Shown here piece by piece: positions 1 through 64,000 of a DNA stretch of 64,000 nt (positions are counted from its first letter, which is position 1; every line of letters begins with the position of its first letter). The notes below the pieces were generated by a model. The model saw only the letters and a program-made list of their open reading frames with translations, was not told the origin of the DNA and searched no databases. The position numbers and the translations under genes are program-made. The DNA is from Leptolyngbya sp. NIES-2104 (GTDB lineage Bacteria > Cyanobacteriota > Cyanobacteriia > Leptolyngbyales > Leptolyngbyaceae): the NCBI RefSeq assembly GCF_001485215.1, contig NZ_BBWW01000001.1, positions 5,146,001-5,210,000 on the forward strand, in the 5' to 3' direction.

Positions 1-516
1 CAGTCTTTATATGATTCTCAAGTTCCTAGAGTTCTAGAGTTTCTTCAGCAGCATTTTCCGACTGGAACGGTGCCGCTGAAGTCTGAAAGAAATATCGATT
101 ACACCGAACTTCAGCAGCTTCTTGCACAACAAAAATTTTTAGAAGCCGATCGCCTCACGATTCAAAAACTCTGTGAACTGGCTGGCGAATCAGCGGTCTT
201 ACGTAAATGGCTTTATTTCACAGAAGTCGAGCATTTCCCAACCACGGATTTACATACGATCGATGCGCTCTGGTTAGCCCATTCTGATTATCAGTACGGC
301 TTTTCAGTCCAGCGTCAAATCTGGCTCAGCGTCGGGAAAAAATGGGAAAAGCTCTGGGCAAAGATCGGCTGGAAAGCCGGATACACTTGGACACGCTACC
401 CGAATGAATTCACCTGGAGCCTCGACGCTCCAAGGGGACATTTACCGTTATCGAATCAGCTTCGTGGAGTCCGTGTGATTGCGGCTTTATTGAATCATTC
501 CGCTTGGGATAAGTAA
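1..516 (+). CDS. gun4: Gun4 tetrapyrrole-binding regulator of Mg-chelatase (5'-truncated by window edge)
   Basis: The frame is open from base 1, so the gene begins outside the window and 171 codons are visible. The visible part holds the end of the cyanobacterial N-terminal helical domain (FLQQHFPTG) followed by the complete GUN4 domain with its signature stretches [37 protein letters not shown] and [17 protein letters not shown]4 binds protoporphyrin IX and Mg-protoporphyrin and stimulates the ChlH subunit of Mg-chelatase at the head of the chlorophyll branch. A GTG at 70 could be mistaken for a start, but homology continues upstream of it. The N-terminal part of this helical domain, needed to tell true Gun4 from other GUN4-domain proteins, is only partly visible; its fit looks good. 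Confidence 0.9.
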
Positions 517-707
517 TTGTCCGGAGTCTCATCAGGGGTCATCTTCTCGATCGCTTAAACTTCCGTAATCTCCCGTGTGCGCGGACGTTGATCCAGTCTC
601 AACTCAGGGCAATCTTTGTATAGTTGCAGACGGTTTGGCGGGTATGAATTTCATCACACTCAGGTCAACCGTTCTCTAAGTTCTTTAAATCGAGGATAGG
701 GGTTGGA

Positions 708-2135
708 ATGGGAATCCCCGAAAACAGGCTCTTTTGTCGATTAGATGGGTTAACGACTGCCGCCCGTGAGCAGCAGCGATCGTTGGTATTGACGGAACTC
801 GGATTGCTCGATTCCGAAATTGTACCGATCTTTGAAGAAGCGACTCAAACCGTGGCTCACTCGATTGGGGCACCGATTAGTTTGCTCGGTTTGATCGATC
901 AGTCGCGTCAGTGGTTTAAGTCCGCTGTCGGTCTATCGCGTTTGGGGATCATGAATGATTTGGCACTCTCACGCCAATTACCGCGAGAAGAATCCTTCTG
1001 CGTTTATGTTGTCGATAGTCAACAGGTTTTAGCGATCGATGACACACTGGATCATCCTGCATTCGCGAATTCTCTTCTGTGTCAACAGTACGGAATTCGG
1101 GCGTATCTGGGTGCACCTTTGCTGACGGTCAGTGGAGACTGCATTGGGTCACTCTGCGTGATGGACTCTCGCCCCCGTAATTTCACAGAACGGGATGCGG
1201 AATTTCTCATGCTGACGGCTCGTTTAAGCATGAGCGAGTATGAACGCCTGCAATTACTCAAATCTCAGGGGGCGGGTACTCCAGTCCCCACGATTCAGCC
1301 TCCAGTTCCGATCGCTGCGAACCCAGTGAAGTTTGAACTGCTTGCCCAATTGACTCAGGAGTTACGTACGCCGTTAACTTCGGTCATGGGAATGGCAAGC
1401 GTCCTGAACCGTGAAATTTATGGACCGCTGACCAGTAAACAGAAGGAATATCTCGACATCATTCACCACAGCGGACAGTACTTATTGTCACTGGTGAAGG
1501 AGATTCTGGAACTGTCGCAGCTTGATGATAGTAGTCGAGCGTTGAACTTGGCTTCGATCGATATCGAGATGCTCTGTCAACAAGCGATCAGTACATTAGA
1601 ACAAGCCGCCAACCGTCGTGAGCAGCAGATTCGCCTCTCAGTTGAACCAGGTAATCGAATTTGGCTACTCGATAAAGAGAAAATCCGCCAACTGCTCTAT
1701 CACCTGATGTTCAGTGTGATTCAATCCTCGAATACAGGAAGCATCGTTCGACTGCACGTTTCTCAAAAGAGTAGCGGATTGCGTCTGACCGTTTGGGCAT
1801 CGCATCCTTGTTTAGGAGATGGACTGAGCGGATTCGGGGAAATGATGACTCCACAGACGAGCGCGATCGCAGCAACCTACGAAGCTCCTAGCAGCAATGG
1901 TAATGGTCATCGTGCCGGAGCGGGATTGATGCCCGTTGCGGCTGCGCTGAACGCCGCGAAATTCACCGATCTCGATGATTCTCCAGAAATTCCCGATGCG
2001 GATGCGGTTCGGAAGAATCTCGGCTTGCTCCTGAGTCGGCAACTCGCAGAAATGCACGGCGGACAGATTCTGATTCAAGGCGCATCAGAACCGGGATATC
2101 GCTATGTGATTACGCTGCCTCGATTAACCCAATAA
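708..2135 (+). CDS. GAF-domain protein with degenerate histidine-kinase core (likely pseudokinase)
   Basis: A GAF domain occupies about residues 30-185 (GAPISLLGLIDQSRQWFKS, then GIRAYLGAPLL and GSLCVMDSRPR). After a short linker comes a HisKA-like region around 205-270. In the H-box the usual SHELRTPL is TQELRTPL, so the phospho-acceptor His is Gln217. The ATPase-like part is also eroded: the N-box position reads HLMFSVIQSS without the Asn, and the final G-box reads NLGLLLSRQLAEMHGG. GAF-linked kinases of this type sense small ligands or light and phosphorylate response regulators. This one probably cannot autophosphorylate and may work as a scaffold or ligand-dependent partner. ATG start at 708. 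No response regulator is adjacent. Soluble, no membrane segment seen. Confidence 0.85.
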   Translation: MGIPENRLFCRLDGLTTAAREQQRSLVLTELGLLDSEIVPIFEEATQTVAHSIGAPISLLGLIDQSRQWFKSAVGLSRLGIMNDLALSRQLPREESFCVYVVDSQQVLAIDDTLDHPAFANSLLCQQYGIRAYLGAPLLTVSGDCIGSLCVMDSRPRNFTERDAEFLMLTARLSMSEYERLQLLKSQGAGTPVPTIQPPVPIAANPVKFELLAQLTQELRTPLTSVMGMASVLNREIYGPLTSKQKEYLDIIHHSGQYLLSLVKEILELSQLDDSSRALNLASIDIEMLCQQAISTLEQAANRREQQIRLSVEPGNRIWLLDKEKIRQLLYHLMFSVIQSSNTGSIVRLHVSQKSSGLRLTVWASHPCLGDGLSGFGEMMTPQTSAIAATYEAPSSNGNGHRAGAGLMPVAAALNAAKFTDLDDSPEIPDADAVRKNLGLLLSRQLAEMHGGQILIQGASEPGYRYVITLPRLTQ

Positions 2136-2165
2136 CCTTGTCAAAAGACCAAGATCGCGGATAAT

Positions 2166-2193
2166 AGCCCTAGCCCATTCGCTAGGGCTTTTT
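2166..2193 (+). terminator. Rho-independent terminator after the GAF/HK-like gene
   Basis: A perfect 9-bp stem AGCCCTAGC / GCTAGGGCT with a 6-nt loop is followed by a run of T. It lies between the GAF/HK-like gene and ictB, both on the plus strand, so ictB probably has its own promoter between here and 2220. Confidence 0.85.
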
Positions 2194-2219
2194 GCTTTAG
2201 AGCATAGGAAAATTCGCGT

Positions 2220-3629
2220 ATGAATTCGGTTTGGCAACAGGTGACCTTAACGACACTCCCGCTACGAGAATGGCGATCGGTGAGTTATGTCTATCAATGG
2301 GTCGTAGGATCGCTCTCTAGCTGGCGACAACAAAGCTGGATCATGCGACACGGAGATGCGATCGCGGCTCTTTTGATTAGTCTCGTCTTCGCGCTTTCTC
2401 CCTTTGTTGCCACGGATTTGATCGGCTGGATACTGGCGACCTGCATTCTGTTTTGGTTGCTGTTGACCGTTTCCGATACTGATCCACGGGCTGGATTTAC
2501 CCCGATTCATTTGCTCGTGATGCTGTTCTGGGGAATTGCCTCGATCGCGGCTGGACTTTCCCCGCTTAAACGGCTTGCCTTTGTGGGACTCGGAAAGCTT
2601 TCGCTGTATTTGATGTTTTTCATTCTGATGGCGCGAGTTCTGCGATCGGCAAAACTGCGATCGTTCTGTATCACTGCTTTTCTTCTGACTGCTTTAGCGG
2701 TCAGCACGTACGGAATTCAGCAAGCGATTTTTGGGGCGGATGCGTTAGCGACTTGGGTTGATCCAGAATCGCCCACGGCACAATCGACGCGGGTGTATAG
2801 CTATTTGGGGAATCCAAATCTTTTGGCGGGTTATCTGATGCCTGCGGTGTGGCTATCATTTGGGGCGATTTTTGTCTGGAAGCGATGGATGCCGAAACTT
2901 TTAGCGATCGTCATGTTCGGTATGAATACGGCTTGTTTGCTTCTGACTCAGAGCCGAGGCGCTTGGATTGGATTTGTGATTGCGGGCTTGGTGCTGGTGG
3001 TTCTGCTGCGGTATTGGTGGAGTGCTTACCTACCGAAATTTTTACGAGTCTGGGCATTGCCCCTGATGTTTGGAGGATTAGCAGGCGTTTTTGTGCTGGG
3101 CTTTCTTTTTGTTACGCCGTTTCGCTATCGAGTTGGCAGTATTTTTGCCGGAAGTGGGGACAGTAGTAATGCGTTTCGGTTGAATGTTTGGCGATCGGTA
3201 TTAGATATGATTCGCGATCGACCGATTTTCGGATTTGGTCCGGGTGATCTGGTGTTCAAAAGGATGTATCCGCTTTATTCGGCTGCGCGATTTAGTGCGC
3301 TGAGTGCTTATTCGATTTTGCTAGAAATTACGGTCGAAGCTGGGTTAGTCGGATTGACGGCATTTCTATGGTTATTGCTGGTTGCGTTTAATCAAGGATT
3401 TGTACAATTGCGGCGATTGAGAGCGATGGGTGATCCGGATGGATTCTGGCTGATTGGGGCAATTACGGCGATGGCGGGAATGATGGGGCATGGAATTGTT
3501 GATACGGTTTGGTATCGCCCAGAGGTTAGCGTTTTGTGGTGGTTGAGTGTGGCGTTGGTTGCGAGTTTCTACGTGCCAAGTGGGGAAGGAAAAACGGTTC
3601 AGACTCCGGAATTGGCAGCGGATTCTTGA
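2220..3629 (+). CDS. ictB: IctB family putative bicarbonate transporter / O-antigen-ligase-like membrane protein
   Basis: A 469-residue polytopic membrane protein that matches cyanobacterial IctB along its length: SYLGNPNLLAGYL near residue 195, LTQSRGAWIGF near 245, DSSNAFRLNVW and the GFGPGDLVFKRMYPLY loop near 340, ending in a GHGIVDTVWYRPE stretch. IctB was named for a role in inorganic carbon accumulation, but the family belongs to the Wzy_C/O-antigen-ligase group, so its true substrate is unsettled. About ten hydrophobic segments are visible. ATG at 2220 gives the family-typical start (MNSVWQQVTLTTL). It is convergent with holA, and a structured repeat fills the gap between them. Confidence 0.9.
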   Translation: MNSVWQQVTLTTLPLREWRSVSYVYQWVVGSLSSWRQQSWIMRHGDAIAALLISLVFALSPFVATDLIGWILATCILFWLLLTVSDTDPRAGFTPIHLLVMLFWGIASIAAGLSPLKRLAFVGLGKLSLYLMFFILMARVLRSAKLRSFCITAFLLTALAVSTYGIQQAIFGADALATWVDPESPTAQSTRVYSYLGNPNLLAGYLMPAVWLSFGAIFVWKRWMPKLLAIVMFGMNTACLLLTQSRGAWIGFVIAGLVLVVLLRYWWSAYLPKFLRVWALPLMFGGLAGVFVLGFLFVTPFRYRVGSIFAGSGDSSNAFRLNVWRSVLDMIRDRPIFGFGPGDLVFKRMYPLYSAARFSALSAYSILLEITVEAGLVGLTAFLWLLLVAFNQGFVQLRRLRAMGDPDGFWLIGAITAMAGMMGHGIVDTVWYRPEVSVLWWLSVALVASFYVPSGEGKTVQTPELAADS

Positions 3630-3639
3630 CAAATCTGAT

Positions 3640-3856
3640 TTAACCTCGGTTCGATCGGTCTTTCCGCTTCGATTCGACCTCGCCCCGGAATGAAATTCGG
3701 GGCTGACAGTGCGAAGTCCCTTCAGGACTGCAAGCCTCCAATTCATGCGCCTTTAGCCCCCTTTAGTGGGCTTTGCACGATTAGCCCCGAATTCTATTCC
3801 GGGGCGAGTGAACAACGGAGCGAAGGAATTCATCGAACTGACGTTGATTTAACGAC
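3640..3856. repeat. Structured palindromic repeat, copy A
   Basis: Core 3681-3806: an outer inverted repeat (CGCCCCGGAATGAAATTCGG at the left, AGCCCCGAATTCTATTCCGG at the right) encloses two smaller hairpins, AGTCC..GGACT near 3714-3730 and AGCCC..GGGCT near 3754-3772. The flanks extend the inverted symmetry imperfectly to about 50 bp per side (left GGTTCGATCGG and TCCGCTTCG; right CGGAGCGAAGGAATTCATCG). It sits between convergent ictB and holA, and its right end contains the holA stop codon. The same element recurs at 6.2, 40.9 and 63.2 kb. No coding capacity of its own; it may also act as a bidirectional terminator. Confidence 0.85.
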
Positions 3857-4835
3857 GCTGGAAAATTTGACACAGTTCGATCGCTTTTGTTTGCAGCGCG
3901 ATCGTTTCATCACTCCCCCGCTTCAGGCTGTATTCCAAATCCAGCAACAGCGGCAGAACTCGTTGCAGTTGTGCGACTGATGTGGAGGCAAGCTCTTGTT
4001 TGAGAAAATAAAGCTGTTTGGGGTTGTTCAATTCCGCAGCTTTGGCGATTTCTCGATCGTCTCGTTCTCCTGCTTCCTGCATTAACTTAATCCACAATCG
4101 CAATCGAAACTGTCCCACCAACGTACTGACAATTCGCAGTGCAGGTTCATTCTGTCGCAAGAGATCAGCAACTAATTCCAGAGCTTCAGCCGTTTTTCCT
4201 TGACGAATTGCGGCAAGTAATTTTAGTGAACTTTGAGTGCTGGCGGTCACGAGCGGTGCGATCGCAGTTTCATCGAGCGGCTTTTTTCGATCGCCTGCAA
4301 ACACTTTGAGCTTTTCGAGTTCAGACTGAAGCTGGCGAGTATCATTGCCGACCGCTTCGGTCACATAATCGATCGCGCTTTGTGTCAGCTTCAAATCCAA
4401 TTCCTGCGCGACTCGCTGCACTTGTTTCGCGATCAGTTCCGTTTTCCAGGGCGGAATTAACGAAAATTCCTGAATCGTTGCGTGAGTCTGTAAGAGTTTT
4501 GTTGATTTTAAGCGTCCATCTGGTTTAGTTGAACTCGTTAGTAAAAGCGTTGTCGTTTCGGGCAATGCGGAAATCGTGCGATCGAGTTCTGTCAGCACTT
4601 CCTCTGGGCAACGTTGCGCTAAAGTCGTCTCTGCCAGCCAAACAAATCGATTCCCCGACCCAAATGGGGGAGTCATGGCTTGATTTAAGGCTTGTACGAT
4701 CGCATCACCTTGATCTGATGAAAATTTATCAAAATTAAAACTCTCCCACATCGGGTCAACTGTCTTTTGCTTCAAGGCTTTCACCGCTTGAGCGATCGCG
4801 AAACTATCTTCACCCCAATAAAAGTAAATCCCCAT
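3849..4835 (-). CDS. holA: DNA polymerase III subunit delta
   Basis: About 328 residues, the usual length for HolA, starting MGIYFYWGEDSF, which is the typical N-terminus of the family. It has an AAA+-like clamp-loader fold: an N-terminal nucleotide-binding-like region without a functional P-loop, a middle lid region (VTEAVGNDTRQLQSELEKL) and a C-terminal collar helix bundle (LLAAIRQGKTAEAL...LVGQFRLRLW). Delta opens the beta sliding clamp within the clamp-loader complex. I chose the ATG at 4835 because GGAG lies 6 nt upstream; another in-frame ATG at 4871 would add 12 non-conserved residues. The stop codon lies in the outer arm of repeat copy A. Confidence 0.92.
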   Translation of the reverse strand: MGIYFYWGEDSFAIAQAVKALKQKTVDPMWESFNFDKFSSDQGDAIVQALNQAMTPPFGSGNRFVWLAETTLAQRCPEEVLTELDRTISALPETTTLLLTSSTKPDGRLKSTKLLQTHATIQEFSLIPPWKTELIAKQVQRVAQELDLKLTQSAIDYVTEAVGNDTRQLQSELEKLKVFAGDRKKPLDETAIAPLVTASTQSSLKLLAAIRQGKTAEALELVADLLRQNEPALRIVSTLVGQFRLRLWIKLMQEAGERDDREIAKAAELNNPKQLYFLKQELASTSVAQLQRVLPLLLDLEYSLKRGSDETIALQTKAIELCQIFQRR

Positions 4836-4965
4836 ACCGAACTCCGCGTCTCCCTGCCCTAGAGTAATCATTCATCGTAAATCTCTCGGAGTAGGATGAC
4901 ACTTTACCGTTAGATTTAAGAATGGATTTCTAATTTATCGATTTACGGCGCGAGGCGATCGCACA

Positions 4966-5748
4966 TTGGACGAGAATTATCAAACTTTCCTCAATCGGGT
5001 GATGCGGCTGACGCTGCCAGACACTTACAAGTCTCAGGTGCAGCACATCCAAGAGTCTCCAAAGTTCCAGCGCTCGAATGGCGTATGGCTTCCGACTCCT
5101 TTTCCAGGCTACACGGTGATTACGCCGCCGGGACAGGAGGACGGCAAAAATTTGGGCATCTACGAGTCTCTGCAACGCTACCAGAAGCGGATTGCGGAAA
5201 CGCTAGGAGATGAGATGTTTGCGCCGATTCCGGCTGAGAGTTTTCATGTAACGGTTGCGGATTTGATCTGGAATGGAGCGTATCTCCATGCGGCGAAATC
5301 TCCAGGGTTTGATGATCGATTGCGCGATCGGGTGGCGAGTAGCTTCCGTCAGTGTCAACCGATGGGCACTGAGCAGTCCATTCGCTTTCAAGTGGTCGGA
5401 TTGATGGTGATGGCGCGAGCGATCGCGGTTTGTCTCGCTACAACGGACGTGATGGGCTATGAGCGGATTTTGAAACTGCGTCGATCGGTTTACCAAAATC
5501 CGGATTTGATTGAAATCGGCATCGAGCAGCAATACTATTTCACGCCGCACATTACGCTGGGATATTTTGGCAAAGTATCTCCGGATCTCGATCGTGAACG
5601 GTTAAGTCAAACGTTTGATGAACTGCATCAGGAATGGTTAGAGAACTATCCGGACAATGAATTTTGGATTCATCAGGCTGAGTTTCGCAAGTTCAACAAC
5701 ATGGCGGAATACGTGCGAAATCCAGATTGGGCAACGTTTCAGTTCTGA
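4966..5748 (+). CDS. DUF1868 protein, 2H-phosphoesterase-like
   Basis: 260 residues, TTG start (DENYQTFLNRV). Two H-x-T motifs, HVTVADL near residue 93 and HITLGYF near 195, are spaced as in the 2H phosphoesterase superfamily (LigT / cyclic phosphodiesterase fold), where the two histidines act on 2',3'-cyclic or 2',5'-phosphodiester bonds. The cyanobacterial family is catalogued as DUF1868 and its substrate is unknown. The N-terminal segment GVWLPTPFPGYTVITPP is typical of this group. It is soluble, divergent from holA, and closed by a hairpin immediately downstream. Confidence 0.75.
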   Translation: MDENYQTFLNRVMRLTLPDTYKSQVQHIQESPKFQRSNGVWLPTPFPGYTVITPPGQEDGKNLGIYESLQRYQKRIAETLGDEMFAPIPAESFHVTVADLIWNGAYLHAAKSPGFDDRLRDRVASSFRQCQPMGTEQSIRFQVVGLMVMARAIAVCLATTDVMGYERILKLRRSVYQNPDLIEIGIEQQYYFTPHITLGYFGKVSPDLDRERLSQTFDELHQEWLENYPDNEFWIHQAEFRKFNNMAEYVRNPDWATFQF

Positions 5749-5755
5749 GAAGAAA

Positions 5756-5786
5756 GGATTCGATCGCAGAACTTGATCGAATCCTC
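5756..5786 (+). terminator. Hairpin after the DUF1868 gene
   Basis: An 11-bp perfect stem AGGATTCGATC / GATCGAATCCT with a 9-nt loop, a few bases after the stop codon at 5748. It is followed by CTCTTAATAC, so the T-tract is weak. Likely terminator. Confidence 0.65.
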
Positions 5787-5864
5787 TTAATACTGAAAAC
5801 AAAAGTGCGATTTTATACGGCGCTGTGGGTATAAGGGGAGTGCAGCACTCAGAGCATATGGACG

Positions 5865-7907
5865 ATGACCGAGCTTGGAGCGATTGCCTTTGGCAACAGC
5901 GAAGCTACCGCGCTTCCCCCTCAACAGCCCCCGCTAATTTCCCAGAGAAAGACGTTTCAGAACTCAGTTCAGTCCGTCACTTTACCCGTTAGCGCCACCG
6001 TGACCGCTCCCGAAACCGAGCGATCGCCAGAATTTAGCATTGTAAAATCTGACACTAAAGAAGTTCAGTCGGATCTCGATCGAGATTCGGCTCACGTCGA
6101 TCGTGCGGGTTCGACAAATCTCCCTGATTCGATTCTTCCCGCTTCGGTTCTTCCCACTTCGGTTCTTCCCGCTTCGATCTCAGCCCGCCCCGGAATGGAA
6201 TTCGGGGCTAACGGTGCGAAGTCCACTAAAGGGGACTACAAGCCCGATAAGACTTTATCTTCAGTCCCCTTCAGTGGACTTAGTCCTACTAGCCCCGAAT
6301 TCCATTCCGGGGCGGGTGAGCAACGCAGTGAAAGAACTCACGTCGATCGACTTTCCACCACGACTCCGGAGTTTAGTTCGAGCAACAATGAAGCATCAGA
6401 CGGAATGGAGCAGGTTACTTCTGTTTCGCAGCTGTCCGATGTTCAACCCACGGATTGGGCATTTCAGGCACTTCAAAGCTTAGTTGAACGATATGGCTGT
6501 ATTGCAGGCTATCCAGATCGAACCTTTCGCGGCAATCGGGCACTGACTCGGTACGAATTTGCGGTGGGATTAAATGCTTGTCTTGATCGCGTTCAAGAAT
6601 TGATTAACGCTCAGAGATCGGATGCTGTCACCCGGCAAGATTTAGATGCTCTCCAGAAACTTCAGTCTGAATTCTCGACAGAACTGGCAGAAGTTAAAGG
6701 TCGAGTCGATTCTTTAGAAGCTCGGACTGCAACATTAGAGAAAAATCAGTTTTCAACAACGACGCGATTGTTTGGACAAGCGATCGTTTCTACACAATTG
6801 AGCAACAAAGCTGATATCGATTTATTTCTCAGAGATGGCGTACCAGAGCGACAGGCAGAAATCAAACCAACATTAACAAACAATGTTCAAATTTCGCTTG
6901 CAACTTCGTTTAGTGGGCGCGATTTGCTGTTGACCACGTTACAGACGGGAAATTCACGATCGAACGCCCCGAATCTGTTCACCAACATGGCGCGGCTCTC
7001 CTATGAATCCGAGCAGGAGAATCAGATTGCCATCAGTGATTTATCGTATCGGTTCCCAGTTGCGGATAATTTCGGAGTTTTGATCGGGGCTTCGGGTGTG
7101 AATCCCTCGAATGTGTTTCGGGGCATCAATCCGCTGGAAGGTTCAGGAGAAGGAAGCCTTTCGTTACTCGGTCAGCGCAACCCGATATTAGCGATCGGTA
7201 ACGGAATCGGCGGGGTCGGATTCGATTGGCAGATTAATCAGCGACTCAGTTTGCAGGGAGTATACAGCGCTGAATTGCCCGCATTTGCAGGAGATTCTGA
7301 TACAGGTGGACTGATCGGAGGTCGGTATGTCGCTGGGGCACAATTGACGATCGCGCCCACGGATACGATCGATGTCGGCATTCACTATTTATTCTCCCGC
7401 TCTCCGGATGGCTTCCTTGGAACTGGAATCGGTGATTCACAACTCCTTTCGCCGTTTGTTCCAACGAACAGCGCTTTTACCACTCATGCGATCGGGGGAA
7501 CTCTCGCTTGGCGATTGAATCCGAAAATTACGATCGGCGGATGGGGTGGATGGACAAGCTCAAAAGCGATCGCCCTTTCTGGATCAGTTCAAACCACAAA
7601 TTGGATGGTCTTCTCTGCCTTTCCTGATTTGTTTGTGCCGGGAAATCTCGGTGGAATTCTTTTCGGACAGCCGCCGAAGATCACAGCCAGCACGTTACCG
7701 GATGGATATAATTTTCCTCGGTTCAGTGACACAGGGAGCAGAGGCGGACAACCCGATACCGCGTTGCATTTAGAAGCATTCTACCGCGCCAGATTGAACG
7801 CATTTCTTGACATCACACCTGGCGTTCTCGTGATCTTCAATTCCAACCACAACACAGCAAACGATCCGATCGTGGTCGGTGCTGTTCGAGCTACTTTCCG
7901 GTTTTAA
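5865..7907 (+). CDS. SLH-domain iron-uptake porin (SomB/OprB type) with unusual N-terminal region
   Basis: The C-terminal 500 residues form a typical cyanobacterial outer-membrane porin: an SLH domain from about residue 183 (VSQLSDVQPTDWAFQALQSL, CIAGYPDRTFRGNRALTRYE), a coiled coil (DALQKLQSEFSTELAEVKGRVDSLEARTATLE), then a beta-barrel ending in aromatic ATFRF. Family members anchor to peptidoglycan-linked polymer through SLH and conduct iron and small solutes. Odd points: the ATG start gives MTELGAIAFGNSEATA with no positively charged hydrophobic signal peptide, and an in-frame stop at 5832 blocks extension. Residues about 90-175 are low-complexity and come partly from an in-frame copy of the genomic repeat (6184-6316). 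The export signal may have been lost or frameshifted. Confidence 0.85.
   Translation: MTELGAIAFGNSEATALPPQQPPLISQRKTFQNSVQSVTLPVSATVTAPETERSPEFSIVKSDTKEVQSDLDRDSAHVDRAGSTNLPDSILPASVLPTSVLPASISARPGMEFGANGAKSTKGDYKPDKTLSSVPFSGLSPTSPEFHSGAGEQRSERTHVDRLSTTTPEFSSSNNEASDGMEQVTSVSQLSDVQPTDWAFQALQSLVERYGCIAGYPDRTFRGNRALTRYEFAVGLNACLDRVQELINAQRSDAVTRQDLDALQKLQSEFSTELAEVKGRVDSLEARTATLEKNQFSTTTRLFGQAIVSTQLSNKADIDLFLRDGVPERQAEIKPTLTNNVQISLATSFSGRDLLLTTLQTGNSRSNAPNLFTNMARLSYESEQENQIAISDLSYRFPVADNFGVLIGASGVNPSNVFRGINPLEGSGEGSLSLLGQRNPILAIGNGIGGVGFDWQINQRLSLQGVYSAELPAFAGDSDTGGLIGGRYVAGAQLTIAPTDTIDVGIHYLFSRSPDGFLGTGIGDSQLLSPFVPTNSAFTTHAIGGTLAWRLNPKITIGGWGGWTSSKAIALSGSVQTTNWMVFSAFPDLFVPGNLGGILFGQPPKITASTLPDGYNFPRFSDTGSRGGQPDTALHLEAFYRARLNAFLDITPGVLVIFNSNHNTANDPIVVGAVRATFRF
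6133..6176 (+). repeat. 15-bp tandem repeat, three units, inside the porin gene
   Basis: Three near-identical 15-bp units (TTCTTCCCGCTTCGG, second unit with one A for G) encode LPAS/LPTS triplets. The unit resembles the TTCCGCTTCG flank of repeat copies A and C, so it looks like a local expansion of the flank of copy B. Confidence 0.8.
6184..6316. repeat. Structured palindromic repeat, copy B, inside the porin coding sequence
   Basis: Outer arms CCGCCCCGGAATGGAATTCG (left) and CGAATTCCATTCCGGGGCGG (right), inner hairpins AGTCC..GGACT near 6220-6238 and AGTCC..GGACT near 6263-6280. It is read in frame through the porin ORF as roughly 45 residues (SARPGMEFGANGAKS... to ...SPEFHSGAGEQRS). Compared with copy A, the second inner hairpin is AGTCC/GGACT rather than AGCCC/GGGCT: both arms changed together. 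Confidence 0.85.
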
Positions 7908-7908
7908 T

Positions 7909-8805
7909 ATGGTGAAATTCATTTTTGCGATCGCTTCTCTCCCTGTCGGATTTGCCCTTTCTCTTAATCTTGTCCCATCTGCCTCGGCTCAAGTCGTGAT
8001 CCGAAGTACGGGAGTAGTCACGGGAACAGTCGTTCCGCCTAGCCAAAACCCGAATTTTAACCAAGGTACGACTAGAGTAGATGTGGATGCACAAGGGCGC
8101 TTTTTCAGAAACGGGCAGCTTGTCTATTCCGCTCAAGACTTTGATCCGCGCCTTGTTCAGACGGATGGTAATGGTCGTTACTGGGTCGATTTTCGTGGAA
8201 TTCTGATCGTCTCGACCGATGGCACTCTCACTTCTCCGGTTCTTTCTAACGGCGAACTCGAACCGATTCGCCGGAATCACAATGCTCCCACTCGATTTCA
8301 CGGAACGATTCAAGACGAATTAGTCGTACGCGGGAAATATGCCGGAATTGCTACCGATCCAACGACAGGATTGCAGTATCAAGGCACATTCGATATTAGT
8401 GGACAAGGACCGCGATACAGCGATCGTAATGGGGGCACGAGTCCGACCGTATTCGATTTTCGATCGCACTACAATTTCAGAGCGAATCCCCAAATCCCGC
8501 CCCGTCCTACGGTGAATTCTTTCCGCATTGATGCGATGCCTGTTCGATTAACGGTCACGATTCCAACAGATTTAGCACCGATTCAATTGCCTCCTGTCGC
8601 ACCGGGCGACTTACCAACCCCGATCGTGCCTCCCGTCGTTCCACCAGTCTCAAATCCTATCTCTCCTCTTCCAATCAGTCCTGATGCCGATCCGGGCGGC
8701 ATTCTCAGCACGAATCAAATTCAACAGGTGAGCCGTGTTGTGTTGGAAGGTTCGCAAGCAAAACCGCCGCAGATTGGACCTAGTAGCCGAATTCTGTTGA
8801 GATAG
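7909..8805 (+). CDS. Secreted protein of unknown function
   Basis: I chose ATG 7909, one base after the porin stop codon, because it gives a clear signal peptide (MVKFIFAIASLPVGFALSLN...ASAQ) with a likely cleavage after ASA. The mature part begins with VVIRSTGVVTGTVVPP and contains regions that look beta-rich; the C-terminal third is Pro-rich (QLPPVAPGDLPTPIVPPVVPP). No catalytic motif or known domain recognised. Its position directly behind the porin suggests co-transcription and a role at the cell envelope or periplasm, but that is inference from context only. Confidence 0.75.
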   Translation: MVKFIFAIASLPVGFALSLNLVPSASAQVVIRSTGVVTGTVVPPSQNPNFNQGTTRVDVDAQGRFFRNGQLVYSAQDFDPRLVQTDGNGRYWVDFRGILIVSTDGTLTSPVLSNGELEPIRRNHNAPTRFHGTIQDELVVRGKYAGIATDPTTGLQYQGTFDISGQGPRYSDRNGGTSPTVFDFRSHYNFRANPQIPPRPTVNSFRIDAMPVRLTVTIPTDLAPIQLPPVAPGDLPTPIVPPVVPPVSNPISPLPISPDADPGGILSTNQIQQVSRVVLEGSQAKPPQIGPSSRILLR

Positions 8806-8823
8806 CGCGAGTTTGATGAGTCA

Positions 8824-8847
8824 TTGCGCTGATTAATGTCAGCGCAA
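8824..8847. terminator. Bidirectional hairpin between convergent genes, contains the trpD stop codon
   Basis: A 9-bp perfect stem TTGCGCTGA / TCAGCGCAA with a 6-nt loop. The minus-strand TGA stop codon of trpD (8839-8841) lies in the right arm, and the plus-strand secreted-protein gene ends at 8805. Confidence 0.75.
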
Positions 8848-9876
8848 GAATTCCACAAGTTGCGTTAGTTTCTCCCAGGCTGCACCAGATTTCAGAATTT
8901 CTCTTGCTCGATCGATACCCTGTTCATCAGAATCCACCGCTTGCCCAACTCGTAAAGCGAGTGCTGCATTCAGCGTTACTGCGTCCTGTTGTGCCTGAGT
9001 TCCCTTTCCTTGTAAAACTGATCGCAAAATTTCCGTATTGACCGAAATATCTCCACCGCGTAGAGCACCGATCGGAGCTTTTTTCAATCCCAACGCTTGC
9101 GGATCGATCGCAGTTAATTCGACCCTTTGATTGTTCAAGACTGCAATATCAGTTAAATCACCCAGTCCAGCTTCGTCCAGTCTTTCTCGTCCATGTAGCA
9201 CGATCGCGCTTTCTTTCCCCAATAGCTTTAACGCTTCCGCCATTGGTTCTAACAATGCAGAGTGATACACCCCAATCACTTGTCCAGTCGGCTGCAATGG
9301 ATTGACCAACGGACCTAGTAAATTAAACACCGTCCGCACTTTCAAAGTTCGCCGCATCGGAGCTACCACTTTTAGCGCAGGATGCCAGCCGGGAGCAAAC
9401 AAAAACGTTACCCCAACTTCCTGAACTGCCGCTTGAATTCGTTCCGGTGGCGCACTCAAATTCACGCCTAATGCTTCGAGCACATCTGCCGAACCGACCA
9501 AACTTGAAGCCGATCGATTCCCATGTTTTGCCACTCGTAGTCCTGCCGCCGAAGCCACAAATGCCACCGCAGTCGAGATATTGAACGTCGAAGAGCCATC
9601 GCCCCCGGTTCCACAGGTATCGATTAAGGGAAACTCCGGACGATCGATGAATTGCGCTTGAGACTGTAACACTTTCGCCATTCCTGCCAGTTCTGCGGCT
9701 GAAATCCCTTTCATCTGCAACGCCATCAGAATCCCGCCAGAAATCACCGGAGGAATCTCATCATTGAGCCAACCTTGCATTAGTGTAGAAGCTTGCGGCA
9801 TCGATAAAGAGTCACGATCGAGAAGCTGCTGGAGCAATTCAGACCATTGCGCGGTGTCTACAGCTAGAGAAGTCAT
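8839..9876 (-). CDS. trpD: Anthranilate phosphoribosyltransferase
   Basis: 345 residues, the normal length for TrpD. It shows the PRPP/Mg binding motif DTCGTGGDG near residue 86, the KHGNRSASS segment near 117, and the [14 protein letters not shown] motif near 180. It transfers phosphoribose from PRPP to anthranilate in tryptophan synthesis, in the cytoplasm. ATG start at 9876 fits the family N-terminus ([19 protein letters not shown]). It stands alone here; other trp genes are not in the window, as is common in cyanobacteria. Confidence 0.95.
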
Positions 9877-10119
9877 AGGTCAGGGCAAAAAAAGAACGCT
9901 GTAAAAAATGATCTCATGCAATGGATTTCTTGCGGATTTTTCATCGAAATTGTGGAAATTAGATGAAGCGATTGGTTGAAATAGCAAGTTTCAAGCCGTA
10001 TTTGATACCGTAGAAGTGCGGAACTTATTTTAGACGGTCAGCGGATTAACCAGCGCGATCGTCTCTTTACAATTAGGGCATCACCATCGCATCTGTCCAA
10101 ACGCGAAGGGTCTTCTTTT

Positions 10120-11229
10120 GTGCAAATTACTCCTCAATTCAATCACTCGCTAAAACTGATTGTGCAGCCGAGCGATCGAGAAACTTATTTGGTGCTATAT
10201 CAATTAGGCTTCAGAAAAATCGCGATCGTTCCACAATTGCTCTACCGTACAGTGAACGAATTTGAACTATCGAATCTGTTCGTGTCTCTCTCGGAGCGAA
10301 TTTCAGATCAGGCGCAAGCATTATCGCGGTATGTCGTGACACGATCGCCGCTCGATGCCGCCCCGTTACTGAGTGAATTTCTCAATGCTCAACCGCTGCG
10401 TCAAATGACGATGCTGGTGAAACACGCCTGGTTTTTTCAGGTGTTGGCGCAACAACAACTCTTTTTTAACTATCAGCCGATTTTTGATCTTAATTCCGGT
10501 CGGGTGGTTGCTCATGAATGTCTCGCACGCGCTCAGGATGACCAAGGACAGCTATTTAATGGGCAACAGTTAATTGATGCTGCGCTGACGATGAATCTGA
10601 CCCGCGAGTTTGATAACTTAGCTCGATCGAAGTGTTTTAGCGCTCTAGCACAGTGGAATCAATCGGATCGTCCGATCTTTTTTATCAATGTTTTACCCAA
10701 TGCGATCGCACATCATCCCGAATCGTTAGAGCATAACTTCCAACAAGTTCTCGATCTCGGTCTGCACCCGAATCAAATCGTGTTTGAACTGACCGAAGTT
10801 GAAGCGTTGAGCGATCACCCGAATTTACCAAAAGTGATCGAGCAAATTCGGGCGGGTGGATTTGGATTAGCGCTAGATGATTTGGGGAGTAACGTCGCGA
10901 TCGATCATTACTGTACGGAACTGCGACCAGATGTGATTAAGCTCGATCGACGATTGATCGATGGCTGTAGTCGCTACGACATGAAGCAAGTCATGGTCAA
11001 AAGTTTAGTTCGCGTTGCACAAGAACTGGGCATCACGGTCTTAGCAGAAGGCTTAGAAGCGGTGGAAGATATCGAGTTTTGTCGTGCGATCGGCGTGAAT
11101 CTCGGACAAGGGTTTGGACTGGGTAGACCGAGCCGAAGACCGATCGGGGCAACCCAGCAAACTTATCGATCGCCGATTTCTTTTCCCTCAAACCACACCA
11201 GCAAAAATCTTGTCCAACCTCTAACGTGA
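10120..11229 (+). CDS. EAL-domain protein (c-di-GMP phosphodiesterase type)
   Basis: GTG start gives 369 residues. An N-terminal region of about 100 residues without a recognised domain precedes an EAL domain. The signature is ECL rather than EAL (VVAHECLAR near residue 130). The other active-site blocks are present: FINVLPNAI, FELTEVE, ALDDLGS, DVIKLDR, LAEGLE and GQGFGLGRPSR. EAL domains hydrolyse cyclic di-GMP using two metal ions; E, N, E, DD, K and E ligands all appear to be retained, so activity is plausible. No GGDEF domain, receiver or membrane segment is attached, so the N-terminal region may be a sensor or partner-binding domain. Confidence 0.85.
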   Translation: MQITPQFNHSLKLIVQPSDRETYLVLYQLGFRKIAIVPQLLYRTVNEFELSNLFVSLSERISDQAQALSRYVVTRSPLDAAPLLSEFLNAQPLRQMTMLVKHAWFFQVLAQQQLFFNYQPIFDLNSGRVVAHECLARAQDDQGQLFNGQQLIDAALTMNLTREFDNLARSKCFSALAQWNQSDRPIFFINVLPNAIAHHPESLEHNFQQVLDLGLHPNQIVFELTEVEALSDHPNLPKVIEQIRAGGFGLALDDLGSNVAIDHYCTELRPDVIKLDRRLIDGCSRYDMKQVMVKSLVRVAQELGITVLAEGLEAVEDIEFCRAIGVNLGQGFGLGRPSRRPIGATQQTYRSPISFPSNHTSKNLVQPLT

Positions 11230-11264
11230 ATAGAAATCCCAGTAAAACCAGAAATTCTATTCAC
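11226..11264. terminator. Bidirectional hairpin overlapping the EAL gene stop codon
   Basis: A 10-bp stem GTGAATAGAA / TTCTATTCAC with a 19-nt loop. The plus-strand stop codon TGA (11227-11229) is in the left arm. It is followed by an A-run on the plus strand, i.e. a T-run for transcripts leaving the convergent zinc-ribbon gene. Confidence 0.65.
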
Positions 11265-11275
11265 AAAAAATCGAA

Positions 11276-11455
11276 TTATCGACGAGCGTAAATGCCAGGG
11301 GCATACGCCTCGATCACTCTGCCTGTTTTCGAGCAAGTGATCATTAAATAATCACAATCGCCGCATTGTGTCCGGGTTAATTGATCCGGCTGAATATGAA
11401 ATCGTTCGGCATGATTGCCACAGTTTGGACACCGAACGGCTTGAATCACCTGCAT
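11276..11455 (-). CDS. Small zinc-ribbon protein conserved in cyanobacteria
   Basis: 59 residues from ATG 11455 (MQVIQAVRCPNCG); I prefer it to the upstream ATG at 11488 because GAGGAAA lies 7 nt before it. Two Cys-x2-Cys knuckles (CPNC near residue 9 and CGDC near 32) form a probable zinc ribbon, and the C-terminus VIEAYAPGIYARR is strongly conserved in cyanobacterial homologues. Some database entries label such proteins as PriA-like, which I consider unsupported at this size. Function unknown; nucleic-acid or protein binding is possible. Confidence 0.75.
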   Translation of the reverse strand: MQVIQAVRCPNCGNHAERFHIQPDQLTRTQCGDCDYLMITCSKTGRVIEAYAPGIYARR

Positions 11456-11789
11456 TTTATATTTCCTCAATACGATCGCTAAATCCAAATAAAATTTAGA
11501 GCTTTGAACAGATACAATTCGATTGGTAATTTGTATTTATCGCTACCAAATCAACGGTTGATTCACAAATTACAGAATTGAATTGATTTCTATTATGAAC
11601 AGTAAAAATGCTTACTGCACTCAAAGTTCATGTTTATTTTAAAGTTCACAAAATGGGGGATCACCTATCTACAGTGTGATCCCCGGTTTAATTGCTGATC
11701 TAGGTCGCTAATCGATCGCGAATTAAAAATCGAGTTTGTTGAAGATAATTTTGTTAAGAAAAGTTAGAGAATTTGCTTTTCAATTCAAC
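11456..11789. other. AT-rich intergenic region, 334 bp
   Basis: It lies between two minus-strand genes, DUF4230 and the zinc-ribbon gene. Apart from the hairpin at 11656-11684 and the SD of the zinc-ribbon gene I see no ORF with family resemblance and no RNA gene. The part next to 11455 should carry the promoter of the zinc-ribbon gene; no clear -35/-10 pair stands out. Confidence 0.5.
11656..11684 (-). terminator. Hairpin downstream of the DUF4230 gene
   Basis: A 9-bp perfect stem GGGGATCAC / GTGATCCCC with an 11-nt loop. Read on the minus strand it is followed by CATTTTG, so it could end transcripts coming from the DUF4230 gene about 105 bp upstream. Confidence 0.55.
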
Positions 11790-12494
11790 TTAAGAAGCTG
11801 AACATTGCTGTGAAGTAACAGGTTGAGGCTCTACAATCACCTCTTTGATGCCAGAAATGCGAATTAAGGAAGACACCGCTAATTTTGCTCGATCGTTGGC
11901 TTTCTCTAAAATTCCATCCGAACAAGCCGCAAGCTGAATTTTCTTCAGTGCTTCTTCCTGCGCTAATTTCTGCAAATTCGGGGCGACATCAGGACCTAAA
12001 CCCAGTGGACCGCGATTGTAGTCGTACACGCTCGATCGAGCGACATCAATCTTTTTATCTAAAATTTTCGGGGCAGGTAATCGTAATCGAACAGTTTCGC
12101 CTGTTACTTGTACGCTGTCCGGTGTCAGAGCGCTCAAATCCACCCCTGCTCGGACTTCTCCGCGTGCAATGTATAAAAGCTTCGTTGTTCCAATTACCAC
12201 ACCCCCGATCGCGGCATCCTGCTGAGCTGGCACAACTGCTTCCATTGTAAATACAGCCGTTGTGAGTTCGCTGGCTTGACGGACTTGCTGAATCACGACC
12301 GATCTCGTTTCGACTTTGGGTTCTGGCGGTTTCGCATCAATTAGCCCGCGCAATTGGTCAAAGAATCGATCTCCCGATCGCAAAAATCCTACAACCAGAA
12401 CCGCTCCTAAGAGCAATCCACTTCCGGTCAACATCAAACTAATATTCTTAAACACGCTACCGACTCCCGGTTTCTGGCGGTTTTTTCTTCGCAT
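11790..12494 (-). CDS. DUF4230 membrane-anchored protein
   Basis: About 234 residues from ATG 12494 (a TTG at 12506 would add four). A basic N-terminus (MRRKNRQK) precedes one transmembrane helix at roughly residues 20-42, leaving the C-terminal domain outside the cytoplasm. That domain matches the DUF4230 pattern: VVIQQVRQASELTTAVFTME, then an IARGEVRAGVDLSAL segment, a VTGETVRLRLPAPKIL strand pair, and a closing helix ending ISGIKEVIVEPQP. The family's function is unknown; the fold is thought to resemble envelope-associated domains. A monocistronic gene with a likely terminator 105 bp downstream. Confidence 0.75.
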   Translation of the reverse strand: MRRKNRQKPGVGSVFKNISLMLTGSGLLLGAVLVVGFLRSGDRFFDQLRGLIDAKPPEPKVETRSVVIQQVRQASELTTAVFTMEAVVPAQQDAAIGGVVIGTTKLLYIARGEVRAGVDLSALTPDSVQVTGETVRLRLPAPKILDKKIDVARSSVYDYNRGPLGLGPDVAPNLQKLAQEEALKKIQLAACSDGILEKANDRAKLAVSSLIRISGIKEVIVEPQPVTSQQCSAS

Positions 12495-12649
12495 GGTTTG
12501 ACCCAACGCCGCAACAGCCTTTTATTTAAGCAGAAAACTCCGTAATTCGAGTGTAGTACAAGATTACGGTTTGAAAATCGAGCGACTTGGTGAAGACTGA
12601 ATTAGAATTTGATAGGAAATTTTGTGAATTCCAGCCCCTGTGACGCGCT

Positions 12650-12973
12650 ATGACGAGTGTTTTTAAGAATTCCATTTCAATGATGGCGGGAAGCGTTACG
12701 ACTCCTGAGAAAACCAATCAGACGACTCGCCAAACGTATCCAAACTATAAAGTGATCGTGCTCGATGACGATTTCAACACCTTCGAGCACGTCGCGAAAT
12801 GCTTGATGCAGTACATTCCAAAAATGACGAGCGATCGCGCTTGGAAGCTCACCAATCAAGTGCACTTTGAAGGACAAGCGATCGTTTGGACAGGTCCGCT
12901 CGAACAAGCCGAACTCTATCATCAACAGCTAAGTATCGAGGGCTTAACGATGGCTCCCTTGGAGAAAGCATGA
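12650..12973 (+). CDS. clpS: ATP-dependent Clp protease adaptor ClpS
   Basis: 107 residues. The ClpS core YKVIVLDDDFNTFEHVAKCL near residues 33-52 contains the N-degron pocket residues (DD.N.F), and the C-terminal half (MTSDRAWKLTNQVHFEGQAIVW) matches the ClpA/ClpC-binding face. ClpS delivers N-end-rule substrates to ClpAP/ClpCP. ATG 12650 gives a somewhat longer N-terminus than usual; an internal ATG 11 codons later is possible. It overlaps the next gene by ATGA, so the two are translationally coupled. Confidence 0.93.
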   Translation: MTSVFKNSISMMAGSVTTPEKTNQTTRQTYPNYKVIVLDDDFNTFEHVAKCLMQYIPKMTSDRAWKLTNQVHFEGQAIVWTGPLEQAELYHQQLSIEGLTMAPLEKA

Positions 12974-13257
12974 AAAACGATCGAGGGCGGCTCGTTCTCA
13001 CGCATTCAACCTATATTCCGGGTCTGATTTCAATCCTTGAGAAGCTCGTTCAAATCGAGGGAATTCAGACTGTGACTCCGGCAGTGATCGGATCAGTCCG
13101 CTCTCATTCTCCTCAATTTAAATTAAAAATTTCTGTGCCGATTCGGGGCGGGTTTAAAGCGATCGCTCGTCAAGGTAAATCTGTTCAAGAGGTTTTCATT
13201 CTCACGACGCTCGAACAGGAGCAGCTTGAAAGCGCGATCGCTCAATGTTTGAAATGA
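12970..13257 (+). CDS. DUF2103 protein (predicted metal-binding)
   Basis: 95 residues from ATG 12970, which overlaps the clpS stop codon (ATGA). The sequence RLVLTHSTYIPGLISILEKL, TVTPAVIGSVRSHSP and ISVPIRGGFKAIARQGKSVQEV fits the DUF2103 family, found almost entirely in cyanobacteria and plastid relatives and described as predicted metal-binding. The conserved clpS overlap suggests a shared role in protein turnover, but no function is known. Its stop codon abuts the convergent gene at 13258 with no spacer. Confidence 0.75.
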   Translation: MKNDRGRLVLTHSTYIPGLISILEKLVQIEGIQTVTPAVIGSVRSHSPQFKLKISVPIRGGFKAIARQGKSVQEVFILTTLEQEQLESAIAQCLK

Positions 13258-13578
13258 TTATTCTGCTTGCTGCTGAGTCGAAGCAATCCGGTGAAGCGGC
13301 AGGCTCAACGCACAGGAGAAAGTCAGTAAATACGAAATCACTGCTGTCCATTTGAGGCTCAGCATAAAAGTTGTCCAGTCGGGAGAAATCCACTTCTGTG
13401 CTCCAATCGCAACACAATGTACAATCCAGTAGGCAAACGCCATCGAAAACAAAACTTCATCAGCAATCTCAGAATCTTCAGTTTTTGCTTGTTTTTGGTG
13501 CAACACAACATAGAGTCCGAAGACGCTGGCAAAAAACGAAGCAAGGTTCAGATAGTCGTGCCAATTAGAATGAGCCAT
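13258..13578 (-). CDS. Small membrane protein, unknown
   Basis: 106 residues with three likely transmembrane helices (YLNLASFFASVFGLYVVL, EVLFSMAFAYWIVHCVAIGA, WTAVISYLLTFSCALSL). I do not recognise a family. It ends directly against the DUF2103 gene (13257/13258), tail to tail. ATG start at 13578. Confidence 0.55.
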   Translation of the reverse strand: MAHSNWHDYLNLASFFASVFGLYVVLHQKQAKTEDSEIADEVLFSMAFAYWIVHCVAIGAQKWISPDWTTFMLSLKWTAVISYLLTFSCALSLPLHRIASTQQQAE

Positions 13579-13717
13579 GATTGCGGGTATAAGACAGCTT
13601 TAAGTCACGAATCAGTCTAAAGGATGAAACGCACCAACCTCCAGAAAGTCTTACAAACAGCAATATTTGAGCGATTTTTTTAACAAAACTACAGACAGAA
13701 ATCAGCCGATTTTTTGC

Positions 13718-14635
13718 ATGAATTTGCCCTTTGTTTACCACCCTAATTACGTTGTACCCCTGCCACCGGATCATCGCTTTCCGATGGAGAAATTTAAGAA
13801 ACTTTACGAGTTACTTTTAAGCGATCGCATTGCCGACCTCGATCAATTTCACATTCCCGATCTACCCTCCCAAGCTTGGATCGAACTCGTTCACACGCCC
13901 GATTATGTGAATGCTTACTGTTCTGGAACGCTCGATCCAAAAGCACAACGCCGCATCGGTTTACCGTGGAGTCCTGAGCTTGTCAATCGAACTTGTACCG
14001 CCGTTGGAGGCACAATTCTCACCGCTCAGCTTGCCTTGAAATCGGGGTTGGCGTGTAACACCGCAGGCGGAACCCATCATGCGTTTCCGAGCTATGGATC
14101 GGGATTTTGTATTTTTAACGATTTAGCGATCGCGTCTCGCGTTCTCCAAAAATTAGGATTAGTCGAAAAGATTCTCATCGTCGATCTCGATGTGCATCAA
14201 GGCGATGGCACTGCGCTAATTTTTCAATCTGATCCAACTGTGTTCACTTTCTCGATGCACTGTGACATAAATTTTCCAGGAACAAAGCAACAAAGTGATT
14301 TAGATGTGCCTTTACCTGAAGGTATGGAAGACGATGAATACTTACAAACTTTGGCGCAGTATCTTCCTGATTTACTTTCTGAAATCAAGCCAGATTTAGT
14401 GCTGTACGATGCGGGAGTTGATCCGCATTTAGGCGATCGATTAGGCAAGCTTGCACTGACCGATTCCGGGTTGTATCGACGGGAAATGCAGGTGTTAACG
14501 ACTTGTATTTCGCAAGGGTATCCAGTGGCTTGTGTGATTGGGGGCGGGTATGCCGAGGATATGGACGCGCTCGTTTATCGACATTCGATCGTGCATCGGG
14601 CAGCGAGTGAAGTCTTTCAACAGTACAGATTGTAG
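13718..14635 (+). CDS. Histone deacetylase / acetylpolyamine amidohydrolase family protein
   Basis: 305 residues from ATG 13718 (MNLPFVYHPNYVVPLPPDHRFP), a better family start than the TTG at 13667. Motifs of the arginase-deacetylase fold are complete: GGTHHAFPSYGSGFCIFNDL (tandem His and metal region), DLDVHQGDGTA (zinc ligands Asp and His) and YDAGVDPHLGDRLG. Such enzymes remove acetyl groups from small amines or lysine side chains in a zinc-dependent way; bacterial substrates are often unknown. Cytoplasmic; transcribed alone. Confidence 0.88.
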   Translation: MNLPFVYHPNYVVPLPPDHRFPMEKFKKLYELLLSDRIADLDQFHIPDLPSQAWIELVHTPDYVNAYCSGTLDPKAQRRIGLPWSPELVNRTCTAVGGTILTAQLALKSGLACNTAGGTHHAFPSYGSGFCIFNDLAIASRVLQKLGLVEKILIVDLDVHQGDGTALIFQSDPTVFTFSMHCDINFPGTKQQSDLDVPLPEGMEDDEYLQTLAQYLPDLLSEIKPDLVLYDAGVDPHLGDRLGKLALTDSGLYRREMQVLTTCISQGYPVACVIGGGYAEDMDALVYRHSIVHRAASEVFQQYRL

Positions 14636-14685
14636 TTACTTAGTTTTATCTATGGGCAATCTAGAAGTGTTTCTAGGTCAGACAA

Positions 14686-15201
14686 ATGAAGCGATTTCTA
14701 AGATTTTGCAGTTGGTTCGTCGCCGCGTCCCTTGCTATTGCAGGTATTTCAATCCTATTCACTCCAAATATCGGTAGCGGGCTGATGCTCGTGTTGATCG
14801 CACTGATTCTTTCCCCTCCATTTGGTCGAATGGTTGAGCGATTCGCATATTCCGCGCTTTTTCGAGCCATTGCGATCTTCTTGATTCTGCTTATTGCGAG
14901 TATGGTAGCTCCCCCCGCTCCTGAAGTTGTTCGCTCCGTTCCACCTTCCCCTACCGCCGAATCTAAGCCTGATTGCATTCCTGCCAAAGGGTTGCTAAAT
15001 GGCGGAATGAAACTGTATCTCACGGACAAATGCGAAAAGTCGTTTGCAACATTGCTGGGCGATGAAATCAAAGACGGAGAAAAATTAATCCGAATTCAGT
15101 TTCATACGGGAGAAGTCGAACTAAAGAATCCCGAAGCTGTAATGAAACAAGCGTTCGTAAGTCGAAGCGATCCAAAGTTTCCAAAAGAGCGAGTGGATTA
15201 A
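14686..15201 (+). CDS. Membrane protein of unknown function
   Basis: 171 residues with three hydrophobic helices in the first 85 residues (SWFVAASLAIAGISILF, GLMLVLIALILSPPFG, AIAIFLILLIASMVAPP), then a Pro-rich linker and a soluble C-terminal part with two cysteines (KPDCIPAKG, LTDKCEKSF). No family recognised. A terminator follows at 15223. Confidence 0.55.
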   Translation: MKRFLRFCSWFVAASLAIAGISILFTPNIGSGLMLVLIALILSPPFGRMVERFAYSALFRAIAIFLILLIASMVAPPAPEVVRSVPPSPTAESKPDCIPAKGLLNGGMKLYLTDKCEKSFATLLGDEIKDGEKLIRIQFHTGEVELKNPEAVMKQAFVSRSDPKFPKERVD

Positions 15202-15222
15202 TCAAACTTGCAATTATTTTGG

Positions 15223-15250
15223 TAAAGCGCTCAAAAATAGGGCGCTTTTT
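15223..15250 (+). terminator. Rho-independent terminator
   Basis: Stem AAAGCGC / GCGCTTT with an A-rich loop, followed by TTTTTCG. It ends the membrane-protein gene at 14686-15201. Confidence 0.75.
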
Positions 15251-15383
15251 CGTTTCCTAATTTTCAGTTATTGCTAATTCTCTTGACGCTCACCATTCTT
15301 ATCTTTTAGGTGTGATTAAACTAAAAAATCAGCATCAGTTATCAATTAAAACAAAACCGGGGTCATTTCCAACCCCAGTTTAT

Positions 15384-16091
15384 TTAACTCACAACTGCTG
15401 GTGATTCAAACTTATAGCCGACCCCTCGAACCGTTTGAATCAGAGCAGGCTGGCTCGTATCAATCTCGATTTTTTTCCGAATCTGACCGATGTGAACATC
15501 CACGACCCGCTGATCGCCCACATATTCGTAATCCCAAACTTCCTGAATCAGTTCAGCCCGTCGCCAAACTCGACCCGGATGCGCCGCTAAGAAATGCAGC
15601 AAATCGAACTCCAACGCCGTCAACGGCACGATATCCTCATTCAGCTTGACTTCGCGACGAACCGGATCAATCATCAACCCACCAAACGCGAGACACTGCT
15701 GCTCTGCTGTTGTCACGATTCGTTGACGTTTGAGAATTGCTCCAACTCGTCCGCCCAGTTCCACCAAGCTAAACGGCTTCGTGATGTAGTCATCCGCGCC
15801 TTGAGCGAACCCACGAACCTTATCCGCCTCATCTGTGCGGCTTGTCAACATCAACACAAACACATTCGTCCGGCTCTGCATCTCTTGACACAGTGAATAG
15901 CCATTCGCATCCGGCAAGTTCACATCTAGAATCACCAGATCTGGATTGAACTGTTCAAACACCTGCATCGCGGATTTGCCATCTTCCGCCGATTCCATCT
16001 GATAACTTTGCTTGGTAAGGAAGCGATGAACGAGATTCCGGATTGCTGGATCATCATCCACGACGAGTATCTTGGCTGGAGCCATGACCAT
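15384..16091 (-). CDS. OmpR/PhoB-family response regulator
   Basis: 235 residues. The receiver domain (residues 1-125) has the acidic pair DDD at 12-14, phospho-acceptor Asp56 in LVILDVNLP, a Ser/Thr in MLTSRT and Lys in ITKPFS. The winged-helix DNA-binding domain follows (PLTALEFDLLHFLAAHPG, RRAELIQEVWDYEYVGDQRVVDVHIGQIRKKI, TVRGVGYKF). It is related to, but not clearly one of, the RpaA/RpaB regulators, so no symbol is given. An internal ATG at 16085 has better SD spacing (AAGG 8 nt upstream) than the one at 16091. No kinase is adjacent. Confidence 0.92.
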   Translation of the reverse strand: MVMAPAKILVVDDDPAIRNLVHRFLTKQSYQMESAEDGKSAMQVFEQFNPDLVILDVNLPDANGYSLCQEMQSRTNVFVLMLTSRTDEADKVRGFAQGADDYITKPFSLVELGGRVGAILKRQRIVTTAEQQCLAFGGLMIDPVRREVKLNEDIVPLTALEFDLLHFLAAHPGRVWRRAELIQEVWDYEYVGDQRVVDVHIGQIRKKIEIDTSQPALIQTVRGVGYKFESPAVVS

Positions 16092-16419
16092 AACCTTGCG
16101 CTTAGAGTAAATTGAGAAGAAACAAAAGATTGAGAACGAACAGGGAAAACCCCTATTTCTGTCTTACACAGTCAAAACTTGTCATCAGCAATAGTATGCC
16201 TCAGGTTTTGAATAGAATAGCCTAGTTTGATGAAGTTTCCGCGAATTTACGGTCGAATCTAAAATCGAGGTGGGCTTTTAGATCGATCTCCACGGAGAGC
16301 ATCCATAAAAAGTTCGATCGCAAAAACTCACTCAAGTCAGGGTTACATCGTCTACACTCTAGTTGTAATCCCCCACGCAGCTAGGTTACTCTTGGTAGAG
16401 AAGGTGGAGTCACAAGCCC
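16092..16419. other. Divergent intergenic region, 328 bp
   Basis: It separates the minus-strand response regulator from the plus-strand CPP1-like gene and must hold both promoters. A short palindrome (ATCTCC-AC-GGAGAG, near 16287-16300) is the only symmetry noticed. I could not place reliable -10/-35 boxes and see no RNA gene. Confidence 0.45.
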
Positions 16420-17037
16420 ATGAGCGCACAAAGCCCGTATGAAAAGTTAGGCGTTTCCGAAGGCGCGACGTTTGAAGAGATTCAGACGGCACGAACCCGG
16501 TTGATCGAAGAATTGGCAGGCGACCAGCGAAAAATTTCGGAAGTCGAGGCGGCTTATGATTCTGTCTTGATGGAGCGGTTGCGCTTGCGCCAAGAAGGAA
16601 AAATTAAAGTCCCCGATCGCATTCGCTTTCCTGAAAAATTGGTTCAGGCAACACCCGCAGAAACTCCCGCCCCGACTGCGAAATCGAATGAATGGCTGAA
16701 GAGTTTGATCGATCAACCCAGCGCTCAAGATATTGCATATCCAGCCGTGGGAATGGCGGGGTTGGGTACATTGGTGTATTTCTACCCAACTGACCAAGTG
16801 CTGCAAATTGCGATGGCACTGGCAACCGGGACAACTCTGTATTTTCTCTACCGCAAGGAACGGAAATTAGGTCGATCGATTCTTTTAGGAGTGGCGGGCT
16901 TACTCTTGGGATTCGCGATCGGTGGAGTGGTCTACACGTTCTTGCTTCCTTCTTTCTCGATGCTGCCGACAAATGAAGTTTTGATCAGTTTAGTGACTTT
17001 TCTGGTTTTATGGTTGGTCAGTAGCTTTACCAAGTAA
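16420..17037 (+). CDS. CPP1-like (J-domain-like) membrane protein
   Basis: 205 residues. The N-terminus looks like a degenerate J-domain (SPYEKLGVSEGATFEEIQTARTRL) without an HPD motif, followed by a linker and three to four transmembrane helices. This is the layout of cyanobacterial homologues of plant CPP1/CDF1, a chaperone-like protein that protects light-dependent protochlorophyllide reductase in chloroplasts. In cyanobacteria a role in pigment-enzyme stability is inferred. It begins a plus-strand run with the next two genes (gap of 6 bp). Confidence 0.82.
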   Translation: MSAQSPYEKLGVSEGATFEEIQTARTRLIEELAGDQRKISEVEAAYDSVLMERLRLRQEGKIKVPDRIRFPEKLVQATPAETPAPTAKSNEWLKSLIDQPSAQDIAYPAVGMAGLGTLVYFYPTDQVLQIAMALATGTTLYFLYRKERKLGRSILLGVAGLLLGFAIGGVVYTFLLPSFSMLPTNEVLISLVTFLVLWLVSSFTK

Positions 17038-17043
17038 TTCCTG

Positions 17044-17655
17044 ATGGCGGCTGAGCAATTTCAGAAGACCGATTTTAACTGGCAACTCCAACAATTTTTT
17101 CGGCAGGTGGGCGAGTGGATTGAGTTGAACTTTCCACAGATTCAGCCGCCGAATGTTCCTGATCCGCCGAATTGGTCATCCTGGTGGCTAGAAGCCATCT
17201 TTTGGACGATTATTGTGCTCTTTGTGCTGTGGTTAGGATTTCAGATTTATCTAGCAGTGCGATCGTATGTCAGACGAAATCAGGCGCAGATTGCGAAATT
17301 TCTCGATCGATCTGCCACCCTCGAAAAAGAACTCACGATCGCGCAGTGGGTCAGAACCGCTCAGGAATTTCAACAGCAGGGAAACTATCGAGAAGCATCG
17401 AGAGCGCTCTACATGGCGATGCTGCAACGGCTGAATGAAACGAAATTGATTCCGGGCGATCAAAGCCGCACCGATCGAGAATATTCGCGGCTCGTTCAAT
17501 TGCTGCCTCAATCCGAATCGTATCAAATGTTACTTGAGATTCACGAACTGTTGTATTTCAGCAATTTGCCCATTTCGGCTGAAATGTTCGATCGCGTTCA
17601 GAAAGCGTATGGCAACATTGAACGGGCGACCGTTGATATGGCGAAAATGGCGTGA
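17044..17655 (+). CDS. DUF4129 membrane protein
   Basis: 203 residues: a short N-terminal region with Pro-rich stretch, one transmembrane helix (EAIFWTIIVLFVLWLGFQIYL, about residues 52-72), and a cytoplasmic helical domain with QQGNYREASRALYMAMLQRL and RTDREYSRLVQLL, the conserved part of DUF4129. Related proteins occur in loci with MoxR AAA ATPases and DUF58 proteins, where they are thought to take part in membrane-protein complex maturation. Its TGA overlaps the start of the DUF4350 gene. Confidence 0.8.
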   Translation: MAAEQFQKTDFNWQLQQFFRQVGEWIELNFPQIQPPNVPDPPNWSSWWLEAIFWTIIVLFVLWLGFQIYLAVRSYVRRNQAQIAKFLDRSATLEKELTIAQWVRTAQEFQQQGNYREASRALYMAMLQRLNETKLIPGDQSRTDREYSRLVQLLPQSESYQMLLEIHELLYFSNLPISAEMFDRVQKAYGNIERATVDMAKMA

Positions 17656-18719
17656 TGAAGAAACTCGATCGACGTTTGGTATTCGGGCTGATTGCACTAG
17701 CGGTGATCATTGTTCTGACGCTGTTTATCGCACCGAGAAGCAACCGAATTACGAGCGGCTCTACGTTCAGTCGTGCTCCTGACGGTTACGGGGCTTGGTA
17801 CGCCTACATGCAGCGGCAAGGAACTCCGATCGAACGCTGGCGCAAACCGTCTATTGATGAGATTTCCGGCACAGGTAACACGATGATTCAGGTTGATCCA
17901 ATAGGTGCAGCATCGCTTGAACTGGAATGGGTCGAGCGCGGCAATACCTGGATCATTTTAGGCAGACCGAATTTACCTGCGACTCAATCGGGATTTTCTA
18001 CACAGCACAAGAGCGATCGCGGTTTAGTCAAAATCGAAACTTCCAGACGACTCAAGGCTGACAAAGGAATAAAACGAGTGTTAGGCGATCGCTTTGGGTC
18101 GATCGTCTGGGAAGAACCTCAAGGCAAAGGTCGAATCATTTTCGCAGCGACTCCATTTCTCGCTGCCAACGCCTACCAAGATGAGCCTGGAAACTTCGCA
18201 TTTCTCGCACAGTTAGCTGCTGGCAAAAAGATTTGGATCGATGAATACCTGCATGGCTATCGAGATGAAACCGCGAAAGAAGAAAGCACACAGACTTGGG
18301 TAGATTACTTGCTTAGAACACCGATCGCTATTTTGTTGCTGCAAGCGATCGTGATTTCAATCATTCTCATCTGGGCGAAGAATCGACGATTTGGACAACC
18401 GCAACCGCTCCTAGCTTCACGAGTGAATGATAGTGAAGCCTATACGCAAGCTTTGGCGGGTGTGTTGTACAAAGCGGGACGGAGCGAGTTTGTGATTGAT
18501 GCGATCGGGCGGGAAGAGCAGTTGCAGATTCAGCGATCGCTAGGGATTGGGGGAAGATTGCTCGATCGAGAAGCATTGATCAATGCGTGGGTGCAGCAAA
18601 CTGAAAGACCTGCCGCAGAACTGGCGCAACTTTTCCCAGAGAAACAGCGATTGAATGAGCAAGAGCTACTCAAGTGGCTGGCTCAAGTAAAAGAGATCAA
18701 GCAACATCTTCCGAGTTGA
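17655..18719 (+). CDS. DUF4350 membrane protein
   Basis: 354 residues from ATG 17655, which shares a base with the DUF4129 stop (TGATG). One helix at the N-terminus (LVFGLIALAVIIVLTLFI), then an extracytoplasmic DUF4350 domain with SRAPDGYGAWYAYMQRQG and a strand-rich region ending WIDEYLHGYRD, a second helix (IAILLLQAIVISIILIW), and a cytoplasmic C-terminal region. The pairing with DUF4129 is a recurrent gene order; the MoxR and DUF58 partners often found with them are absent from this window. Confidence 0.8.
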   Translation: MKKLDRRLVFGLIALAVIIVLTLFIAPRSNRITSGSTFSRAPDGYGAWYAYMQRQGTPIERWRKPSIDEISGTGNTMIQVDPIGAASLELEWVERGNTWIILGRPNLPATQSGFSTQHKSDRGLVKIETSRRLKADKGIKRVLGDRFGSIVWEEPQGKGRIIFAATPFLAANAYQDEPGNFAFLAQLAAGKKIWIDEYLHGYRDETAKEESTQTWVDYLLRTPIAILLLQAIVISIILIWAKNRRFGQPQPLLASRVNDSEAYTQALAGVLYKAGRSEFVIDAIGREEQLQIQRSLGIGGRLLDREALINAWVQQTERPAAELAQLFPEKQRLNEQELLKWLAQVKEIKQHLPS

Positions 18720-18759
18720 ATGTGCGACTTGGGCTGTTTTGATAGAGTATATCGATAAC

Positions 18760-19131
18760 ATGGCTACCAATTTGAAATACAACTTTGTGGAATTAGAGGA
18801 GTCCAGCAAGAAGCATTGTATGTTTCAATTAAATGAATTAAAAGAAGTTCTTCTTGGTATTGCAATTCCGATTATTGTTGCTGCTAATGTATGTGCGATC
18901 GGAGTAATCGCAATCTATAAAATTCCCTACTCACTTCTACAGACAAATTTCCCCTTTATAGGTTATTTTATCTTTGCTATTGGCATAGCTCAGCTTATCT
19001 ACATCATTCCTTTTACGATGTACCTCGCAAGAGAGCAACGATTTGCACTAATGAAAGGTACGATCGTTGGTGCAATTATTGTTGGGTTACTAAACTTAGC
19101 CTTTATTGTGTATGTAAGCCAACTTAGCTAG
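18760..19131 (+). CDS. Small membrane protein, unknown
   Basis: About 123 residues with three predicted helices (LLGIAIPIIVAANVCAIGVI, IGYFIFAIGIAQLIYIIPF, IVGAIIVGLLNLAFIVYV). I chose ATG 18760; a TTG at 18739 would add seven residues. The DNA here is more AT-rich than the neighbouring genes. No family recognised. Confidence 0.5.
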   Translation: MATNLKYNFVELEESSKKHCMFQLNELKEVLLGIAIPIIVAANVCAIGVIAIYKIPYSLLQTNFPFIGYFIFAIGIAQLIYIIPFTMYLAREQRFALMKGTIVGAIIVGLLNLAFIVYVSQLS

Positions 19132-19218
19132 ATTCTACTTCTCCTGAGCAGTCTACCCAGTATACAAATACAATTGTAGAAGACAGCTTAATTTTTTACT
19201 AATTTCTGCGAGGTAAGA

Positions 19219-19470
19219 ATGCTAACCAGCGTCGAGGGCGTTTATCGTGATGGTCGCGTTGAACTTAAAGAAACTCCTAGTGATGTGCCTGAAGGGACTT
19301 CGGTAATCGTAACCTTCGCGAGAGCAGATGATATCGATTTACAGTCTCGTGGAATTGACAGAGCGCAGTCTGAAGCTCTACGTGCGAGTTTATCAACGTT
19401 TGTAGAGGATTGGGATAGCCCTCAAATGAGCATTTACGACGACTATGACGCATTCAAAGCTAACGATTAA
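19219..19470 (+). CDS. AF2212/DUF104-like small protein, possible antitoxin
   Basis: 83 residues. The N-terminus LTSVEGVYRDGRVELKETPSDVPEGTSVIVTF resembles the short beta-rich domain of AF2212/DUF104-type antitoxins (pattern G.Y.DG.I.L...P..PEGT.V.V). The C-terminal part ends WDSPQMSIYDDYDAF, as in cyanobacterial homologues. Such genes usually precede a PIN-domain toxin; here none follows, so it looks like an orphan antitoxin. The SD is AGGTAAG upstream of the ATG. Confidence 0.55.
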   Translation: MLTSVEGVYRDGRVELKETPSDVPEGTSVIVTFARADDIDLQSRGIDRAQSEALRASLSTFVEDWDSPQMSIYDDYDAFKAND

Positions 19471-19554
19471 GCAGGGCATTCCAGGATTGTCGCGATCGCA
19501 ATCTAACTACTGAAACGAAGTAGACATCGCAGGACGTAAAATTTTACTGTTTCC

Positions 19555-20316
19555 ATGTACGATAATACTTGCCGATTTCTGGCTGAAAACTTTTCTGCTG
19601 ACTTCGCCAGTTGGCTACTGGGAAGGTCTGTCACCCTGACCGAAATTCAGCCTTCCGAACTCTCGCTTGATCCGATTCGCGCTGATGCAATGATTCTGCT
19701 TCAGTCAGATGAATCGATTCTTCATCTCGAATTTCAAACGCAACCCAAGCCGGAAATTCCGTTTCGGATGTTGGATTATCGGGTTCGAGGACAGCGACGC
19801 TTTAAGGATAAGCCGATGCGGCAGGTCGTTATTTATCTCAAGCCGACTAATTCTGAACTGGTCTATCAAACAAGTTACGTGCTGGGACGAACTCGACATG
19901 AATTTGATGTCATTCGGCTCTGGGAAGAATCCGCCTCGCTATTTCTGCAATATCCAGGACTCTTGCCTTTTGCCACGCTTGGACAAAGCGAAAGTCCAGA
20001 AGGGATGTTACGCCAAGTGACCCAGCTCGTGGATCAGATTGAAGATTTCACAACACAAGCGAATTTGAGGGCAGCCTCAGCGATTTTAGCCGGGTTAAGA
20101 TTGAAGCAAGATGTAATTTATCGTTTGGTGCAGAGGGACATTATGCAAGAATCTGTGATTTACCGCTCAATTCAGAAAGAAAAGGCAGAGGAAATTGCGC
20201 TTAACCTGCTTCGAGAAGGATTTCCGATCGATGCCATCGCCCGTGGAACTGGATTATCGATCGGAGAAGTTCAACAACTTCAACAGCAAATGAATGAGAC
20301 TCCACAGAACTTGTGA
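19555..20316 (+). CDS. Rpn-family recombination-promoting nuclease / PD-(D/E)XK transposase-like
   Basis: 253 residues. The N-terminal half has a PD-(D/E)XK-like core (DPIRADAMILLQSDESILHLEFQTQ, with Asp and Glu-x-Gln typical of Rpn proteins), followed by a helical C-terminal region ending in a short HTH-like segment (GFPIDAIARGTGLSIGEVQQLQ). Family members are DNA endonucleases linked to RecA-independent recombination; they are abundant and often mobile in cyanobacteria. No terminal inverted repeats were seen around it. Confidence 0.75.
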   Translation: MYDNTCRFLAENFSADFASWLLGRSVTLTEIQPSELSLDPIRADAMILLQSDESILHLEFQTQPKPEIPFRMLDYRVRGQRRFKDKPMRQVVIYLKPTNSELVYQTSYVLGRTRHEFDVIRLWEESASLFLQYPGLLPFATLGQSESPEGMLRQVTQLVDQIEDFTTQANLRAASAILAGLRLKQDVIYRLVQRDIMQESVIYRSIQKEKAEEIALNLLREGFPIDAIARGTGLSIGEVQQLQQQMNETPQNL

Positions 20317-20420
20317 AAGATGATGTGCATGAAGCACCGTCTTCCAGATTGTTTCTAGTCCAATGTCGATACAGTTTCTTATAATTAAGAAATGTAAAGG
20401 TGACTTCAAAGGGCTGTCTC

Positions 20421-21827
20421 ATGCTGATCAATCAAAAGCCTCAATCGACTGAAGCAACTGAACTTCCCGCAGGTGGAACTGATCCGACTCGGTTTGATTG
20501 GAAAGAAGCTTGGTATCCGGTTCACTATGTTCAAGATTTAGATCAGACGAAGCCCACGAAATTTACGTTGTTAGGGCAAGATTTGGTCATTTGGTGGGAT
20601 GGGAAGGCGCAGCGTTGGAGAGCGTTTGAAGATCAGTGTCCGCATCGATTAGCGCCACTCTCAGAAGGCAGAATCGCAGAGGATGGACTGCTCGAATGTC
20701 CGTATCATGGTTGGGCATTTGAAGGAAATGGAAACTGCGATCGTATTCCCCAACAACCCGAAGGACTTTCTGCAAATGAATCTAAACGCGCCTGTGTTGC
20801 CTCTTATGCCACGGCAGAACGTCAAGGATTACTTTTTGTTTATCCAGGTCAGCAAAATTCAGAGCAGGTCAAGATTCCCATTATTGAACCGATGGAAAAA
20901 TCACCTGATGAATGGGTGTGTTTGAATACCTTTCGCGATTTGCCTTACGATGCGTTGACGCTGTTAGAAAATGTGCTTGATGCGAGTCATGTTCCATTCA
21001 CGCATCATCAATCAGTGGGCAATCGATCGAATGCTTCTCCGGTTGAGTTAGAAGTTTTAGAATCTGGGAAACAAGGCTTTACAGGCTTTTGGGAAGCAGG
21101 ACCACGCAAAGGAACATTAGGATCACAACATACAAAGTTTATTGCTCCTGGATTGATGTGGCATGATTTGACCTCAAAGCAGTTCGGAAGAACAATGACA
21201 GTTGTTTATGCAACACCGATTCGTAAAGGTGAGTGTCGTGTGTTTGCTCGATTTCCGTTTAAGTTCGCTTCAAAGCTACCTAGCTTCTTTATCAAATTGA
21301 CACCTCGATGGTATTCGCACATTGGTAACAATGCTGTTTTAGAAGATGATCAAATCTTTTTGCACTATCAGGAACGATACCTAGCAGCAAAAGGAGACAG
21401 TTCAAACTTTGCAAAAGCTTTCTACCTACCAACTCGTGCAGATTCGTTTGTTTCGAGCTTGCGGAAGTGGATCAATGATTTTGAAGCTGACCCATTTTCG
21501 GGTGAAGCATTGCCGCCGTTGCAATCGATCGATCAACTCCTCGATCGATATTCTTCTCACACGATTCATTGTTCCAGTTGTCGAACGGCGCTCGCTCGAA
21601 TTCAACAGCTAAAATTCGCGATCGCGATTATTGGAATGCTCACTTGGGCGGTTTTGCCATTGATCTCGATCGTTCTTCAGCCGTCATCTTTGCCGATCGC
21701 CATTCTCGCCGCGATCGTGCCAATCATTTCAGGCTCTACTTGGCTTGTCCTGCACAGTCTAGAGCGCAAATTCTACAAGGGGCAGCGCATTCCAGCCAGA
21801 AACTTACCCGAAAAAAGACAGCGATGA
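20421..21827 (+). CDS. Rieske 2Fe-2S oxygenase, pheophorbide a oxygenase/Tic55-like
   Basis: 468 residues from ATG 20421 (MLINQKPQSTEATELP); a GTG at 20400 is less likely. The Rieske cluster ligands are CPHRLAPL (near residue 73) and CPYHGW (near 93). The mononuclear iron region contains NVLDASHVPFTHH. Two C-terminal helices and the soluble CxxC motif HCSSCRTA near residue 390 are hallmarks of the PaO/Tic55/PTC52 group. These membrane oxygenases act on chlorophyll-type pigments or carry redox functions; the substrate of this one is unknown. It is followed 69 bp later by the STAND ATPase gene. Confidence 0.85.
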   Translation: MLINQKPQSTEATELPAGGTDPTRFDWKEAWYPVHYVQDLDQTKPTKFTLLGQDLVIWWDGKAQRWRAFEDQCPHRLAPLSEGRIAEDGLLECPYHGWAFEGNGNCDRIPQQPEGLSANESKRACVASYATAERQGLLFVYPGQQNSEQVKIPIIEPMEKSPDEWVCLNTFRDLPYDALTLLENVLDASHVPFTHHQSVGNRSNASPVELEVLESGKQGFTGFWEAGPRKGTLGSQHTKFIAPGLMWHDLTSKQFGRTMTVVYATPIRKGECRVFARFPFKFASKLPSFFIKLTPRWYSHIGNNAVLEDDQIFLHYQERYLAAKGDSSNFAKAFYLPTRADSFVSSLRKWINDFEADPFSGEALPPLQSIDQLLDRYSSHTIHCSSCRTALARIQQLKFAIAIIGMLTWAVLPLISIVLQPSSLPIAILAAIVPIISGSTWLVLHSLERKFYKGQRIPARNLPEKRQR

Positions 21828-21896
21828 ATCCGCTGCCTCTAGTCACTCGTAATTCAAACACGGTGACGGATCGATTTGACTTGGAGGCGTAATTGT

Positions 21897-23198
21897 ATGA
21901 CCTTGCGTTTAGTCGAGCGGCTCAATGCTGTGAGACATCAGTACTTTGTGGGGCGTGAATCTGAGTGTCAACTGTTTCGAGATGCGATCGCGTCCCCGAT
22001 TCTTCCATTTTCGGTACTGTATCTATCAGGCATGGGCGGAATCGGCAAAACAATGTTAATTCGGCAATTTGCTCAGATTTGCCGCAGTCTGAACATTTCT
22101 ACAACTTACTTAGATGGGCGCAACTTTGAGTCATCCCCCCAAACTTTTCTGAATGCAGTGGGCGGGATTGGCTCTGCACGTCATGTCTTATTCATTGATA
22201 GTTATGAGCGACTTACTTCACTCGAAACTTGGCTGCGGGAAGAATTTTTGTCGCAGTTACCTGATCAAACTTTGATCGTGTTAGCCAGTCGAACTGCTCC
22301 GAGTTCTGCTTGGCGAACTGATCCAGGCTGGAACGCGTTATTTTATGCGATCGCGCTTCAGCATCTCAGTCCCGAAGACCGTCAGCTTTATCTTAAAAAA
22401 CGATCAATTCCACCGTTACCAGAGATTGTTAATTTTACTCAGGGGCATCCTTTAGCGCTGTCATTGACAGCAGATTTATACATTCAAGATGAAGGATTAG
22501 TTTCAGATGCAAGTTTTAGTGTCACGCAGATATTGTTAGAGACATTTTTAGAAGAAGTTCCGAGTTCGGCTCATCGACTTGCTTTAGGAGCTTGTGCGAT
22601 CGCGAATTCAACAACAGAAACCCTTTTGTCCGAACTACTCCAGCAATCCGATGTACATGAACTGTTTGAATGGTTGAGAGGACTTTCTTTTATACAATCT
22701 GAACGATTCGGATTAGTCCTCGATTCGGTAGCACGAGAAGCGATTATCTCCGATCTACGTTGGCGAAGCTATGATGTATGGAACCGTTTTCATCAACGAG
22801 TTCAGACCTATTGTACCGTTTCAGAACCCTCATTCACATTGAACCAATCAGAGTTTAATCAAGCGGTTTGGGATGCGTTTCGTCACTTTGTTCGTCCTGA
22901 TGTGCTGCATCATAATCCCCTGTTACGATCGCGCTTAGTCATTGAGAAATCAACTCCAGACACTCGCATTGAAGTGTTGCGATCGCGCTTAAAAGAAGCC
23001 GCAGAACTTTTGCAAATGTCTCCCCGTGACGAGAAGCTTTATCGAACCTTGCATCGAACTTATCTCAATCCAGCACCGACCCAAGAACAAGCAGCGGAAT
23101 GTTTAGATTTACCGTTTAGTACTTACCGCCGCTATCTGAAAGCAGGAATTTCTCGTGTTGCAGAGATCCTCTGGCAACGAGAGAGACTTGCAAGTTAG
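21897..23198 (+). CDS. STAND-type AAA+/NB-ARC-like ATPase with C-terminal HTH
   Basis: 433 residues from ATG 21897; GGAGG is about 12 nt upstream. P-loop GMGGIGKT at residues 45-52 and Walker B-like VLFIDSYERL near 102, then a winged or helical arm region. The C-terminal 50 residues (PTQEQAAECLDLPFSTYRRYL) form an HTH resembling sigma region 4. STAND proteins are switch ATPases used as regulators or in defence; the HTH favours transcription control. It is convergent with the WD40/GTPase/exporter operon, and whether it regulates that operon is inference. Confidence 0.7.
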   Translation: MTLRLVERLNAVRHQYFVGRESECQLFRDAIASPILPFSVLYLSGMGGIGKTMLIRQFAQICRSLNISTTYLDGRNFESSPQTFLNAVGGIGSARHVLFIDSYERLTSLETWLREEFLSQLPDQTLIVLASRTAPSSAWRTDPGWNALFYAIALQHLSPEDRQLYLKKRSIPPLPEIVNFTQGHPLALSLTADLYIQDEGLVSDASFSVTQILLETFLEEVPSSAHRLALGACAIANSTTETLLSELLQQSDVHELFEWLRGLSFIQSERFGLVLDSVAREAIISDLRWRSYDVWNRFHQRVQTYCTVSEPSFTLNQSEFNQAVWDAFRHFVRPDVLHHNPLLRSRLVIEKSTPDTRIEVLRSRLKEAAELLQMSPRDEKLYRTLHRTYLNPAPTQEQAAECLDLPFSTYRRYLKAGISRVAEILWQRERLAS

Positions 23199-23208
23199 AG
23201 AAACTCAC

Positions 23209-23252
23209 GTTTGGAAGCACTAACGATATTTGCGCTGTTAGTGCTTCCAAAC
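23209..23252. terminator. Long bidirectional terminator hairpin overlapping the WD40 stop codon
   Basis: A perfect 16-bp stem (GTTTGGAAGCACTAAC / GTTAGTGCTTCCAAAC) with a 12-nt loop lies between the convergent STAND and WD40 genes. The TAA stop codon of the WD40 gene (23238-23240) is in the right arm, so the last codons of that gene form part of the stem. Confidence 0.85.
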
Positions 23253-24890
23253 ACGAATCGTTTGATCTTTACTTCCGCTCACAACGCGATCGCGATCGAT
23301 TGCAACCGATAACACCCAATCTTTGTGATCGTTCAATGTCTGAAGCAATTTGCGCTCCTGAATCGACCACATCCTTACGGTGTTATCAATGCTACCACTA
23401 ACCAATCTTTGACCATCGGGGCTGACTGCGATCGAAACAACTCGTGCTGTATGTCCTTCAAAGGTATGAACTAATTCACCCGTTTGCCAATTCCATTGTT
23501 TAACTGTTTGATCCCAGCTTGCACTCATCAAAGATTGTCCGTCAGGACTAAAAGCTAGAGCACGAACTGCATCGTTATGTCCTGTGAGCGTTCTGATCGC
23601 TTCTCCGGTTTGAGCATTCCAAAGTTTGATCGTGCGATCGAGTCCAGCGGTCGCGATCGTTTTTCCATCAGGACTGATTACGACTGAGAAAATTCGATTT
23701 TCATGAGCGCGAATGGATTGTAAAACGGTTTGGGATGACAGTGACCATATCTTCAGTGTTCCATCTTCTCCCACACTGAAGAGCCGATCTCCGTAGGTCG
23801 CGATCGACCAAACTGGGCTACCGTGATCAAGCGTTTGAATTAGTTGATTCGTTTGTAAGTTCCAAAGTTTGATTGTGCGATCGCCACTTCCGCTAATCAG
23901 TGTTCGATCAGCAGTGAGAGCAAGCGATCGAACAACGTCTGTATGACCAGAAAGCGTATTCAGAATGGTTCCGGTTTCGATGTTCCAAACTTTAATCGTG
24001 CGGTCTTCACTGCCACTAATCACCGTTTGTCCGTCTAGCAGAACTGACCAAGCAGGAGAAGAATTGAGCGTTCTTGCTAAAGTGAGAGAATTCGATCGAA
24101 CTGTGGATTGATTCGCAGGCTGTACAGGCGACTTAGACAAGTTTTGAAATAACAAAAATCCGACCGCGATCGTGCTAATCAAAGCAATCAAGCTAACTAA
24201 GATTTCAAGTTTGATCGGAGTCGATCTCGTTTGAGGGGCGAGTGTTTTCGCTCTTGATAATAGAATTTGCTCATAGTTTGCTGGCTGTAACGGGCTAACC
24301 TCAGCTTTTCGACCCCCTGAAGTACTCGCTAACACTTTTAGCGAAAGTTCTTCGAGATAAGAATCGAGCGCAGTTGTGAACGTTCCTGATACAAAGAGCT
24401 TGAATAATTTTTCTTGCTGTAGCGATCGACAAGTTTGATCGCGAAGGTCTTGAGGAATTGCAACTCCCATTCGAGCAGGTTGATACGTTTCATGATCTGG
24501 AATGATCACACTTTCTAATTGATCAGGAAGCGTCTGTCGATCGACAACGGTTGCCGCCCCTTTTTCTAAACAAGTAAAAACTACATCCAAGTACTCTGGC
24601 TGTAGTTCTCCCGCATAGTAGTAACAGATGAAATATGGCACATGGTTCCGCCCTAAATCATCGGCTCCATCATTGTAGAGCCAACCAAACAACGTCTGAT
24701 CCGCAGCAATTCGAGATAAGTAAACGGCGCGATAGTTCGCTTCAGGTGGATTGTAAGCATCCCAATGTTGGTAAACAATTTGATCAATGAACGCCTGAAG
24801 AATTTCAGGCGGAATTGCAGCACTACTGAGCGCTTGAAATCCAACTTTAGGAAAGCTTGTATAGATCAGTTGACCTAAAAGAAGAAACAT
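23238..24890 (-). CDS. Membrane-anchored WD40 propeller protein with N-terminal GTPase-partner-like domain
   Basis: 550 residues in three parts. Residues 1-190 are a domain (LIYTSFPKVGFQAL, FGWLYNDGADDLGRNHVPYF) shared by a group of cyanobacterial WD40 proteins; I suspect kinship with N-terminal domains of GTPase-associated (GAP1-type) proteins, at moderate confidence. One transmembrane helix lies at about 229-249. Residues 270-550 hold seven WD40 repeats (each ending in W-N/S/K), enough for one beta-propeller outside or inside depending on topology. Its ATG overlaps the GTPase stop codon by one base (TAATG), implying tight co-translation with the GTPase. It is the last gene of the precursor/exporter operon. 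Function unknown. Confidence 0.8.
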   Translation of the reverse strand: MFLLLGQLIYTSFPKVGFQALSSAAIPPEILQAFIDQIVYQHWDAYNPPEANYRAVYLSRIAADQTLFGWLYNDGADDLGRNHVPYFICYYYAGELQPEYLDVVFTCLEKGAATVVDRQTLPDQLESVIIPDHETYQPARMGVAIPQDLRDQTCRSLQQEKLFKLFVSGTFTTALDSYLEELSLKVLASTSGGRKAEVSPLQPANYEQILLSRAKTLAPQTRSTPIKLEILVSLIALISTIAVGFLLFQNLSKSPVQPANQSTVRSNSLTLARTLNSSPAWSVLLDGQTVISGSEDRTIKVWNIETGTILNTLSGHTDVVRSLALTADRTLISGSGDRTIKLWNLQTNQLIQTLDHGSPVWSIATYGDRLFSVGEDGTLKIWSLSSQTVLQSIRAHENRIFSVVISPDGKTIATAGLDRTIKLWNAQTGEAIRTLTGHNDAVRALAFSPDGQSLMSASWDQTVKQWNWQTGELVHTFEGHTARVVSIAVSPDGQRLVSGSIDNTVRMWSIQERKLLQTLNDHKDWVLSVAIDRDRVVSGSKDQTIRVWKH

Positions 24891-25822
24891 TAGAGATGGA
24901 TTTTTTGTTCGTTAACGGGCACTTGATCTGGAGCGATCGTAAACAATCCGAGCGTAAATAACAACGCGATCGCGATCCCTAAAATACTGAGACTCGCGAT
25001 CGCTAGTAGCGCTACTGACCTACGAAGAGTCGATGGAAACATTTGCTGTGACAGTGCAGATTGCGCTAAACCTGTTGCCAGATTGTGATTTGGCTGAAAG
25101 TGATGGTGCTTGTTCAACTGTGCAAGTAACCAAAGTAACGGATCGGCGGCTCCTCGTGCATTGAGAGCAGCAGTTCCCTGCATCGAAACGATCGGAATTG
25201 CGGAATAGAATCGCTGATAGTTTGCTTTGAGGGCATCGAGTCGAGTGATTAACGGCTGTAGATTTTGCTCGATTTGCAGTTGGGTCACCGTTCCGGATTC
25301 GAGTAAATCACACTTGGTTAAAACTAACGCAAACGCATAATTCAATCGCTGTTGATGCACGATCGACGCGATCGCAACGACTTGATCAAATAAATCCACT
25401 AAAGTTTGGGCGTATTCTCGATCGTGCAGGAGTGCAGGAGCGCTGATAAACACACAGCACCCATGAGATTTCAAGACAAGCTCCTGAAAATCAGGATTCC
25501 GAATGTGACACGCTTCGCCCGGAATATCCCACCAGCGAAACTTACATTGTGTTTTGACTCCGAAGACTTTTTGACGCTTTAGAGCAAAGTTAAAGTTCGT
25601 AATCTTAATTGTCGCAGGTGGATAAAGCCCTGTGTTTTGAACATGCAGCAGAATTTTCTCGATGTTCGATCGCACTTCTTGATCTTGAGATTCAAACCAA
25701 GACGCTTTCGGATGCTCAGTTGAATGTTCTCCTTGTAATTCTGTGTAGCTTCCAGCGAGAAAAACTGTTTTACCGACACCCCGTTCACCGATGCTCAGAA
25801 GGTTGAAAGTTTTAGCAGCCAT
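24890..25822 (-). CDS. TRAFAC-like GTPase with C-terminal membrane anchor
   Basis: 310 residues. P-loop GERGVGKT at 12-19, switch-II-type DIPG at 99-102 (in place of DxPG/DxxG) and TKCD at 169-172 as the guanine-specificity motif (NKxD type). A single hydrophobic helix at about 269-294 should anchor it in the membrane with the G domain in the cytoplasm. It starts 5 bp after the stop of the second precursor peptide gene and overlaps the WD40 gene by one base. I infer a GTPase/regulator pair with the WD40 protein. Its place inside a peptide-export operon is unusual. Confidence 0.8.
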   Translation of the reverse strand: MAAKTFNLLSIGERGVGKTVFLAGSYTELQGEHSTEHPKASWFESQDQEVRSNIEKILLHVQNTGLYPPATIKITNFNFALKRQKVFGVKTQCKFRWWDIPGEACHIRNPDFQELVLKSHGCCVFISAPALLHDREYAQTLVDLFDQVVAIASIVHQQRLNYAFALVLTKCDLLESGTVTQLQIEQNLQPLITRLDALKANYQRFYSAIPIVSMQGTAALNARGAADPLLWLLAQLNKHHHFQPNHNLATGLAQSALSQQMFPSTLRRSVALLAIASLSILGIAIALLFTLGLFTIAPDQVPVNEQKIHL

Positions 25823-25827
25823 AGTGG

Positions 25828-26088
25828 TTAAAAGAAGCGACGAAAGAGACTGAACAAGCGAGATAAACTACTAAAATCGCCAAAAAATGCGAATGTTGTT
25901 TGTCGAAATCGGTATCCGGTGCGCGATAACGATGAGAACTGGTTTCCTGCTCCCGTTTCGAGATTCGTTTGGTTTTCTCCAAAAGTCTCGATCGCAGTGT
26001 CTTGAAAAAAGAATCCCGGTTGTCGTCTAAATCCACCCGTTACCATTTCTTCTTGCTCTGTAGAAAGTTCATCTATTGGCTCAGACAT
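25828..26088 (-). CDS. Double-glycine leader precursor peptide, Phe/Arg-rich core (second precursor)
   Basis: 86 residues. The leader (residues 1-19) ends ELSTEQEEMVTGG, a double-glycine processing signal like that of the first precursor in this operon (shared LS.EQ.E.V.GG). The 67-residue core has 15 Phe and no Cys, includes FSSLSR twice (residues 51-56 and 72-77), and ends LFSLFRRFF. It lies 11 bp after the exporter gene and 5 bp before the GTPase gene. A C39 peptidase would cleave after GG during export. It could be a bacteriocin-like or signalling peptide, or a membrane-active product; no family matches the core. SD AGGAAT lies about 10 nt before ATG. Confidence 0.7.
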   Translation of the reverse strand: MSEPIDELSTEQEEMVTGGFRRQPGFFFQDTAIETFGENQTNLETGAGNQFSSLSRTGYRFRQTTFAFFGDFSSLSRLFSLFRRFF

Positions 26089-26099
26089 TGTTTTGATTC

Positions 26100-28259
26100 C
26101 TAATACGATAAAAACTTCAAATGCTCACCGGATTGCGATCGCAGTTCGGTTGGAGAACCCTGAATTTTGACTTCACCTCGATCGAGCAATACAACCCAAT
26201 CGGCTCGATCAATCACACTCGGACGATGAGTAATCATGATGGTGGTTTTGCCGCATCTTGATTTGAGTAAGCGATCGAGCACTTGAGCTTCACTCACCGG
26301 ATCAAGCCCTGCGGTCGATTCATCTAAAATCAGCACTGGCGGATCAGTCACGATGCCACGAGCGATCGCGAGTCGTTGCCGTTGTCCTCCAGAAAGATTC
26401 GCCCCAAATTCACCCAAAACAGTTTGATATTGATTCGGCAAATGGCTAATAAAATCATCTGCTCCAGCAATTTGACAAGCTCTAACAATTTGCTCAAATG
26501 AAATATAAGGCGTTCCAAGCCGAAAGTTTTCGACAATCGATCGACTCCAGAAATGAGCGTCTTGAGGCACATACACGACTTGTTGCCGCAAACAATCGAG
26601 CGAAAGATCTTGTAAGTTGTAGTAACCGATCCGAATGTTGCCAGAATTCGGTGCGTAGAGTCCTGCAATCAGTTTTGCAAGGGTGCTTTTTCCGCAGCCT
26701 GAAGTGCCGATTAATGCGATCGCATTTCCTCCAGGCAAGCTCAGCGAAAAATTCTCCATCAAATCAACGCGACCTGCATGATGAAAATTTAATCGATGAC
26801 AAACAATATCCGCCTCGCTTGAAAGTTGAGCAAACGGTTTCTGAGTCTGACTTTGAACTTCTGGAGTCGCATCGATCACTTCTGAAACGCGACTGACTGC
26901 AGTTTGCGATCGATAGTACTCATCAATCAATCCGAGAATTGCACTCATGAATGCTAAAACGTTCCCCTGCATTCCATTAAACGCTAACAATTGACCGATA
27001 CTCAGTTCCTGATTAATCACCAGAGAGCTACCCAAGCCTAACAGTAAAACACTTCCAATCCGGCTCACCTGTTGAGTAAACGTGCTCGTCACAATCCCAA
27101 TCTGCGTCGTACTAAAACTCAGATTTGCTAACCGCCCGAATCGACTTTGCAACTCTTCCCAGAATTGCGGAGCCGCGTTCGTCGATTTCATCACTAAAGC
27201 ACCCTTAAACGTTTCAACTAACACCCCTTGATTCTCAGAAGATAGAACCAACAGATTTCGAGTTGCTTTTTGCAATGTCGGCAGAAAAGGAACAACCGAA
27301 ACTGTCATCAAGAATCCGATAACTATCACTGCGCTGGTCAACTTCCAGCTATAAAACAACATAAAACCCAGCGAAATTAGTGCAATAAAAAACTGACTCG
27401 GTAACGCTACCACTACTTGAGACAGCAATTGATTAATCTCATTGATATCGCGCAATCGGCTGATAATTTCACCACTGCGGCGAGTTTCGTAATAGCTCAG
27501 CGGCAGTCGAAGGATCTTTTGTCCGAACTCTAGTACAAAGCCTAACTGTAATCGTTGACTAAAATGAGCAATCAGAGTCGATTGTAAGAGTTGTAAACTG
27601 CCACTAAACAAGCTCAGAACAATCACACTCACCACAACTACTGTAAGAAGCTGCGAATCTTGTCTGACTAAAACATCATCAGTAAGAATTTGAATCAGGA
27701 ACGGACTTGCTAAAGAAAGCACCCCTAAGACAAGGTTGATTAGCAATGCACCGAGTAACATCGATCGATAAGGCAAGATTCGCCCAAAAAACCGACTAAA
27801 CCCGCTTTTTTCCTCAGATTGAGCCTGCACCACACGATCGCACTCAGGCTCCAGAAGCAGCATAATGCCATTCCAAGCCGCCATCAGTTCTTGTCGATCG
27901 ACATACCGCAACCCCAACGCCGGATCAGCAATCACAAATTTTCGCCCGCGCTTGCCGTAAAACACCACCCAGTGATATCCCTGCCAATGAATCACACCTG
28001 GTAACGGCAGTTCATTTAAGCGATCGAGAATTTGCTCGGACACTTTCACCGATCGCGTTTTAAATCCCAATGCTTCAAATCCGCGTCTGAGTCCTAACAA
28101 CGTCGTACCAAGCTGTCCGGTGCCCACCGCTTCTCGACATCGAGCAATGCTCAATCCGCGTCCGTAATGCTTACTAATCGATGCAAGGCAAGCGGCTCCA
28201 CAATCTTCTTCACTCAGTTGAGAGACACAAGCATATCCTTGTCTTAATGCAGAAACCAT
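26100..28259 (-). CDS. Peptidase-containing ABC transporter (C39 family, bacteriocin exporter)
   Basis: About 719 residues from ATG 28259; an upstream TTG at 28268 is possible. The N-terminal C39 peptidase shows Gln and catalytic Cys (QLSEEDCGAACLAS, Cys near 20), His in HWQGYHWVVFYG and Asp in IADPALGL. A six-helix ABC membrane domain follows (about 165-440). The nucleotide-binding domain has GTSGCGKST, signature LSGGQRQRLAIARG, and Walker B PVLILDEST, with ITHRPS as the H-loop. Such transporters remove double-glycine leaders and export the mature peptide. All catalytic residues are present. It starts six bases after the HlyD stop. Confidence 0.93.
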   Translation of the reverse strand: MVSALRQGYACVSQLSEEDCGAACLASISKHYGRGLSIARCREAVGTGQLGTTLLGLRRGFEALGFKTRSVKVSEQILDRLNELPLPGVIHWQGYHWVVFYGKRGRKFVIADPALGLRYVDRQELMAAWNGIMLLLEPECDRVVQAQSEEKSGFSRFFGRILPYRSMLLGALLINLVLGVLSLASPFLIQILTDDVLVRQDSQLLTVVVVSVIVLSLFSGSLQLLQSTLIAHFSQRLQLGFVLEFGQKILRLPLSYYETRRSGEIISRLRDINEINQLLSQVVVALPSQFFIALISLGFMLFYSWKLTSAVIVIGFLMTVSVVPFLPTLQKATRNLLVLSSENQGVLVETFKGALVMKSTNAAPQFWEELQSRFGRLANLSFSTTQIGIVTSTFTQQVSRIGSVLLLGLGSSLVINQELSIGQLLAFNGMQGNVLAFMSAILGLIDEYYRSQTAVSRVSEVIDATPEVQSQTQKPFAQLSSEADIVCHRLNFHHAGRVDLMENFSLSLPGGNAIALIGTSGCGKSTLAKLIAGLYAPNSGNIRIGYYNLQDLSLDCLRQQVVYVPQDAHFWSRSIVENFRLGTPYISFEQIVRACQIAGADDFISHLPNQYQTVLGEFGANLSGGQRQRLAIARGIVTDPPVLILDESTAGLDPVSEAQVLDRLLKSRCGKTTIMITHRPSVIDRADWVVLLDRGEVKIQGSPTELRSQSGEHLKFLSY

Positions 28260-28264
28260 AGTTT

Positions 28265-29548
28265 TCAAAGATTAGAAATGAGCCGCGTCTTTCTCATCAA
28301 AAATTGCACCACCGTTTCTTGGCGCGAAATCACATCGACACTTCCTTCCATGCCCGCCTGTAACGGACACTGCCGCCGTTCATTCCCGACAAACGATCGA
28401 GCAGGTTCCATTGTCACCTCATAAGTTGCAGGTGCATTCTCAGCCGCAGGTCGAGCATCGGGAGCTACCGTCTTGATCACACCGTTCAAAGTGCCATAAT
28501 CGGGAAATGGACAAGCTGAAACCCGCATTTGAATCGACTGCCCTAGTTTCACTTTGTCGATGTCCTGTGCCGCGATTTGAGCTTTCAGAACAAACGGAGC
28601 ATTTTCAGGTGCAATAAACGCGATCGCTTCTCCCGATCGCACGACCTGATCTGCATTTCTCAAATTCAATTGCAGCACTGTTCCTGCAATCGGCGCACGA
28701 ACCACACTTTGGTCAAAGCTGCGTTCAATCTGCTGGCTTTCTTTTGCAGTGCGATCGAGTTGTCGCTGTAGCTCAATTCGATTTTGCAGTAATTGTTCTC
28801 GCTGTTGGCGTAATGTTGCCAGCGTCGAAGCTCCTTTCGCCTGAATTTGAGCAATTTGCTCTTGTGCTCTCGCAATTTCCGCATCAGTTGGATTCAAAGC
28901 AGAACTTGCACGATCGACTTTTGCTTGAGCCACTTGAACCGCTGCTTCTTTCTCTTTCAAAGTCAACGTTGCAACGGCTCCCGATGCCGCTAACTGTCGA
29001 AACCGCCTGAATTCTTCCTGAGCTAGATTCAATGAGGCTCTCGCTTCTTGTACATTCGATTGTGCGGTCGTTTGCTGGTCTTGAAACAATCGCTGCTGAC
29101 TTCTCAATTGTGCTTCTGCGGCTTGAATACTGCGATCGGTAACATTCGATTCGGCTGCAAGTTGACTATCAAGCGACTGAATCTGAGCATTAATTTGATT
29201 CAGTTGCAATCTTCCTTGTCGTAAATCGCCTTCAAGCTGGCTTTTGGTCGTCATCAAGCGAGAATCATCCATCCGAGCCACAATATCCCCTGCTTTCACC
29301 TTTTGGTTCTCTTTCACAGCAATTTCTTTGATCGTGCCCTCGATCGCAGATTGCACCAGCCGCAATTCTCCCGCAGGTCGCACCGTTCCGGGAGCTTTCA
29401 CCGTCACGTTATATTTCAGCACCGTAGCCAACACAACTGCCGCTCCAAACACCATCAGCAACACGCCGCCCCCCGCGATCGCCCACGGACTAAGACGCGG
29501 TAGAAACTCGCTCTGACTCAGTGTTGGAACTTGAATCGGTTCTTCCAT
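28265..29548 (-). CDS. HlyD-family membrane fusion (adaptor) protein
   Basis: About 427 residues. I chose ATG 29548 (MEEPIQVPTLSQSEF) since AGGAG sits 7 nt upstream; the longer frame to 29611 would translate through the palindrome at 29574-29599. One helix (WAIAGGGVLLMVFGAAVVLATVL) near the N-terminus, then a lipoyl/barrel-sandwich half (VKAPGTVRPAGELRLVQ), a long coiled coil (about residues 95-265, including QAAEAQLRSQQRL and many Gln/Ala), the second barrel half (VVRAPIAGTVLQL) and a beta-barrel end. It bridges the ABC exporter to an outer-membrane channel such as TolC, which is not encoded here. Confidence 0.92.
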   Translation of the reverse strand: MEEPIQVPTLSQSEFLPRLSPWAIAGGGVLLMVFGAAVVLATVLKYNVTVKAPGTVRPAGELRLVQSAIEGTIKEIAVKENQKVKAGDIVARMDDSRLMTTKSQLEGDLRQGRLQLNQINAQIQSLDSQLAAESNVTDRSIQAAEAQLRSQQRLFQDQQTTAQSNVQEARASLNLAQEEFRRFRQLAASGAVATLTLKEKEAAVQVAQAKVDRASSALNPTDAEIARAQEQIAQIQAKGASTLATLRQQREQLLQNRIELQRQLDRTAKESQQIERSFDQSVVRAPIAGTVLQLNLRNADQVVRSGEAIAFIAPENAPFVLKAQIAAQDIDKVKLGQSIQMRVSACPFPDYGTLNGVIKTVAPDARPAAENAPATYEVTMEPARSFVGNERRQCPLQAGMEGSVDVISRQETVVQFLMRKTRLISNL

Positions 29549-29573
29549 GTCAAGCTCCTGAGTGGATTGAGGA

Positions 29574-29599
29574 AAGATCCCTGAAGCTTCAGGGATCTT
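29574..29599 (-). promoter_or_regulatory. Perfect palindrome between first precursor and exporter genes (candidate attenuator)
   Basis: A 26-bp perfect palindrome (arm AAGATCCCTGAAG, second arm its complement) lies between the precursor stop at 29622 and the HlyD ATG at 29548. Folded in mRNA it gives a hairpin of up to about 11 bp plus a small loop. On the minus strand it is followed by TCCTC, not a T-tract, so it could be a processing or mRNA-stability site rather than a full terminator. Confidence 0.6.
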
Positions 29600-29621
29600 C
29601 ATGACGAACAATCGATCGAAC

Positions 29622-29891
29622 CTAGTAGACCATCAAGCCCTTCGGATCGAAGTTCAGTTGAAAGTCTTTCAGAGCGCTCGTGTCGATCGCGCTTTTCTCA
29701 GCAGTCACGATTTGCGAAACCTCACTTCCACTCGGACCCGATTTTGCATCCGCTTTGAATCCAAGCGATTCATTGTTGAAGTTAAAAGTTGTGTTGATTA
29801 AATCCTTCAGACTGATGCCACCCGACACGGTTTCTTGTTGTTCATCCGACAAATCGACGAACAATTCAGACTGCACAGTAACACGGTTCAT
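29622..29891 (-). CDS. CTB-like double-glycine bacteriocin precursor peptide (first precursor)
   Basis: 89 residues. The leader (1-25) reads MNRVTVQSELFVDLSDEQQE-TVSGG; ELFVxLSxEQQExVxGG is typical of the cyanobacterial CTB-type bacteriocin-like family. The core of 64 residues (ISLKDLINTTFNFNNESLGF... to ...DPKGLMVY) has no Cys and no obvious modification sites. It is the first gene of the operon, upstream of the HlyD and C39-ABC exporter that would process it. SD GAGGAAC precedes the ATG. Biological activity (bacteriocin, signal, or other secreted peptide) is unknown. Confidence 0.75.
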   Translation of the reverse strand: MNRVTVQSELFVDLSDEQQETVSGGISLKDLINTTFNFNNESLGFKADAKSGPSGSEVSQIVTAEKSAIDTSALKDFQLNFDPKGLMVY

Positions 29892-29954
29892 AATAATGTT
29901 CCTCGTTGTTTGTGTGATTGCGTTGGTTGTTTTCCCAACTGTGCATAGTCTGTC

Positions 29955-30009
29955 CGATCGAGTTGCTCAGTCACCAGGTCGATCGATGCTCAGTTTTTGT
30001 TCAGTTTTT
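29955..30009 (-). promoter_or_regulatory. Direct repeats upstream of the first precursor gene
   Basis: Two near-copies of CGATCGAGTTGCTCAGT / CGATCGATGCTCAGT (29955-29971, 29980-29994) and a third partial (TTCAGTTTTT at 30000-30009) lie 64-118 bp before the ATG. They could be a regulator site. No convincing -10/-35 was located. Confidence 0.35.
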
Positions 30010-30063
30010 GAATAGTGCGATCGCTTGTACTCTCGAAGCCTATTTCAAATCCCGCAGTAAAGT

Positions 30064-30867
30064 CTAAGCCGACCAAGTTTCGCGGAAATCTGCATAGAGC
30101 GTCAGACCGCCATCAATGAAAAGAGTTTGTCCCGTGATATAAGCAGCTTCCTCAGATGCCAAAAATGCTGCTGCCGCTGCCATCTCCGACGCATATCCGG
30201 GTCTTGCCATCGGAATATGGCTTTCAACGACGGCGCGTTGTTCTGGATCGCTCGTCCAGCTTTCATTAATCGGGGTGATGGTCGCTCCAGGTGCGATCGC
30301 ATTGACTCGAATTCCACGATTGGCATACTCTAACGCTAGCGTCTTCGTTAAGTTCCCCATGCCGCCTTTACTCATCGAATAGCTAAGATAATTCGGGCGC
30401 GGAATGATCTCATGCACACTCGAAACATTGAGAATCACCCCAGAGCGCTGTTGAGATAGAAAATGCTTTAGCGTTTCTCGTGCACACAGAAATGCGCCGC
30501 GCAAATTCACCCCAATCACTTGATCAAACTTCTCAGTCGGCAGTTCATGCGATGGAAAATCCGCTTGAATTCCAGCATTGTTAATCAAAATATCGAAGCT
30601 TCCAAAGGTTTCGATCGTCGAATTCACAATCCGCAGAATATCTTCTTCTTTGGAAACATCTCCTTGAACGAGCAGGGTTTTAATGCTGTGTCCCGCTTCG
30701 TTTGCTTGAGAAAGCGCGACCGTTTCGGTATGTTTCGCTTCTTCAGGCTTACTGCGATAGTTGATTGCGACATTACACCCTTCTTGAGCCAGTCGCCATA
30801 CGATCGCTTGTCCGATTCCGGAGCTTGCGCCAGTGATCAATGCAGTTTTTCCAGCTAATCCTTTCAT
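30064..30867 (-). CDS. SDR-family glucose 1-dehydrogenase-like oxidoreductase
   Basis: 267 residues from ATG 30867 (MKGLAGKTALITGASSGIGQ). Cofactor motif TGASSGIG near 13-20, NNAG near 95, catalytic Ser in NVSSVHE and YSMSK as the Tyr/Lys pair near 160. It fits the classical short-chain dehydrogenase layout, and its length and ending (ITGQTLFIDGGLTLY) resemble glucose 1-dehydrogenases; the real substrate is unknown. It is upstream of the precursor operon on the same strand, with 172 bp between. Confidence 0.85.
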   Translation of the reverse strand: MKGLAGKTALITGASSGIGQAIVWRLAQEGCNVAINYRSKPEEAKHTETVALSQANEAGHSIKTLLVQGDVSKEEDILRIVNSTIETFGSFDILINNAGIQADFPSHELPTEKFDQVIGVNLRGAFLCARETLKHFLSQQRSGVILNVSSVHEIIPRPNYLSYSMSKGGMGNLTKTLALEYANRGIRVNAIAPGATITPINESWTSDPEQRAVVESHIPMARPGYASEMAAAAAFLASEEAAYITGQTLFIDGGLTLYADFRETWSA

Positions 30868-31005
30868 CGGTGCAGTCCTCTGGGCTAGGGTGATCGCGCT
30901 TAGACAATGATTGTGATACCAGCAAACATCACAAAGCCATATCGCTCTTAAGGTAGAACACAAATCTATGAAACTGATAGCACGAACAGAAGACCTATTC
31001 GACAG

Positions 31006-32403
31006 CTAAATCTCTACCGGAATCTGTCCCTGCTTGGCTGCTTGAATTAAGCGATCGTAATCTTGCTCAGTCTGATCCGCATACGCAAAAGCAAATGTCA
31101 CCATCGCATCATCGAGTGCCTCACTGTTCCCGACATAACCAGCCAGCATCGCTGCATCGCCCGACTTTGCATGTGCCAGCGCCAATGCCCAACCGCACAG
31201 CACACCATAGTCTAAAAGACTTTTTGGGCGAAACTTGCCGGGTTCGAGCTTGATACTGCCTTTCATATCACGCAACTGCCGGACATAGTAGTGAATTCCG
31301 CCAGTGTCGCCCCAGCCTAGAAAAATATCAGGCGCACCCTGAATCAGCCGCTGTCCAATCACAACGCGCTCACCTTCATGACTTCCTAACTCTCGTCCCT
31401 TCTGAAATCGCTCTGCATAAGGAAGCAGCACCGAAGACTGTGCTTCTTTGACTTGTAGAAATAGGGGATCACCTTGATCCCTGCCTTCGAGATAAATAAT
31501 CCAGCAGCGAGTTCCAACACTGCCCACGCCCACAACTTTACGAGCGACATCAATAATGCGATAGCGAGACAGTAAAAAGCGCCGCTCACTCCCGATCGAG
31601 GACAGATAATCTTGAATCAATTCTTCGAGCGATCCTCTGATAGATTGCTCCTGAATCAGCGTCTCAGTTCGCACAACTAGCGGTGGAGATTCAATGATCT
31701 GATGCTGGTCATTCACGAGTTCTGTGAGTTTGTCCAGGGTTTGTAAATGAGTGCATTCACGCGCTTTTTCCAGGATGCGGGCTGCTTTTTTGTGCTGTTC
31801 GTCGGGTAGTTTTTTGAGGAGTTCTGTCTCTTCGATCTGGGCGTACCACAAATCGAGATAGCTCATCTGAGCATACTCGTGGAGATGTTGACGGTAAGAT
31901 TGCACGATCGAGCGAACCGCTGATTCACAAAGCTCACGATCGCCGTCGAGATGTCTTCCTGCTGCGATCGCGCTTGTGACTAATCGCTTGAGATCCCATT
32001 CCCACGCTCCCGGACAGGTTTCATCAAAATCATTGATCGCAAACACCAGATTCCGTTCGGCAGAAGCAAACACTCCAAAATTCGAGACGTGCATATCGCC
32101 ACAAGCTTGAACACTGATATCTGTAGTGGGTGCGTTGGCAATATCCTGGATCATCACGGCGGCTGAACCCCGCAGAAAGGCAAACGGCGAAGCAAGCATC
32201 CGCTCGTAGTAAACCGGGATCAAGTCAGGCAGTCGAGTTTGGGTCTGTGCCTTGAGTAGATCAATCGGATCAGGACGATTCTGAGCAGGCTTGTACACTC
32301 CGAGATCGCGGCGTTTGACTTTTTGGCGCAGAGCTTTCCCAGCCGAGACGCGATCGTCGATCGATAGATTGGGATCAAGGACTGTTTTGTTTAATGTCTT
32401 CAT
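31006..32403 (-). CDS. DUF2252 protein (kinase-like fold)
   Basis: 465 residues. Motifs QACGDMHVSNFGVFASAE near 100, NDFDETCPGAWEWDLKRL near 125 and GVGSVGTRCWIIYLEG near 275 are the conserved blocks of DUF2252, whose fold is predicted to resemble aminoglycoside phosphotransferases/protein kinases with GDxHxxN and DFD metal-binding motifs. Function is unknown. Divergent from the P-type ATPase gene. ATG 32403. Confidence 0.82.
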   Translation of the reverse strand: MKTLNKTVLDPNLSIDDRVSAGKALRQKVKRRDLGVYKPAQNRPDPIDLLKAQTQTRLPDLIPVYYERMLASPFAFLRGSAAVMIQDIANAPTTDISVQACGDMHVSNFGVFASAERNLVFAINDFDETCPGAWEWDLKRLVTSAIAAGRHLDGDRELCESAVRSIVQSYRQHLHEYAQMSYLDLWYAQIEETELLKKLPDEQHKKAARILEKARECTHLQTLDKLTELVNDQHQIIESPPLVVRTETLIQEQSIRGSLEELIQDYLSSIGSERRFLLSRYRIIDVARKVVGVGSVGTRCWIIYLEGRDQGDPLFLQVKEAQSSVLLPYAERFQKGRELGSHEGERVVIGQRLIQGAPDIFLGWGDTGGIHYYVRQLRDMKGSIKLEPGKFRPKSLLDYGVLCGWALALAHAKSGDAAMLAGYVGNSEALDDAMVTFAFAYADQTEQDYDRLIQAAKQGQIPVEI

Positions 32404-32539
32404 AGTGGATTCAAATCGAAAGCAAATTGCAACATAAAAGAACCTTCGATCGCGAATGCCTTACGATTTTATCTGAAGCGAGATTACAGTAAAGCTCGAT
32501 CGCTCTGATCCATTACAATCCTTAATTTGAATCATTCCT

Positions 32540-35038
32540 ATGAATTCTGCAACTTTCCCATCTGGCTTGACTGATCAGGAAGCCGCGACTCGACGTGCAG
32601 CGGGTCAAGGCAACAATCTTCCCCAACAATCCAGCCGAACTTACACCGATATTTTGAGAGACAATCTTTTTACGTTTATTAATATTGTTCTGTTTTTTAT
32701 CAGTATTGTGCTGATTTTGCTTGGACGCATCGATGATGTGGGTGTGATTGCGTTTGTGATTGGAACAAATGCGATCGTCAATATTTATCAAGAGATTCGC
32801 GCCAAGAAAAAGCTTGATCAAATTGCCGTGGTGTCTCGTCCGACCGTAACGATCGTGCGGGATAGCCAAGAAAAAGTGGTTGATCCGAATGAGATTGTGA
32901 TCGGTGATTTGATAGTTGTGCGTCCGGGAGATCAGATTGTTGTCGATGGCAGCGTGACCGGGGAGGGCGAGATCAATATGGATGAATCGCTGCTCACTGG
33001 AGAATCTGATTTAATTACGAAACAAGCTGGAAAACCGCTGTATTCTGGAAGCTTCTGTGTGAGTGGAAAAGCATATTATCAAGCCGAAAAAGTTGGCAAA
33101 GATAGTTATGCAAATCAGCTTACGGCTGGAGCCAAATCGTTCCGACGAGTTCTAACCCCGCTGCAAAAACAAATCAATTTAATCGTGCGATTATTGCTCG
33201 TTGCAGCGATCTTCTTGTGGTTGCTGGCAGGCATTTCTCTAATTATGGGTCTGACTCCATTTGAGCGGAGTGTTGAGAATGCTGCCGTGATCGCTGGATT
33301 AGTTCCGAGCGGATTGTTTTTGATGATCACGTTGGCGTATGCGATGGGGGCGGTACGAATGGCAGACCGCAATGCGCTGATTCAACAATCGAACGCGATC
33401 GAGTCTTTGAGCCATATCAATGTGATGTGTTTAGACAAGACCGGAACCCTCACAGCAAATCGGATTCAACTTCAATCCCTGCAACCGATCGGGCTTTCTG
33501 AAACGGAACTGCGATCGCGTCTCGGAGATTATGCGGTAAGCGCTTCGTTTAGCAATAAAACGAATGATGCGATCGCTCAATCCTGTCCCGGTGAGAAACG
33601 CAGTTTAAAAGAAGAGATTCCCTTTGCGTCCGCTTACAAATGGAGTGCAGAAGCATTCGATCAAGGAGGTGTCTATGTCTTAGGTGCACCCGATGTTTTG
33701 AGTGCGGCTGTTCCGCTGACCCGTGAACTACAGCAAGCCATTCAAGCAGGCGCTGATCAGGGCTTACGAGTGTTACTTTTTGCTCATACACCAGACTGGA
33801 AACCGATGCGGGGCACCGATGCGAATCAGCCTCAACTGCCTTTGGGACTTCAAGCGATCGGACTTTTATTTTTTGGCGATGAACTGCGTCCCCATGTGCA
33901 GGAAACATTGAGCCGATTTCGAGCGGGTGGGATTGAGGTGAAAGTCATTTCCGGCGATAATCCCAATACAGTTGCCGCTCTCGCCATGCAGGCAGGTTTA
34001 GATTCTGATATCAAGCTGGTTTCTGGGCAAGATCTAGCGAACATGGACGATCTGGAATTTGCTCAAACTGCCGCAGAAACGACCGTCTTTGGTCGAATTA
34101 CGCCGGATCAGAAAGCTCGATTAGTCAAAGCATTTCAGAGTCAGGGTAAGTATGTAGCAATGATGGGGGATGGTGTGAATGATGTTCCATCTCTGAAGCA
34201 GGCGAATGTCGGCATTGCAATGGAGAGCGGGAGCCAGATTACACGCGGCGTGGCAGATATGGTGCTGCTCAAAGACTCTTTTGAAGCATTACCTGATGCG
34301 TTTTTAGAAGGACAGCGAATTCGGAACAGCATCGAAGATGTCACCAAAATTTCGCTGGTTCGTATCTGTGCATTTGTGATTCTAATGCTGTCTCTGGTGA
34401 TGCCCGGTATCATTTTTCCGCTCACGATCAAGCACAATGCGATTCTAACGCTGCTTACCGAGGGAGTCCCCACGCTAGGTGTCACGCTTTGGGCAAGACC
34501 GGGTAAACCACCGAAACAGGGGTTAATTCGATCCATACTCCCCTTTATTGTGCCTGCAATGTCGCTACTCGCGTTGTTTAGCTTGCTGATCTACATTGGC
34601 TATACTGTGCAGCAAATTACACCACTGCTGAAATTGCTAGATGGCGACATGCCACTAGGGGAAATTGCTCAGGTCATCACACCCGCAAAAATCTTAGGTG
34701 CTTTATTTGTGGCGCGAAATGCGCTGTTAGCGTTTCTTATTTTTTGTGGGTTGTTGTTGATTCTGCTGGTGAAGCCACCTACACGGTTTTGGACGGGAGG
34801 GGCACCAATCAGCGGTGATTTGCGATATTTGTTTTTGTCGATCGCAATGTTAGGCGTATTGATCGTGCTGCTTGGGGTGCCCGGATTACGATCGCTGTTT
34901 GATCTTAGACCATTGCTACCGATCGATTATCTCATCCTGGCGCTGTTCGCTTTTCTCTGGGCGTTGCTGGTACGAACCGCATGGCGCAATCGGTGGTTAG
35001 AAACCTTTTTACACATCGAATCTCGTTCTGAATCATGA
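32540..35038 (+). CDS. P-type cation-transporting ATPase
   Basis: 832 residues. MDESLLTGES in the actuator domain, DKTGTLT with phospho-acceptor Asp about residue 299, MMGDGVNDVPSLKQANVGIAM in the P domain, and about ten membrane helices including six at the C-terminus. The fourth helix reads VPSGLFLMITLAYA, closer to CtpE-like transporters than to heavy-metal pumps, which carry CPC; heavy metals are thus unlikely and Ca or Mg is a guess. It is divergent from the DUF2252 gene. Confidence 0.85.
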   Translation: MNSATFPSGLTDQEAATRRAAGQGNNLPQQSSRTYTDILRDNLFTFINIVLFFISIVLILLGRIDDVGVIAFVIGTNAIVNIYQEIRAKKKLDQIAVVSRPTVTIVRDSQEKVVDPNEIVIGDLIVVRPGDQIVVDGSVTGEGEINMDESLLTGESDLITKQAGKPLYSGSFCVSGKAYYQAEKVGKDSYANQLTAGAKSFRRVLTPLQKQINLIVRLLLVAAIFLWLLAGISLIMGLTPFERSVENAAVIAGLVPSGLFLMITLAYAMGAVRMADRNALIQQSNAIESLSHINVMCLDKTGTLTANRIQLQSLQPIGLSETELRSRLGDYAVSASFSNKTNDAIAQSCPGEKRSLKEEIPFASAYKWSAEAFDQGGVYVLGAPDVLSAAVPLTRELQQAIQAGADQGLRVLLFAHTPDWKPMRGTDANQPQLPLGLQAIGLLFFGDELRPHVQETLSRFRAGGIEVKVISGDNPNTVAALAMQAGLDSDIKLVSGQDLANMDDLEFAQTAAETTVFGRITPDQKARLVKAFQSQGKYVAMMGDGVNDVPSLKQANVGIAMESGSQITRGVADMVLLKDSFEALPDAFLEGQRIRNSIEDVTKISLVRICAFVILMLSLVMPGIIFPLTIKHNAILTLLTEGVPTLGVTLWARPGKPPKQGLIRSILPFIVPAMSLLALFSLLIYIGYTVQQITPLLKLLDGDMPLGEIAQVITPAKILGALFVARNALLAFLIFCGLLLILLVKPPTRFWTGGAPISGDLRYLFLSIAMLGVLIVLLGVPGLRSLFDLRPLLPIDYLILALFAFLWALLVRTAWRNRWLETFLHIESRSES

Positions 35039-35117
35039 GATCGCACAATCTCAACTCGAATCATCAACTTGCCGTGATTCAAGTGAGCCGAGTGGGTATC
35101 TTAAGGATCGCCCACTC
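35036..35117. terminator. Hairpins between convergent ATPase and gmk genes
   Basis: Two stems: TGAGAT / ATCTCA at 35036-35053 (overlapping the ATPase TGA) and GAGTGGG / CCCACTC at 35090-35117. Neither has a long T-tract. Probable end region of both convergent transcripts. Confidence 0.45.
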
Positions 35118-35170
35118 AGGCGGTGTAGTGAAATTGACTGTACGCGATCGTGCTCAAGCCGTACGATGAA

Positions 35171-35737
35171 TCAGCAAACGGCTGCTGGCTCAAATAGCGC
35201 TTGCTCGATTTCTGATAACGCTCGTTCTAAATCGTCATTGACCACTTGAATGTCAAACTCTCCGGCTGCATCCACTTCTTCCCAGGCTCGTTCAAGCCGC
35301 CTTGCGATCGCGGTTTCCGAATCCTGTCCGCGTCCACGAATGCGGGCTTCGAGTTCCACCATCGAAGGAGGTGCGATAAAGATCTGGAAAGCGCTCGGAA
35401 ACGATTTGCGAATTTGGCGTGCGCCATCGAGTTCGATTTCAAGAATGACCCATTTTCCGTTGCGGATTTTCTCTTCGACGATTCGCCTCGGAGTGCCGTA
35501 GCAATTTCCGGCGAATTCTGCCCATTCGAGAAATTCTCCCTGGGCGACCATTCGTTCAAATTGCGGTCGTGTGACAAAGTGATAATTTTTGCCATCGACT
35601 TCTCCGGGGCGGGGGGATCGAGTGGTGACAGAGACGGAGAGAAACAATTCTTCGTGTCGCTGGATGAGCGATCGGAGCAAGGTTCCTTTTCCGACACCGC
35701 TTGGTCCTGTTAAAACAATGAGTCTACCCTTGCTCAT
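35171..35737 (-). CDS. gmk: Guanylate kinase
   Basis: 188 residues with P-loop [10 protein letters not shown] at 11-20, the GMP-binding region [32 protein letters not shown], and lid region [17 protein letters not shown]. It phosphorylates GMP to GDP. Located directly downstream of remA on the same strand, a gene order also seen in Firmicutes and cyanobacteria (remA-gmk). Confidence 0.95.
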
Positions 35738-35856
35738 AGCTGTCTATACCTGACGTGTGCGCTAGTGTTCCCAGATTTCTGATTCTGTGAGTATAGCTTG
35801 CAACTCGACTGAATTAGTTAACGAAAGGGTGAAGGATTGAAAGGTTTTTCCAGATT

Positions 35857-36120
35857 CTAGTCGCCAAGTCCACCTTTAGAGGCGAGAGATCGGTTGGCAA
35901 CTGTCTCCGGTTGGATGGCGGAAAGCACGATATGACCGGAATCCATAATGATTACGGCACGAGTTCGCCGTCCATAGGTGGCATCGATCAGTTTGTCGCT
36001 TTCGCGGGCATCGGTGACAATTCGTTTAATCGGGGCGGAATCGGGAGAAACGATCGCAATAATTCGATGCGCTGAGACGATATTGCCAAATCCGATGTTG
36101 ATCAGTTTGATTTCGGTCAT
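35857..36120 (-). CDS. remA: RemA-type DNA-binding regulator (DUF370)
   Basis: 87 residues, the full family length: [27 protein letters not shown] and [24 protein letters not shown]. In Bacillus RemA activates biofilm matrix and osmoprotection genes by a ring-shaped DNA-binding oligomer. The cyanobacterial role is unknown. Starts one base after the stop of the Uma2 gene, so the two may be read together. Confidence 0.85.
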
Positions 36121-36121
36121 G

Positions 36122-36793
36122 TTAGGAATTCGGGGGGATCTGATCGGGATCGATGCCGATCGATCTCAAATATTCTTCGAGTTGATGCGCTCTTTGGCGT
36201 TCAGTTTCAAGCGATCGTTCTAATCGTCTAGCTCGTTGGTCAAGCTCGATCGAACTCAGAAATGGTCTACCATCGGGTCGGTAAATGACGAGTTCTCGCC
36301 CCAATCGAAATTCAATTCCTAATCGTGGGCTTGTCCAACCGTTCATTTGTGCGGTCGGAGCCAAGATTTCTCCCTGACGAATCCAGCCTTTTAGCTCAAT
36401 ATCGTCAGGATCATATAAGTAATATTCTTCAATCCCGTGAAGCTGGTAAAACGCCAGCTTGTCTGCCATTTCCTGAGCGGTGTTGCTCGGTGAGAGGATC
36501 TCGAACACGACTTGAGGGGGAACGTTATTTTCTTCCCATTGTTTGTACGATCCGCGTCTGCCTTTCGGTCTACCGAATACGACCATTGCATCAGGTGCAG
36601 CCGACCCTGCCGATCGCGACTTGATCGGATACCAGAGCAAATCTCCTGCGACAAACACATTTGGATCATCTGCAAATAGAATTTCGAGATTTTCTTTGAT
36701 TAGAACGATCCAGCGAAACTGCTCGGTATTATCGGACATCGGTTTGCCGTCACTGTCGGGAAAGCGAAGATCAGTTGTAGAGTCAATGTTCAT
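36122..36793 (-). CDS. Uma2-family PD-(D/E)XK nuclease-like protein
   Basis: About 223 residues from ATG 36793 (GAGG 8 nt upstream); a GTG at 36802 is the alternative. The core shows PDAMVVFG with the Asp, then [12 protein letters not shown] with Glu (family pattern E.lSPs) and YYLYDPD. Uma2 proteins carry the restriction-endonuclease fold, are massively expanded in cyanobacteria and have no settled function. A charged coiled-coil tail ([27 protein letters not shown]) is typical. Confidence 0.82.
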
Positions 36794-36912
36794 CTCAGCC
36801 ACCTCGACAACAAGACTTTCTATAATTTTAAAGTGAATTTCTCAATTTTTTGTACCAGTCGCGGTTTTTGACCTACGATACACTCAATCTGTCTCTGGAC
36901 GAAGTTTGAAGA

Positions 36913-37161
36913 ATGAATGCCTTAGTGAATGTTGATGCGACGATCGACGTGAATGAGAATGACTACGTGACTTATCTCGATCCGACTCTGATTCAATCAG
37001 CGCGGCTGATCTATGAAACGTATTTTGCGGTTCATCCGGATATCGATCGACCTTTGGGCGTGGCGATTAATCGAATTACTCATCGCGGCAAAATTATTTT
37101 CTCAGGTAAACCGATTCTGTTGCCGCAAGAGTATTTTATTCCGTTTGAACTGATCGAGTAG
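36913..37161 (+). CDS. Small conserved protein, unknown
   Basis: 82 residues, ATG 36913 (MNALVNVDATIDVNENDYV). It is compact and soluble, with regular hydrophobic pattern and the ending ILLPQEYFIPFELIE. I do not recognise a family. It lies just upstream of the prepilin peptidase gene, with 65 bp between, and may be co-transcribed. Confidence 0.5.
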   Translation: MNALVNVDATIDVNENDYVTYLDPTLIQSARLIYETYFAVHPDIDRPLGVAINRITHRGKIIFSGKPILLPQEYFIPFELIE

Positions 37162-37226
37162 AAATAAGGGCGCGAATTTGGCTCGATCGAGTTAAATGAA
37201 AACTGCCCTGATGTCTGAAGCGATTT

Positions 37227-38036
37227 ATGGATATTCTTGCGGTTCCTGCACTGGTTTTGGTGTTTTTTGTCGGAGCCTCGATCGGAAGTTTTCTCAATGT
37301 GGTGATCTACCGATTGCCTGCTGGACTGTCATTAATTTATCCGCCTTCTCGCTGTCCGCATTGTCTCACTCGCCTGAAAAAACGCGAGAATATTCCAGTG
37401 TTTGGCTGGCTACGACTGAAGGGAAAATGTGCTCACTGTAAAAGCCGAATTTCACCTAGATATCCATTGATTGAAGCAGCGACAGGACTTCTATTCTTAG
37501 TGGTCTTTCTGCGTTTCGATCTGTCGCTTTCAACTTTGGGATACTGGGCGTTTTTGAGTTGGCTTCTGGCGCTATCGATGATTGATTGGGATACGATGAC
37601 GCTACCAAATCCGTTGACGCAATCGGGCTTAGTGTTGGGATTGGTGTTTCAAACTGCGATCGGCTTTTTAACAACTGGCATCGTCGGCGCAATTCAGGGA
37701 TTCATCAGCGGTGTGATCGGTGCGATCGCTGGAATTTGGCTACTCGATCTGATAGCGATCGTGGGATCGATGATTCTGGGACAGCCTGCAATGGGAGCGG
37801 GAGACTCGAAGCTGATGGCGATGATTGGGGCTTGGTTGGGCTGGCAATTGATGCTAATCGGTGGATTTTTGGCGTGTTTGACAGGTTCGATCGTGGGAAT
37901 TGTCGCGATCAAATCAGGGCGGTTATCCCGTCGTCAGGCGATGCCGTTCGGACCGTTTTTAGCATTGGGAGCGGGGATCAGTTTGTTTTGTGGACAGGCG
38001 ATGCTCTCGAACTATTTACGATTGTTTGCGCTGTAG
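37227..38036 (+). CDS. pilD: Prepilin peptidase (type IV)
   Basis: 269 residues with about eight helices. N-terminal GASIGSFLNVVIYRLP, a tetracysteine zinc site (CPHC near residue 43 and CAHC near 71), and the two catalytic aspartates in LSMIDWDTMTLPN and GAGDSKLMAMIGAW. These A24 peptidases cleave prepilin leaders and methylate the new N-terminus for type IV pili and competence. Full length, no defects. It precedes pheT by 34 bp. Confidence 0.93.
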   Translation: MDILAVPALVLVFFVGASIGSFLNVVIYRLPAGLSLIYPPSRCPHCLTRLKKRENIPVFGWLRLKGKCAHCKSRISPRYPLIEAATGLLFLVVFLRFDLSLSTLGYWAFLSWLLALSMIDWDTMTLPNPLTQSGLVLGLVFQTAIGFLTTGIVGAIQGFISGVIGAIAGIWLLDLIAIVGSMILGQPAMGAGDSKLMAMIGAWLGWQLMLIGGFLACLTGSIVGIVAIKSGRLSRRQAMPFGPFLALGAGISLFCGQAMLSNYLRLFAL

Positions 38037-38070
38037 AATGAGGTTTGATTAGCGTGGTTGAAAGCGACGG

Positions 38071-40503
38071 ATGCGTATCTCTCTGAATTGGTTGCGGGAA
38101 CTGGTAGATATTTCAATGACTCCGGAGGCGTTGGCGGAGAAGCTGACGATGGCGGGGTTTGAGGTCGAAGATATTGAAGATCGACGCACCTGGGCAGATG
38201 GGGTTGTCGTCGGGAAAGTCTTGACGCGAGAACAGCATCCAAATGCCGATCGCTTAAGTCTGTGTACGGTTGATATTGGGGCTGAGAGTCCGTCTCAAAT
38301 CGTTTGCGGTGCGGCAAATGTTCGGGCTGATATTTTCGTGGCAGTGGCAACTTTGGGCACGTATTTGCCGAATGTGGATTTGAAGATCAAGCCTGCAAAG
38401 CTTAGAGGCGTTGAATCTAAAGGGATGATTTGTTCGATGTCAGAGTTGGGACTGACAAAAGAATCAGAAGGCATTCATATCTTTGATGAGTCTGTGACTG
38501 GGGAATTGAAGCCTGGAATGGATGTTCGTCCATTGTTGGGATTAGATGATGCCATTTTGGATTTGACTTCGACCGCGAATCGGGCGGATGCTTTGAGCAT
38601 GGTGGGAATTGCGCGAGAAGTAGCAGCGTTGACGGGTGGAACCTTGCGACTACCGGAACCTGCTGCACCTCAAGTAGAAGAGAAACGATCGCTATCGATT
38701 TCTATTCAAGATCCGCAAGCTTGCCCGACTTACATCGGAACAATCATCGAGAATGTCAAAATTGCACCGTCTCCTCTGTGGTTACAGCGTCGATTGTTAG
38801 CGGCAGGAGTGCGATCAATTAATAACATTGTCGATGTGACGAACTACATCATGCTCGAATGGGGACAGCCGCTTCATGCGTTTGATCTCGATAGTTTGAT
38901 CAAAGTTGCAGGAACTGATCGGATCGAAATGGGCGTGAGATTTGCTCGATCGGGTGAATCAGTCAAAACCTTGGATGGTCAAGATCGCAAACTTCAAGAG
39001 CAAGCCCTGTTAATCACCGTAAACGACAAGCCGACGATGTTAGCGGGTGTGTTTGGGGGAGAGGAAACAGAAGTAAGTGACAGCACTCAGAATGTATTGC
39101 TAGAAGCAGCCATTTTTGATTCTGCGGCGATTCGGAAATCAGCGCGATCGCAAGGTTTAAGAACAGAAGCATCTGCCCGATACGAACGCGGTGTCAATTT
39201 GGCAGGACTCGAAACCGCGAGTCGTCGAGCGATCGAATTGATGCTCGAAGTTGCAGGGGGAACGGTTACGGCTCAAAATACGATCGATCATCGACCAAAC
39301 ACTTTAACCAGAACGATCGAGCTTCGCTTAGAGCGCGTTCGAGAAGTGTTAGGACTGACCGAATCCGATGAAAACTTCGGTGAACTGCAAGTGCGTGATG
39401 TTGAGCGAACTTTAAGCGCTTTGGGCTGTGAGTTGAAATCGAATGGTGCAGACACTTGGATCGTGACGGTTCCGCCTTATCGATATCGTGACTTAGAGCG
39501 TGAGATTGATTTGATCGAAGAAGTAGCGCGGCTCTACGGCTACAACAATTTCAGAGACACATTGCCCGCTGAAACGGAACTGGGATATTTGTCGATCGAG
39601 CAAGTGATCAAGCGCAAAGTTCGCGAAGCATTCCGAGCCGGGGGATTAACCGAACTGATTCATTATTCGCTGGGTAAACCTGGAGAAGAAAGACAGATTG
39701 TGCTGGCAAATCCACTGTTTACTGAGTATTCTGCTTTGCGGACGGATTTAGTGAATGGCTTGATCGAAGCATTCCAGTACAACTTAGAACAAGGAAACGG
39801 AGCATTGAACGGCTTTGAGATCGGTCATATCTTTGCTCAAGAAGAAGAACTGGTCGAATCTGAAGCGATCGGCGGAATTTTGGGCGGCGATCCGACTGGG
39901 GGTAAATGGATTCGAGGCGGTAAAGATCAACCGATGTCCTGGTTTGAAGCAAAAGGCGTATTAGATAGCGTCTTCGATCGCATTGGTTTAACTGTGGAAT
40001 ATCAGCCCGATCGACAAGACAAGCGACTCCATCCGGGAAGAACGGCTTCGTTATGGGTAAAAGGCGATCGTCTTGGAACTTTCGGACAGTTACACCCTCA
40101 ATTGCGTCAAGAGCGCGGCTTACCCGATGAGGTCTACACATTCCAACTCGATCTTGAAGTCATCATTCGCCATCTTGAAACCGATGAAGCATTAGTTCCG
40201 GTCTTTAAGGCGTTCTCGACTTATCCCGCTTCCGATCGCGATATTGCGTTTTATGCGGCGCGGGATGTTGCAGTGAGCGATTTAGAGCGCACGATCGTCA
40301 AAGCAGGCGGAAAACTGCTCGAATCGGTGGAACTGTTCGATGAATATAAAGGCGATCGCGTTCCCCAAGGGCAGCGGAGTTTAGCGTTTCGATTGGTGTA
40401 TCGGGCTGACGATCGCACTTTAAAGGATGAAGATGTTGATCCGGTGCATCAGAGAGTACGGGAAGCATTAACTGAGAAATTTCGGGTAGACCTGAGAAGT
40501 TAA
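38071..40503 (+). CDS. pheT: Phenylalanyl-tRNA synthetase beta subunit
   Basis: 810 residues, typical for bacterial PheT. N-terminal [10 protein letters not shown], a tRNA-binding domain (residues 40-155; [20 protein letters not shown]), B3/B4 editing region, B5 ([18 protein letters not shown]), the catalytic-like core ([24 protein letters not shown]), and the C-terminal anticodon-binding ferredoxin-fold domain ([13 protein letters not shown]). It pairs with PheS, which is not in this window. Confidence 0.96.
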
Positions 40504-40514
40504 GGAGTGAAATT

Positions 40515-40784
40515 GTGCCGAAGTATGTTTTGTGGGGAAGCTATTGCGAAGATGTGCTAGAGAAAAGAGCAGCTTATCGCCAAGCTCATTTAGATGGATT
40601 AGCTAAACAGAAAGAAGATGGTGTTTTGATCACCATTGGACCAACGAAAGATATTACTAAAGTGTTTGGAATCTATGAAGCGGAAAATGAAGCGATCGTG
40701 CGTCAACTGATCGAGTCTGATCCTTACTGGCAAAACCAGATTTGGACAGATTACGAGATCAAAGAATGGATTCAAGCGATTTAA
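40515..40784 (+). CDS. YciI-family protein
   Basis: 89 residues, GTG start with AAGGAG upstream. The sequence KYVLWGSYCEDVLEKRAAYRQAHLDGLAKQ with ITIGP and ESDPYWQNQIWTDYEIKEW is a YciI-like dimeric alpha-beta barrel. Members are small enzymes or binding proteins of mostly unknown function. It follows pheT by 11 bp and is likely in the same transcript. Confidence 0.8.
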   Translation: MPKYVLWGSYCEDVLEKRAAYRQAHLDGLAKQKEDGVLITIGPTKDITKVFGIYEAENEAIVRQLIESDPYWQNQIWTDYEIKEWIQAI

Positions 40785-40792
40785 ACCTAAAA

Positions 40793-41001
40793 CGACGTTA
40801 GTTCGATGAGTCTCCCCGCTTCGTTGCTGCCTCGCCCCGGAATGAAATTCGGGGCTAACCGTGCGAAGTCCCTTCAGGACTGCAACCCTCAGACTGATTC
40901 ATCTTTAGCCCCCTTTAGTGGGCTTCGCACCGCTAGCCCCGAATTCTATTCCGGGGCGGAATAGAACCGAAGTGAAAAGACTCGACAAACTAACGTTAAA
41001 A
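40793..41001. repeat. Structured palindromic repeat, copy C
   Basis: Core 40833-40959 with outer arms GCCCCGGAATGAAATTCGGG and CCCGAATTCTATTCCGGGGC and the two inner hairpins AGTCC..GGACT (40868-40882) and AGCCC..GGGCT (40907-40924). The flanks are inverted too: GACGTTAGTTCGATGAGTC on the left and GACTCGACAAACTAACGTT on the right. Like copy A it lies between convergent genes, and its right end contains the stop codon of the SDR gene (40996-40998). Confidence 0.88.
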
Positions 41002-41724
41002 CGGCAGTTTTGAGCCGTCCCAAGAGAAGAATTCTCCGCTGTTCGAGTCTTCTAGCTTGTCGAGAACCTCTAATAGTTGTCGCACCGTTCGCTCTGTTGA
41101 AAATAATTTCTCAGGCGGAACACTACGCTGAAACGGTTTCGAGAGTCTTGTATCAGTTGTTCCAGGATGCAATGTCACCACGATCGCATTTGGACAAGTG
41201 CGCTTAAACTCGATTGCCGTAGTTCGCATGAACATATTTAGAGCAGCTTTCGAGGCGCGATATCCATACCAACCACCAATATGATTGTCTGTGATACTTC
41301 CAACCTTGGCAGAAATCGTTGCAAGAATCGCACGATCGCGATGTTTTAACAACGGTTGAACATGCTTCCCTAACAATGCGGCTCCAATACTATTAATTTG
41401 AAAGTATTTCGTTAGCTGATCTGCATTCAGATGCCGCAAACTTTTTTCAGGCTGCATGGTTCCATCATGGAGAACACCGACGCAATTGATCACGTAGTGT
41501 AGCTCTGGTGTTTCTGATTTGATTTTAGCGATCGCTTGTTCAATCTGTGTCTCATTAGTAATATCGAGCGGCAATCGAACTAGATTCGGATGCTCTAAAT
41601 TGAACAGTTCACAGTCTGGACTGCGGTAAGTTGCATAAACGCGATCGACTCGTTCTAAAACCTGTCGCGCAAATTCTAATCCAATCCCTTGACTTGCTCC
41701 CACAATCAGCGCGGTTGTAACCAT
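40996..41724 (-). CDS. SDR-family oxidoreductase
   Basis: 242 residues. Cofactor motif GASQGIGLEF near 8-17, INCVGV in place of NNAG, active-site Tyr/Lys in YRASKAALN near 155-160 (sequence GWYGYRASK). A Ser in TISAKVGS completes the triad. This is the classical SDR layout; closest resemblance is to C-factor-like/CsgA-type SDRs, but I do not assign a substrate. ATG 41724 faces the AbrB-type gene. Confidence 0.85.
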   Translation of the reverse strand: MVTTALIVGASQGIGLEFARQVLERVDRVYATYRSPDCELFNLEHPNLVRLPLDITNETQIEQAIAKIKSETPELHYVINCVGVLHDGTMQPEKSLRHLNADQLTKYFQINSIGAALLGKHVQPLLKHRDRAILATISAKVGSITDNHIGGWYGYRASKAALNMFMRTTAIEFKRTCPNAIVVTLHPGTTDTRLSKPFQRSVPPEKLFSTERTVRQLLEVLDKLEDSNSGEFFSWDGSKLPF

Positions 41725-41812
41725 TGCATTTTTTCGCTCAAAATTGTTCCGAGTATACCATCGGAACTTAGATGAACTCGGTACAATGCGGTGTGAGTTT
41801 TCGGAAAACTAC

Positions 41813-42937
41813 ATGGCGCTGAATTCTGAACTGTCAAACATACAAGCCCGATCGCTGTTAATTGCGATCGAATTAAGCTTGGCACTCTTAATCGGCTTTG
41901 GATTGTTAGCGATCAGTTTAGGGAGTGCAGCTTGGATTCTAGGCGGAATTGCCGCAGGCGCGATCGTCTATTTCAGCTATCGACACCTTGATCCAACAAT
42001 TCAACCCAATCGGAACGCTCGAAAAGCTGGACAGTTGATCGTGGGATTGTCGATCGGACTTTCACTTCCTCCAGATCATCTCAGCGGACTTGCATCTGAA
42101 AGCTTTATTTTGCTCGGATTGCCCTTCTTTCTCATGGCGGCAGGCGGCGCGATCGGATTGCTTTATGCCCGTGTAGAAGGCATTGATTTGCTCACTGGAT
42201 TACTCGCTACGACTCCTGGAAATATTGGTGTCATGGCAAGTTTGGCAGCCGATTACGAGAAAAGTACCGCGATCGTGTCTCTGGTTCAACTGATGCGGTT
42301 TACGACAGTCATTTTTGCAATGCCGCTCATTGCAAATGTCGCACTCCCGAATGCTTCCACTCATGCGATCGCAAGCTTCATTCATCGAGCATTTACTGTC
42401 GAGTGGTCAACATTTGGAATCGCAGGCTTGATGATTACGATCGCGGTAATTGTTGTTCATTTTGCCACTCAGATCAAAGTTCCACTCGCCGCATTTTTGG
42501 GTGCGATCGTGGTGGGTTTAGGCTTTGAATTGCTCTCATTGTTCAATGATTTGTTTCAGATTAGCTTTCCGCTCATTTTTAGTGTGATTGGTCAGATTTT
42601 GCTTGGAATGACGATCGGGGAATACTGGGGCATCAATCCACGGTTGAAGCTCACAACTGTATTAAAAGCGATCATTCCTGTTGGATTAATGTTGTTTGCT
42701 GGACTGATTGCCGCCGCAGCTATTCATTACTTCACGCATCTCAGTTGGTTATCGTGTTTGCTGATGGCAGCTCCAGGTGGTTCTCCTGAGATGATTGCGA
42801 TCGCGTTAACGCTTCAGCAAGACCCGGAAATTATTACGATCGCGCATGTGATTCGCCTGCTGACAATTAATCTATCCTTGCCCTTTCTGCTTGAATTTGC
42901 AGCATACCAAACGGCTCACCAACCCACTTTTAAATAG
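41813..42937 (+). CDS. AbrB-family (PF05145-type) integral membrane protein
   Basis: 374 residues from ATG 41813 (MALNSELSNIQARSL); upstream in-frame starts at 41744 and 41786 are possible but less likely. About ten helices arranged as two homologous halves; each half carries the repeated TTPGNIGVMASLAADY and AAPGGSPEMIAIALTL motif expected for the AbrB membrane duplication (unrelated to the DNA-binding AbrB). Function unknown; transport suspected. Its last 66 bases overlap the TumE-like gene tail to tail. Confidence 0.82.
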   Translation: MALNSELSNIQARSLLIAIELSLALLIGFGLLAISLGSAAWILGGIAAGAIVYFSYRHLDPTIQPNRNARKAGQLIVGLSIGLSLPPDHLSGLASESFILLGLPFFLMAAGGAIGLLYARVEGIDLLTGLLATTPGNIGVMASLAADYEKSTAIVSLVQLMRFTTVIFAMPLIANVALPNASTHAIASFIHRAFTVEWSTFGIAGLMITIAVIVVHFATQIKVPLAAFLGAIVVGLGFELLSLFNDLFQISFPLIFSVIGQILLGMTIGEYWGINPRLKLTTVLKAIIPVGLMLFAGLIAAAAIHYFTHLSWLSCLLMAAPGGSPEMIAIALTLQQDPEIITIAHVIRLLTINLSLPFLLEFAAYQTAHQPTFK

Positions 42938-43153
42938 ATTCAACTGATAACGGTAGTCCAACGTAACCAATTGTTCATCCTGAAGTGTGAATGATTCAGC
43001 AATTTCTAAAAAATCTTGATTCACCAGGGTTAATCTGGCGCGAAAATAGCCTCGATCGAACAACACACGCTCATCCACAATGTCGATCGACGAAACGATC
43101 AAACTTGAATTCAGCTTTGCTTTAATCTCGCTGATGTACTGGTCTAACTCCAT
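42872..43153 (-). CDS. TumE-like (DUF6516) toxin homologue with altered C-terminus
   Basis: 93 residues from ATG 43153. The N-terminal 70 residues (QYISEIKAKLNSSLIVSSIDIVDE, DRGYFRARLTLVNQDFLEIAE, VTLDYRYQ) resemble TumE-type toxins of bacterial TA systems. Homologues continue after YRYQ with a Trp- and His-rich tail (RWDNAPHH type); here that part is replaced by LNLFKSGLVSRLVCC..., encoded antisense to the 3' end of the AbrB-type gene. So the toxin is likely inactive or rearranged. It starts 4 bp after the presumed antitoxin. Confidence 0.5.
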   Translation of the reverse strand: MELDQYISEIKAKLNSSLIVSSIDIVDERVLFDRGYFRARLTLVNQDFLEIAESFTLQDEQLVTLDYRYQLNLFKSGLVSRLVCCKFKQKGQG

Positions 43154-43157
43154 GGTC

Positions 43158-43433
43158 TCAGGACGCTTTAAGTTGCGCTGAGTTGTACATTTCGTAGTAA
43201 GTATTCCACTCGAAAAAGTCGATCGAGTCTCCCAGTTCTCCCGCCTGAAACTTCTGATAGAACTGTTCTGAGGGCATCTGATAAGCTTCCTCAAACTTCT
43301 TTAAGCGTTCCTCTAGACTTTGTTTTTCTTTTGCAATAGAAGGACGTTGAATCTTTTTCTCCAAAAACTGCCGCTCTTCGTCAGATAAAGAGAGAATAAT
43401 CTGCGCTAGTGATTCGACTAATTTCTGATTCAT
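43158..43433 (-). CDS. Putative antitoxin paired with the TumE-like gene
   Basis: 91 residues with a strong SD (AGGAGAG). The protein is helical, charged, with SEQFYQKFQAGELGDSIDFFEWNTYYEMYNSA, a pattern found in small antitoxin-like genes upstream of TumE-type toxins in cyanobacteria. No DNA-binding domain is evident. Overlapping regulation is likely given the 4-bp spacing to the next gene. Confidence 0.55.
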   Translation of the reverse strand: MNQKLVESLAQIILSLSDEERQFLEKKIQRPSIAKEKQSLEERLKKFEEAYQMPSEQFYQKFQAGELGDSIDFFEWNTYYEMYNSAQLKAS

Positions 43434-43590
43434 TCTGTCTCTCCTGAATCTCGCGCCTCAGTGAGCTTATTTTAATGGAAGAGTTCAGCAGACGCGCAAA
43501 ATATGAGCGGAAGAACGACGATCGACCATTCGTTTAGCCAGGTCAAAAGCGCGATCGAAACTTTCCCAATAAACAAGCGACCCAATCCGT

Positions 43591-44283
43591 TTAAGCTGCA
43601 CGACCTATTGCGGATAAGACCATTTCAAATAACTCAATTGCATTATTGCTACAGCCAACTGCACCTCGGCGACGTGCTTCCGCAATATGTTCAGGCGACC
43701 TAGAACCAGCATAAATAATAAATGGTGTTTGCTCTCCTAGTGACCTGAGTTTATCTAGAAGCGTGTATCCTGCCTGAGAATCGGGGGGTCTACCCATATC
43801 TGAGATGATGGCATCAAAGCGCCGACGACTTAGCTTTTCCAAAGCTTCTTCTGTTGATGTGGCTAATTCAAAACTGATCCCTAAAGCTTCAAGCGATCGC
43901 CGCTCATAAATATTGTTATTTGGGCGATCATCAACCCAAAGAATTCTTGATCGGCTGGCGCGTTTAGCAATGCGAGAGTTGACAGCTTCAGCAACCACAT
44001 CTACAGCATCTTTTGCTCCTTGTGCCGCAGTTTCAGAAGTTGGAGTTTCGCCAGGTTTTGATATCGCAGCAGCAGCCAAAGCCGCCGCCGCTTCAGCTTG
44101 CTTTCTCTTTAAAGAAGCCTCAAATCCTGCTCCCTTGAGCGATAGCTCACCTAAGCCTGAAAAGAAATCGCTCAGATCTCGACCAAAACGAACTAAGAAA
44201 AATAAAAGCACTGCTGGATAGACCAACACGCTAAACAACTTTGTGATCGCATCGATTAACTTAACAACGTCATCAACACTCAT
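43591..44283 (-). CDS. Membrane-tethered atypical receiver-domain protein
   Basis: 230 residues. One N-terminal helix (LFSVLVYPAVLLFFLVRFG) followed by an Ala-rich coiled linker (KGAGFEASLKRKQAEAAAAL) and a C-terminal receiver-like domain with ILWVDDRPNNN, IISDMGRPPDS and IIYAGSRS. The Asp of ISDMGR corresponds to the phospho-acceptor, but the usual Lys in the KP motif is replaced (GCSNNAIELF). Such receivers may be phosphorylation-independent. No output domain; it could act as a membrane-bound adaptor. The gene is solitary here. Confidence 0.65.
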   Translation of the reverse strand: MSVDDVVKLIDAITKLFSVLVYPAVLLFFLVRFGRDLSDFFSGLGELSLKGAGFEASLKRKQAEAAAALAAAAISKPGETPTSETAAQGAKDAVDVVAEAVNSRIAKRASRSRILWVDDRPNNNIYERRSLEALGISFELATSTEEALEKLSRRRFDAIISDMGRPPDSQAGYTLLDKLRSLGEQTPFIIYAGSRSPEHIAEARRRGAVGCSNNAIELFEMVLSAIGRAA

Positions 44284-44385
44284 TGTCTAGCTCAACAAAA
44301 GTTTTCAACTTAGCTTACAGCAATCGTCTGTAAATTGAGCGAGAGCATCCACTCCAGAAAGGAATTAAGCAGATTTTCAATCGAG

Positions 44386-45501
44386 CTACTTGACAGCCGC
44401 CTCATTCCCACTTTCAGCCGCCAATTGCTCTAAGCGCTCTTGTTGGTCTTGAGAGATGCAAGTTTCGATTACGTCTTCTAAGTCACCTTCCAACACAGGG
44501 TTTAGAGCGAAGTTCTGACCCAAACGATGATCGGTTACGCGATTATCTTTGTAGTTGTAGGTGCGAATTTTTTCCGATCGCTCTCCCGTCCCCACCTGCG
44601 ATCGACGCATCGAAGTGACAGCCTCTTGCTGCTCCCTTAATTTAATCTCATACAATTTCGCCCGGAGAATTTGCATCGCTCGTTCCCGGTTCTGAAGCTG
44701 CGATCGCTCTTCGGTACAAAACACTCGAATCCCCGTCGGCTTGTGAATCAAATCGACTGCGGTTTCAACTTTGTTGACGTTCTGACCACCCGCGCCGCCC
44801 GATCGCGCCGTTTTCATTTCAATATCTTTCGGATCGATGTGAACTTCCACATCATCGACTTCAGGCATTACAGCCACAGTCGCTGTCGAAGTGTGAACCC
44901 GTCCGGATGCTTCTGTTACCGGAACCCGTTGCACTCGATGGACTCCCGCTTCAAATTTCAGTTTGCTATAAACGCGATCGCCCTGAATTTCCATCACGGC
45001 TTCTTTGAATCCGCCCAAGCCTTCTGCTAGTGATTCGCTCGCCATTTTGACGCGCCAACCTTGACGCTCCGCAAATCGCGAATACATTCTCACCAAATCA
45101 CCCGCCCAAATGCTGGCTTCATCGCCTCCGGTGCCTGCCCGAATTTCCAGCATGATGTTCTTGTCGTCATTCGGATCGCTTGGCAGTAGGAGAATTTTTA
45201 ATCGGTTTTCTAATTCTTGCAGCTTGGATTGGAGTTCTTCCACTTCCATCGCTGCCATTTCTTGCATTTCAAGATCGCCGCCGGATTCCTTCAGAAGCTG
45301 ACGCGCTCCGGCTAAATCCGTCTCTGTTTTGCGCCAAAGCTCATAGGTATTGACCGTTTCTTCCAACGACGATCGAGATTTTGCCACGCGCTGAAACTCG
45401 CCCGGATCTCTTGCGATATCCGGGTCTGCGAGTCTCCGCGTCAACTCGTTAAAGGTTTGCTCAACCGAATTTAGTTTGTCAATTAGGTATGCTTCAGCCA
45501 T
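44386..45501 (-). CDS. prfA: Peptide chain release factor 1
   Basis: 371 residues. GGQ motif in GAGGQNVNK near residue 238 for peptidyl-tRNA hydrolysis, the [14 protein letters not shown] block, and the [12 protein letters not shown] region; the recognition loop region [10 protein letters not shown] is RF1/RF2-like. RF1 reads UAA and UAG. It closes the alpha-operon-type ribosomal gene run on the minus strand, a common place for prfA in cyanobacteria. Confidence 0.95.
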
Positions 45502-45592
45502 GAGAATCGAGCCTCAAAAAATAGGAATTCGGTGAAAAGACAATCGCGGCAACTCAAAACGCGATCGTCGAATGAGTTTCAACCGAGTTGTC

Positions 45593-45826
45593 CTACTTTT
45601 GGTCGTCGCTCTTCTGGGATTCGCTCATGCCGTACTTCCGCAAGAAGCGCTCCACACGTCCCTCAGTATCAATGATCTTCTGAGTTCCGGTGAAGAATGG
45701 ATGATTGCCTGACCACACATCAACGTGTAGTTCTGGTCTGGTCGAACCCACGGTCGCAACGTGTTCACCGTTACAGAAAACCTTAGCTTCGGGGTACCAG
45801 GTCGGATGAATGCCTTTCTTTGCCAT
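45593..45826 (-). CDS. rpmE: 50S ribosomal protein L31
   Basis: 77 residues, cyanobacterial L31 (KKGIHPTWYPEAKVFCNG, SGNHPFFTGTQKIIDTEGRVERFLRKYG). It retains one Cys in place of the usual CxxC zinc site. Between rpsI and prfA on the same strand, as in other cyanobacteria. Confidence 0.93.
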   Translation of the reverse strand: MAKKGIHPTWYPEAKVFCNGEHVATVGSTRPELHVDVWSGNHPFFTGTQKIIDTEGRVERFLRKYGMSESQKSDDQK

Positions 45827-45862
45827 TGTCTTTTCTCCAGCGTTCTATATCGATTGTAACAA

Positions 45863-46270
45863 TTAGCGTTTCGAGAACTGGGGAGCTTTCCGAGCTTTGC
45901 GAAGACCGTATTTTCTCCGCTCTTTTGCTCTCGGATCACGGGTCAGGTAGCCTTCGACTTTGAGCGGCTTACGGTTTTCGGGGTCGAGTTCGCACAACGC
46001 ACGAGCCACACCAAGTTTGATCGCGTCTGCTTGTCCGGTCAGACCGCCACCGTGAGCCGTTACTAAAATGTCGTATTCCCCCTCTAAACCGAGCGTTTCT
46101 AACGGCGCTTTTGCACCTGAAAGATACTCAGCATTGAACTGGAGGTAAAGATCACCGGGCTTGCCGTTGATCGTAATCGTTCCTTCGCCCGGAACGAGAC
46201 GGACACGAGCGATCGCATTTTTACGGCGACCTGTGCCCTGATACATCACTCTGCCTTCTGTCGCTTGCAT
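45863..46270 (-). CDS. rpsI: 30S ribosomal protein S9
   Basis: 135 residues: [19 protein letters not shown] at the start, [19 protein letters not shown] in the middle, and the basic C-terminal tail [20 protein letters not shown] that reaches the P site. Spacing to rplM is 3 bp (46270/46274). Confidence 0.96.
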
Positions 46271-46273
46271 GGA

Positions 46274-46729
46274 TTACTTCTCTCCCGGAATCGTATTGAT
46301 TTCTAACACTTTGGGTTGCTGTGCGGCATGAGGATGATCAGTACCCGCATACACTTTCATTTTGGTGAAAAGCTGACGACCCAGTGAGTTCTTCGGCAGC
46401 ATTCCTTTAACGGCTTGCTCGATGATGCGCTCTGGCAATCTGGCTTGCAGTTTTTCAAAGGATTCGGTTTTCATTCCACCCGGACGACCGGAGTGACGAC
46501 GATAGACTTTTTGGCTAGATTTTTTGCCTGTGACCACGACTTTTTCCGCGTTGATTACAACAACGAAATCGCCTGTGTCCAAGTGGGGGGTGTAAGTGGG
46601 TTTGTTCTTACCGCGAAGTACCATCGCGATTTCAGTCGCCAAACGTCCGAGGCGTTGATCCGCTGCATCCACAACGTACCAATCGCGCTGGATTTCAGCG
46701 ACCGGAGGTAAGTAGGTTTTGTTTTCCAT
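46274..46729 (-). CDS. rplM: 50S ribosomal protein L13
   Basis: 151 residues from ATG 46729 (MENKTYLPP), the standard cyanobacterial start; the longer frame to 46780 is not needed. Motifs [20 protein letters not shown] and [14 protein letters not shown] match L13. The gene precedes rpsI, as usual. Confidence 0.95.
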
Positions 46730-46814
46730 GAGCTTGGGGTTTAGTGAATAGTTCGGGAACAGTCGATCGTAGTACGTCAAGCCGCTCTAAATCAATGGTG
46801 AGCCTTTTTAATTC

Positions 46815-46880
46815 TGTGGGGTAGGTATCTTGCCTGCACCCAGTCTTCAGCCCAATGTCAGGCAAGATGCCTGACCCACA
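46815..46880. repeat. Short inverted repeat, TGTGGGTCAGGCA-type
   Basis: A 66-bp imperfect palindrome: left arm TGTGGGGTAGGTATCTTGCC, right arm GGCAAGATGCCTGACCCACA, loop of about 20 nt. It lies in the gap between truA and rplM. Similar arms, with the core ATCTTGCCTG, are familiar from dispersed short repeats in many filamentous cyanobacteria; only this copy was found in the window. Confidence 0.7.
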
Positions 46881-46882
46881 AT

Positions 46883-47704
46883 TTATTTGCTCAATACTAA
46901 TTTCGGCTGTGAATCAAACCAGAGTTCTGGAGGAAAAGGCATCTCAGGATAGCCCACTCTCAGCAAGCAAAGTCCTTGAGGAGGAGCCGCATACCGCACT
47001 TCTTCGCGCCGTTCTTCAGTCCACAAGCGCGTAAAGTCCTGAACTGATCGATCGCCTCGACCCACTTCTACCAGCAGTCCCACCAGAAGCCGCATCATTC
47101 CATACAGAAATCCACTGGCTTGAACTTCGATATAGAGAAACGAATCTGCTCTCACACATTCCGCTGCTTGAATTTCCACCCAAGCATGAGGACGGCTCGA
47201 ATTTGCCCTCTGAAACGCTGCCATGTGATGGCGACCAATCATCGGGTCTAATGCTTTCTGAATCTTAGACTCATCTAGCGGGGCGTGGTAGTAGTGCCAA
47301 GACAGAGATCGAGCAAATAGGTTCGGTCGTGCCTCGGTGTAGATCGTATAACGGTATCGCCGCCAGGAAGCGGAAAATCGGGCGTGCCAATCACTCGGAA
47401 CTGCCGCCGATGCCCGAATCAACACATCATCAGGAAGTCGAGCATTGATCACATCCGCCCATCGGTGTGCCGGGATCACAGTCACCACATCGAAATGTGC
47501 CACCTGAGCCGCGGCATGAACGCCCGTATCGGTTCGTCCTGCCGCGTGAATCACTACCCGATGACCGACGACTGATGCGATCGCATCTTCAATCTCTTCT
47601 TGAACTGAGCGATGATTCGGTTGCCGTTGCCACCCGTAAAAGCGAGTGCCCACATACTGAATGAGTAGAGCGACTCTCTGGAGGGTCGGCTGAGCAGTTG
47701 CCAT
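46883..47704 (-). CDS. truA: tRNA pseudouridine synthase A
   Basis: 273 residues. YVGTRFYGWQRQPNHRSVQEEIE at the start, the catalytic Asp in GRTDTGVHA near residue 60, and SWRRYRYTIY. It makes pseudouridine 38-40 in tRNA anticodon stems. Tightly spaced after rplQ (47704/47706), as in the conserved cyanobacterial order. Confidence 0.95.
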   Translation of the reverse strand: MATAQPTLQRVALLIQYVGTRFYGWQRQPNHRSVQEEIEDAIASVVGHRVVIHAAGRTDTGVHAAAQVAHFDVVTVIPAHRWADVINARLPDDVLIRASAAVPSDWHARFSASWRRYRYTIYTEARPNLFARSLSWHYYHAPLDESKIQKALDPMIGRHHMAAFQRANSSRPHAWVEIQAAECVRADSFLYIEVQASGFLYGMMRLLVGLLVEVGRGDRSVQDFTRLWTEERREEVRYAAPPQGLCLLRVGYPEMPFPPELWFDSQPKLVLSK

Positions 47705-47705
47705 C

Positions 47706-48056
47706 TTAGGTCAATTCGATAATCGCCATTTCAGCATTGTCACCGCGACGACGCACCGTTCTCAAAATGCGGGTATATCCGCCTTTGCGATCGGCATATC
47801 GTTGAGGAGCTTGCTCGAACAAAGCGTGAACAAGCTGCTTATCGTAGATGTATCCCATCGCTTGACGACGAGCGGCAAGAGAGCCATCTTTCGCCAAGGT
47901 GATCATTTTTTCAGCTTCCGATCGCACTGCTTGAGCGCGAATTTTGGTCGTTTGGATTCGACCGTTGCGGATCAGTTCGGTGGTTAAAGCTCTTAACAGT
48001 GCTTTCCGCTGATCCGCAGGTTTGCCCAACATGGGGACTCTACAACCGTGACGCAT
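47706..48056 (-). CDS. rplQ: 50S ribosomal protein L17
   Basis: 116 residues. [20 protein letters not shown] then [19 protein letters not shown] and [20 protein letters not shown]. It follows rpoA by 8 bp and matches the L17 family throughout. Confidence 0.96.
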
Positions 48057-48064
48057 AGCTTTTA

Positions 48065-49003
48065 CTAGGATTTAGATTTTTCTTGCGGCAGGGTGATCCC
48101 TAACCGTTGTTGCAGTGCTTCGACGACTTCCTCGGCAGACTTTGCCCCGAAATTCTTTATTTCGAGTAAGTCTTCTTGGCTGTAGTCGAGCAGATCCGCG
48201 ACCGAGTTGATTTGAGCGCGTTTCAGACAGTTGTAAGCTCTGACTGAAAGTTGTAGCTCTTCGATCGGGATTTGATTTTCGATCCGCTCATCGCTCATTC
48301 CATCATCATCCGAAGGCTCGAACGTAATGTCTTTGAGCGGGTTAAACAGATCGACCAGGATATTTGCCGCCTGACTCAGCGCTTCTTGCGGAGTCAAACT
48401 GCCATTTGTCCAGATTTCCATGATCAAACGGTCTTTTTCAGCCGTTCCACCTTGGCGAGCATCTTCGACGCTGTACTGTACCTTTCTCACGGGCATGAAT
48501 ACAGAGTCGATTTGCAAAAAGTCGAGCGCGGTGTCATCCGTGAACTTGCCAGCTCCCCGATATCCCTTGCCCTTCTCGATCTTGAACTCCATTTCTAAGG
48601 TGGCGTTCGGCGCGAGGGTTGCAATATATTGATCCGGATCAACAAGTTCCACTTCAGACGGCAAATCAAAGCTTTCAGCAGTCACGGTCGATTGACCTTG
48701 CACCAAAAGCCGACCGATTTGAGGCTGCGACGAATAGGTTCTGAACACCAGCTTTTTCATGTTCAGCATGATATCCAGCACATCTTCCCGAACGCCCGGA
48801 ATCGTTGCAAACTCGTGAGTGACACCTGCAATCCTTACCGCCGTTACCGATGCGCCTTCTAAGTTCGACAGCAACACGCGACGAAGCGCATTTCCAACAG
48901 TAGTGCCTTGTCCCCGTTCTAGCGGCTCCAAAATGAACTTACTGTATTGGCTTTGATCCTTTTCCGTCGTGGTATCAATACATTCGACCTGAAACTGTGC
49001 CAC
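48065..49003 (-). CDS. rpoA: RNA polymerase alpha subunit
   Basis: 312 residues from GTG 49003 (translated [11 protein letters not shown]); an upstream start at 49060 would add a non-conserved tail. N-terminal domain: [20 protein letters not shown], dimerisation and beta contacts. C-terminal domain from about 235: [23 protein letters not shown] and [12 protein letters not shown], which binds UP elements and activators. GGGAGG precedes the GTG by about 7 nt. Confidence 0.95.
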
Positions 49004-49099
49004 GGAGTAGCCTCCCTTTCTCCTTGAGTGTGAGGGATGATCCCTCAATTTGACATCCAACCCGTTTCGTGCCGTCCATTATAGACAGCAAATTCACGA

Positions 49100-49495
49100 T
49101 TAAACGCGACGGCGTTTCGGCGGACGACAACCGTTATGAGGAATGGGGGTGACATCGCGGATCAGGGTGATTTCAATTCCAGTGCCCTGTAACGCTCGAA
49201 TTGCGGTTTCGCGTCCCGCTCCAGGTCCGCTCACCATCACTTCAAGCTGACGCATTCCTTGATCCATTGCGCGACGAGCGGCTGCTTCGGCAGCGGTTTG
49301 AGCCGCAAAGGGAGTTCCCTTCTTTGCACCTTTAAAGCCACTCGATCCCGCAGATGCCCAAGAAATGACTTCACCTTGAGTATCCGAAATCGTTACGATC
49401 GTATTGTTGAAGGTCGATTGAATATGAGCGACCCCACTGGGGATGTTCTTTTTCGCCTTGCGCGGACCCGTTTTCCGCTGCGGTTGTCTTGCCAT
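49100..49495 (-). CDS. rpsK: 30S ribosomal protein S11
   Basis: 131 residues: [34 protein letters not shown] and [18 protein letters not shown] at the C-terminus. Full length, normal. Confidence 0.96.
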
Positions 49496-49559
49496 GTCAA
49501 ATCTCTTAATTTACGCTGCTACGTTCCTACAAGCGGTGCTTACCCGGAGGTAATGCACC

Positions 49560-49943
49560 TTATTTCTTACCTGGAGCCTTTTTCTTCCCGGCAACCGTCC
49601 GACGACCGCCCCGACGAGTCCGCGCGTTGGTTCGCGTCCGTTGACCCCGCACAGGCAGACCCATACGATGTCTACGACCGCGATAGCATCCGATATCCAT
49701 CAATCGCTTGATCGACATCGATTCAAACCGCCGCAAGTCTCCTTCAATCTGATAGCCGCCTTCGACTGCTTCGCGCAGTGCAGCGACATCTGCTTCACTG
49801 AGATCCTTCACGCGAATGTCAGGATTAACTCCTGTTTTCGCGATGATTTCTTTAGACCGGGTGGGTCCAATTCCGTAAATATATCGAAGACCGATTTCCA
49901 CTCGCTTGTCGCGAGGGAGGTCTACGCCCGCAATCCGCGCCAC
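49560..49943 (-). CDS. rpsM: 30S ribosomal protein S13
   Basis: 127 residues from GTG 49943 ([19 protein letters not shown]), with AGGGAG 9 nt before it. The frame runs on to 50027 but that part is not S13. The C-terminus has [21 protein letters not shown]. Confidence 0.95.
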
Positions 49944-50036
49944 GTTGTTTCTCCCTAAACCATAGATAAACAGTCGAAAAGGTCTGCCGTTTTGGGTGCA
50001 ATCCCCCTGTGCGGCAGACTCATACATGAAGCCTCG

Positions 50037-50150
50037 TTAACCCTGACGCTGTTTGTGCTTCGGGTTTTCACAGATCACCATGACGCGCCCTTTCCGACGA
50101 ATGACGCGACATTTCTCACAAATTCGTTTGACTGACGCTCGTACTTTCAT
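50037..50150 (-). CDS. rpmJ: 50S ribosomal protein L36
   Basis: 37 residues, a short gene easily missed: [20 protein letters not shown], followed by [17 protein letters not shown]. The zinc ligands Cys11, Cys14, Cys27 and His32 are all present, so this is the zinc-binding type. Between infA and rpsM. Confidence 0.95.
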
Positions 50151-50230
50151 GCCCTATCTCGGCAACATTACAAACACAATATCCTAACAATTTTATATAA
50201 CACTTGTCAAAGGGTTCTTTTGATGCAAGG

Positions 50231-50464
50231 CTAACGACCGCCTTTGTTTTTGAGACGGTAGGTGATGCGTCCTTTGGTCAGGTCGTAGGGGGTGAGTTCG
50301 ACTTTGACGCGATCGCCGGGAAGGATCTTGATATAGTTGCGCCGAATTTTGCCGGAGATGTGTGCGAGTACGTTGAAGCCGTTGTCGAGGTCTACCCGAA
50401 ACATTGCGTTGGGCAGCGAATCGACGACGGTTCCTTCCATTTCGATCAGGTCTTGTTTAGACAA
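50231..50464 (-). CDS. infA: Translation initiation factor IF-1
   Basis: 77 residues from TTG 50464 ([18 protein letters not shown]); GGAGGA lies 11 nt upstream, and the frame continues to 50506 without further homology. [25 protein letters not shown] and [12 protein letters not shown] match cyanobacterial and plastid IF-1. In the usual order adk or secY precedes infA; here a small antitoxin-like gene and the TA cluster do. Confidence 0.94.
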
Positions 50465-50571
50465 GCGGCAATGTCCTCCAATGAGTGAATAGGGTCGGGG
50501 TTGCATTTTACCCTATTTGAGTGTAGATCATTCAGCCCTCGATCGACATTTTTTAGAGGACGGTCGAGCGA

Positions 50572-50775
50572 TCAAAGAATGAGTTGCTTTAGCTGACTGA
50601 CGGCTGAAGTAAAACTTAATTTACCGTTCTGCTCTTCAAGTCGGCTTTGTTGGTAATTGTTGTACATCTCATCACGTCGCTCTTCTCGTAAGTAGTGAAT
50701 CAGTAGCCTTTGAACCTCTTGTTTCTCCTCAAACGACAGATTTTTAATCTTTTCCACTACGTCGTTAAAGCTCAT
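50572..50775 (-). CDS. Small antitoxin-like protein
   Basis: 67 residues from ATG 50775. A short helical, charged protein (VVEKIKNLSFEEKQEVQRLL, MYNNYQQSRLEEQNGKLSF). In cyanobacteria such short proteins often lie next to a RelE/ParE or PIN toxin; none is adjacent here. Function tentative. Confidence 0.5.
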   Translation of the reverse strand: MSFNDVVEKIKNLSFEEKQEVQRLLIHYLREERRDEMYNNYQQSRLEEQNGKLSFTSAVSQLKQLIL

Positions 50776-50834
50776 AACGTAAATCCTTACGCTTCCCGTC
50801 ACGCTAAACATAGTTTAAACTTTTAGACATGAAG

Positions 50835-51500
50835 TTATGAAAAAGGTAACTCAAGTTGTAAGGCACTTACCAAGCTTAAATAATACTTCCTGTCCTTCAG
50901 GGCACGTTCTATTTCTCCGCAATGATGTAGCGAAACGAACAAAGCCGCTGCTCTGGCTTGACAATTGAAAGATTTTTGAGGATTGAATGCGATATCAGAA
51001 AAGCCTTGATACTTGAATAATTGTTCAGCTAACGTAGAGTTACATGAGAGTGCAGTTAAGTACAGCCAATCGTAAAAAGAAGTGATTGGATTAGACGGAA
51101 ACTCGTCATCAAAGAACCTGTAACCTATGAAATCTCCTGAGTTACGCAATCTCTCATCAGTTTTAGCTTCTCTACTGGAACAAGAGTATAAATCTTGATA
51201 AGGTCCACCATTTCTGAAAATTTTGCTACCTTGATAAGCGCACTCTACGGTGAGTCGTGCATTTTTCTTCACCAAGACTAGATTGAAGGCACTTAAAGAA
51301 ACGCCTACTTCATCTACTGATTTTGACGATATTTCTAAAATCGGTGATATTCCTTCCTTTGCTGCGGCTTCGTGTAAAGCAGCAATCGACTTTTGGGCTT
51401 GAAGCTTTGACAATCCAGAATGCCACTGGAAGTCGATTGTAGCTTTCTTGACAAATGGAAAGCCGTTGAGATCAGGAATAAAGATAGGTCGTCTTGCCAT
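50835..51500 (-). CDS. NADAR-family antitoxin (DarT1-associated)
   Basis: 221 residues starting MARRPIFIPDLNGFPFVKKA, a typical opening for NADAR proteins that accompany DarT1-type toxins. Later parts ISSKSVDEVGVSLSAFNL, VECAYQGSKIFRNGGPYQDL, YDWLYLTALSCN and NPQKSFNCQARAAALFVSL follow the family pattern. Characterised NADAR proteins remove ADP-ribose from guanosine in DNA, countering DarT1. It starts 6 bp after the DarT-like gene. The surrounding 1.8 kb has almost no CGATCG motif, unlike the rest of the window, which suggests acquisition. Confidence 0.8.
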   Translation of the reverse strand: MARRPIFIPDLNGFPFVKKATIDFQWHSGLSKLQAQKSIAALHEAAAKEGISPILEISSKSVDEVGVSLSAFNLVLVKKNARLTVECAYQGSKIFRNGGPYQDLYSCSSREAKTDERLRNSGDFIGYRFFDDEFPSNPITSFYDWLYLTALSCNSTLAEQLFKYQGFSDIAFNPQKSFNCQARAAALFVSLHHCGEIERALKDRKYYLSLVSALQLELPFS

Positions 51501-51506
51501 AGTCAG

Positions 51507-52244
51507 TTAAAAAGAAATTTCGTTAGGGACAGAAGTATCAGCCTGAGAACTTCCTACATTTGCGTAGTGTGATTGCCAAGTTCTCCAATCTTGTCTAGGT
51601 TTGAAGTACTGTTGACTAGAGTAAAAAAATTGGGAATCTGAATTGCGGAGATAAGGTTCGCTTAGGATTCCGATATTCGTGGTGAGCCATTGCCTTCCAA
51701 CGAATTCATTATAAAAGTGAACCGCTGATAGGTAGTGTGTAGGTATTGCCTCTAAAACCAGGACTTCAGATTGAGGATGTGTTGGATAATTGATTGGTAT
51801 GTGCAAATCTTGACGTTGAATCCGTTCATAATCCGAAAACATCTGCAACAAGGACTGAGCTTGCTTTCTTGTTTCTATCAACGAATTTGAAATTCTAGTA
51901 GATGCTGCATTTTCAACGCAGAATGCACAATCTAATTCCCATAGAACAGATGCTTTTAGTAACAGAACAACCCAATTAGAAGGATTGTTGTGATTGTACT
52001 TGTAAAACATTCTATAGTTTGGAAAGCTGATGCTCAAGCAAATAGCTTGTCTACACCCATCCAAACGTTTAGAATCATTAAAAACTGGCTGATGCTCCAC
52101 TGGAAGCTGTTCAAGTAAATACCGACCAAGCAATCCTTGCTGCAAAATGCTTCGTAAGTTTTGAATGCGTGTGAAATGTATGAGCGTGTTAATACCACGT
52201 TCATTGCAAATTCGATGTATTGCCAAGGCGTGGGGATGCGGCAT
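51507..52244 (-). CDS. darT: DarT-type nucleobase ADP-ribosyltransferase toxin (DUF4433)
   Basis: 245 residues. The ART-like core begins NTLIHFTRIQNLRSILQQGLLG (NAD-binding His-Phe-Thr motif), with ICLSISFPNYRMFYKY and, near residue 176, SEVLVLEAIPTHYLSAVHF, in which Glu is the probable catalytic residue. DarT toxins attach ADP-ribose to bases of single-stranded DNA; the partner antitoxin type here (NADAR) points to the guanosine-modifying DarT1 class. The start ATG is preceded directly by a palindrome and no SD is visible. A palindromic operator or leaderless transcript may control it. Confidence 0.78.
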   Translation of the reverse strand: MPHPHALAIHRICNERGINTLIHFTRIQNLRSILQQGLLGRYLLEQLPVEHQPVFNDSKRLDGCRQAICLSISFPNYRMFYKYNHNNPSNWVVLLLKASVLWELDCAFCVENAASTRISNSLIETRKQAQSLLQMFSDYERIQRQDLHIPINYPTHPQSEVLVLEAIPTHYLSAVHFYNEFVGRQWLTTNIGILSEPYLRNSDSQFFYSSQQYFKPRQDWRTWQSHYANVGSSQADTSVPNEISF

Positions 52245-52277
52245 AAATTAACAGCGATTTAGTATCTCTGTTAATTT
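52245..52277 (-). promoter_or_regulatory. Palindrome abutting the darT start codon
   Basis: A perfect 10-bp inverted repeat AAATTAACAG / CTGTTAATTT with a 13-nt loop immediately precedes the darT ATG. It could be a repressor/autoregulation operator or, as RNA, a hairpin that blocks the start. No Shine-Dalgarno motif lies between it and the ATG. Confidence 0.55.
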
Positions 52278-52395
52278 GCCCATTACCGACAGCCACTTAT
52301 CATCCGACTAGGCGGGTTTTCTAAAAGCAGTGTGCAGGCGTTTCAGTTGCTCATGCTCGAACAAGTTTACGGCTCGATCGCATCACAACGACTCA

Positions 52396-52656
52396 TCATC
52401 GATCGCATCTCTGCTCAAGTCTCTCCAGAAGTTGATTCACAAAAGTTTCTCCATCCAGAGTCTCTCCACGTTCAAGTGCAGCAAAACCTTCATCGATTTT
52501 TGCCTGTGTTTCCTCAATCCATGCTTGCTCCTCCTGTTGGGCTTTCTTCAGCAATCGCAGCGCAACCTGGATGACTTCTTCAGATGTGCTGAATTGACCT
52601 GTTTCTAGAAGAGACTGCACGAGGCTTTCTTGTTCTGGTGTGAGTGTGATGCTCAT
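52396..52656 (-). CDS. ParD-family antitoxin-like protein
   Basis: 86 residues. N-terminal SITLTPEQESLVQSLLETGQFSTSEEVIQVALRLLKK is a ribbon-helix-helix pattern (ParD/CopG type), followed by a charged tail (EETQAKIDEGFAALERGE). ParD usually precedes a ParE toxin on the same strand; in the 150 bp downstream I see none, so this appears to be an orphan. Confidence 0.7.
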   Translation of the reverse strand: MSITLTPEQESLVQSLLETGQFSTSEEVIQVALRLLKKAQQEEQAWIEETQAKIDEGFAALERGETLDGETFVNQLLERLEQRCDR

Positions 52657-52745
52657 ATTTTTCGATCGCGCTTTTTCTCATGATACGCTCGATCTAAAGC
52701 AGACGATTGCTCACGATCGAACAAATTCAACAGCTACGATCGCAG

Positions 52746-54443
52746 CTAGAATCCTAAATCAGCCTTGGCAGCCTCAGCCGCTCGAAATACTTCCACGTCA
52801 GGGAGTTCTTCCCAAGCTGTGTCTCCGATCTCGCTGTAAAACGTTTCATCATAGGGGCGAGTCCGAACGACGACAGGCATCGGAACCGCATGACCGAGGA
52901 TTAATGCTTGTTGTTTGGAGTCGAGTTTGGCAAGTACCGATCGCAAACTTTGCCCTCCAGATACTCCCGTAAAAATTGCATCAATATCTTTCTCATCATT
53001 CAGTAGTGCTGTGATGCGGGTTCCAATCTGTGACATGACTTCGTTATCAATGCCAGAGGGACGCTGATCGACGACTAGCAGCGTAACAAAGTACTTTCGC
53101 ATCTCACGGGCGATCGTGCCAAAAATAGTTTGTCCCACAGTCGATGGATCGAGGAATCGGTGGGCTTCTTCGATCGTGATTACTAACTGTGTGGGTCGAT
53201 CGCTAATTTCTTTCGTTTGCAAAAATCGCTCAGCTTTTCGGACATAAGCTTGGTGAATTCGTCGAGCAATAATGTTGGTCGCCAACATATACGATAGTAG
53301 ATTCGACTGTGAGCCGAATTCGATCACGACGTGCTTTCCGCTCTCGATACATTCAAGGATCTGGCTGACATAGTTATGTGGGCAGCTATTCCGAATGTAC
53401 TTTAGCTCATCTAAGCGGTTTAATTTCCGCTGAAGTGCCATGATTGAGGACTTACTACCCATCTTCGTTTCGCAAAACTCTTGGATTTCACCATTGCTCA
53501 TTGTGAGAAGACGATTGATCCAAGCTTTGCCGAATTCGTTGCGGAGAATAATCGCGTTTTCTAGTGCAGCTTCAGATAGATTTAGCTCTCCACGGACTAG
53601 CATTAGATCTTCAACATCAATTTGATCATAGCTAACATAGAGTTCTTGAGCATCCCGAACGCCGCGACGCTTGGTAGAATCTGGATCGAGCGTGAAGATT
53701 TGCACCTGTCCAGGAAACAATTGTCGCAAGCCTTTTACAGTGCTGAACTGTTTACCTTCGCGGGTTGCTTCCCAGCCGTATTCTGAGTGCATATCGAAGA
53801 TGAGATTTACCGCAGCTTGTTTGCGAACAATGCCTGCGAGTAACAATCGGGTGAGAAAGGATTTTCCAGTACCAGATTTGCCGAATACGCCGTTACTGCG
53901 TTCGACAAAGCGATCGAGATCTAAACAAATCGGCACCTCCATATCGATCGGTTGTCCGATCGCGAAATTGCGTCGGTGCGGATCATCTTCCCAACCGAAT
54001 ACGGCGCGGAAATCTCGCTCACTCGCGTCATACACTTGGCTGAAGTGGCTGGGAATCGTTTTGACGGGTAAAAGCTCGATTCCTTCACTCGAATTCGCTT
54101 CAAACGATGCCAGCTTTGAGGAAGTTTTCTTCTTAACAGGCTGATCCGTTGGAGTGAACATCAGCATCGGAGAAAGCTCGATCGTGCCGTAGGTTCCGCT
54201 ACCTGCAATCACTTCTTGCAAAAATAAATTCGTTGGCTCTGGGGGATTAGCGATGATGCGCTGGCTGGAAGTTCCGAGAGAAACATCGGTCAGCATACAG
54301 AAAAAGCGCGATCGCGTTCCCTGCACGACTAAGAATTTTCCGACTCGCATTTCTTCGACCGACACATCCGGATGCAGTCGAACTTCTAATCCTTGGCTCA
54401 GAGATCCTTGAATCACTGACCCTAATGGCTTCTCTAGATCCAT
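52746..54443 (-). CDS. HerA-type ATPase (DUF87)
   Basis: 565 residues. An N-terminal HAS-barrel-like region, P-loop FGKSGTGKSF near 190, a region FDMHSEYGW, and Walker B VITIEEAHRFL, with a downstream arginine-finger-like segment (VDQRPSGID). HerA ATPases form hexameric DNA translocases and often work with NurA nucleases or in defence gene clusters. No nuclease partner is adjacent. It sits between the ParD-like and Phd/RelE genes. Confidence 0.75.
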   Translation of the reverse strand: MDLEKPLGSVIQGSLSQGLEVRLHPDVSVEEMRVGKFLVVQGTRSRFFCMLTDVSLGTSSQRIIANPPEPTNLFLQEVIAGSGTYGTIELSPMLMFTPTDQPVKKKTSSKLASFEANSSEGIELLPVKTIPSHFSQVYDASERDFRAVFGWEDDPHRRNFAIGQPIDMEVPICLDLDRFVERSNGVFGKSGTGKSFLTRLLLAGIVRKQAAVNLIFDMHSEYGWEATREGKQFSTVKGLRQLFPGQVQIFTLDPDSTKRRGVRDAQELYVSYDQIDVEDLMLVRGELNLSEAALENAIILRNEFGKAWINRLLTMSNGEIQEFCETKMGSKSSIMALQRKLNRLDELKYIRNSCPHNYVSQILECIESGKHVVIEFGSQSNLLSYMLATNIIARRIHQAYVRKAERFLQTKEISDRPTQLVITIEEAHRFLDPSTVGQTIFGTIAREMRKYFVTLLVVDQRPSGIDNEVMSQIGTRITALLNDEKDIDAIFTGVSGGQSLRSVLAKLDSKQQALILGHAVPMPVVVRTRPYDETFYSEIGDTAWEELPDVEVFRAAEAAKADLGF

Positions 54444-54571
54444 AACCCAGCCTAAAGCAATTGTTCTATCTTAGTGCAGCTTGAATCAGGTGTACTAAAA
54501 TCACGAAGATTTGCACTGGAAGAAAATGCGATCGCACGTACAATTGAAGAACGATCGTTGGAACTTTAATC

Positions 54572-54862
54572 ATGACTAAAGTTGAGGCAGAACAGGCACA
54601 AGCCCAATTCTCTGAGCTAATTTCTCGCGTCGAACGAGATAAAGAGAGAATTGTCATTGAACAATCCGGGCAGGCGGTTGGAGCGATCGTTAGCTACGAA
54701 GATTTAAAGCGTCTAGAAGCGTTGGAAGATGCAAAAGAAATTGCTGAAGTGAATCGCATTAAAGCAGAGAATGAACCGTTTGTCAGCTTAGAAGAAGTGG
54801 TGCAGCACTACAACGACCTGCATGGCACAGCGTTCTCGATCGAGGAACTCAAGCATGGCTGA
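54572..54862 (+). CDS. Phd/YefM-family antitoxin
   Basis: 96 residues. The N-terminal domain KVEAEQAQAQFSELISRVE, RIVIEQSGQAVGAIVSYEDLKRLE is the Phd/YefM DNA-binding antitoxin fold. It overlaps the toxin gene by 8 bp. Expected to autorepress the pair and neutralise the toxin. Confidence 0.9.
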   Translation: MTKVEAEQAQAQFSELISRVERDKERIVIEQSGQAVGAIVSYEDLKRLEALEDAKEIAEVNRIKAENEPFVSLEEVVQHYNDLHGTAFSIEELKHG

Positions 54863-55124
54863 ACGGTTTGCGATTCGGCTATCGAAGTCTGCTGAAAAGT
54901 TCTTGTACAAACTACCCGCAAAACAGTTCAAACAAATCACGACGAAAATATTTTCACTTCAAATTGAGCCAAGACCGCAAGACTGCAAGCTGCTCAAAGG
55001 GCAAGAGGGTTTGTATCGTGTTGACCAAGGGGAATACCGAATCATTTACGAAATCACAGACGACACGATTGAAGTCTTTCGAGTGGGTAAACGTAACGAT
55101 GACGAGGTTTACGAGAATCTGTAG
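54855..55124 (+). CDS. RelE/ParE-family toxin
   Basis: 89 residues from ATG 54855. FAIRLSKSAEKFLYKLPAKQFKQI, DCKLLKGQEGLYRVDQGEYRIIYEI and VFRVGKRNDDEVYENL fit the RelE mRNA interferase-like group (ParE is a possible alternative). It is complete and coupled to the preceding antitoxin. Confidence 0.9.
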   Translation: MAERFAIRLSKSAEKFLYKLPAKQFKQITTKIFSLQIEPRPQDCKLLKGQEGLYRVDQGEYRIIYEITDDTIEVFRVGKRNDDEVYENL

Positions 55125-55179
55125 CCATCTGTGATATGAGCATAGAATAGAGCATGTTTATCCTTTACGTTTTAGATTC

Positions 55180-56490
55180 ATGCTCCATTCCGAATTTAAG
55201 CAACGCCGCGATCGCTTTCTGTCCAAAATCGGCAACGGAACTGCAATTTTCCGCAGTGCGCCGCTTGCCGTGATGCACAATGATGTAGAGTACAATTTTC
55301 GCCAAGATAGCGATTTTTTCTACCTTACAGGATTTAATGAAGCGGATGCAGTCGCGGTCTTTGCGCCTTGGCATGAAGAGCATAAATACATTCTGTTCGT
55401 GCAGCCGAAGGATCGCTTGAAAGAAACTTGGACTGGGTATCGGATCGGAGTCGAGGCGGCAAAAGAAAAGTATGGAGCCGATGTTGCTTATCCGATTACA
55501 GAATTGGATGAGAAACTCGCGCAGTATGTGACCAAAGCAGAACGGCTTTACTATCACTTTGGACGCGATCAGGGATTTAATAACCGAATTCTCAGACTGT
55601 GGCAGCGTTTCATCGCTCTGTATGACCGGAATGGAGTAGGACCAAGCGCGATCGAAGATCCCAGTTTCACGCTTCATCCAATGCGGGTTGTGAAGAGCGA
55701 ATACGAACTCTCTGAGATGCGAAAAGCCGTGGAAATTGCGGCAGAAGCTCACAATCTCGCGCTAGAGATTCGCAAGCCTGGACTGTATGAATATGAAATT
55801 CAGGCGCAAATGGAGCATTTATTCAGGCTGCGAGGGGGTCAAGGAATTGCTTATCCGTCGATCGTGGCTTCGGGGCACAATTCTTGCATTCTGCACTACA
55901 CGGAAAACGATCGACAAATGCAAGACGGTGAACTGTTGCTGATTGATGCAGGATGTTCCTATAACTATTACAACTCAGACATCACTCGGACTTATCCAGT
56001 GGGTGATAAGTTTACTGAGGAGCAGCGGATTTTGTATGAATTGGTGTTGAAAGCGCAATTGAGCGCGATCGAGCAAATCAAAGCTGGAAATCCTTGGAAT
56101 CAGTTTCACGACACAGCAGTGCGAGTGATTACAGAAGGATTGATGGAGCTGGGTTTGCTGCAAGGAGATATCGAGGAAATTATCAAAGAAGAGAAGTACA
56201 AAGCTTTCTTTATGCACGGAACTGGACATTGGCTCGGTTTGGATGTTCATGATGCGGGAGCGCGGAAGATTGGTGAAACTTGGTTGAACTTCCAACCGGG
56301 GCAAGTGATTACGGTTGAACCGGGAATTTATATTCGATCGGACTTTGAACCTTTAGAAGGACAGCCTCAAGTGCCGGAGCGCTGGCGTGGAATTGGTATT
56401 CGGATCGAAGATGATGTGTTAGTGACTGAAACTGGAAACGAAATTCTTACAGCAGCGATTCCGAAATCGATTGAAGCAATGGAGCGATAA
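55180..56490 (+). CDS. pepP: Xaa-Pro aminopeptidase (aminopeptidase P)
   Basis: 436 residues, M24B peptidase. N-terminal domain (NDVEYNFRQDSDFFYLTGF), C-terminal pita-bread fold with metal ligands Asp in LLIDAGCSYNYYNSDITRT, His in MHGTGHWLGLDVHD, and Glu in TVEPGIYI and IRIEDDVLVT. It removes N-terminal residues before proline. Cytoplasmic. ATG 55180. Confidence 0.94.
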   Translation: MLHSEFKQRRDRFLSKIGNGTAIFRSAPLAVMHNDVEYNFRQDSDFFYLTGFNEADAVAVFAPWHEEHKYILFVQPKDRLKETWTGYRIGVEAAKEKYGADVAYPITELDEKLAQYVTKAERLYYHFGRDQGFNNRILRLWQRFIALYDRNGVGPSAIEDPSFTLHPMRVVKSEYELSEMRKAVEIAAEAHNLALEIRKPGLYEYEIQAQMEHLFRLRGGQGIAYPSIVASGHNSCILHYTENDRQMQDGELLLIDAGCSYNYYNSDITRTYPVGDKFTEEQRILYELVLKAQLSAIEQIKAGNPWNQFHDTAVRVITEGLMELGLLQGDIEEIIKEEKYKAFFMHGTGHWLGLDVHDAGARKIGETWLNFQPGQVITVEPGIYIRSDFEPLEGQPQVPERWRGIGIRIEDDVLVTETGNEILTAAIPKSIEAMER

Positions 56491-56494
56491 GGAG

Positions 56495-57130
56495 ATGTTT
56501 GCACTCGTCTCACGCGATCGAATTGAACTTCCACCTGGTGCAGTGATGCGGCTTCTGGGAACTTGGCAAGATTACATCACTTTGAGTGAGCAACGAGGAG
56601 ACGGATCGATCCCTCGAATGAAGTATCGAGATGGAGAGATTCTATTGATGTCACCGCTCCCGATTCACGGACAAGGCGTAAGTCTACTAGGCGATATCGT
56701 AAAAACAATTCTGGATCATTTAGGACAGGAATACAATGCTTACACACCTGTCACCATGACCTTGCCAGAAGCGTATGGAATTGAACCAGACATCTGTTTT
56801 TACATCGACAATTGGCAGATCTCGTCTGGTAAAGAGCGGATTGATTGGCAAGTTGATCCGCCATTTGATCTAGTGATTGAGATGGATGTTACTAGCTACA
56901 GTAGCGCGGATGACTATCTACCGTTCAAAGTACCAGAAGTGTGGATGTTTAAGAAAAAACAGCTTCGGATTTATGGCTTAGAGAATGATGCTTATATCCC
57001 TCAAGAACGAAGTCGCTTTTTCCCAGAGATGCCAATATTTGAGGTTGTTGCAGAATGCGTTCAGATCGCGTCTGAGCGCTCAACCAGTGCAGCAATTCGC
57101 ACTCTAAGACAGAGATTGAATCGGGAGTAG
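56495..57130 (+). CDS. Uma2-family PD-(D/E)XK nuclease-like protein
   Basis: 211 residues from ATG 56495. Motifs MKYRDGEILLMSP, EPDICFYI with the Asp, and FDLVIEMDVTSYS, where the family usually has E.lSPs (EMDVTS here, as in a subgroup). It follows pepP by 4 bp and precedes the TIGR03643 gene by 5 bp. Function unknown. Confidence 0.78.
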   Translation: MFALVSRDRIELPPGAVMRLLGTWQDYITLSEQRGDGSIPRMKYRDGEILLMSPLPIHGQGVSLLGDIVKTILDHLGQEYNAYTPVTMTLPEAYGIEPDICFYIDNWQISSGKERIDWQVDPPFDLVIEMDVTSYSSADDYLPFKVPEVWMFKKKQLRIYGLENDAYIPQERSRFFPEMPIFEVVAECVQIASERSTSAAIRTLRQRLNRE

Positions 57131-57135
57131 AAACA

Positions 57136-57393
57136 ATGAAACTACCAGAGTTAGATAGTGAAACGATCGATAGAATTCTCGAAATGGCTTGGGAAGATCG
57201 GACTCCGTTTGAAGCGATCGAACTTCAATTCGGACTCGATGAACAACAAACGATCGCACTGATGCGGCGAGAGATGAAAGAATCGAGCTTCAGAATGTGG
57301 CGTGAACGAGTCACCGGGCGGAAAACGAAACATCTGAAGCAGCGGGATTTTATCGAAGGACGATTTCGATCGCAAAATCAAAAAGGATCATAG
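57136..57393 (+). CDS. TIGR03643-family small protein
   Basis: 85 residues. The sequence IDRILEMAWEDRTPFEAIE, FGLDEQQTIALMRREMKESSFRMWRERV and TGRKTKH fits the TIGR03643 family, conserved in cyanobacteria and some proteobacteria, of unknown function. Its last 6 bases overlap the hybrid kinase gene tail to tail. Confidence 0.8.
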   Translation: MKLPELDSETIDRILEMAWEDRTPFEAIELQFGLDEQQTIALMRREMKESSFRMWRERVTGRKTKHLKQRDFIEGRFRSQNQKGS

Positions 57394-60300
57394 TCGATCG
57401 CGAAATTTCGCCACTTCTTGAATTAAACGATCAGGATCGATCGGTTTGGCTAAATGTGCTTGAAATCCGGCTTGGAGTGCTCGTTGTTGGTTGAAATCTC
57501 CCGCATAAGCAGTTAAAGCGATCGCGTTTACGGTTCTGCCTTGATTGCGGATTTGCTGAATCAACATATAGCCATCCATATTGGGCATTCCAATATCGCT
57601 GACGAGCACATCAAAGCGCGATCGCATCAATTGAGAAAAGGCTTCAGATCCCGATCCTGCCATTGTGACTTGTGCCCCTGCTTGCTCCAAAACAAATGCA
57701 ATAAATTCACGCGAATCCTGTTCATCATCGACGATCAACAATTGCAGTCCGTTGAGATCATTCGGATCTGTTTGATCGATTGATTCACTGATTCTAGATT
57801 GAACATTGATGAGCGGGAGCATCACCGTGAAAGTGGCTCCGAGTCCTTCACCGTCGCTGGTTGCGCTGACTGTACCACCGTGGAGTTCGACTAAATGGCG
57901 TACGATCGCAAGTCCCAATCCTAAGCCACCAAATTTACGGGTCGTAGCTCCATCTTCTTGCCGGAAGTATTCAAATACATGCGGAAGAAAGTTCGGAGAA
58001 ATGCCCTTTCCGGTATCGGTGATTGTGATTTGGGCTTGATTGTTTACAGATTCAAGCCGAACAGTGACGCGCCCGCCTTGAGGGGTAAATTTCACAGCAT
58101 TGGAGAGCAGATTCCACACGATTTGCTGAAGGCGAGTGGCATCACCCGATACTTCTCCCACTTCGGATAACTGCACATCAAGTGCTATCTGTTTACTCTC
58201 GGCAGCGAGTCGAACCGTCTCGATCGCGGATCGAATCATCATGACGACATTCACCGATCGAGCCGTTAGACTGAGTTTTCCTTGCAAAATGCGGGCAACA
58301 TCTAACAGATCTTCGACGAGTTCAGATTGCAGTTGAGCATTGCGCTCGATCGTTTCTAGCGCATGAGCCGATCGCTCTGGGCTGAGGTTGCCCGTTCTGA
58401 GAATCTTTGTCCAACCGAGGATTGGATTGAGCGGCGATCGCAGTTCGTGAGATAGTACCGCGAGAAATTCATCTTTCATCCGGTTCGCTTGTTCGGCGGC
58501 TTCTCGTGCGGCTTGTTCTCGCTGTAACACTTGTTCGCGATCGCGCTCTAGTTCAACTCGATCGCTAATATCCGTTGAAACGCCAATCAATCCAATGATG
58601 TCGCCTACTTCGTTGCGCTGTGGTGCTTTGATGCTGAGAAAAGTGCGAACTCCGACCGTTTCTTCGATCGCTTCCATTTTGCCAGAAGTCAGAATGCGCT
58701 GATCGGTTTCCATAATTGGATCAATGTCTGCTGAAAACAGTTCTTGATCAGAGTGCCCTATTACTTCAACAGCAGATTTACCAAGAACATCGAGCGCGGC
58801 AGGATTCGCATAGACATAGCGTCCTTGCCGATCTTTCATAAACACTAAGATCGGTGTCGCTTGATTGATTAGCTCTAAAATCGCCGTTCTTTGTTCTAGT
58901 GCTTCCTCGATCTGCTTGCGCTCTGTGATATCAGTACAAAGATTGACGACTCCTTCAGCGGTCGGATAAATGCGATTTTCAAACCAACAATTCCAAGTTG
59001 GATAATAGTACTGGAACTGAACCGCAACGCGATCGCGCATCGCTCGTTGGACTTGATGCCAAAATTCTGTTTCAACTAAGTCCGGGAAAAGCTCCCAGAA
59101 GTTTCTCCCGATGATTTTCTCATAGGGTTGTCTCAGGCTTAGGGCTGCTTGAGCATTAAGGTAACTCACGTTCCAGTCAAAATCGAACATGACAAAATCC
59201 TCGCGAATACTCGCCAAGGTATCTTGTAATCGAGCTTCGACGGCTCGGAGTTTTTGCACAGCCCGATCGCGTTCTAGATACGCCCAGATTCGCGTGGTTA
59301 ACTGTTGTAATAGTTCAATCTCATCGGTTCGCCATTGATACGGCTGATCATGATGCAGCACGATCGCGAACTGAATACCATCATCGCTGACAAAGGGAGC
59401 ATTCAGAAATGCACGAACATTGATCGCTTGATATTGTTCTGCAAACGGAGCCGTCCGAGGATCGCTCACGACATCATCAATTACAACAGGATGACTATCG
59501 ATCATGCGTTCCCAAAGTTCAAGGGCGGCGAATTCTTCCACGGGATATTCTCCCACTAAACTTGCTGCCGCTTGATCTCTACGCCAATCGTGATAGATGA
59601 CTGCAACATCAATACTCGAATCAAACTTGGCAAACGCACAATTGGACACAGCAAAGAATTGACCAATTTTTTCGCTCAACACTTGCATCATCTCGGATTC
59701 GCTGCGTTCGATCGTCAACTCTTGACTGATTTCAGCTAAGAACACCGTATGCTGCTCACGTCGCTTGGTTTCGGTGATATCGGTCGAAGTGCCAAACCAG
59801 CGGAGAATGTTTCCTGCTTCGTCTTTGAACGGTTCAGCCCGAATTAGAAACCAATGATAGTCTCCAGTTTGATGATTTCGCATTCGAGCTTCAACGCGGT
59901 AAGTCGATCGCTGCTGAAACGCGATCGTCCATTCCTCATACACACGTGCTCGATCGTCGGGATGAATTACCGATTGCTGAATTCCTGGAGTCGCATTTTC
60001 TTCTAGAGTCAGCCCCGAAAATTCGATCCATTGCTGATTGACATAGCTTGTTTTTCCATCAGCATCTGTGACCCAAACGATTTGTGGCAACGATTCTGCC
60101 AACAATCGGAATTCAGCTTCTTGACGACAAACCGCGAGTTCTGCTTCTTTGCGATCGTGAACATCAAGCGCTATCCCGATCCAATAGTCGATCGCACCAC
60201 TCTCATTACGAACCGGAGAAGCGCACGTGTATAACCAGCGATACTCTCCATCGGCTCGAAGGTACGGCACTTCGAGTTCATATTTATTGTGATTCTGCAA

Positions 60301-61812
60301 CGAATCCATCCAAGCCGTATAAGTGCGATCGCGATAATTGGGATGAATTAAATCCGCCCACCCATATCCCTGCAATTGTTCTAGCGATCGACCTGTAAAA
60401 TCGAGTCCCCACTGATTGCAATACTCGATCAAGCCGTTGGGATTGCTAACGTAGACAATTTGCGGTGAGAGTTCGGTCAAGGCGCGATATCGCGCCTCAC
60501 TTTGACGAATTGCGGCTTCTGCTCGTTGGCGATCGGTGACATCCTGATAAATCACCATAATGTCCTGGACAGTGCCTTGATTGTCATACAGTGGAGCGGC
60601 GGAAACGCTCACATTCACGATCGCGCTATCCTGCTTCGATCGATAAGTTTCAACGCCGAAAAATGTTTCTCCCCGAACTACTGCGGCTCTAATTTTCTGA
60701 CATTCTTCGAGTCGATCGGGTGGAACGATCGGAATCGGTTGACCTAGCACTTCTGCGGCTGTCCATCCAAAAACCTTTTCTGCGGCAGGATTCCAAAGCT
60801 TCACACAATTATCAGGTTCAATCACCACGATCGGTAACGGAGACGCATCAATCAGAGTACTCAAAGTGTGATTGGTGCGCTGGAGTTTTTCTTGAGTTTG
60901 CTGATTTTTCGCAAAAACGCGATCGCGCTCAAACACAATACTGGCAACCTGAGCGCCAAATGCCGCTACCTGATGTTCCCAGTCGCTCGGCATTCGTGCT
61001 TGATCAAAACACAGCATCAACGATCCAAGCGGTAACTGATCAATCCCCATGACAGGCTCAGAATGACACGCCAAAATTCCATGAGCGATACATAACTGTC
61101 GCCATTCTTCCGACCAGCGTTCATCGTGTTGCACATCCGTACACGCGATCGGCTGTCCTCGATAAACGGCTTCTCCACAAGTGCCAATACACAGATCATT
61201 AATTGGAGCGTCTTTCAGTCCCGCTCCGAATGAAGGCGGCAAACTCGGAGTAATCGATCGCGGAAAACTTTTGCGCTCCGCATCGGTCAGCAGAAAGCAG
61301 GCACGAATTCCGGGATTGAGTCGAGCGATCGCATCACACACGGCGCTCAGACACTCATCGAGCGATCGACCAGACGCAATCAATTCCAGCAGTCGATTTT
61401 GTTCGATTAACATTAACTGCGATCGTTCTGGGCGTTGAGTCGTCGCCGGACGAAGCGTAACGACCACCGCATAAGGTGTTTCAAACTGAAATAATGGAAT
61501 CGCCTCGACTTGAAGCCAGATTAGATCGCCCGTCGGCTGATAAAAGCCCATGATGGCTTGATGCGGCTGTCCGGTTTTGAGCGCCACGCTCGACGGGTAA
61601 TCTTCGGGCGGAAACGTTTTACCCGCTGCATCGATCGTTTGCCAAGGCGGATCAGTCGGAGTCGTCCCGATTAATTGCGTCGCTGTATATCCTAGAAGCT
61701 GTTCAACTCCAGCGTCACAAGCTTGCACTCGACCATCGGCAAGTTGAAGCAGCGTTCCCACTTGGAGAACAGAGGAGGTCGCTAGACTGCGGGCTTCTAC
61801 TTGTTGAGTCAT
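57388..61812 (-). CDS. Multi-PAS/GAF hybrid histidine kinase with receiver domain
   Basis: 1474 residues. Order from the N-terminus: PAS, GAF, three PAS/PAC units (each with a DVTDRQ/DVHDRKEAEL/DITETKR linker), a second GAF, two more PAS units, HisKA with phospho-acceptor His near 1122 in VLSHELRSPL, HATPase with N-box NLLSNAVKF and G-box GLGLGLAIVRHL, and a C-terminal receiver with Asp near 1406 (LVSDIGMPNMDGY). All catalytic motifs are intact. No membrane segment: a cytosolic multi-signal sensor. No HTH partner is adjacent. Confidence 0.92.
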   Translation of the reverse strand: MTQQVEARSLATSSVLQVGTLLQLADGRVQACDAGVEQLLGYTATQLIGTTPTDPPWQTIDAAGKTFPPEDYPSSVALKTGQPHQAIMGFYQPTGDLIWLQVEAIPLFQFETPYAVVVTLRPATTQRPERSQLMLIEQNRLLELIASGRSLDECLSAVCDAIARLNPGIRACFLLTDAERKSFPRSITPSLPPSFGAGLKDAPINDLCIGTCGEAVYRGQPIACTDVQHDERWSEEWRQLCIAHGILACHSEPVMGIDQLPLGSLMLCFDQARMPSDWEHQVAAFGAQVASIVFERDRVFAKNQQTQEKLQRTNHTLSTLIDASPLPIVVIEPDNCVKLWNPAAEKVFGWTAAEVLGQPIPIVPPDRLEECQKIRAAVVRGETFFGVETYRSKQDSAIVNVSVSAAPLYDNQGTVQDIMVIYQDVTDRQRAEAAIRQSEARYRALTELSPQIVYVSNPNGLIEYCNQWGLDFTGRSLEQLQGYGWADLIHPNYRDRTYTAWMDSLQNHNKYELEVPYLRADGEYRWLYTCASPVRNESGAIDYWIGIALDVHDRKEAELAVCRQEAEFRLLAESLPQIVWVTDADGKTSYVNQQWIEFSGLTLEENATPGIQQSVIHPDDRARVYEEWTIAFQQRSTYRVEARMRNHQTGDYHWFLIRAEPFKDEAGNILRWFGTSTDITETKRREQHTVFLAEISQELTIERSESEMMQVLSEKIGQFFAVSNCAFAKFDSSIDVAVIYHDWRRDQAAASLVGEYPVEEFAALELWERMIDSHPVVIDDVVSDPRTAPFAEQYQAINVRAFLNAPFVSDDGIQFAIVLHHDQPYQWRTDEIELLQQLTTRIWAYLERDRAVQKLRAVEARLQDTLASIREDFVMFDFDWNVSYLNAQAALSLRQPYEKIIGRNFWELFPDLVETEFWHQVQRAMRDRVAVQFQYYYPTWNCWFENRIYPTAEGVVNLCTDITERKQIEEALEQRTAILELINQATPILVFMKDRQGRYVYANPAALDVLGKSAVEVIGHSDQELFSADIDPIMETDQRILTSGKMEAIEETVGVRTFLSIKAPQRNEVGDIIGLIGVSTDISDRVELERDREQVLQREQAAREAAEQANRMKDEFLAVLSHELRSPLNPILGWTKILRTGNLSPERSAHALETIERNAQLQSELVEDLLDVARILQGKLSLTARSVNVVMMIRSAIETVRLAAESKQIALDVQLSEVGEVSGDATRLQQIVWNLLSNAVKFTPQGGRVTVRLESVNNQAQITITDTGKGISPNFLPHVFEYFRQEDGATTRKFGGLGLGLAIVRHLVELHGGTVSATSDGEGLGATFTVMLPLINVQSRISESIDQTDPNDLNGLQLLIVDDEQDSREFIAFVLEQAGAQVTMAGSGSEAFSQLMRSRFDVLVSDIGMPNMDGYMLIQQIRNQGRTVNAIALTAYAGDFNQQRALQAGFQAHLAKPIDPDRLIQEVAKFRDRL

Positions 61813-62061
61813 GATTTCAAGCGCATAGACAAACGAGCTAGCGCGATCGCAACTCGCGCTCCTTATCTAAGCTCTACCGAATGAGAGAAACAGTCATCTG
61901 TCTCACGAGTGAGGTACTGCAAATCGCGTCCGCTCTCAAAATCGCTTGACCAAACTTAATAAACCAGCGATCGCGAATGGAAAGAACCGCCTTTTGGTAG
62001 GATTGATAACTGAGATTGCCCATGAAAACGGCGATAAATCAGCAGTTGGAGGACTTATTTC

Positions 62062-63099
62062 GTGGAAAACACGCTTGGTTTAGAAATTATTGAAGTCGTG
62101 GAACAGGCGGCGATCGCCTCGGCGCGTCTCATGGGAAAAGGCGACAAGAATGAAGCCGATCGAGTCGCAGTAGAAGCAATGCGGGAACGCATGAACAAAA
62201 TCTACATGCGCGGTCGGATCGTGATCGGAGAAGGGGAACGTGACGATGCCCCGATGCTGTACATCGGTGAAGAAGTGGGAATTTGCTCACAGCCGGATGC
62301 CGCAACTTTCTGTAACGTCGAGGAATTGATCGAAATCGACATCGCAGTTGACCCTTGTGAAGGTACGAACCTGTGCGCGTACGGTCAGCCTGGATCGATG
62401 GCAGTCTTGGCAATCTCCGAAAAAGGCGGCTTGTTCGCGGCTCCTGACTTCTATATGAAGAAACTCGCGGCTCCTCCGGCTGCAAAAGGCAAAGTCGATA
62501 TTAATAAATCGGCAACCGAGAACCTGAAGATTTTATCGGAGTGCTTGGATCGCTCGATCGATGAATTGGTCGTGGTCGTGATGAAACGCGATCGACACAA
62601 GGACTTGATCAAAGAAATTCGGGAAGCAGGTGCACGAGTTCAACTGATTAGCGATGGAGATGTCGGCGCGGCGATTAACTGCGGTTTCGCTGGAACCAAC
62701 ATTCACGCGCTGATGGGCATCGGTGCGGCTCCTGAAGGGGTGATTTCTGCGGCGGCGCTTCGCTGTTTGGGCGCACACTTTCAGGGTCAGTTAATCTACG
62801 ATCCTGAAGTGGTACAAACCGGACTCATCGGAGAAAGCAAAGAAGCGAATATCAATCGCCTCAAGGAAATGAACATCACCGATCCGGACAAGGTTTACTC
62901 TGCCGAAGAACTCGCATCCGGTGAAACCGTCTTGTTTGCAGGAACAGGAATTACTCCGGGCAACATCATGAACGGTGTCCGATTCTTCAAAGGTGGCGCG
63001 AGAACTCAAACCTTGGTTATTTCTAGCCAATCGAAGACGGCGCGATTTGTGGACACGATCCACATGTTTGATCAACCGAAGATCGTTCAATTGCACTAA
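62062..63099 (+). CDS. glpX: Class II fructose-1,6-/sedoheptulose-1,7-bisphosphatase
   Basis: 345 residues, GTG start ([17 protein letters not shown]) with GGAGGA 9 nt upstream. [21 protein letters not shown] and [13 protein letters not shown] carry the metal and phosphate ligands of the GlpX/SBPase group. In cyanobacteria this dual-specificity enzyme serves the Calvin cycle. Full length. Its terminator region is merged with repeat copy D and the hairpin before hemA. Confidence 0.95.
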
Positions 63100-63104
63100 C
63101 TAGG

Positions 63105-63314
63105 ATGTTTAGAGAGTGTGGAAAGTCTCTCCGCTGCGTTGCGCTCTCGCCCTGAAATGAATTTCGGGCTAATGGGCGAAAGTCTACTGAAGTAGACTAA
63201 GAGCAAGTTTCGAGTTCTTAGTTCATTTCTAATGGACTTGCGTCGATTAGCCCGAAATTCCATTTCAGGGCGGGGCAGGGCAACGACGAAGACTTTTCAA
63301 ACATCCTCTAAAAC
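63105..63314. repeat. Structured palindromic repeat, copy D (divergent)
   Basis: Core 63149-63272 with outer arms CGCCCTGAAATGAATTTCGG and CCGAAATTCCATTTCAGGGC, and an inner hairpin AGTCTACT / AGTAGACT at 63181-63198. Against copies A-C, the outer arm has changed CCCCGG to CCCTGA, and the opposite arm has changed to match. The flanks keep inverted symmetry (TTTAGAGAGTG on the left, CATCCTCTAAA on the right). It lies between glpX and hemA in tandem orientation. Confidence 0.85.
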
Positions 63315-63319
63315 CGGAA

Positions 63320-63382
63320 CAAGGTGAGAGAGAATGAAAGAGAGCGTTGGCTTTCATTCTCTCTTCATCGTCCTTCACCTTG
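63320..63382 (+). terminator. Nested hairpin between glpX and hemA
   Basis: Inner 13-bp stem GAGAGAATGAAAG / CTTTCATTCTCTC (63328-63340, 63351-63363) inside an outer 8-bp stem CAAGGTGA / TCACCTTG (63320-63327, 63375-63382). The hemA ATG is 26 bp further on. It may be a terminator of glpX or a leader structure of hemA; no long T-tract follows. Confidence 0.6.
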
Positions 63383-63408
63383 ATTGATTTATTAGAGCGC
63401 TTTTTAAT

Positions 63409-64000
63409 ATGAACATTGCTGTTGTTGGGCTAACTCACAAAACTGCACCCGTCGAAGTTCGTGAGAAACTGAGCATTCCTGAACCCGTTTGTGATAAAGC
63501 GATCGCACAACTTTGTAGCTACCCGCACATCGAAGAGGTAGCCGTTTTGAGCACCTGCAATCGTCTGGAACTCTATCTCGTGACTTCTGACACGGAACAG
63601 GGAATCCGCGAAGTCAATCAATTTTTATCAGAACACAGTAAATTGCCGAGTTCTCGTCTGCGTCCTTATCTGTTCACGTTGCTGCATCAGGATGCTGTGA
63701 TGCACTTGATGAGAGTGGCATCGGGACTCGATAGCTTGGTGCTCGGTGAAGGTCAGATTCTCGCGCAGGTAAAACAGTGTCACAAGCTCGGACAACAGCA
63801 TCGCGGTATTGGGCGCGTTTTGAATCAATTATTTAAGCAAGGCATTAGTGCAGGAAAGCGAGTCAGAACCGAAACCAGCATCGGAACGGGTGCGGTGTCG
63901 ATTAGTTCTGCTGCGGTGGAATTGGCACAGATGAAAGTCGATCAGCTTTCGGATCAGCGCGTGACGATCATCGGTGCGGGCAAAATGTCGCGCTTGTTGG
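63409..64000 (+). CDS. hemA: Glutamyl-tRNA reductase, 5' part (runs off the window)
   Basis: ATG 63409 opens a frame that stays open to the window end (about 197 codons). [21 protein letters not shown] and the active-site Cys50 in [12 protein letters not shown] identify HemA, with the [11 protein letters not shown] helix region and the beginning of the NADPH domain ([13 protein letters not shown]). It commits glutamate to tetrapyrrole synthesis. The window thus opens and closes with genes for tetrapyrroles (gun4, hemA), though they are 63 kb apart. Confidence 0.95.

Follow-up and report, generated by a model that had tools for sequence, protein, structure and literature searches.

A predicted membrane GTPase and a putative regulator of it are encoded side by side at the end of a peptide-export cassette in Leptolyngbya sp. 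NIES-2104, and, judged from sequence comparison, this pair stands directly after the second precursor gene of the cassette in deeply diverged cyanobacteria. By the same evidence, the linkage of the pair to the exporter is real but optional. Such a conserved pair at an exporter cluster points to a GTPase switch by which the cell may sense or control its own export of peptides. The parts are known; the pair and its combination with the exporter appear to be undescribed, as nothing recognisable as either was found in the open literature (subscription papers being outside the scope of the search).

The coordinates of six open reading frames were confirmed in the window (the whole 64,000-nt stretch of DNA that was analysed), all of them, with the features inside them, on the minus strand. 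PrecA (29622..29891) is a double-glycine precursor of 89 aa with the leader end ETVSGG, assigned to CTB-family bacteriocins by NF038167 (64.9 bits at a cut-off of 32, E 5.6e-18). It is followed by the HlyD adaptor (28265..29548, Pfam HlyD_3) and by a short-type C39-peptidase ABC exporter (26100..28259, in an open reading frame from TTG at 28268) with Pfam domains Peptidase_C39, ABC_membrane and ABC_tran. The second precursor, PrecB (25828..26088, 86 aa, leader end EMVTGG), is recognised by its relatives and by a weak match to NF038167 of 23.2 bits, below the cut-off of 32. The exporter and PrecB genes are 11 nt apart, and a further 5 nt separate PrecB from the gene of a 310-aa DO-GTPase2-like GTPase (24890..25822), which overlaps by 1 nt the gene of a 550-aa WD40 regulator (23238..24890). 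The preliminary description had placed these genes in one tightly spaced operon; the six genes and the tight gaps hold, while a short gap between PrecA and HlyD depends on a TTG start at 29611. This start is also readable, but HlyD of relatives (L032, L130) begins at the ATG at 29548, so we take the latter as the start and count 73 nt from it to PrecA. The domains claimed earlier (HlyD, C39 exporter, WD40, GTPase and double-glycine PrecA) were borne out by Pfam and NF038167, with the GTPase and PrecB matches lying below the cut-offs. Six promoters and seven terminators were predicted by a scan of the locus, neither number exceeding that in shuffled sequence (8.2 and 7.5, respectively).

The first four genes agree with the definition of the Group III cyanobacterial bacteriocin cluster: HlyD, a short-type C39 exporter without CAP_ED, and precursor genes (PMC3140520). 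PrecA-HlyD-C39 exporter-PrecB is a known cyanobacterial cassette of the Group III bacteriocin type. PrecA homologues are present in L032, L033, L039 and L040. PrecB was considered as a GTPase-specific partner and rejected, since a PrecB match of more than 40 bits was obtained at 8 of the 20 loci examined out of the 90 exporter places that lack the pair.

The GTPase matches DO-GTPase2 (PF19993) with 22.7 bits (E 8.6e-5), not reaching the cut-off of 27; DO-GTPase2 is matched by 13 of 14 members of the GTPase family at E<=1 (best 5.8e-10), and the PGE motif is conserved in the family. The modelled protein has the G-domain fold, with 303 PDB matches at E<=0.001 in the structure search, while a sequence search of solved structures gave no significant match for either the GTPase or the regulator N domain. 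From motifs and the modelled fold, the protein may function as a GTPase switch, with GTP binding and regulated hydrolysis. A C-terminal membrane helix is predicted by the hydropathy scan at residues 270-288 (24959..25015).

The regulator is comprised of a longin-like N-terminal domain (residues 1-169, the confident part of the model, 24384..24890), a membrane helix predicted by the hydropathy scan at residues 230-248 (24147..24203), and a WD40 propeller of seven Pfam WD40 stretches (23241..24035, the start being approximate). The high-confidence model of the N domain has the secondary-structure order b-b-a-b-b-b-a, which we take to be that of longin domains. In the Foldseek search the highest probabilities were obtained for TagF, one chain of the FLCN-FNIP2-Rag-Ragulator complex and chains of GATOR1 complexes, with TM-scores for these matches of 0.22-0.28 and no match at E<=0.001. 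Homology to TagF (TagF_N, PF09867) was rejected, the profile comparison being not significant (probability 0.4% and 0.1%). Likewise, a GAP1-N2 (PF20013) identity, suspected from motifs, was unsupported by profile match: GAP1-N2 gave no match in the NIES-2104 N domain, 19 relatives (E<=10), its own genome, or a consensus, and no GAP1-N2 sequences were found in two actinobacterial plasmids. A plasmid search for relatives of the N domain or the GTPase also gave no match. GAP1-M and GAP1-C are not among the best 25 of 57 Pfam matches for the whole regulator. The roadblock domain Robl_LC7 is absent from the NIES-2104 regulator, where residues 1-254 matched nothing and the remainder is WD40.

The C-terminal part of the regulator differs between relatives, being of the WD40, solute-binding, roadblock, or roadblock plus V4R type. 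WD40 is present in 24 of 44 regulators, and the solute-binding PBP_like_2 domain is located behind the membrane helix in the regulators of L046 and L077 (E 1.1e-31 and 8.8e-33). Of 14 other C-terminal pieces, 13 match roadblock domains at E<=0.05, the best with 2.3e-8; singly these pieces are weak (the first member has 22.9 bits at a cut-off of 23), and their profile matches include solved roadblock proteins, CvnB5 among them. For 29 of the 44 regulators a membrane helix is predicted; none of these belongs to the 14 of the roadblock type. The N-terminal flank of the helix is the more positive one in 17 of these 29 cases, the reverse is seen in nine, and in three the charges are equal, which weakly supports location of the propeller outside. 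The solute-binding fusions, the main argument for topology, are absent from the NIES-2104 operon, and no GTPase is present in the L046 stretch examined. The preliminary description saw gating, localisation or self-protection as possible roles of the pair; as the sensor domains are exchangeable, we favour sensing or regulation.

In the scans made here, the GTPase/N-domain pair is seen in cyanobacteria only. In 34 of 50 GTPase loci (the NIES-2104 locus not counted), an N-domain gene of the same strand lies at most 500 nt from the GTPase gene. The exporter adjoins the GTPase in 10 of 51 non-identical loci, in all ten co-directionally and with PrecB or a weaker relative between the exporter and the pair. 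The other 41 loci have no such exporter in the stretch examined, a number that is an upper bound, since short contigs ending before 10 kb were counted as unlinked. Some of the 51 loci are near-copies (e.g., L064/L067, L036/L086, L037/L089); not included are L092 with its broken GTPase, repeats of the same locus and, from G131 and G182, five GTPase places. L051, whose exporter is truncated, was counted as linked; the exporter tree, with nine linked rows, does not contain it. The scan of genome contigs was seeded with two short peptide patterns; it does not claim to list every locus.

Among 386 sampled genomes, searched with at most five GTPase and two exporter candidates scored per genome, 4 of 14 GTPase places have such an exporter at a distance of up to 10 kb, compared to an expectation of 0.04, or of 0.31 on the assumption of six C39 exporters in each genome. 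The pair is present at only 4 of 94 exporter places, 90 lacking it. It is not a usual part of peptide-export operons, as the preliminary description held, whereas the notion of a "built-in" pair gives way to that of an optional one. The same gene order is observed in other genera (L033, L039, L040), with the GTPase 60-65% and the WD40 protein 43-51% identical. Comparison of the NIES-2104 locus with L032 yields dN/dS of 0.045-0.167 (seven parts), and with L031, 0.070-0.207 (four parts), some dS values being near saturation. In Acaryochloris (L068/L069) the pair occupies the same site in the reversed order, and the regulator of both has a roadblock instead of WD40, confirmed by Pfam for L068; TPRs are located behind the membrane helix of the GTPase, likewise by Pfam on L068. 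Grouping of the linked GTPases in one clade was rejected (AU p=3.5e-5), also for the eight without Acaryochloris (p 0.02), which may reflect either several recruitments or a linkage that arose early and was later lost in places. A GTPase/WD40 pair found mostly without exporters had earlier been named as the mark of chance, and it is indeed mostly found so; still, the excess within 10 kb, the conserved site and the non-monophyly indicate that the co-location is not accidental.

Based on sequences and models, we propose, with a probability of roughly 0.45, a modular GTPase switch whose regulator has an exchangeable sensor, optionally added to a Group III-type cassette and reading the exported peptide or the exporter state. 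The GTPase and longin-like domains would be in contact on the cytoplasmic face of the membrane, where the latter, alone or with a roadblock domain, would control the GTPase. The propeller would be outside the cytoplasmic membrane, contacting the exported peptide or the HlyD/exporter assembly, and this contact could shift the GTPase state so that export or expression of peptides is adjusted. A more general scheme is possible but doubtful: a modular cyanobacterial transmembrane receptor/G-protein switch of a longin-like regulator with an interchangeable sensor (WD40, solute-binding, roadblock/V4R) and an anchored Rag/Ras-like GTPase, maybe with TPRs outside, which would have joined a peptide exporter on more than one occasion and would sense the cell's own exported peptide via the GTPase.

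The GTPase might instead place or switch the exporter at the membrane in an MglA-like manner, without peptide sensing. Roadblock partners in related pairs, as in MglA/MglB (PMC4316618), and a GTPase relative adjoining a peptidase-less ABC exporter in L037/L089 (one lineage) are consistent with this, but the exchange of WD40 for a solute-binding domain is left unexplained and such an exporter is missing near most pairs; we regard this reading as unlikely. We consider distinctly unlikely that the pair shields the producer from its own exported peptide: it does come last in a bacteriocin-type cassette and a membrane helix is predicted in both proteins, but the same second precursor occurs without the pair in 8 of 20 control loci, pairs are mostly away from the exporter, and the peptides are only putatively toxic, GG-motif proteins of Synechococcus elongatus being described as functioning in biofilm formation (PMC4997328). 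The DO-GTPase2 matches and the conserved PGE motif could mean that cyanobacteria have a conflict (defence) module akin to DO-GTPase/GAP1 systems, with the exporter as the effector arm. This is very unlikely, given the NIES-2104 GTPase below the DO-GTPase2 cut-off, the absent GAP1-N2 match, only a WD40 cross-match from PADLOC, and the near-complete absence of these GTPase systems from cyanobacteria according to the paper that defines them (PMC7159879). Least probable and already hard to hold is a passenger pair that arrived by chance and stayed, as, although most pairs and most exporters stand apart, the excess of linked places even over the higher expectation, the identical site and direction in ten loci, the non-monophyly, and the tight spacing at the NIES-2104 locus (a gap of 5 nt, an overlap of 1 nt) argue against it.

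Peptide export has a role in the biofilm development of one cyanobacterium and probably in the cell differentiation of another, but little is known of how such exporters are controlled or how the peptides are perceived. With a conserved membrane GTPase linked to an exporter, there is a concrete candidate that can be tested. If true, the more general scheme would correspond, in bacteria, to receptor-coupled G proteins or Rag-longin sensing; a bacterial G protein whose longin-like and roadblock partners form an exchangeable sensor architecture would bear on the origin of membrane-bound GTPase sensing outside eukaryotes.

Compared to known systems, the locus shares HlyD, the short-type C39 exporter and GG precursors with Group III clusters (Wang, Fewer, Sivonen, 2011, PMC3140520), where the GTPase/WD40 pair is an extra, the main text of that paper containing neither the word GTPase nor WD40. 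With DO-GTPase/GAP1 (Kaur et al., 2020, PMC7159879) it has in common a TRAFAC-type GTPase related to DO-GTPase2 and a regulator encoded downstream, frequently linked to the membrane and bearing domains outside it; it differs in a GTPase below the cut-off and a regulator without a GAP1-N2 match and having WD40 or roadblock modules. TagF/TssM of type VI secretion resembles it by TagF as the top Foldseek match of the N domain, the profile comparison being not significant; tagF is annotated directly beside tssM in six of ten plasmid stretches examined, the other four being unannotated. The Rag GTPase machinery (FLCN-FNIP, GATOR1, Ragulator) is similar at the level of the N-domain fold and by roadblock domains in related pairs; with weak structural scores and no sequence match, this comparison concerns only the way of working. 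Finally, while the NIES-2104 regulator is longin-like with WD40 and has no roadblock, and no histidine kinase is found among the six genes, MglA/MglB and the Streptomyces conservons (Cvn) share with the related pairs a small GTPase with a roadblock partner, tied to a membrane sensor in the conservons (PMC4316618).

All six minus-strand genes at 23238..29891 are real open reading frames standing in the order given in the preliminary description: a double-glycine (GG) precursor (PrecA), HlyD, a C39 exporter, a second precursor (PrecB), a GTPase and a WD40 protein. PrecA belongs to the CTB family (NF038167), PrecB has a leader of the same kind and scores under the family cut-off, and HlyD and the exporter, which is of the short type, lie between them. 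The GTPase gene begins 5 nt after PrecB and overlaps the WD40-protein gene by 1 nt. As dN/dS between the window and the related locus L032 is 0.045–0.167 in the seven parts tested, all seven are maintained as coding genes. The export cassette is already known, and its composition agrees with Group III of Wang et al. 2011 as characterized in the available portion of that paper (PMC3140520); PrecB matches above 40 bits are found in 8 out of 20 same-subfamily exporter loci lacking the GTPase. In Synechococcus elongatus, biofilm development depends on GG-motif proteins belonging to this export type (PMC4997328), and in Nostoc, heterocyst differentiation depends on HetC, a peptidase exporter (PMC10986499), both according to excerpts of the respective papers. 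The term “bacteriocin” is here a family label, and the name does not establish a function. Several neighboring genes were labeled by eye: a lectin-like frame lying upstream of PrecA in a congeneric relative (L130:3221-4006), and genes resembling the STAND-like AAA_16 gene of the window (21876-23198, plus strand, convergent with the operon end) near the WD40 gene in the related loci L032 and L033, the one in L033 being longer and co-directional.

The pair formed by the GTPase and its partner protein is an accessory module. When the genome collection was scanned by sequence pattern, 44 loci encoding GTPase relatives emerged, 42 of them with cyanobacterial titles; the other two, L064 and L084, are titled Candidatus Gracilibacteria, adjoin Hydrococcus in the GTPase tree and are probably mis-binned cyanobacterial DNA. 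A sample of 386 genomes from the phylum has the partner N-terminal domain in 14, the GTPase in 10 and the exporter subfamily in 62. In the window’s genus, the GTPase is present in 4 genomes out of 8. The 6.39-Mb genome holding the window has one such GTPase and one such N-domain. An N-domain gene lies on the same strand within 500 nt in 34 of the 50 non-identical GTPase loci, the window excluded; in 11 of the 50 the available stretch, partly through contig ends, has no N-domain match. One locus, L034:6190-12479, has no exporter; around its single GTPase lie a pentapeptide-repeat-like gene and genes for two proteins of the N-domain/WD40 kind.

The exporter is found beside the GTPase in 10 out of 51 loci (the window, L032, L051, L052, L053, L054, L055, L056, L068 and L069), is co-directional with the pair in all ten, and is separated from it by PrecB, represented in Acaryochloris by a weaker relative (approximately 31 bits). 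The order of the genes, the linkage and the exchange of modules are shown. In the 386 genomes, 4 of the 14 GTPase places have such an exporter no farther than 10 kb away. Genome sizes and exporter numbers predict 0.04 such cases, and six C39 exporters in every genome would raise this to 0.31. GTPase places are related by descent, making Poisson probabilities too small, but the excess is still large. On the other hand, the pair accompanies just 4 of the 94 exporter places; it is optional and not built in, as the preliminary description had it.

The GTPase tree needs four linkage changes, all forced by well-supported branches, and the exporter tree three, two of them forced; a single clade of linked GTPases is rejected (AU p 3.5e-5). 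In Acaryochloris the pair occupies the same place in reversed gene order, the regulator ending in a roadblock domain and the GTPase carrying TPRs behind its membrane helix. This history may reflect repeated recruitment, or early linkage followed by losses and a rearrangement. Either history is difficult to square with the pair being a passenger carried along beside the exporter. Other arrangements were also seen: in one lineage (L037:9318-11939, L089:8093-10774), a C39-less ABC exporter followed after 84 nt by a GTPase relative; in Hydrococcus rivularis (L088:13958-19388), a roadblock-type pair followed approximately 2–6 kb further downstream by a long-type C39 exporter and HlyD, a gene that by eye resembles an ammonium transporter lying in between; and an unlinked GTPase approximately 31 kb from a subfamily exporter (G383:C1:812604-846898).

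Modeling gives the GTPase the fold of a G domain, for which 303 PDB structures match at E ≤ 0.001, and a C-terminal membrane helix is predicted by hydropathy scan. The G.RG.GKT loop, the PGE motif and D172 are invariant across 48 relatives, D99 and T169/C171 being present in at least 90%; the closest named relative in the pattern-based scan, from Pseudanabaenaceae cyanobacterium LEGE 13415, is 90% identical. The 550-residue partner consists of an N-terminal domain, a predicted membrane helix (residues 230–248) and seven WD40 stretches. The N-terminal domain has no match in Pfam. Its model, of high confidence to approximately residue 169, has the strand and helix order that we take to be that of longin domains. 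The highest-probability Foldseek matches are TagF, a FLCN-FNIP2-Rag-Ragulator chain and GATOR1-complex chains, with TM-scores of 0.22–0.28; no Foldseek match is at E 0.001 or better, and profile comparison with 11 TagF_N sequences was not significant. “Longin-like” is a lead rather than proof.

The C-terminal module is exchangeable: out of 44 partners, 24 have WD40 repeats, two (L046:3631-5460 and L077:2513-4396) have a PBP_like_2 solute-binding domain behind the N-domain and membrane helix, 14 have C-terminal pieces tested for roadblock similarity, and four are others. The roadblock family matches 13 of the 14 pieces at E ≤ 0.05 and V4R matches three; the joint profile of the pieces retrieves solved roadblock proteins (best E 2.9e-7). 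By hydropathy scan, a membrane helix is called in 29 of the 44 partners, among them 23 of the 24 that we assign to the WD40 type, and in none of the 14 roadblock-type partners. The usual place of action of solute-binding domains is outside the cytoplasmic membrane, and, as they occupy the same position in L046 and L077, this analogy suggests that the propeller may be outside as well; flank charges agree weakly (17 of 29 for, nine against, three equal). Small GTPases are acted on by roadblock proteins such as MglB, according to the available parts of two papers (PMC4316618, PMC11016934), and this gives the strongest independent ground for regarding the partner as a regulator of its GTPase.

In the switch that we propose, the GTPase would come together with the longin-like domain on the inner side of the membrane, and the propeller, outside, would touch the exported peptide or the exporter/HlyD complex; its binding would alter the state of the GTPase, which in turn would feed back on export or expression. 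We infer the topology, contact, GTP cycle, ligand and output of this switch, and hold the whole chain to be slightly less probable than even (approximately 0.45).

In the open literature searched, we recognized no description of the pair or of the combination; the parts are known, the arrangement is new, and the pair and cassette plausibly form a signaling module. The DO-GTPase/GAP1 system was considered and not assigned: DO-GTPase2 matches 13 of 14 GTPase family members at E ≤ 1 (best 5.8e-10), but the window GTPase is under the cut-off and the GAP1-N2 test was negative. The defining paper, in its available part, describes such systems as almost wholly missing from cyanobacteria (PMC7159879). 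As far as its working is concerned, the pair may be likened to conservons, MglA/MglB and the Rag-longin-Ragulator machinery.
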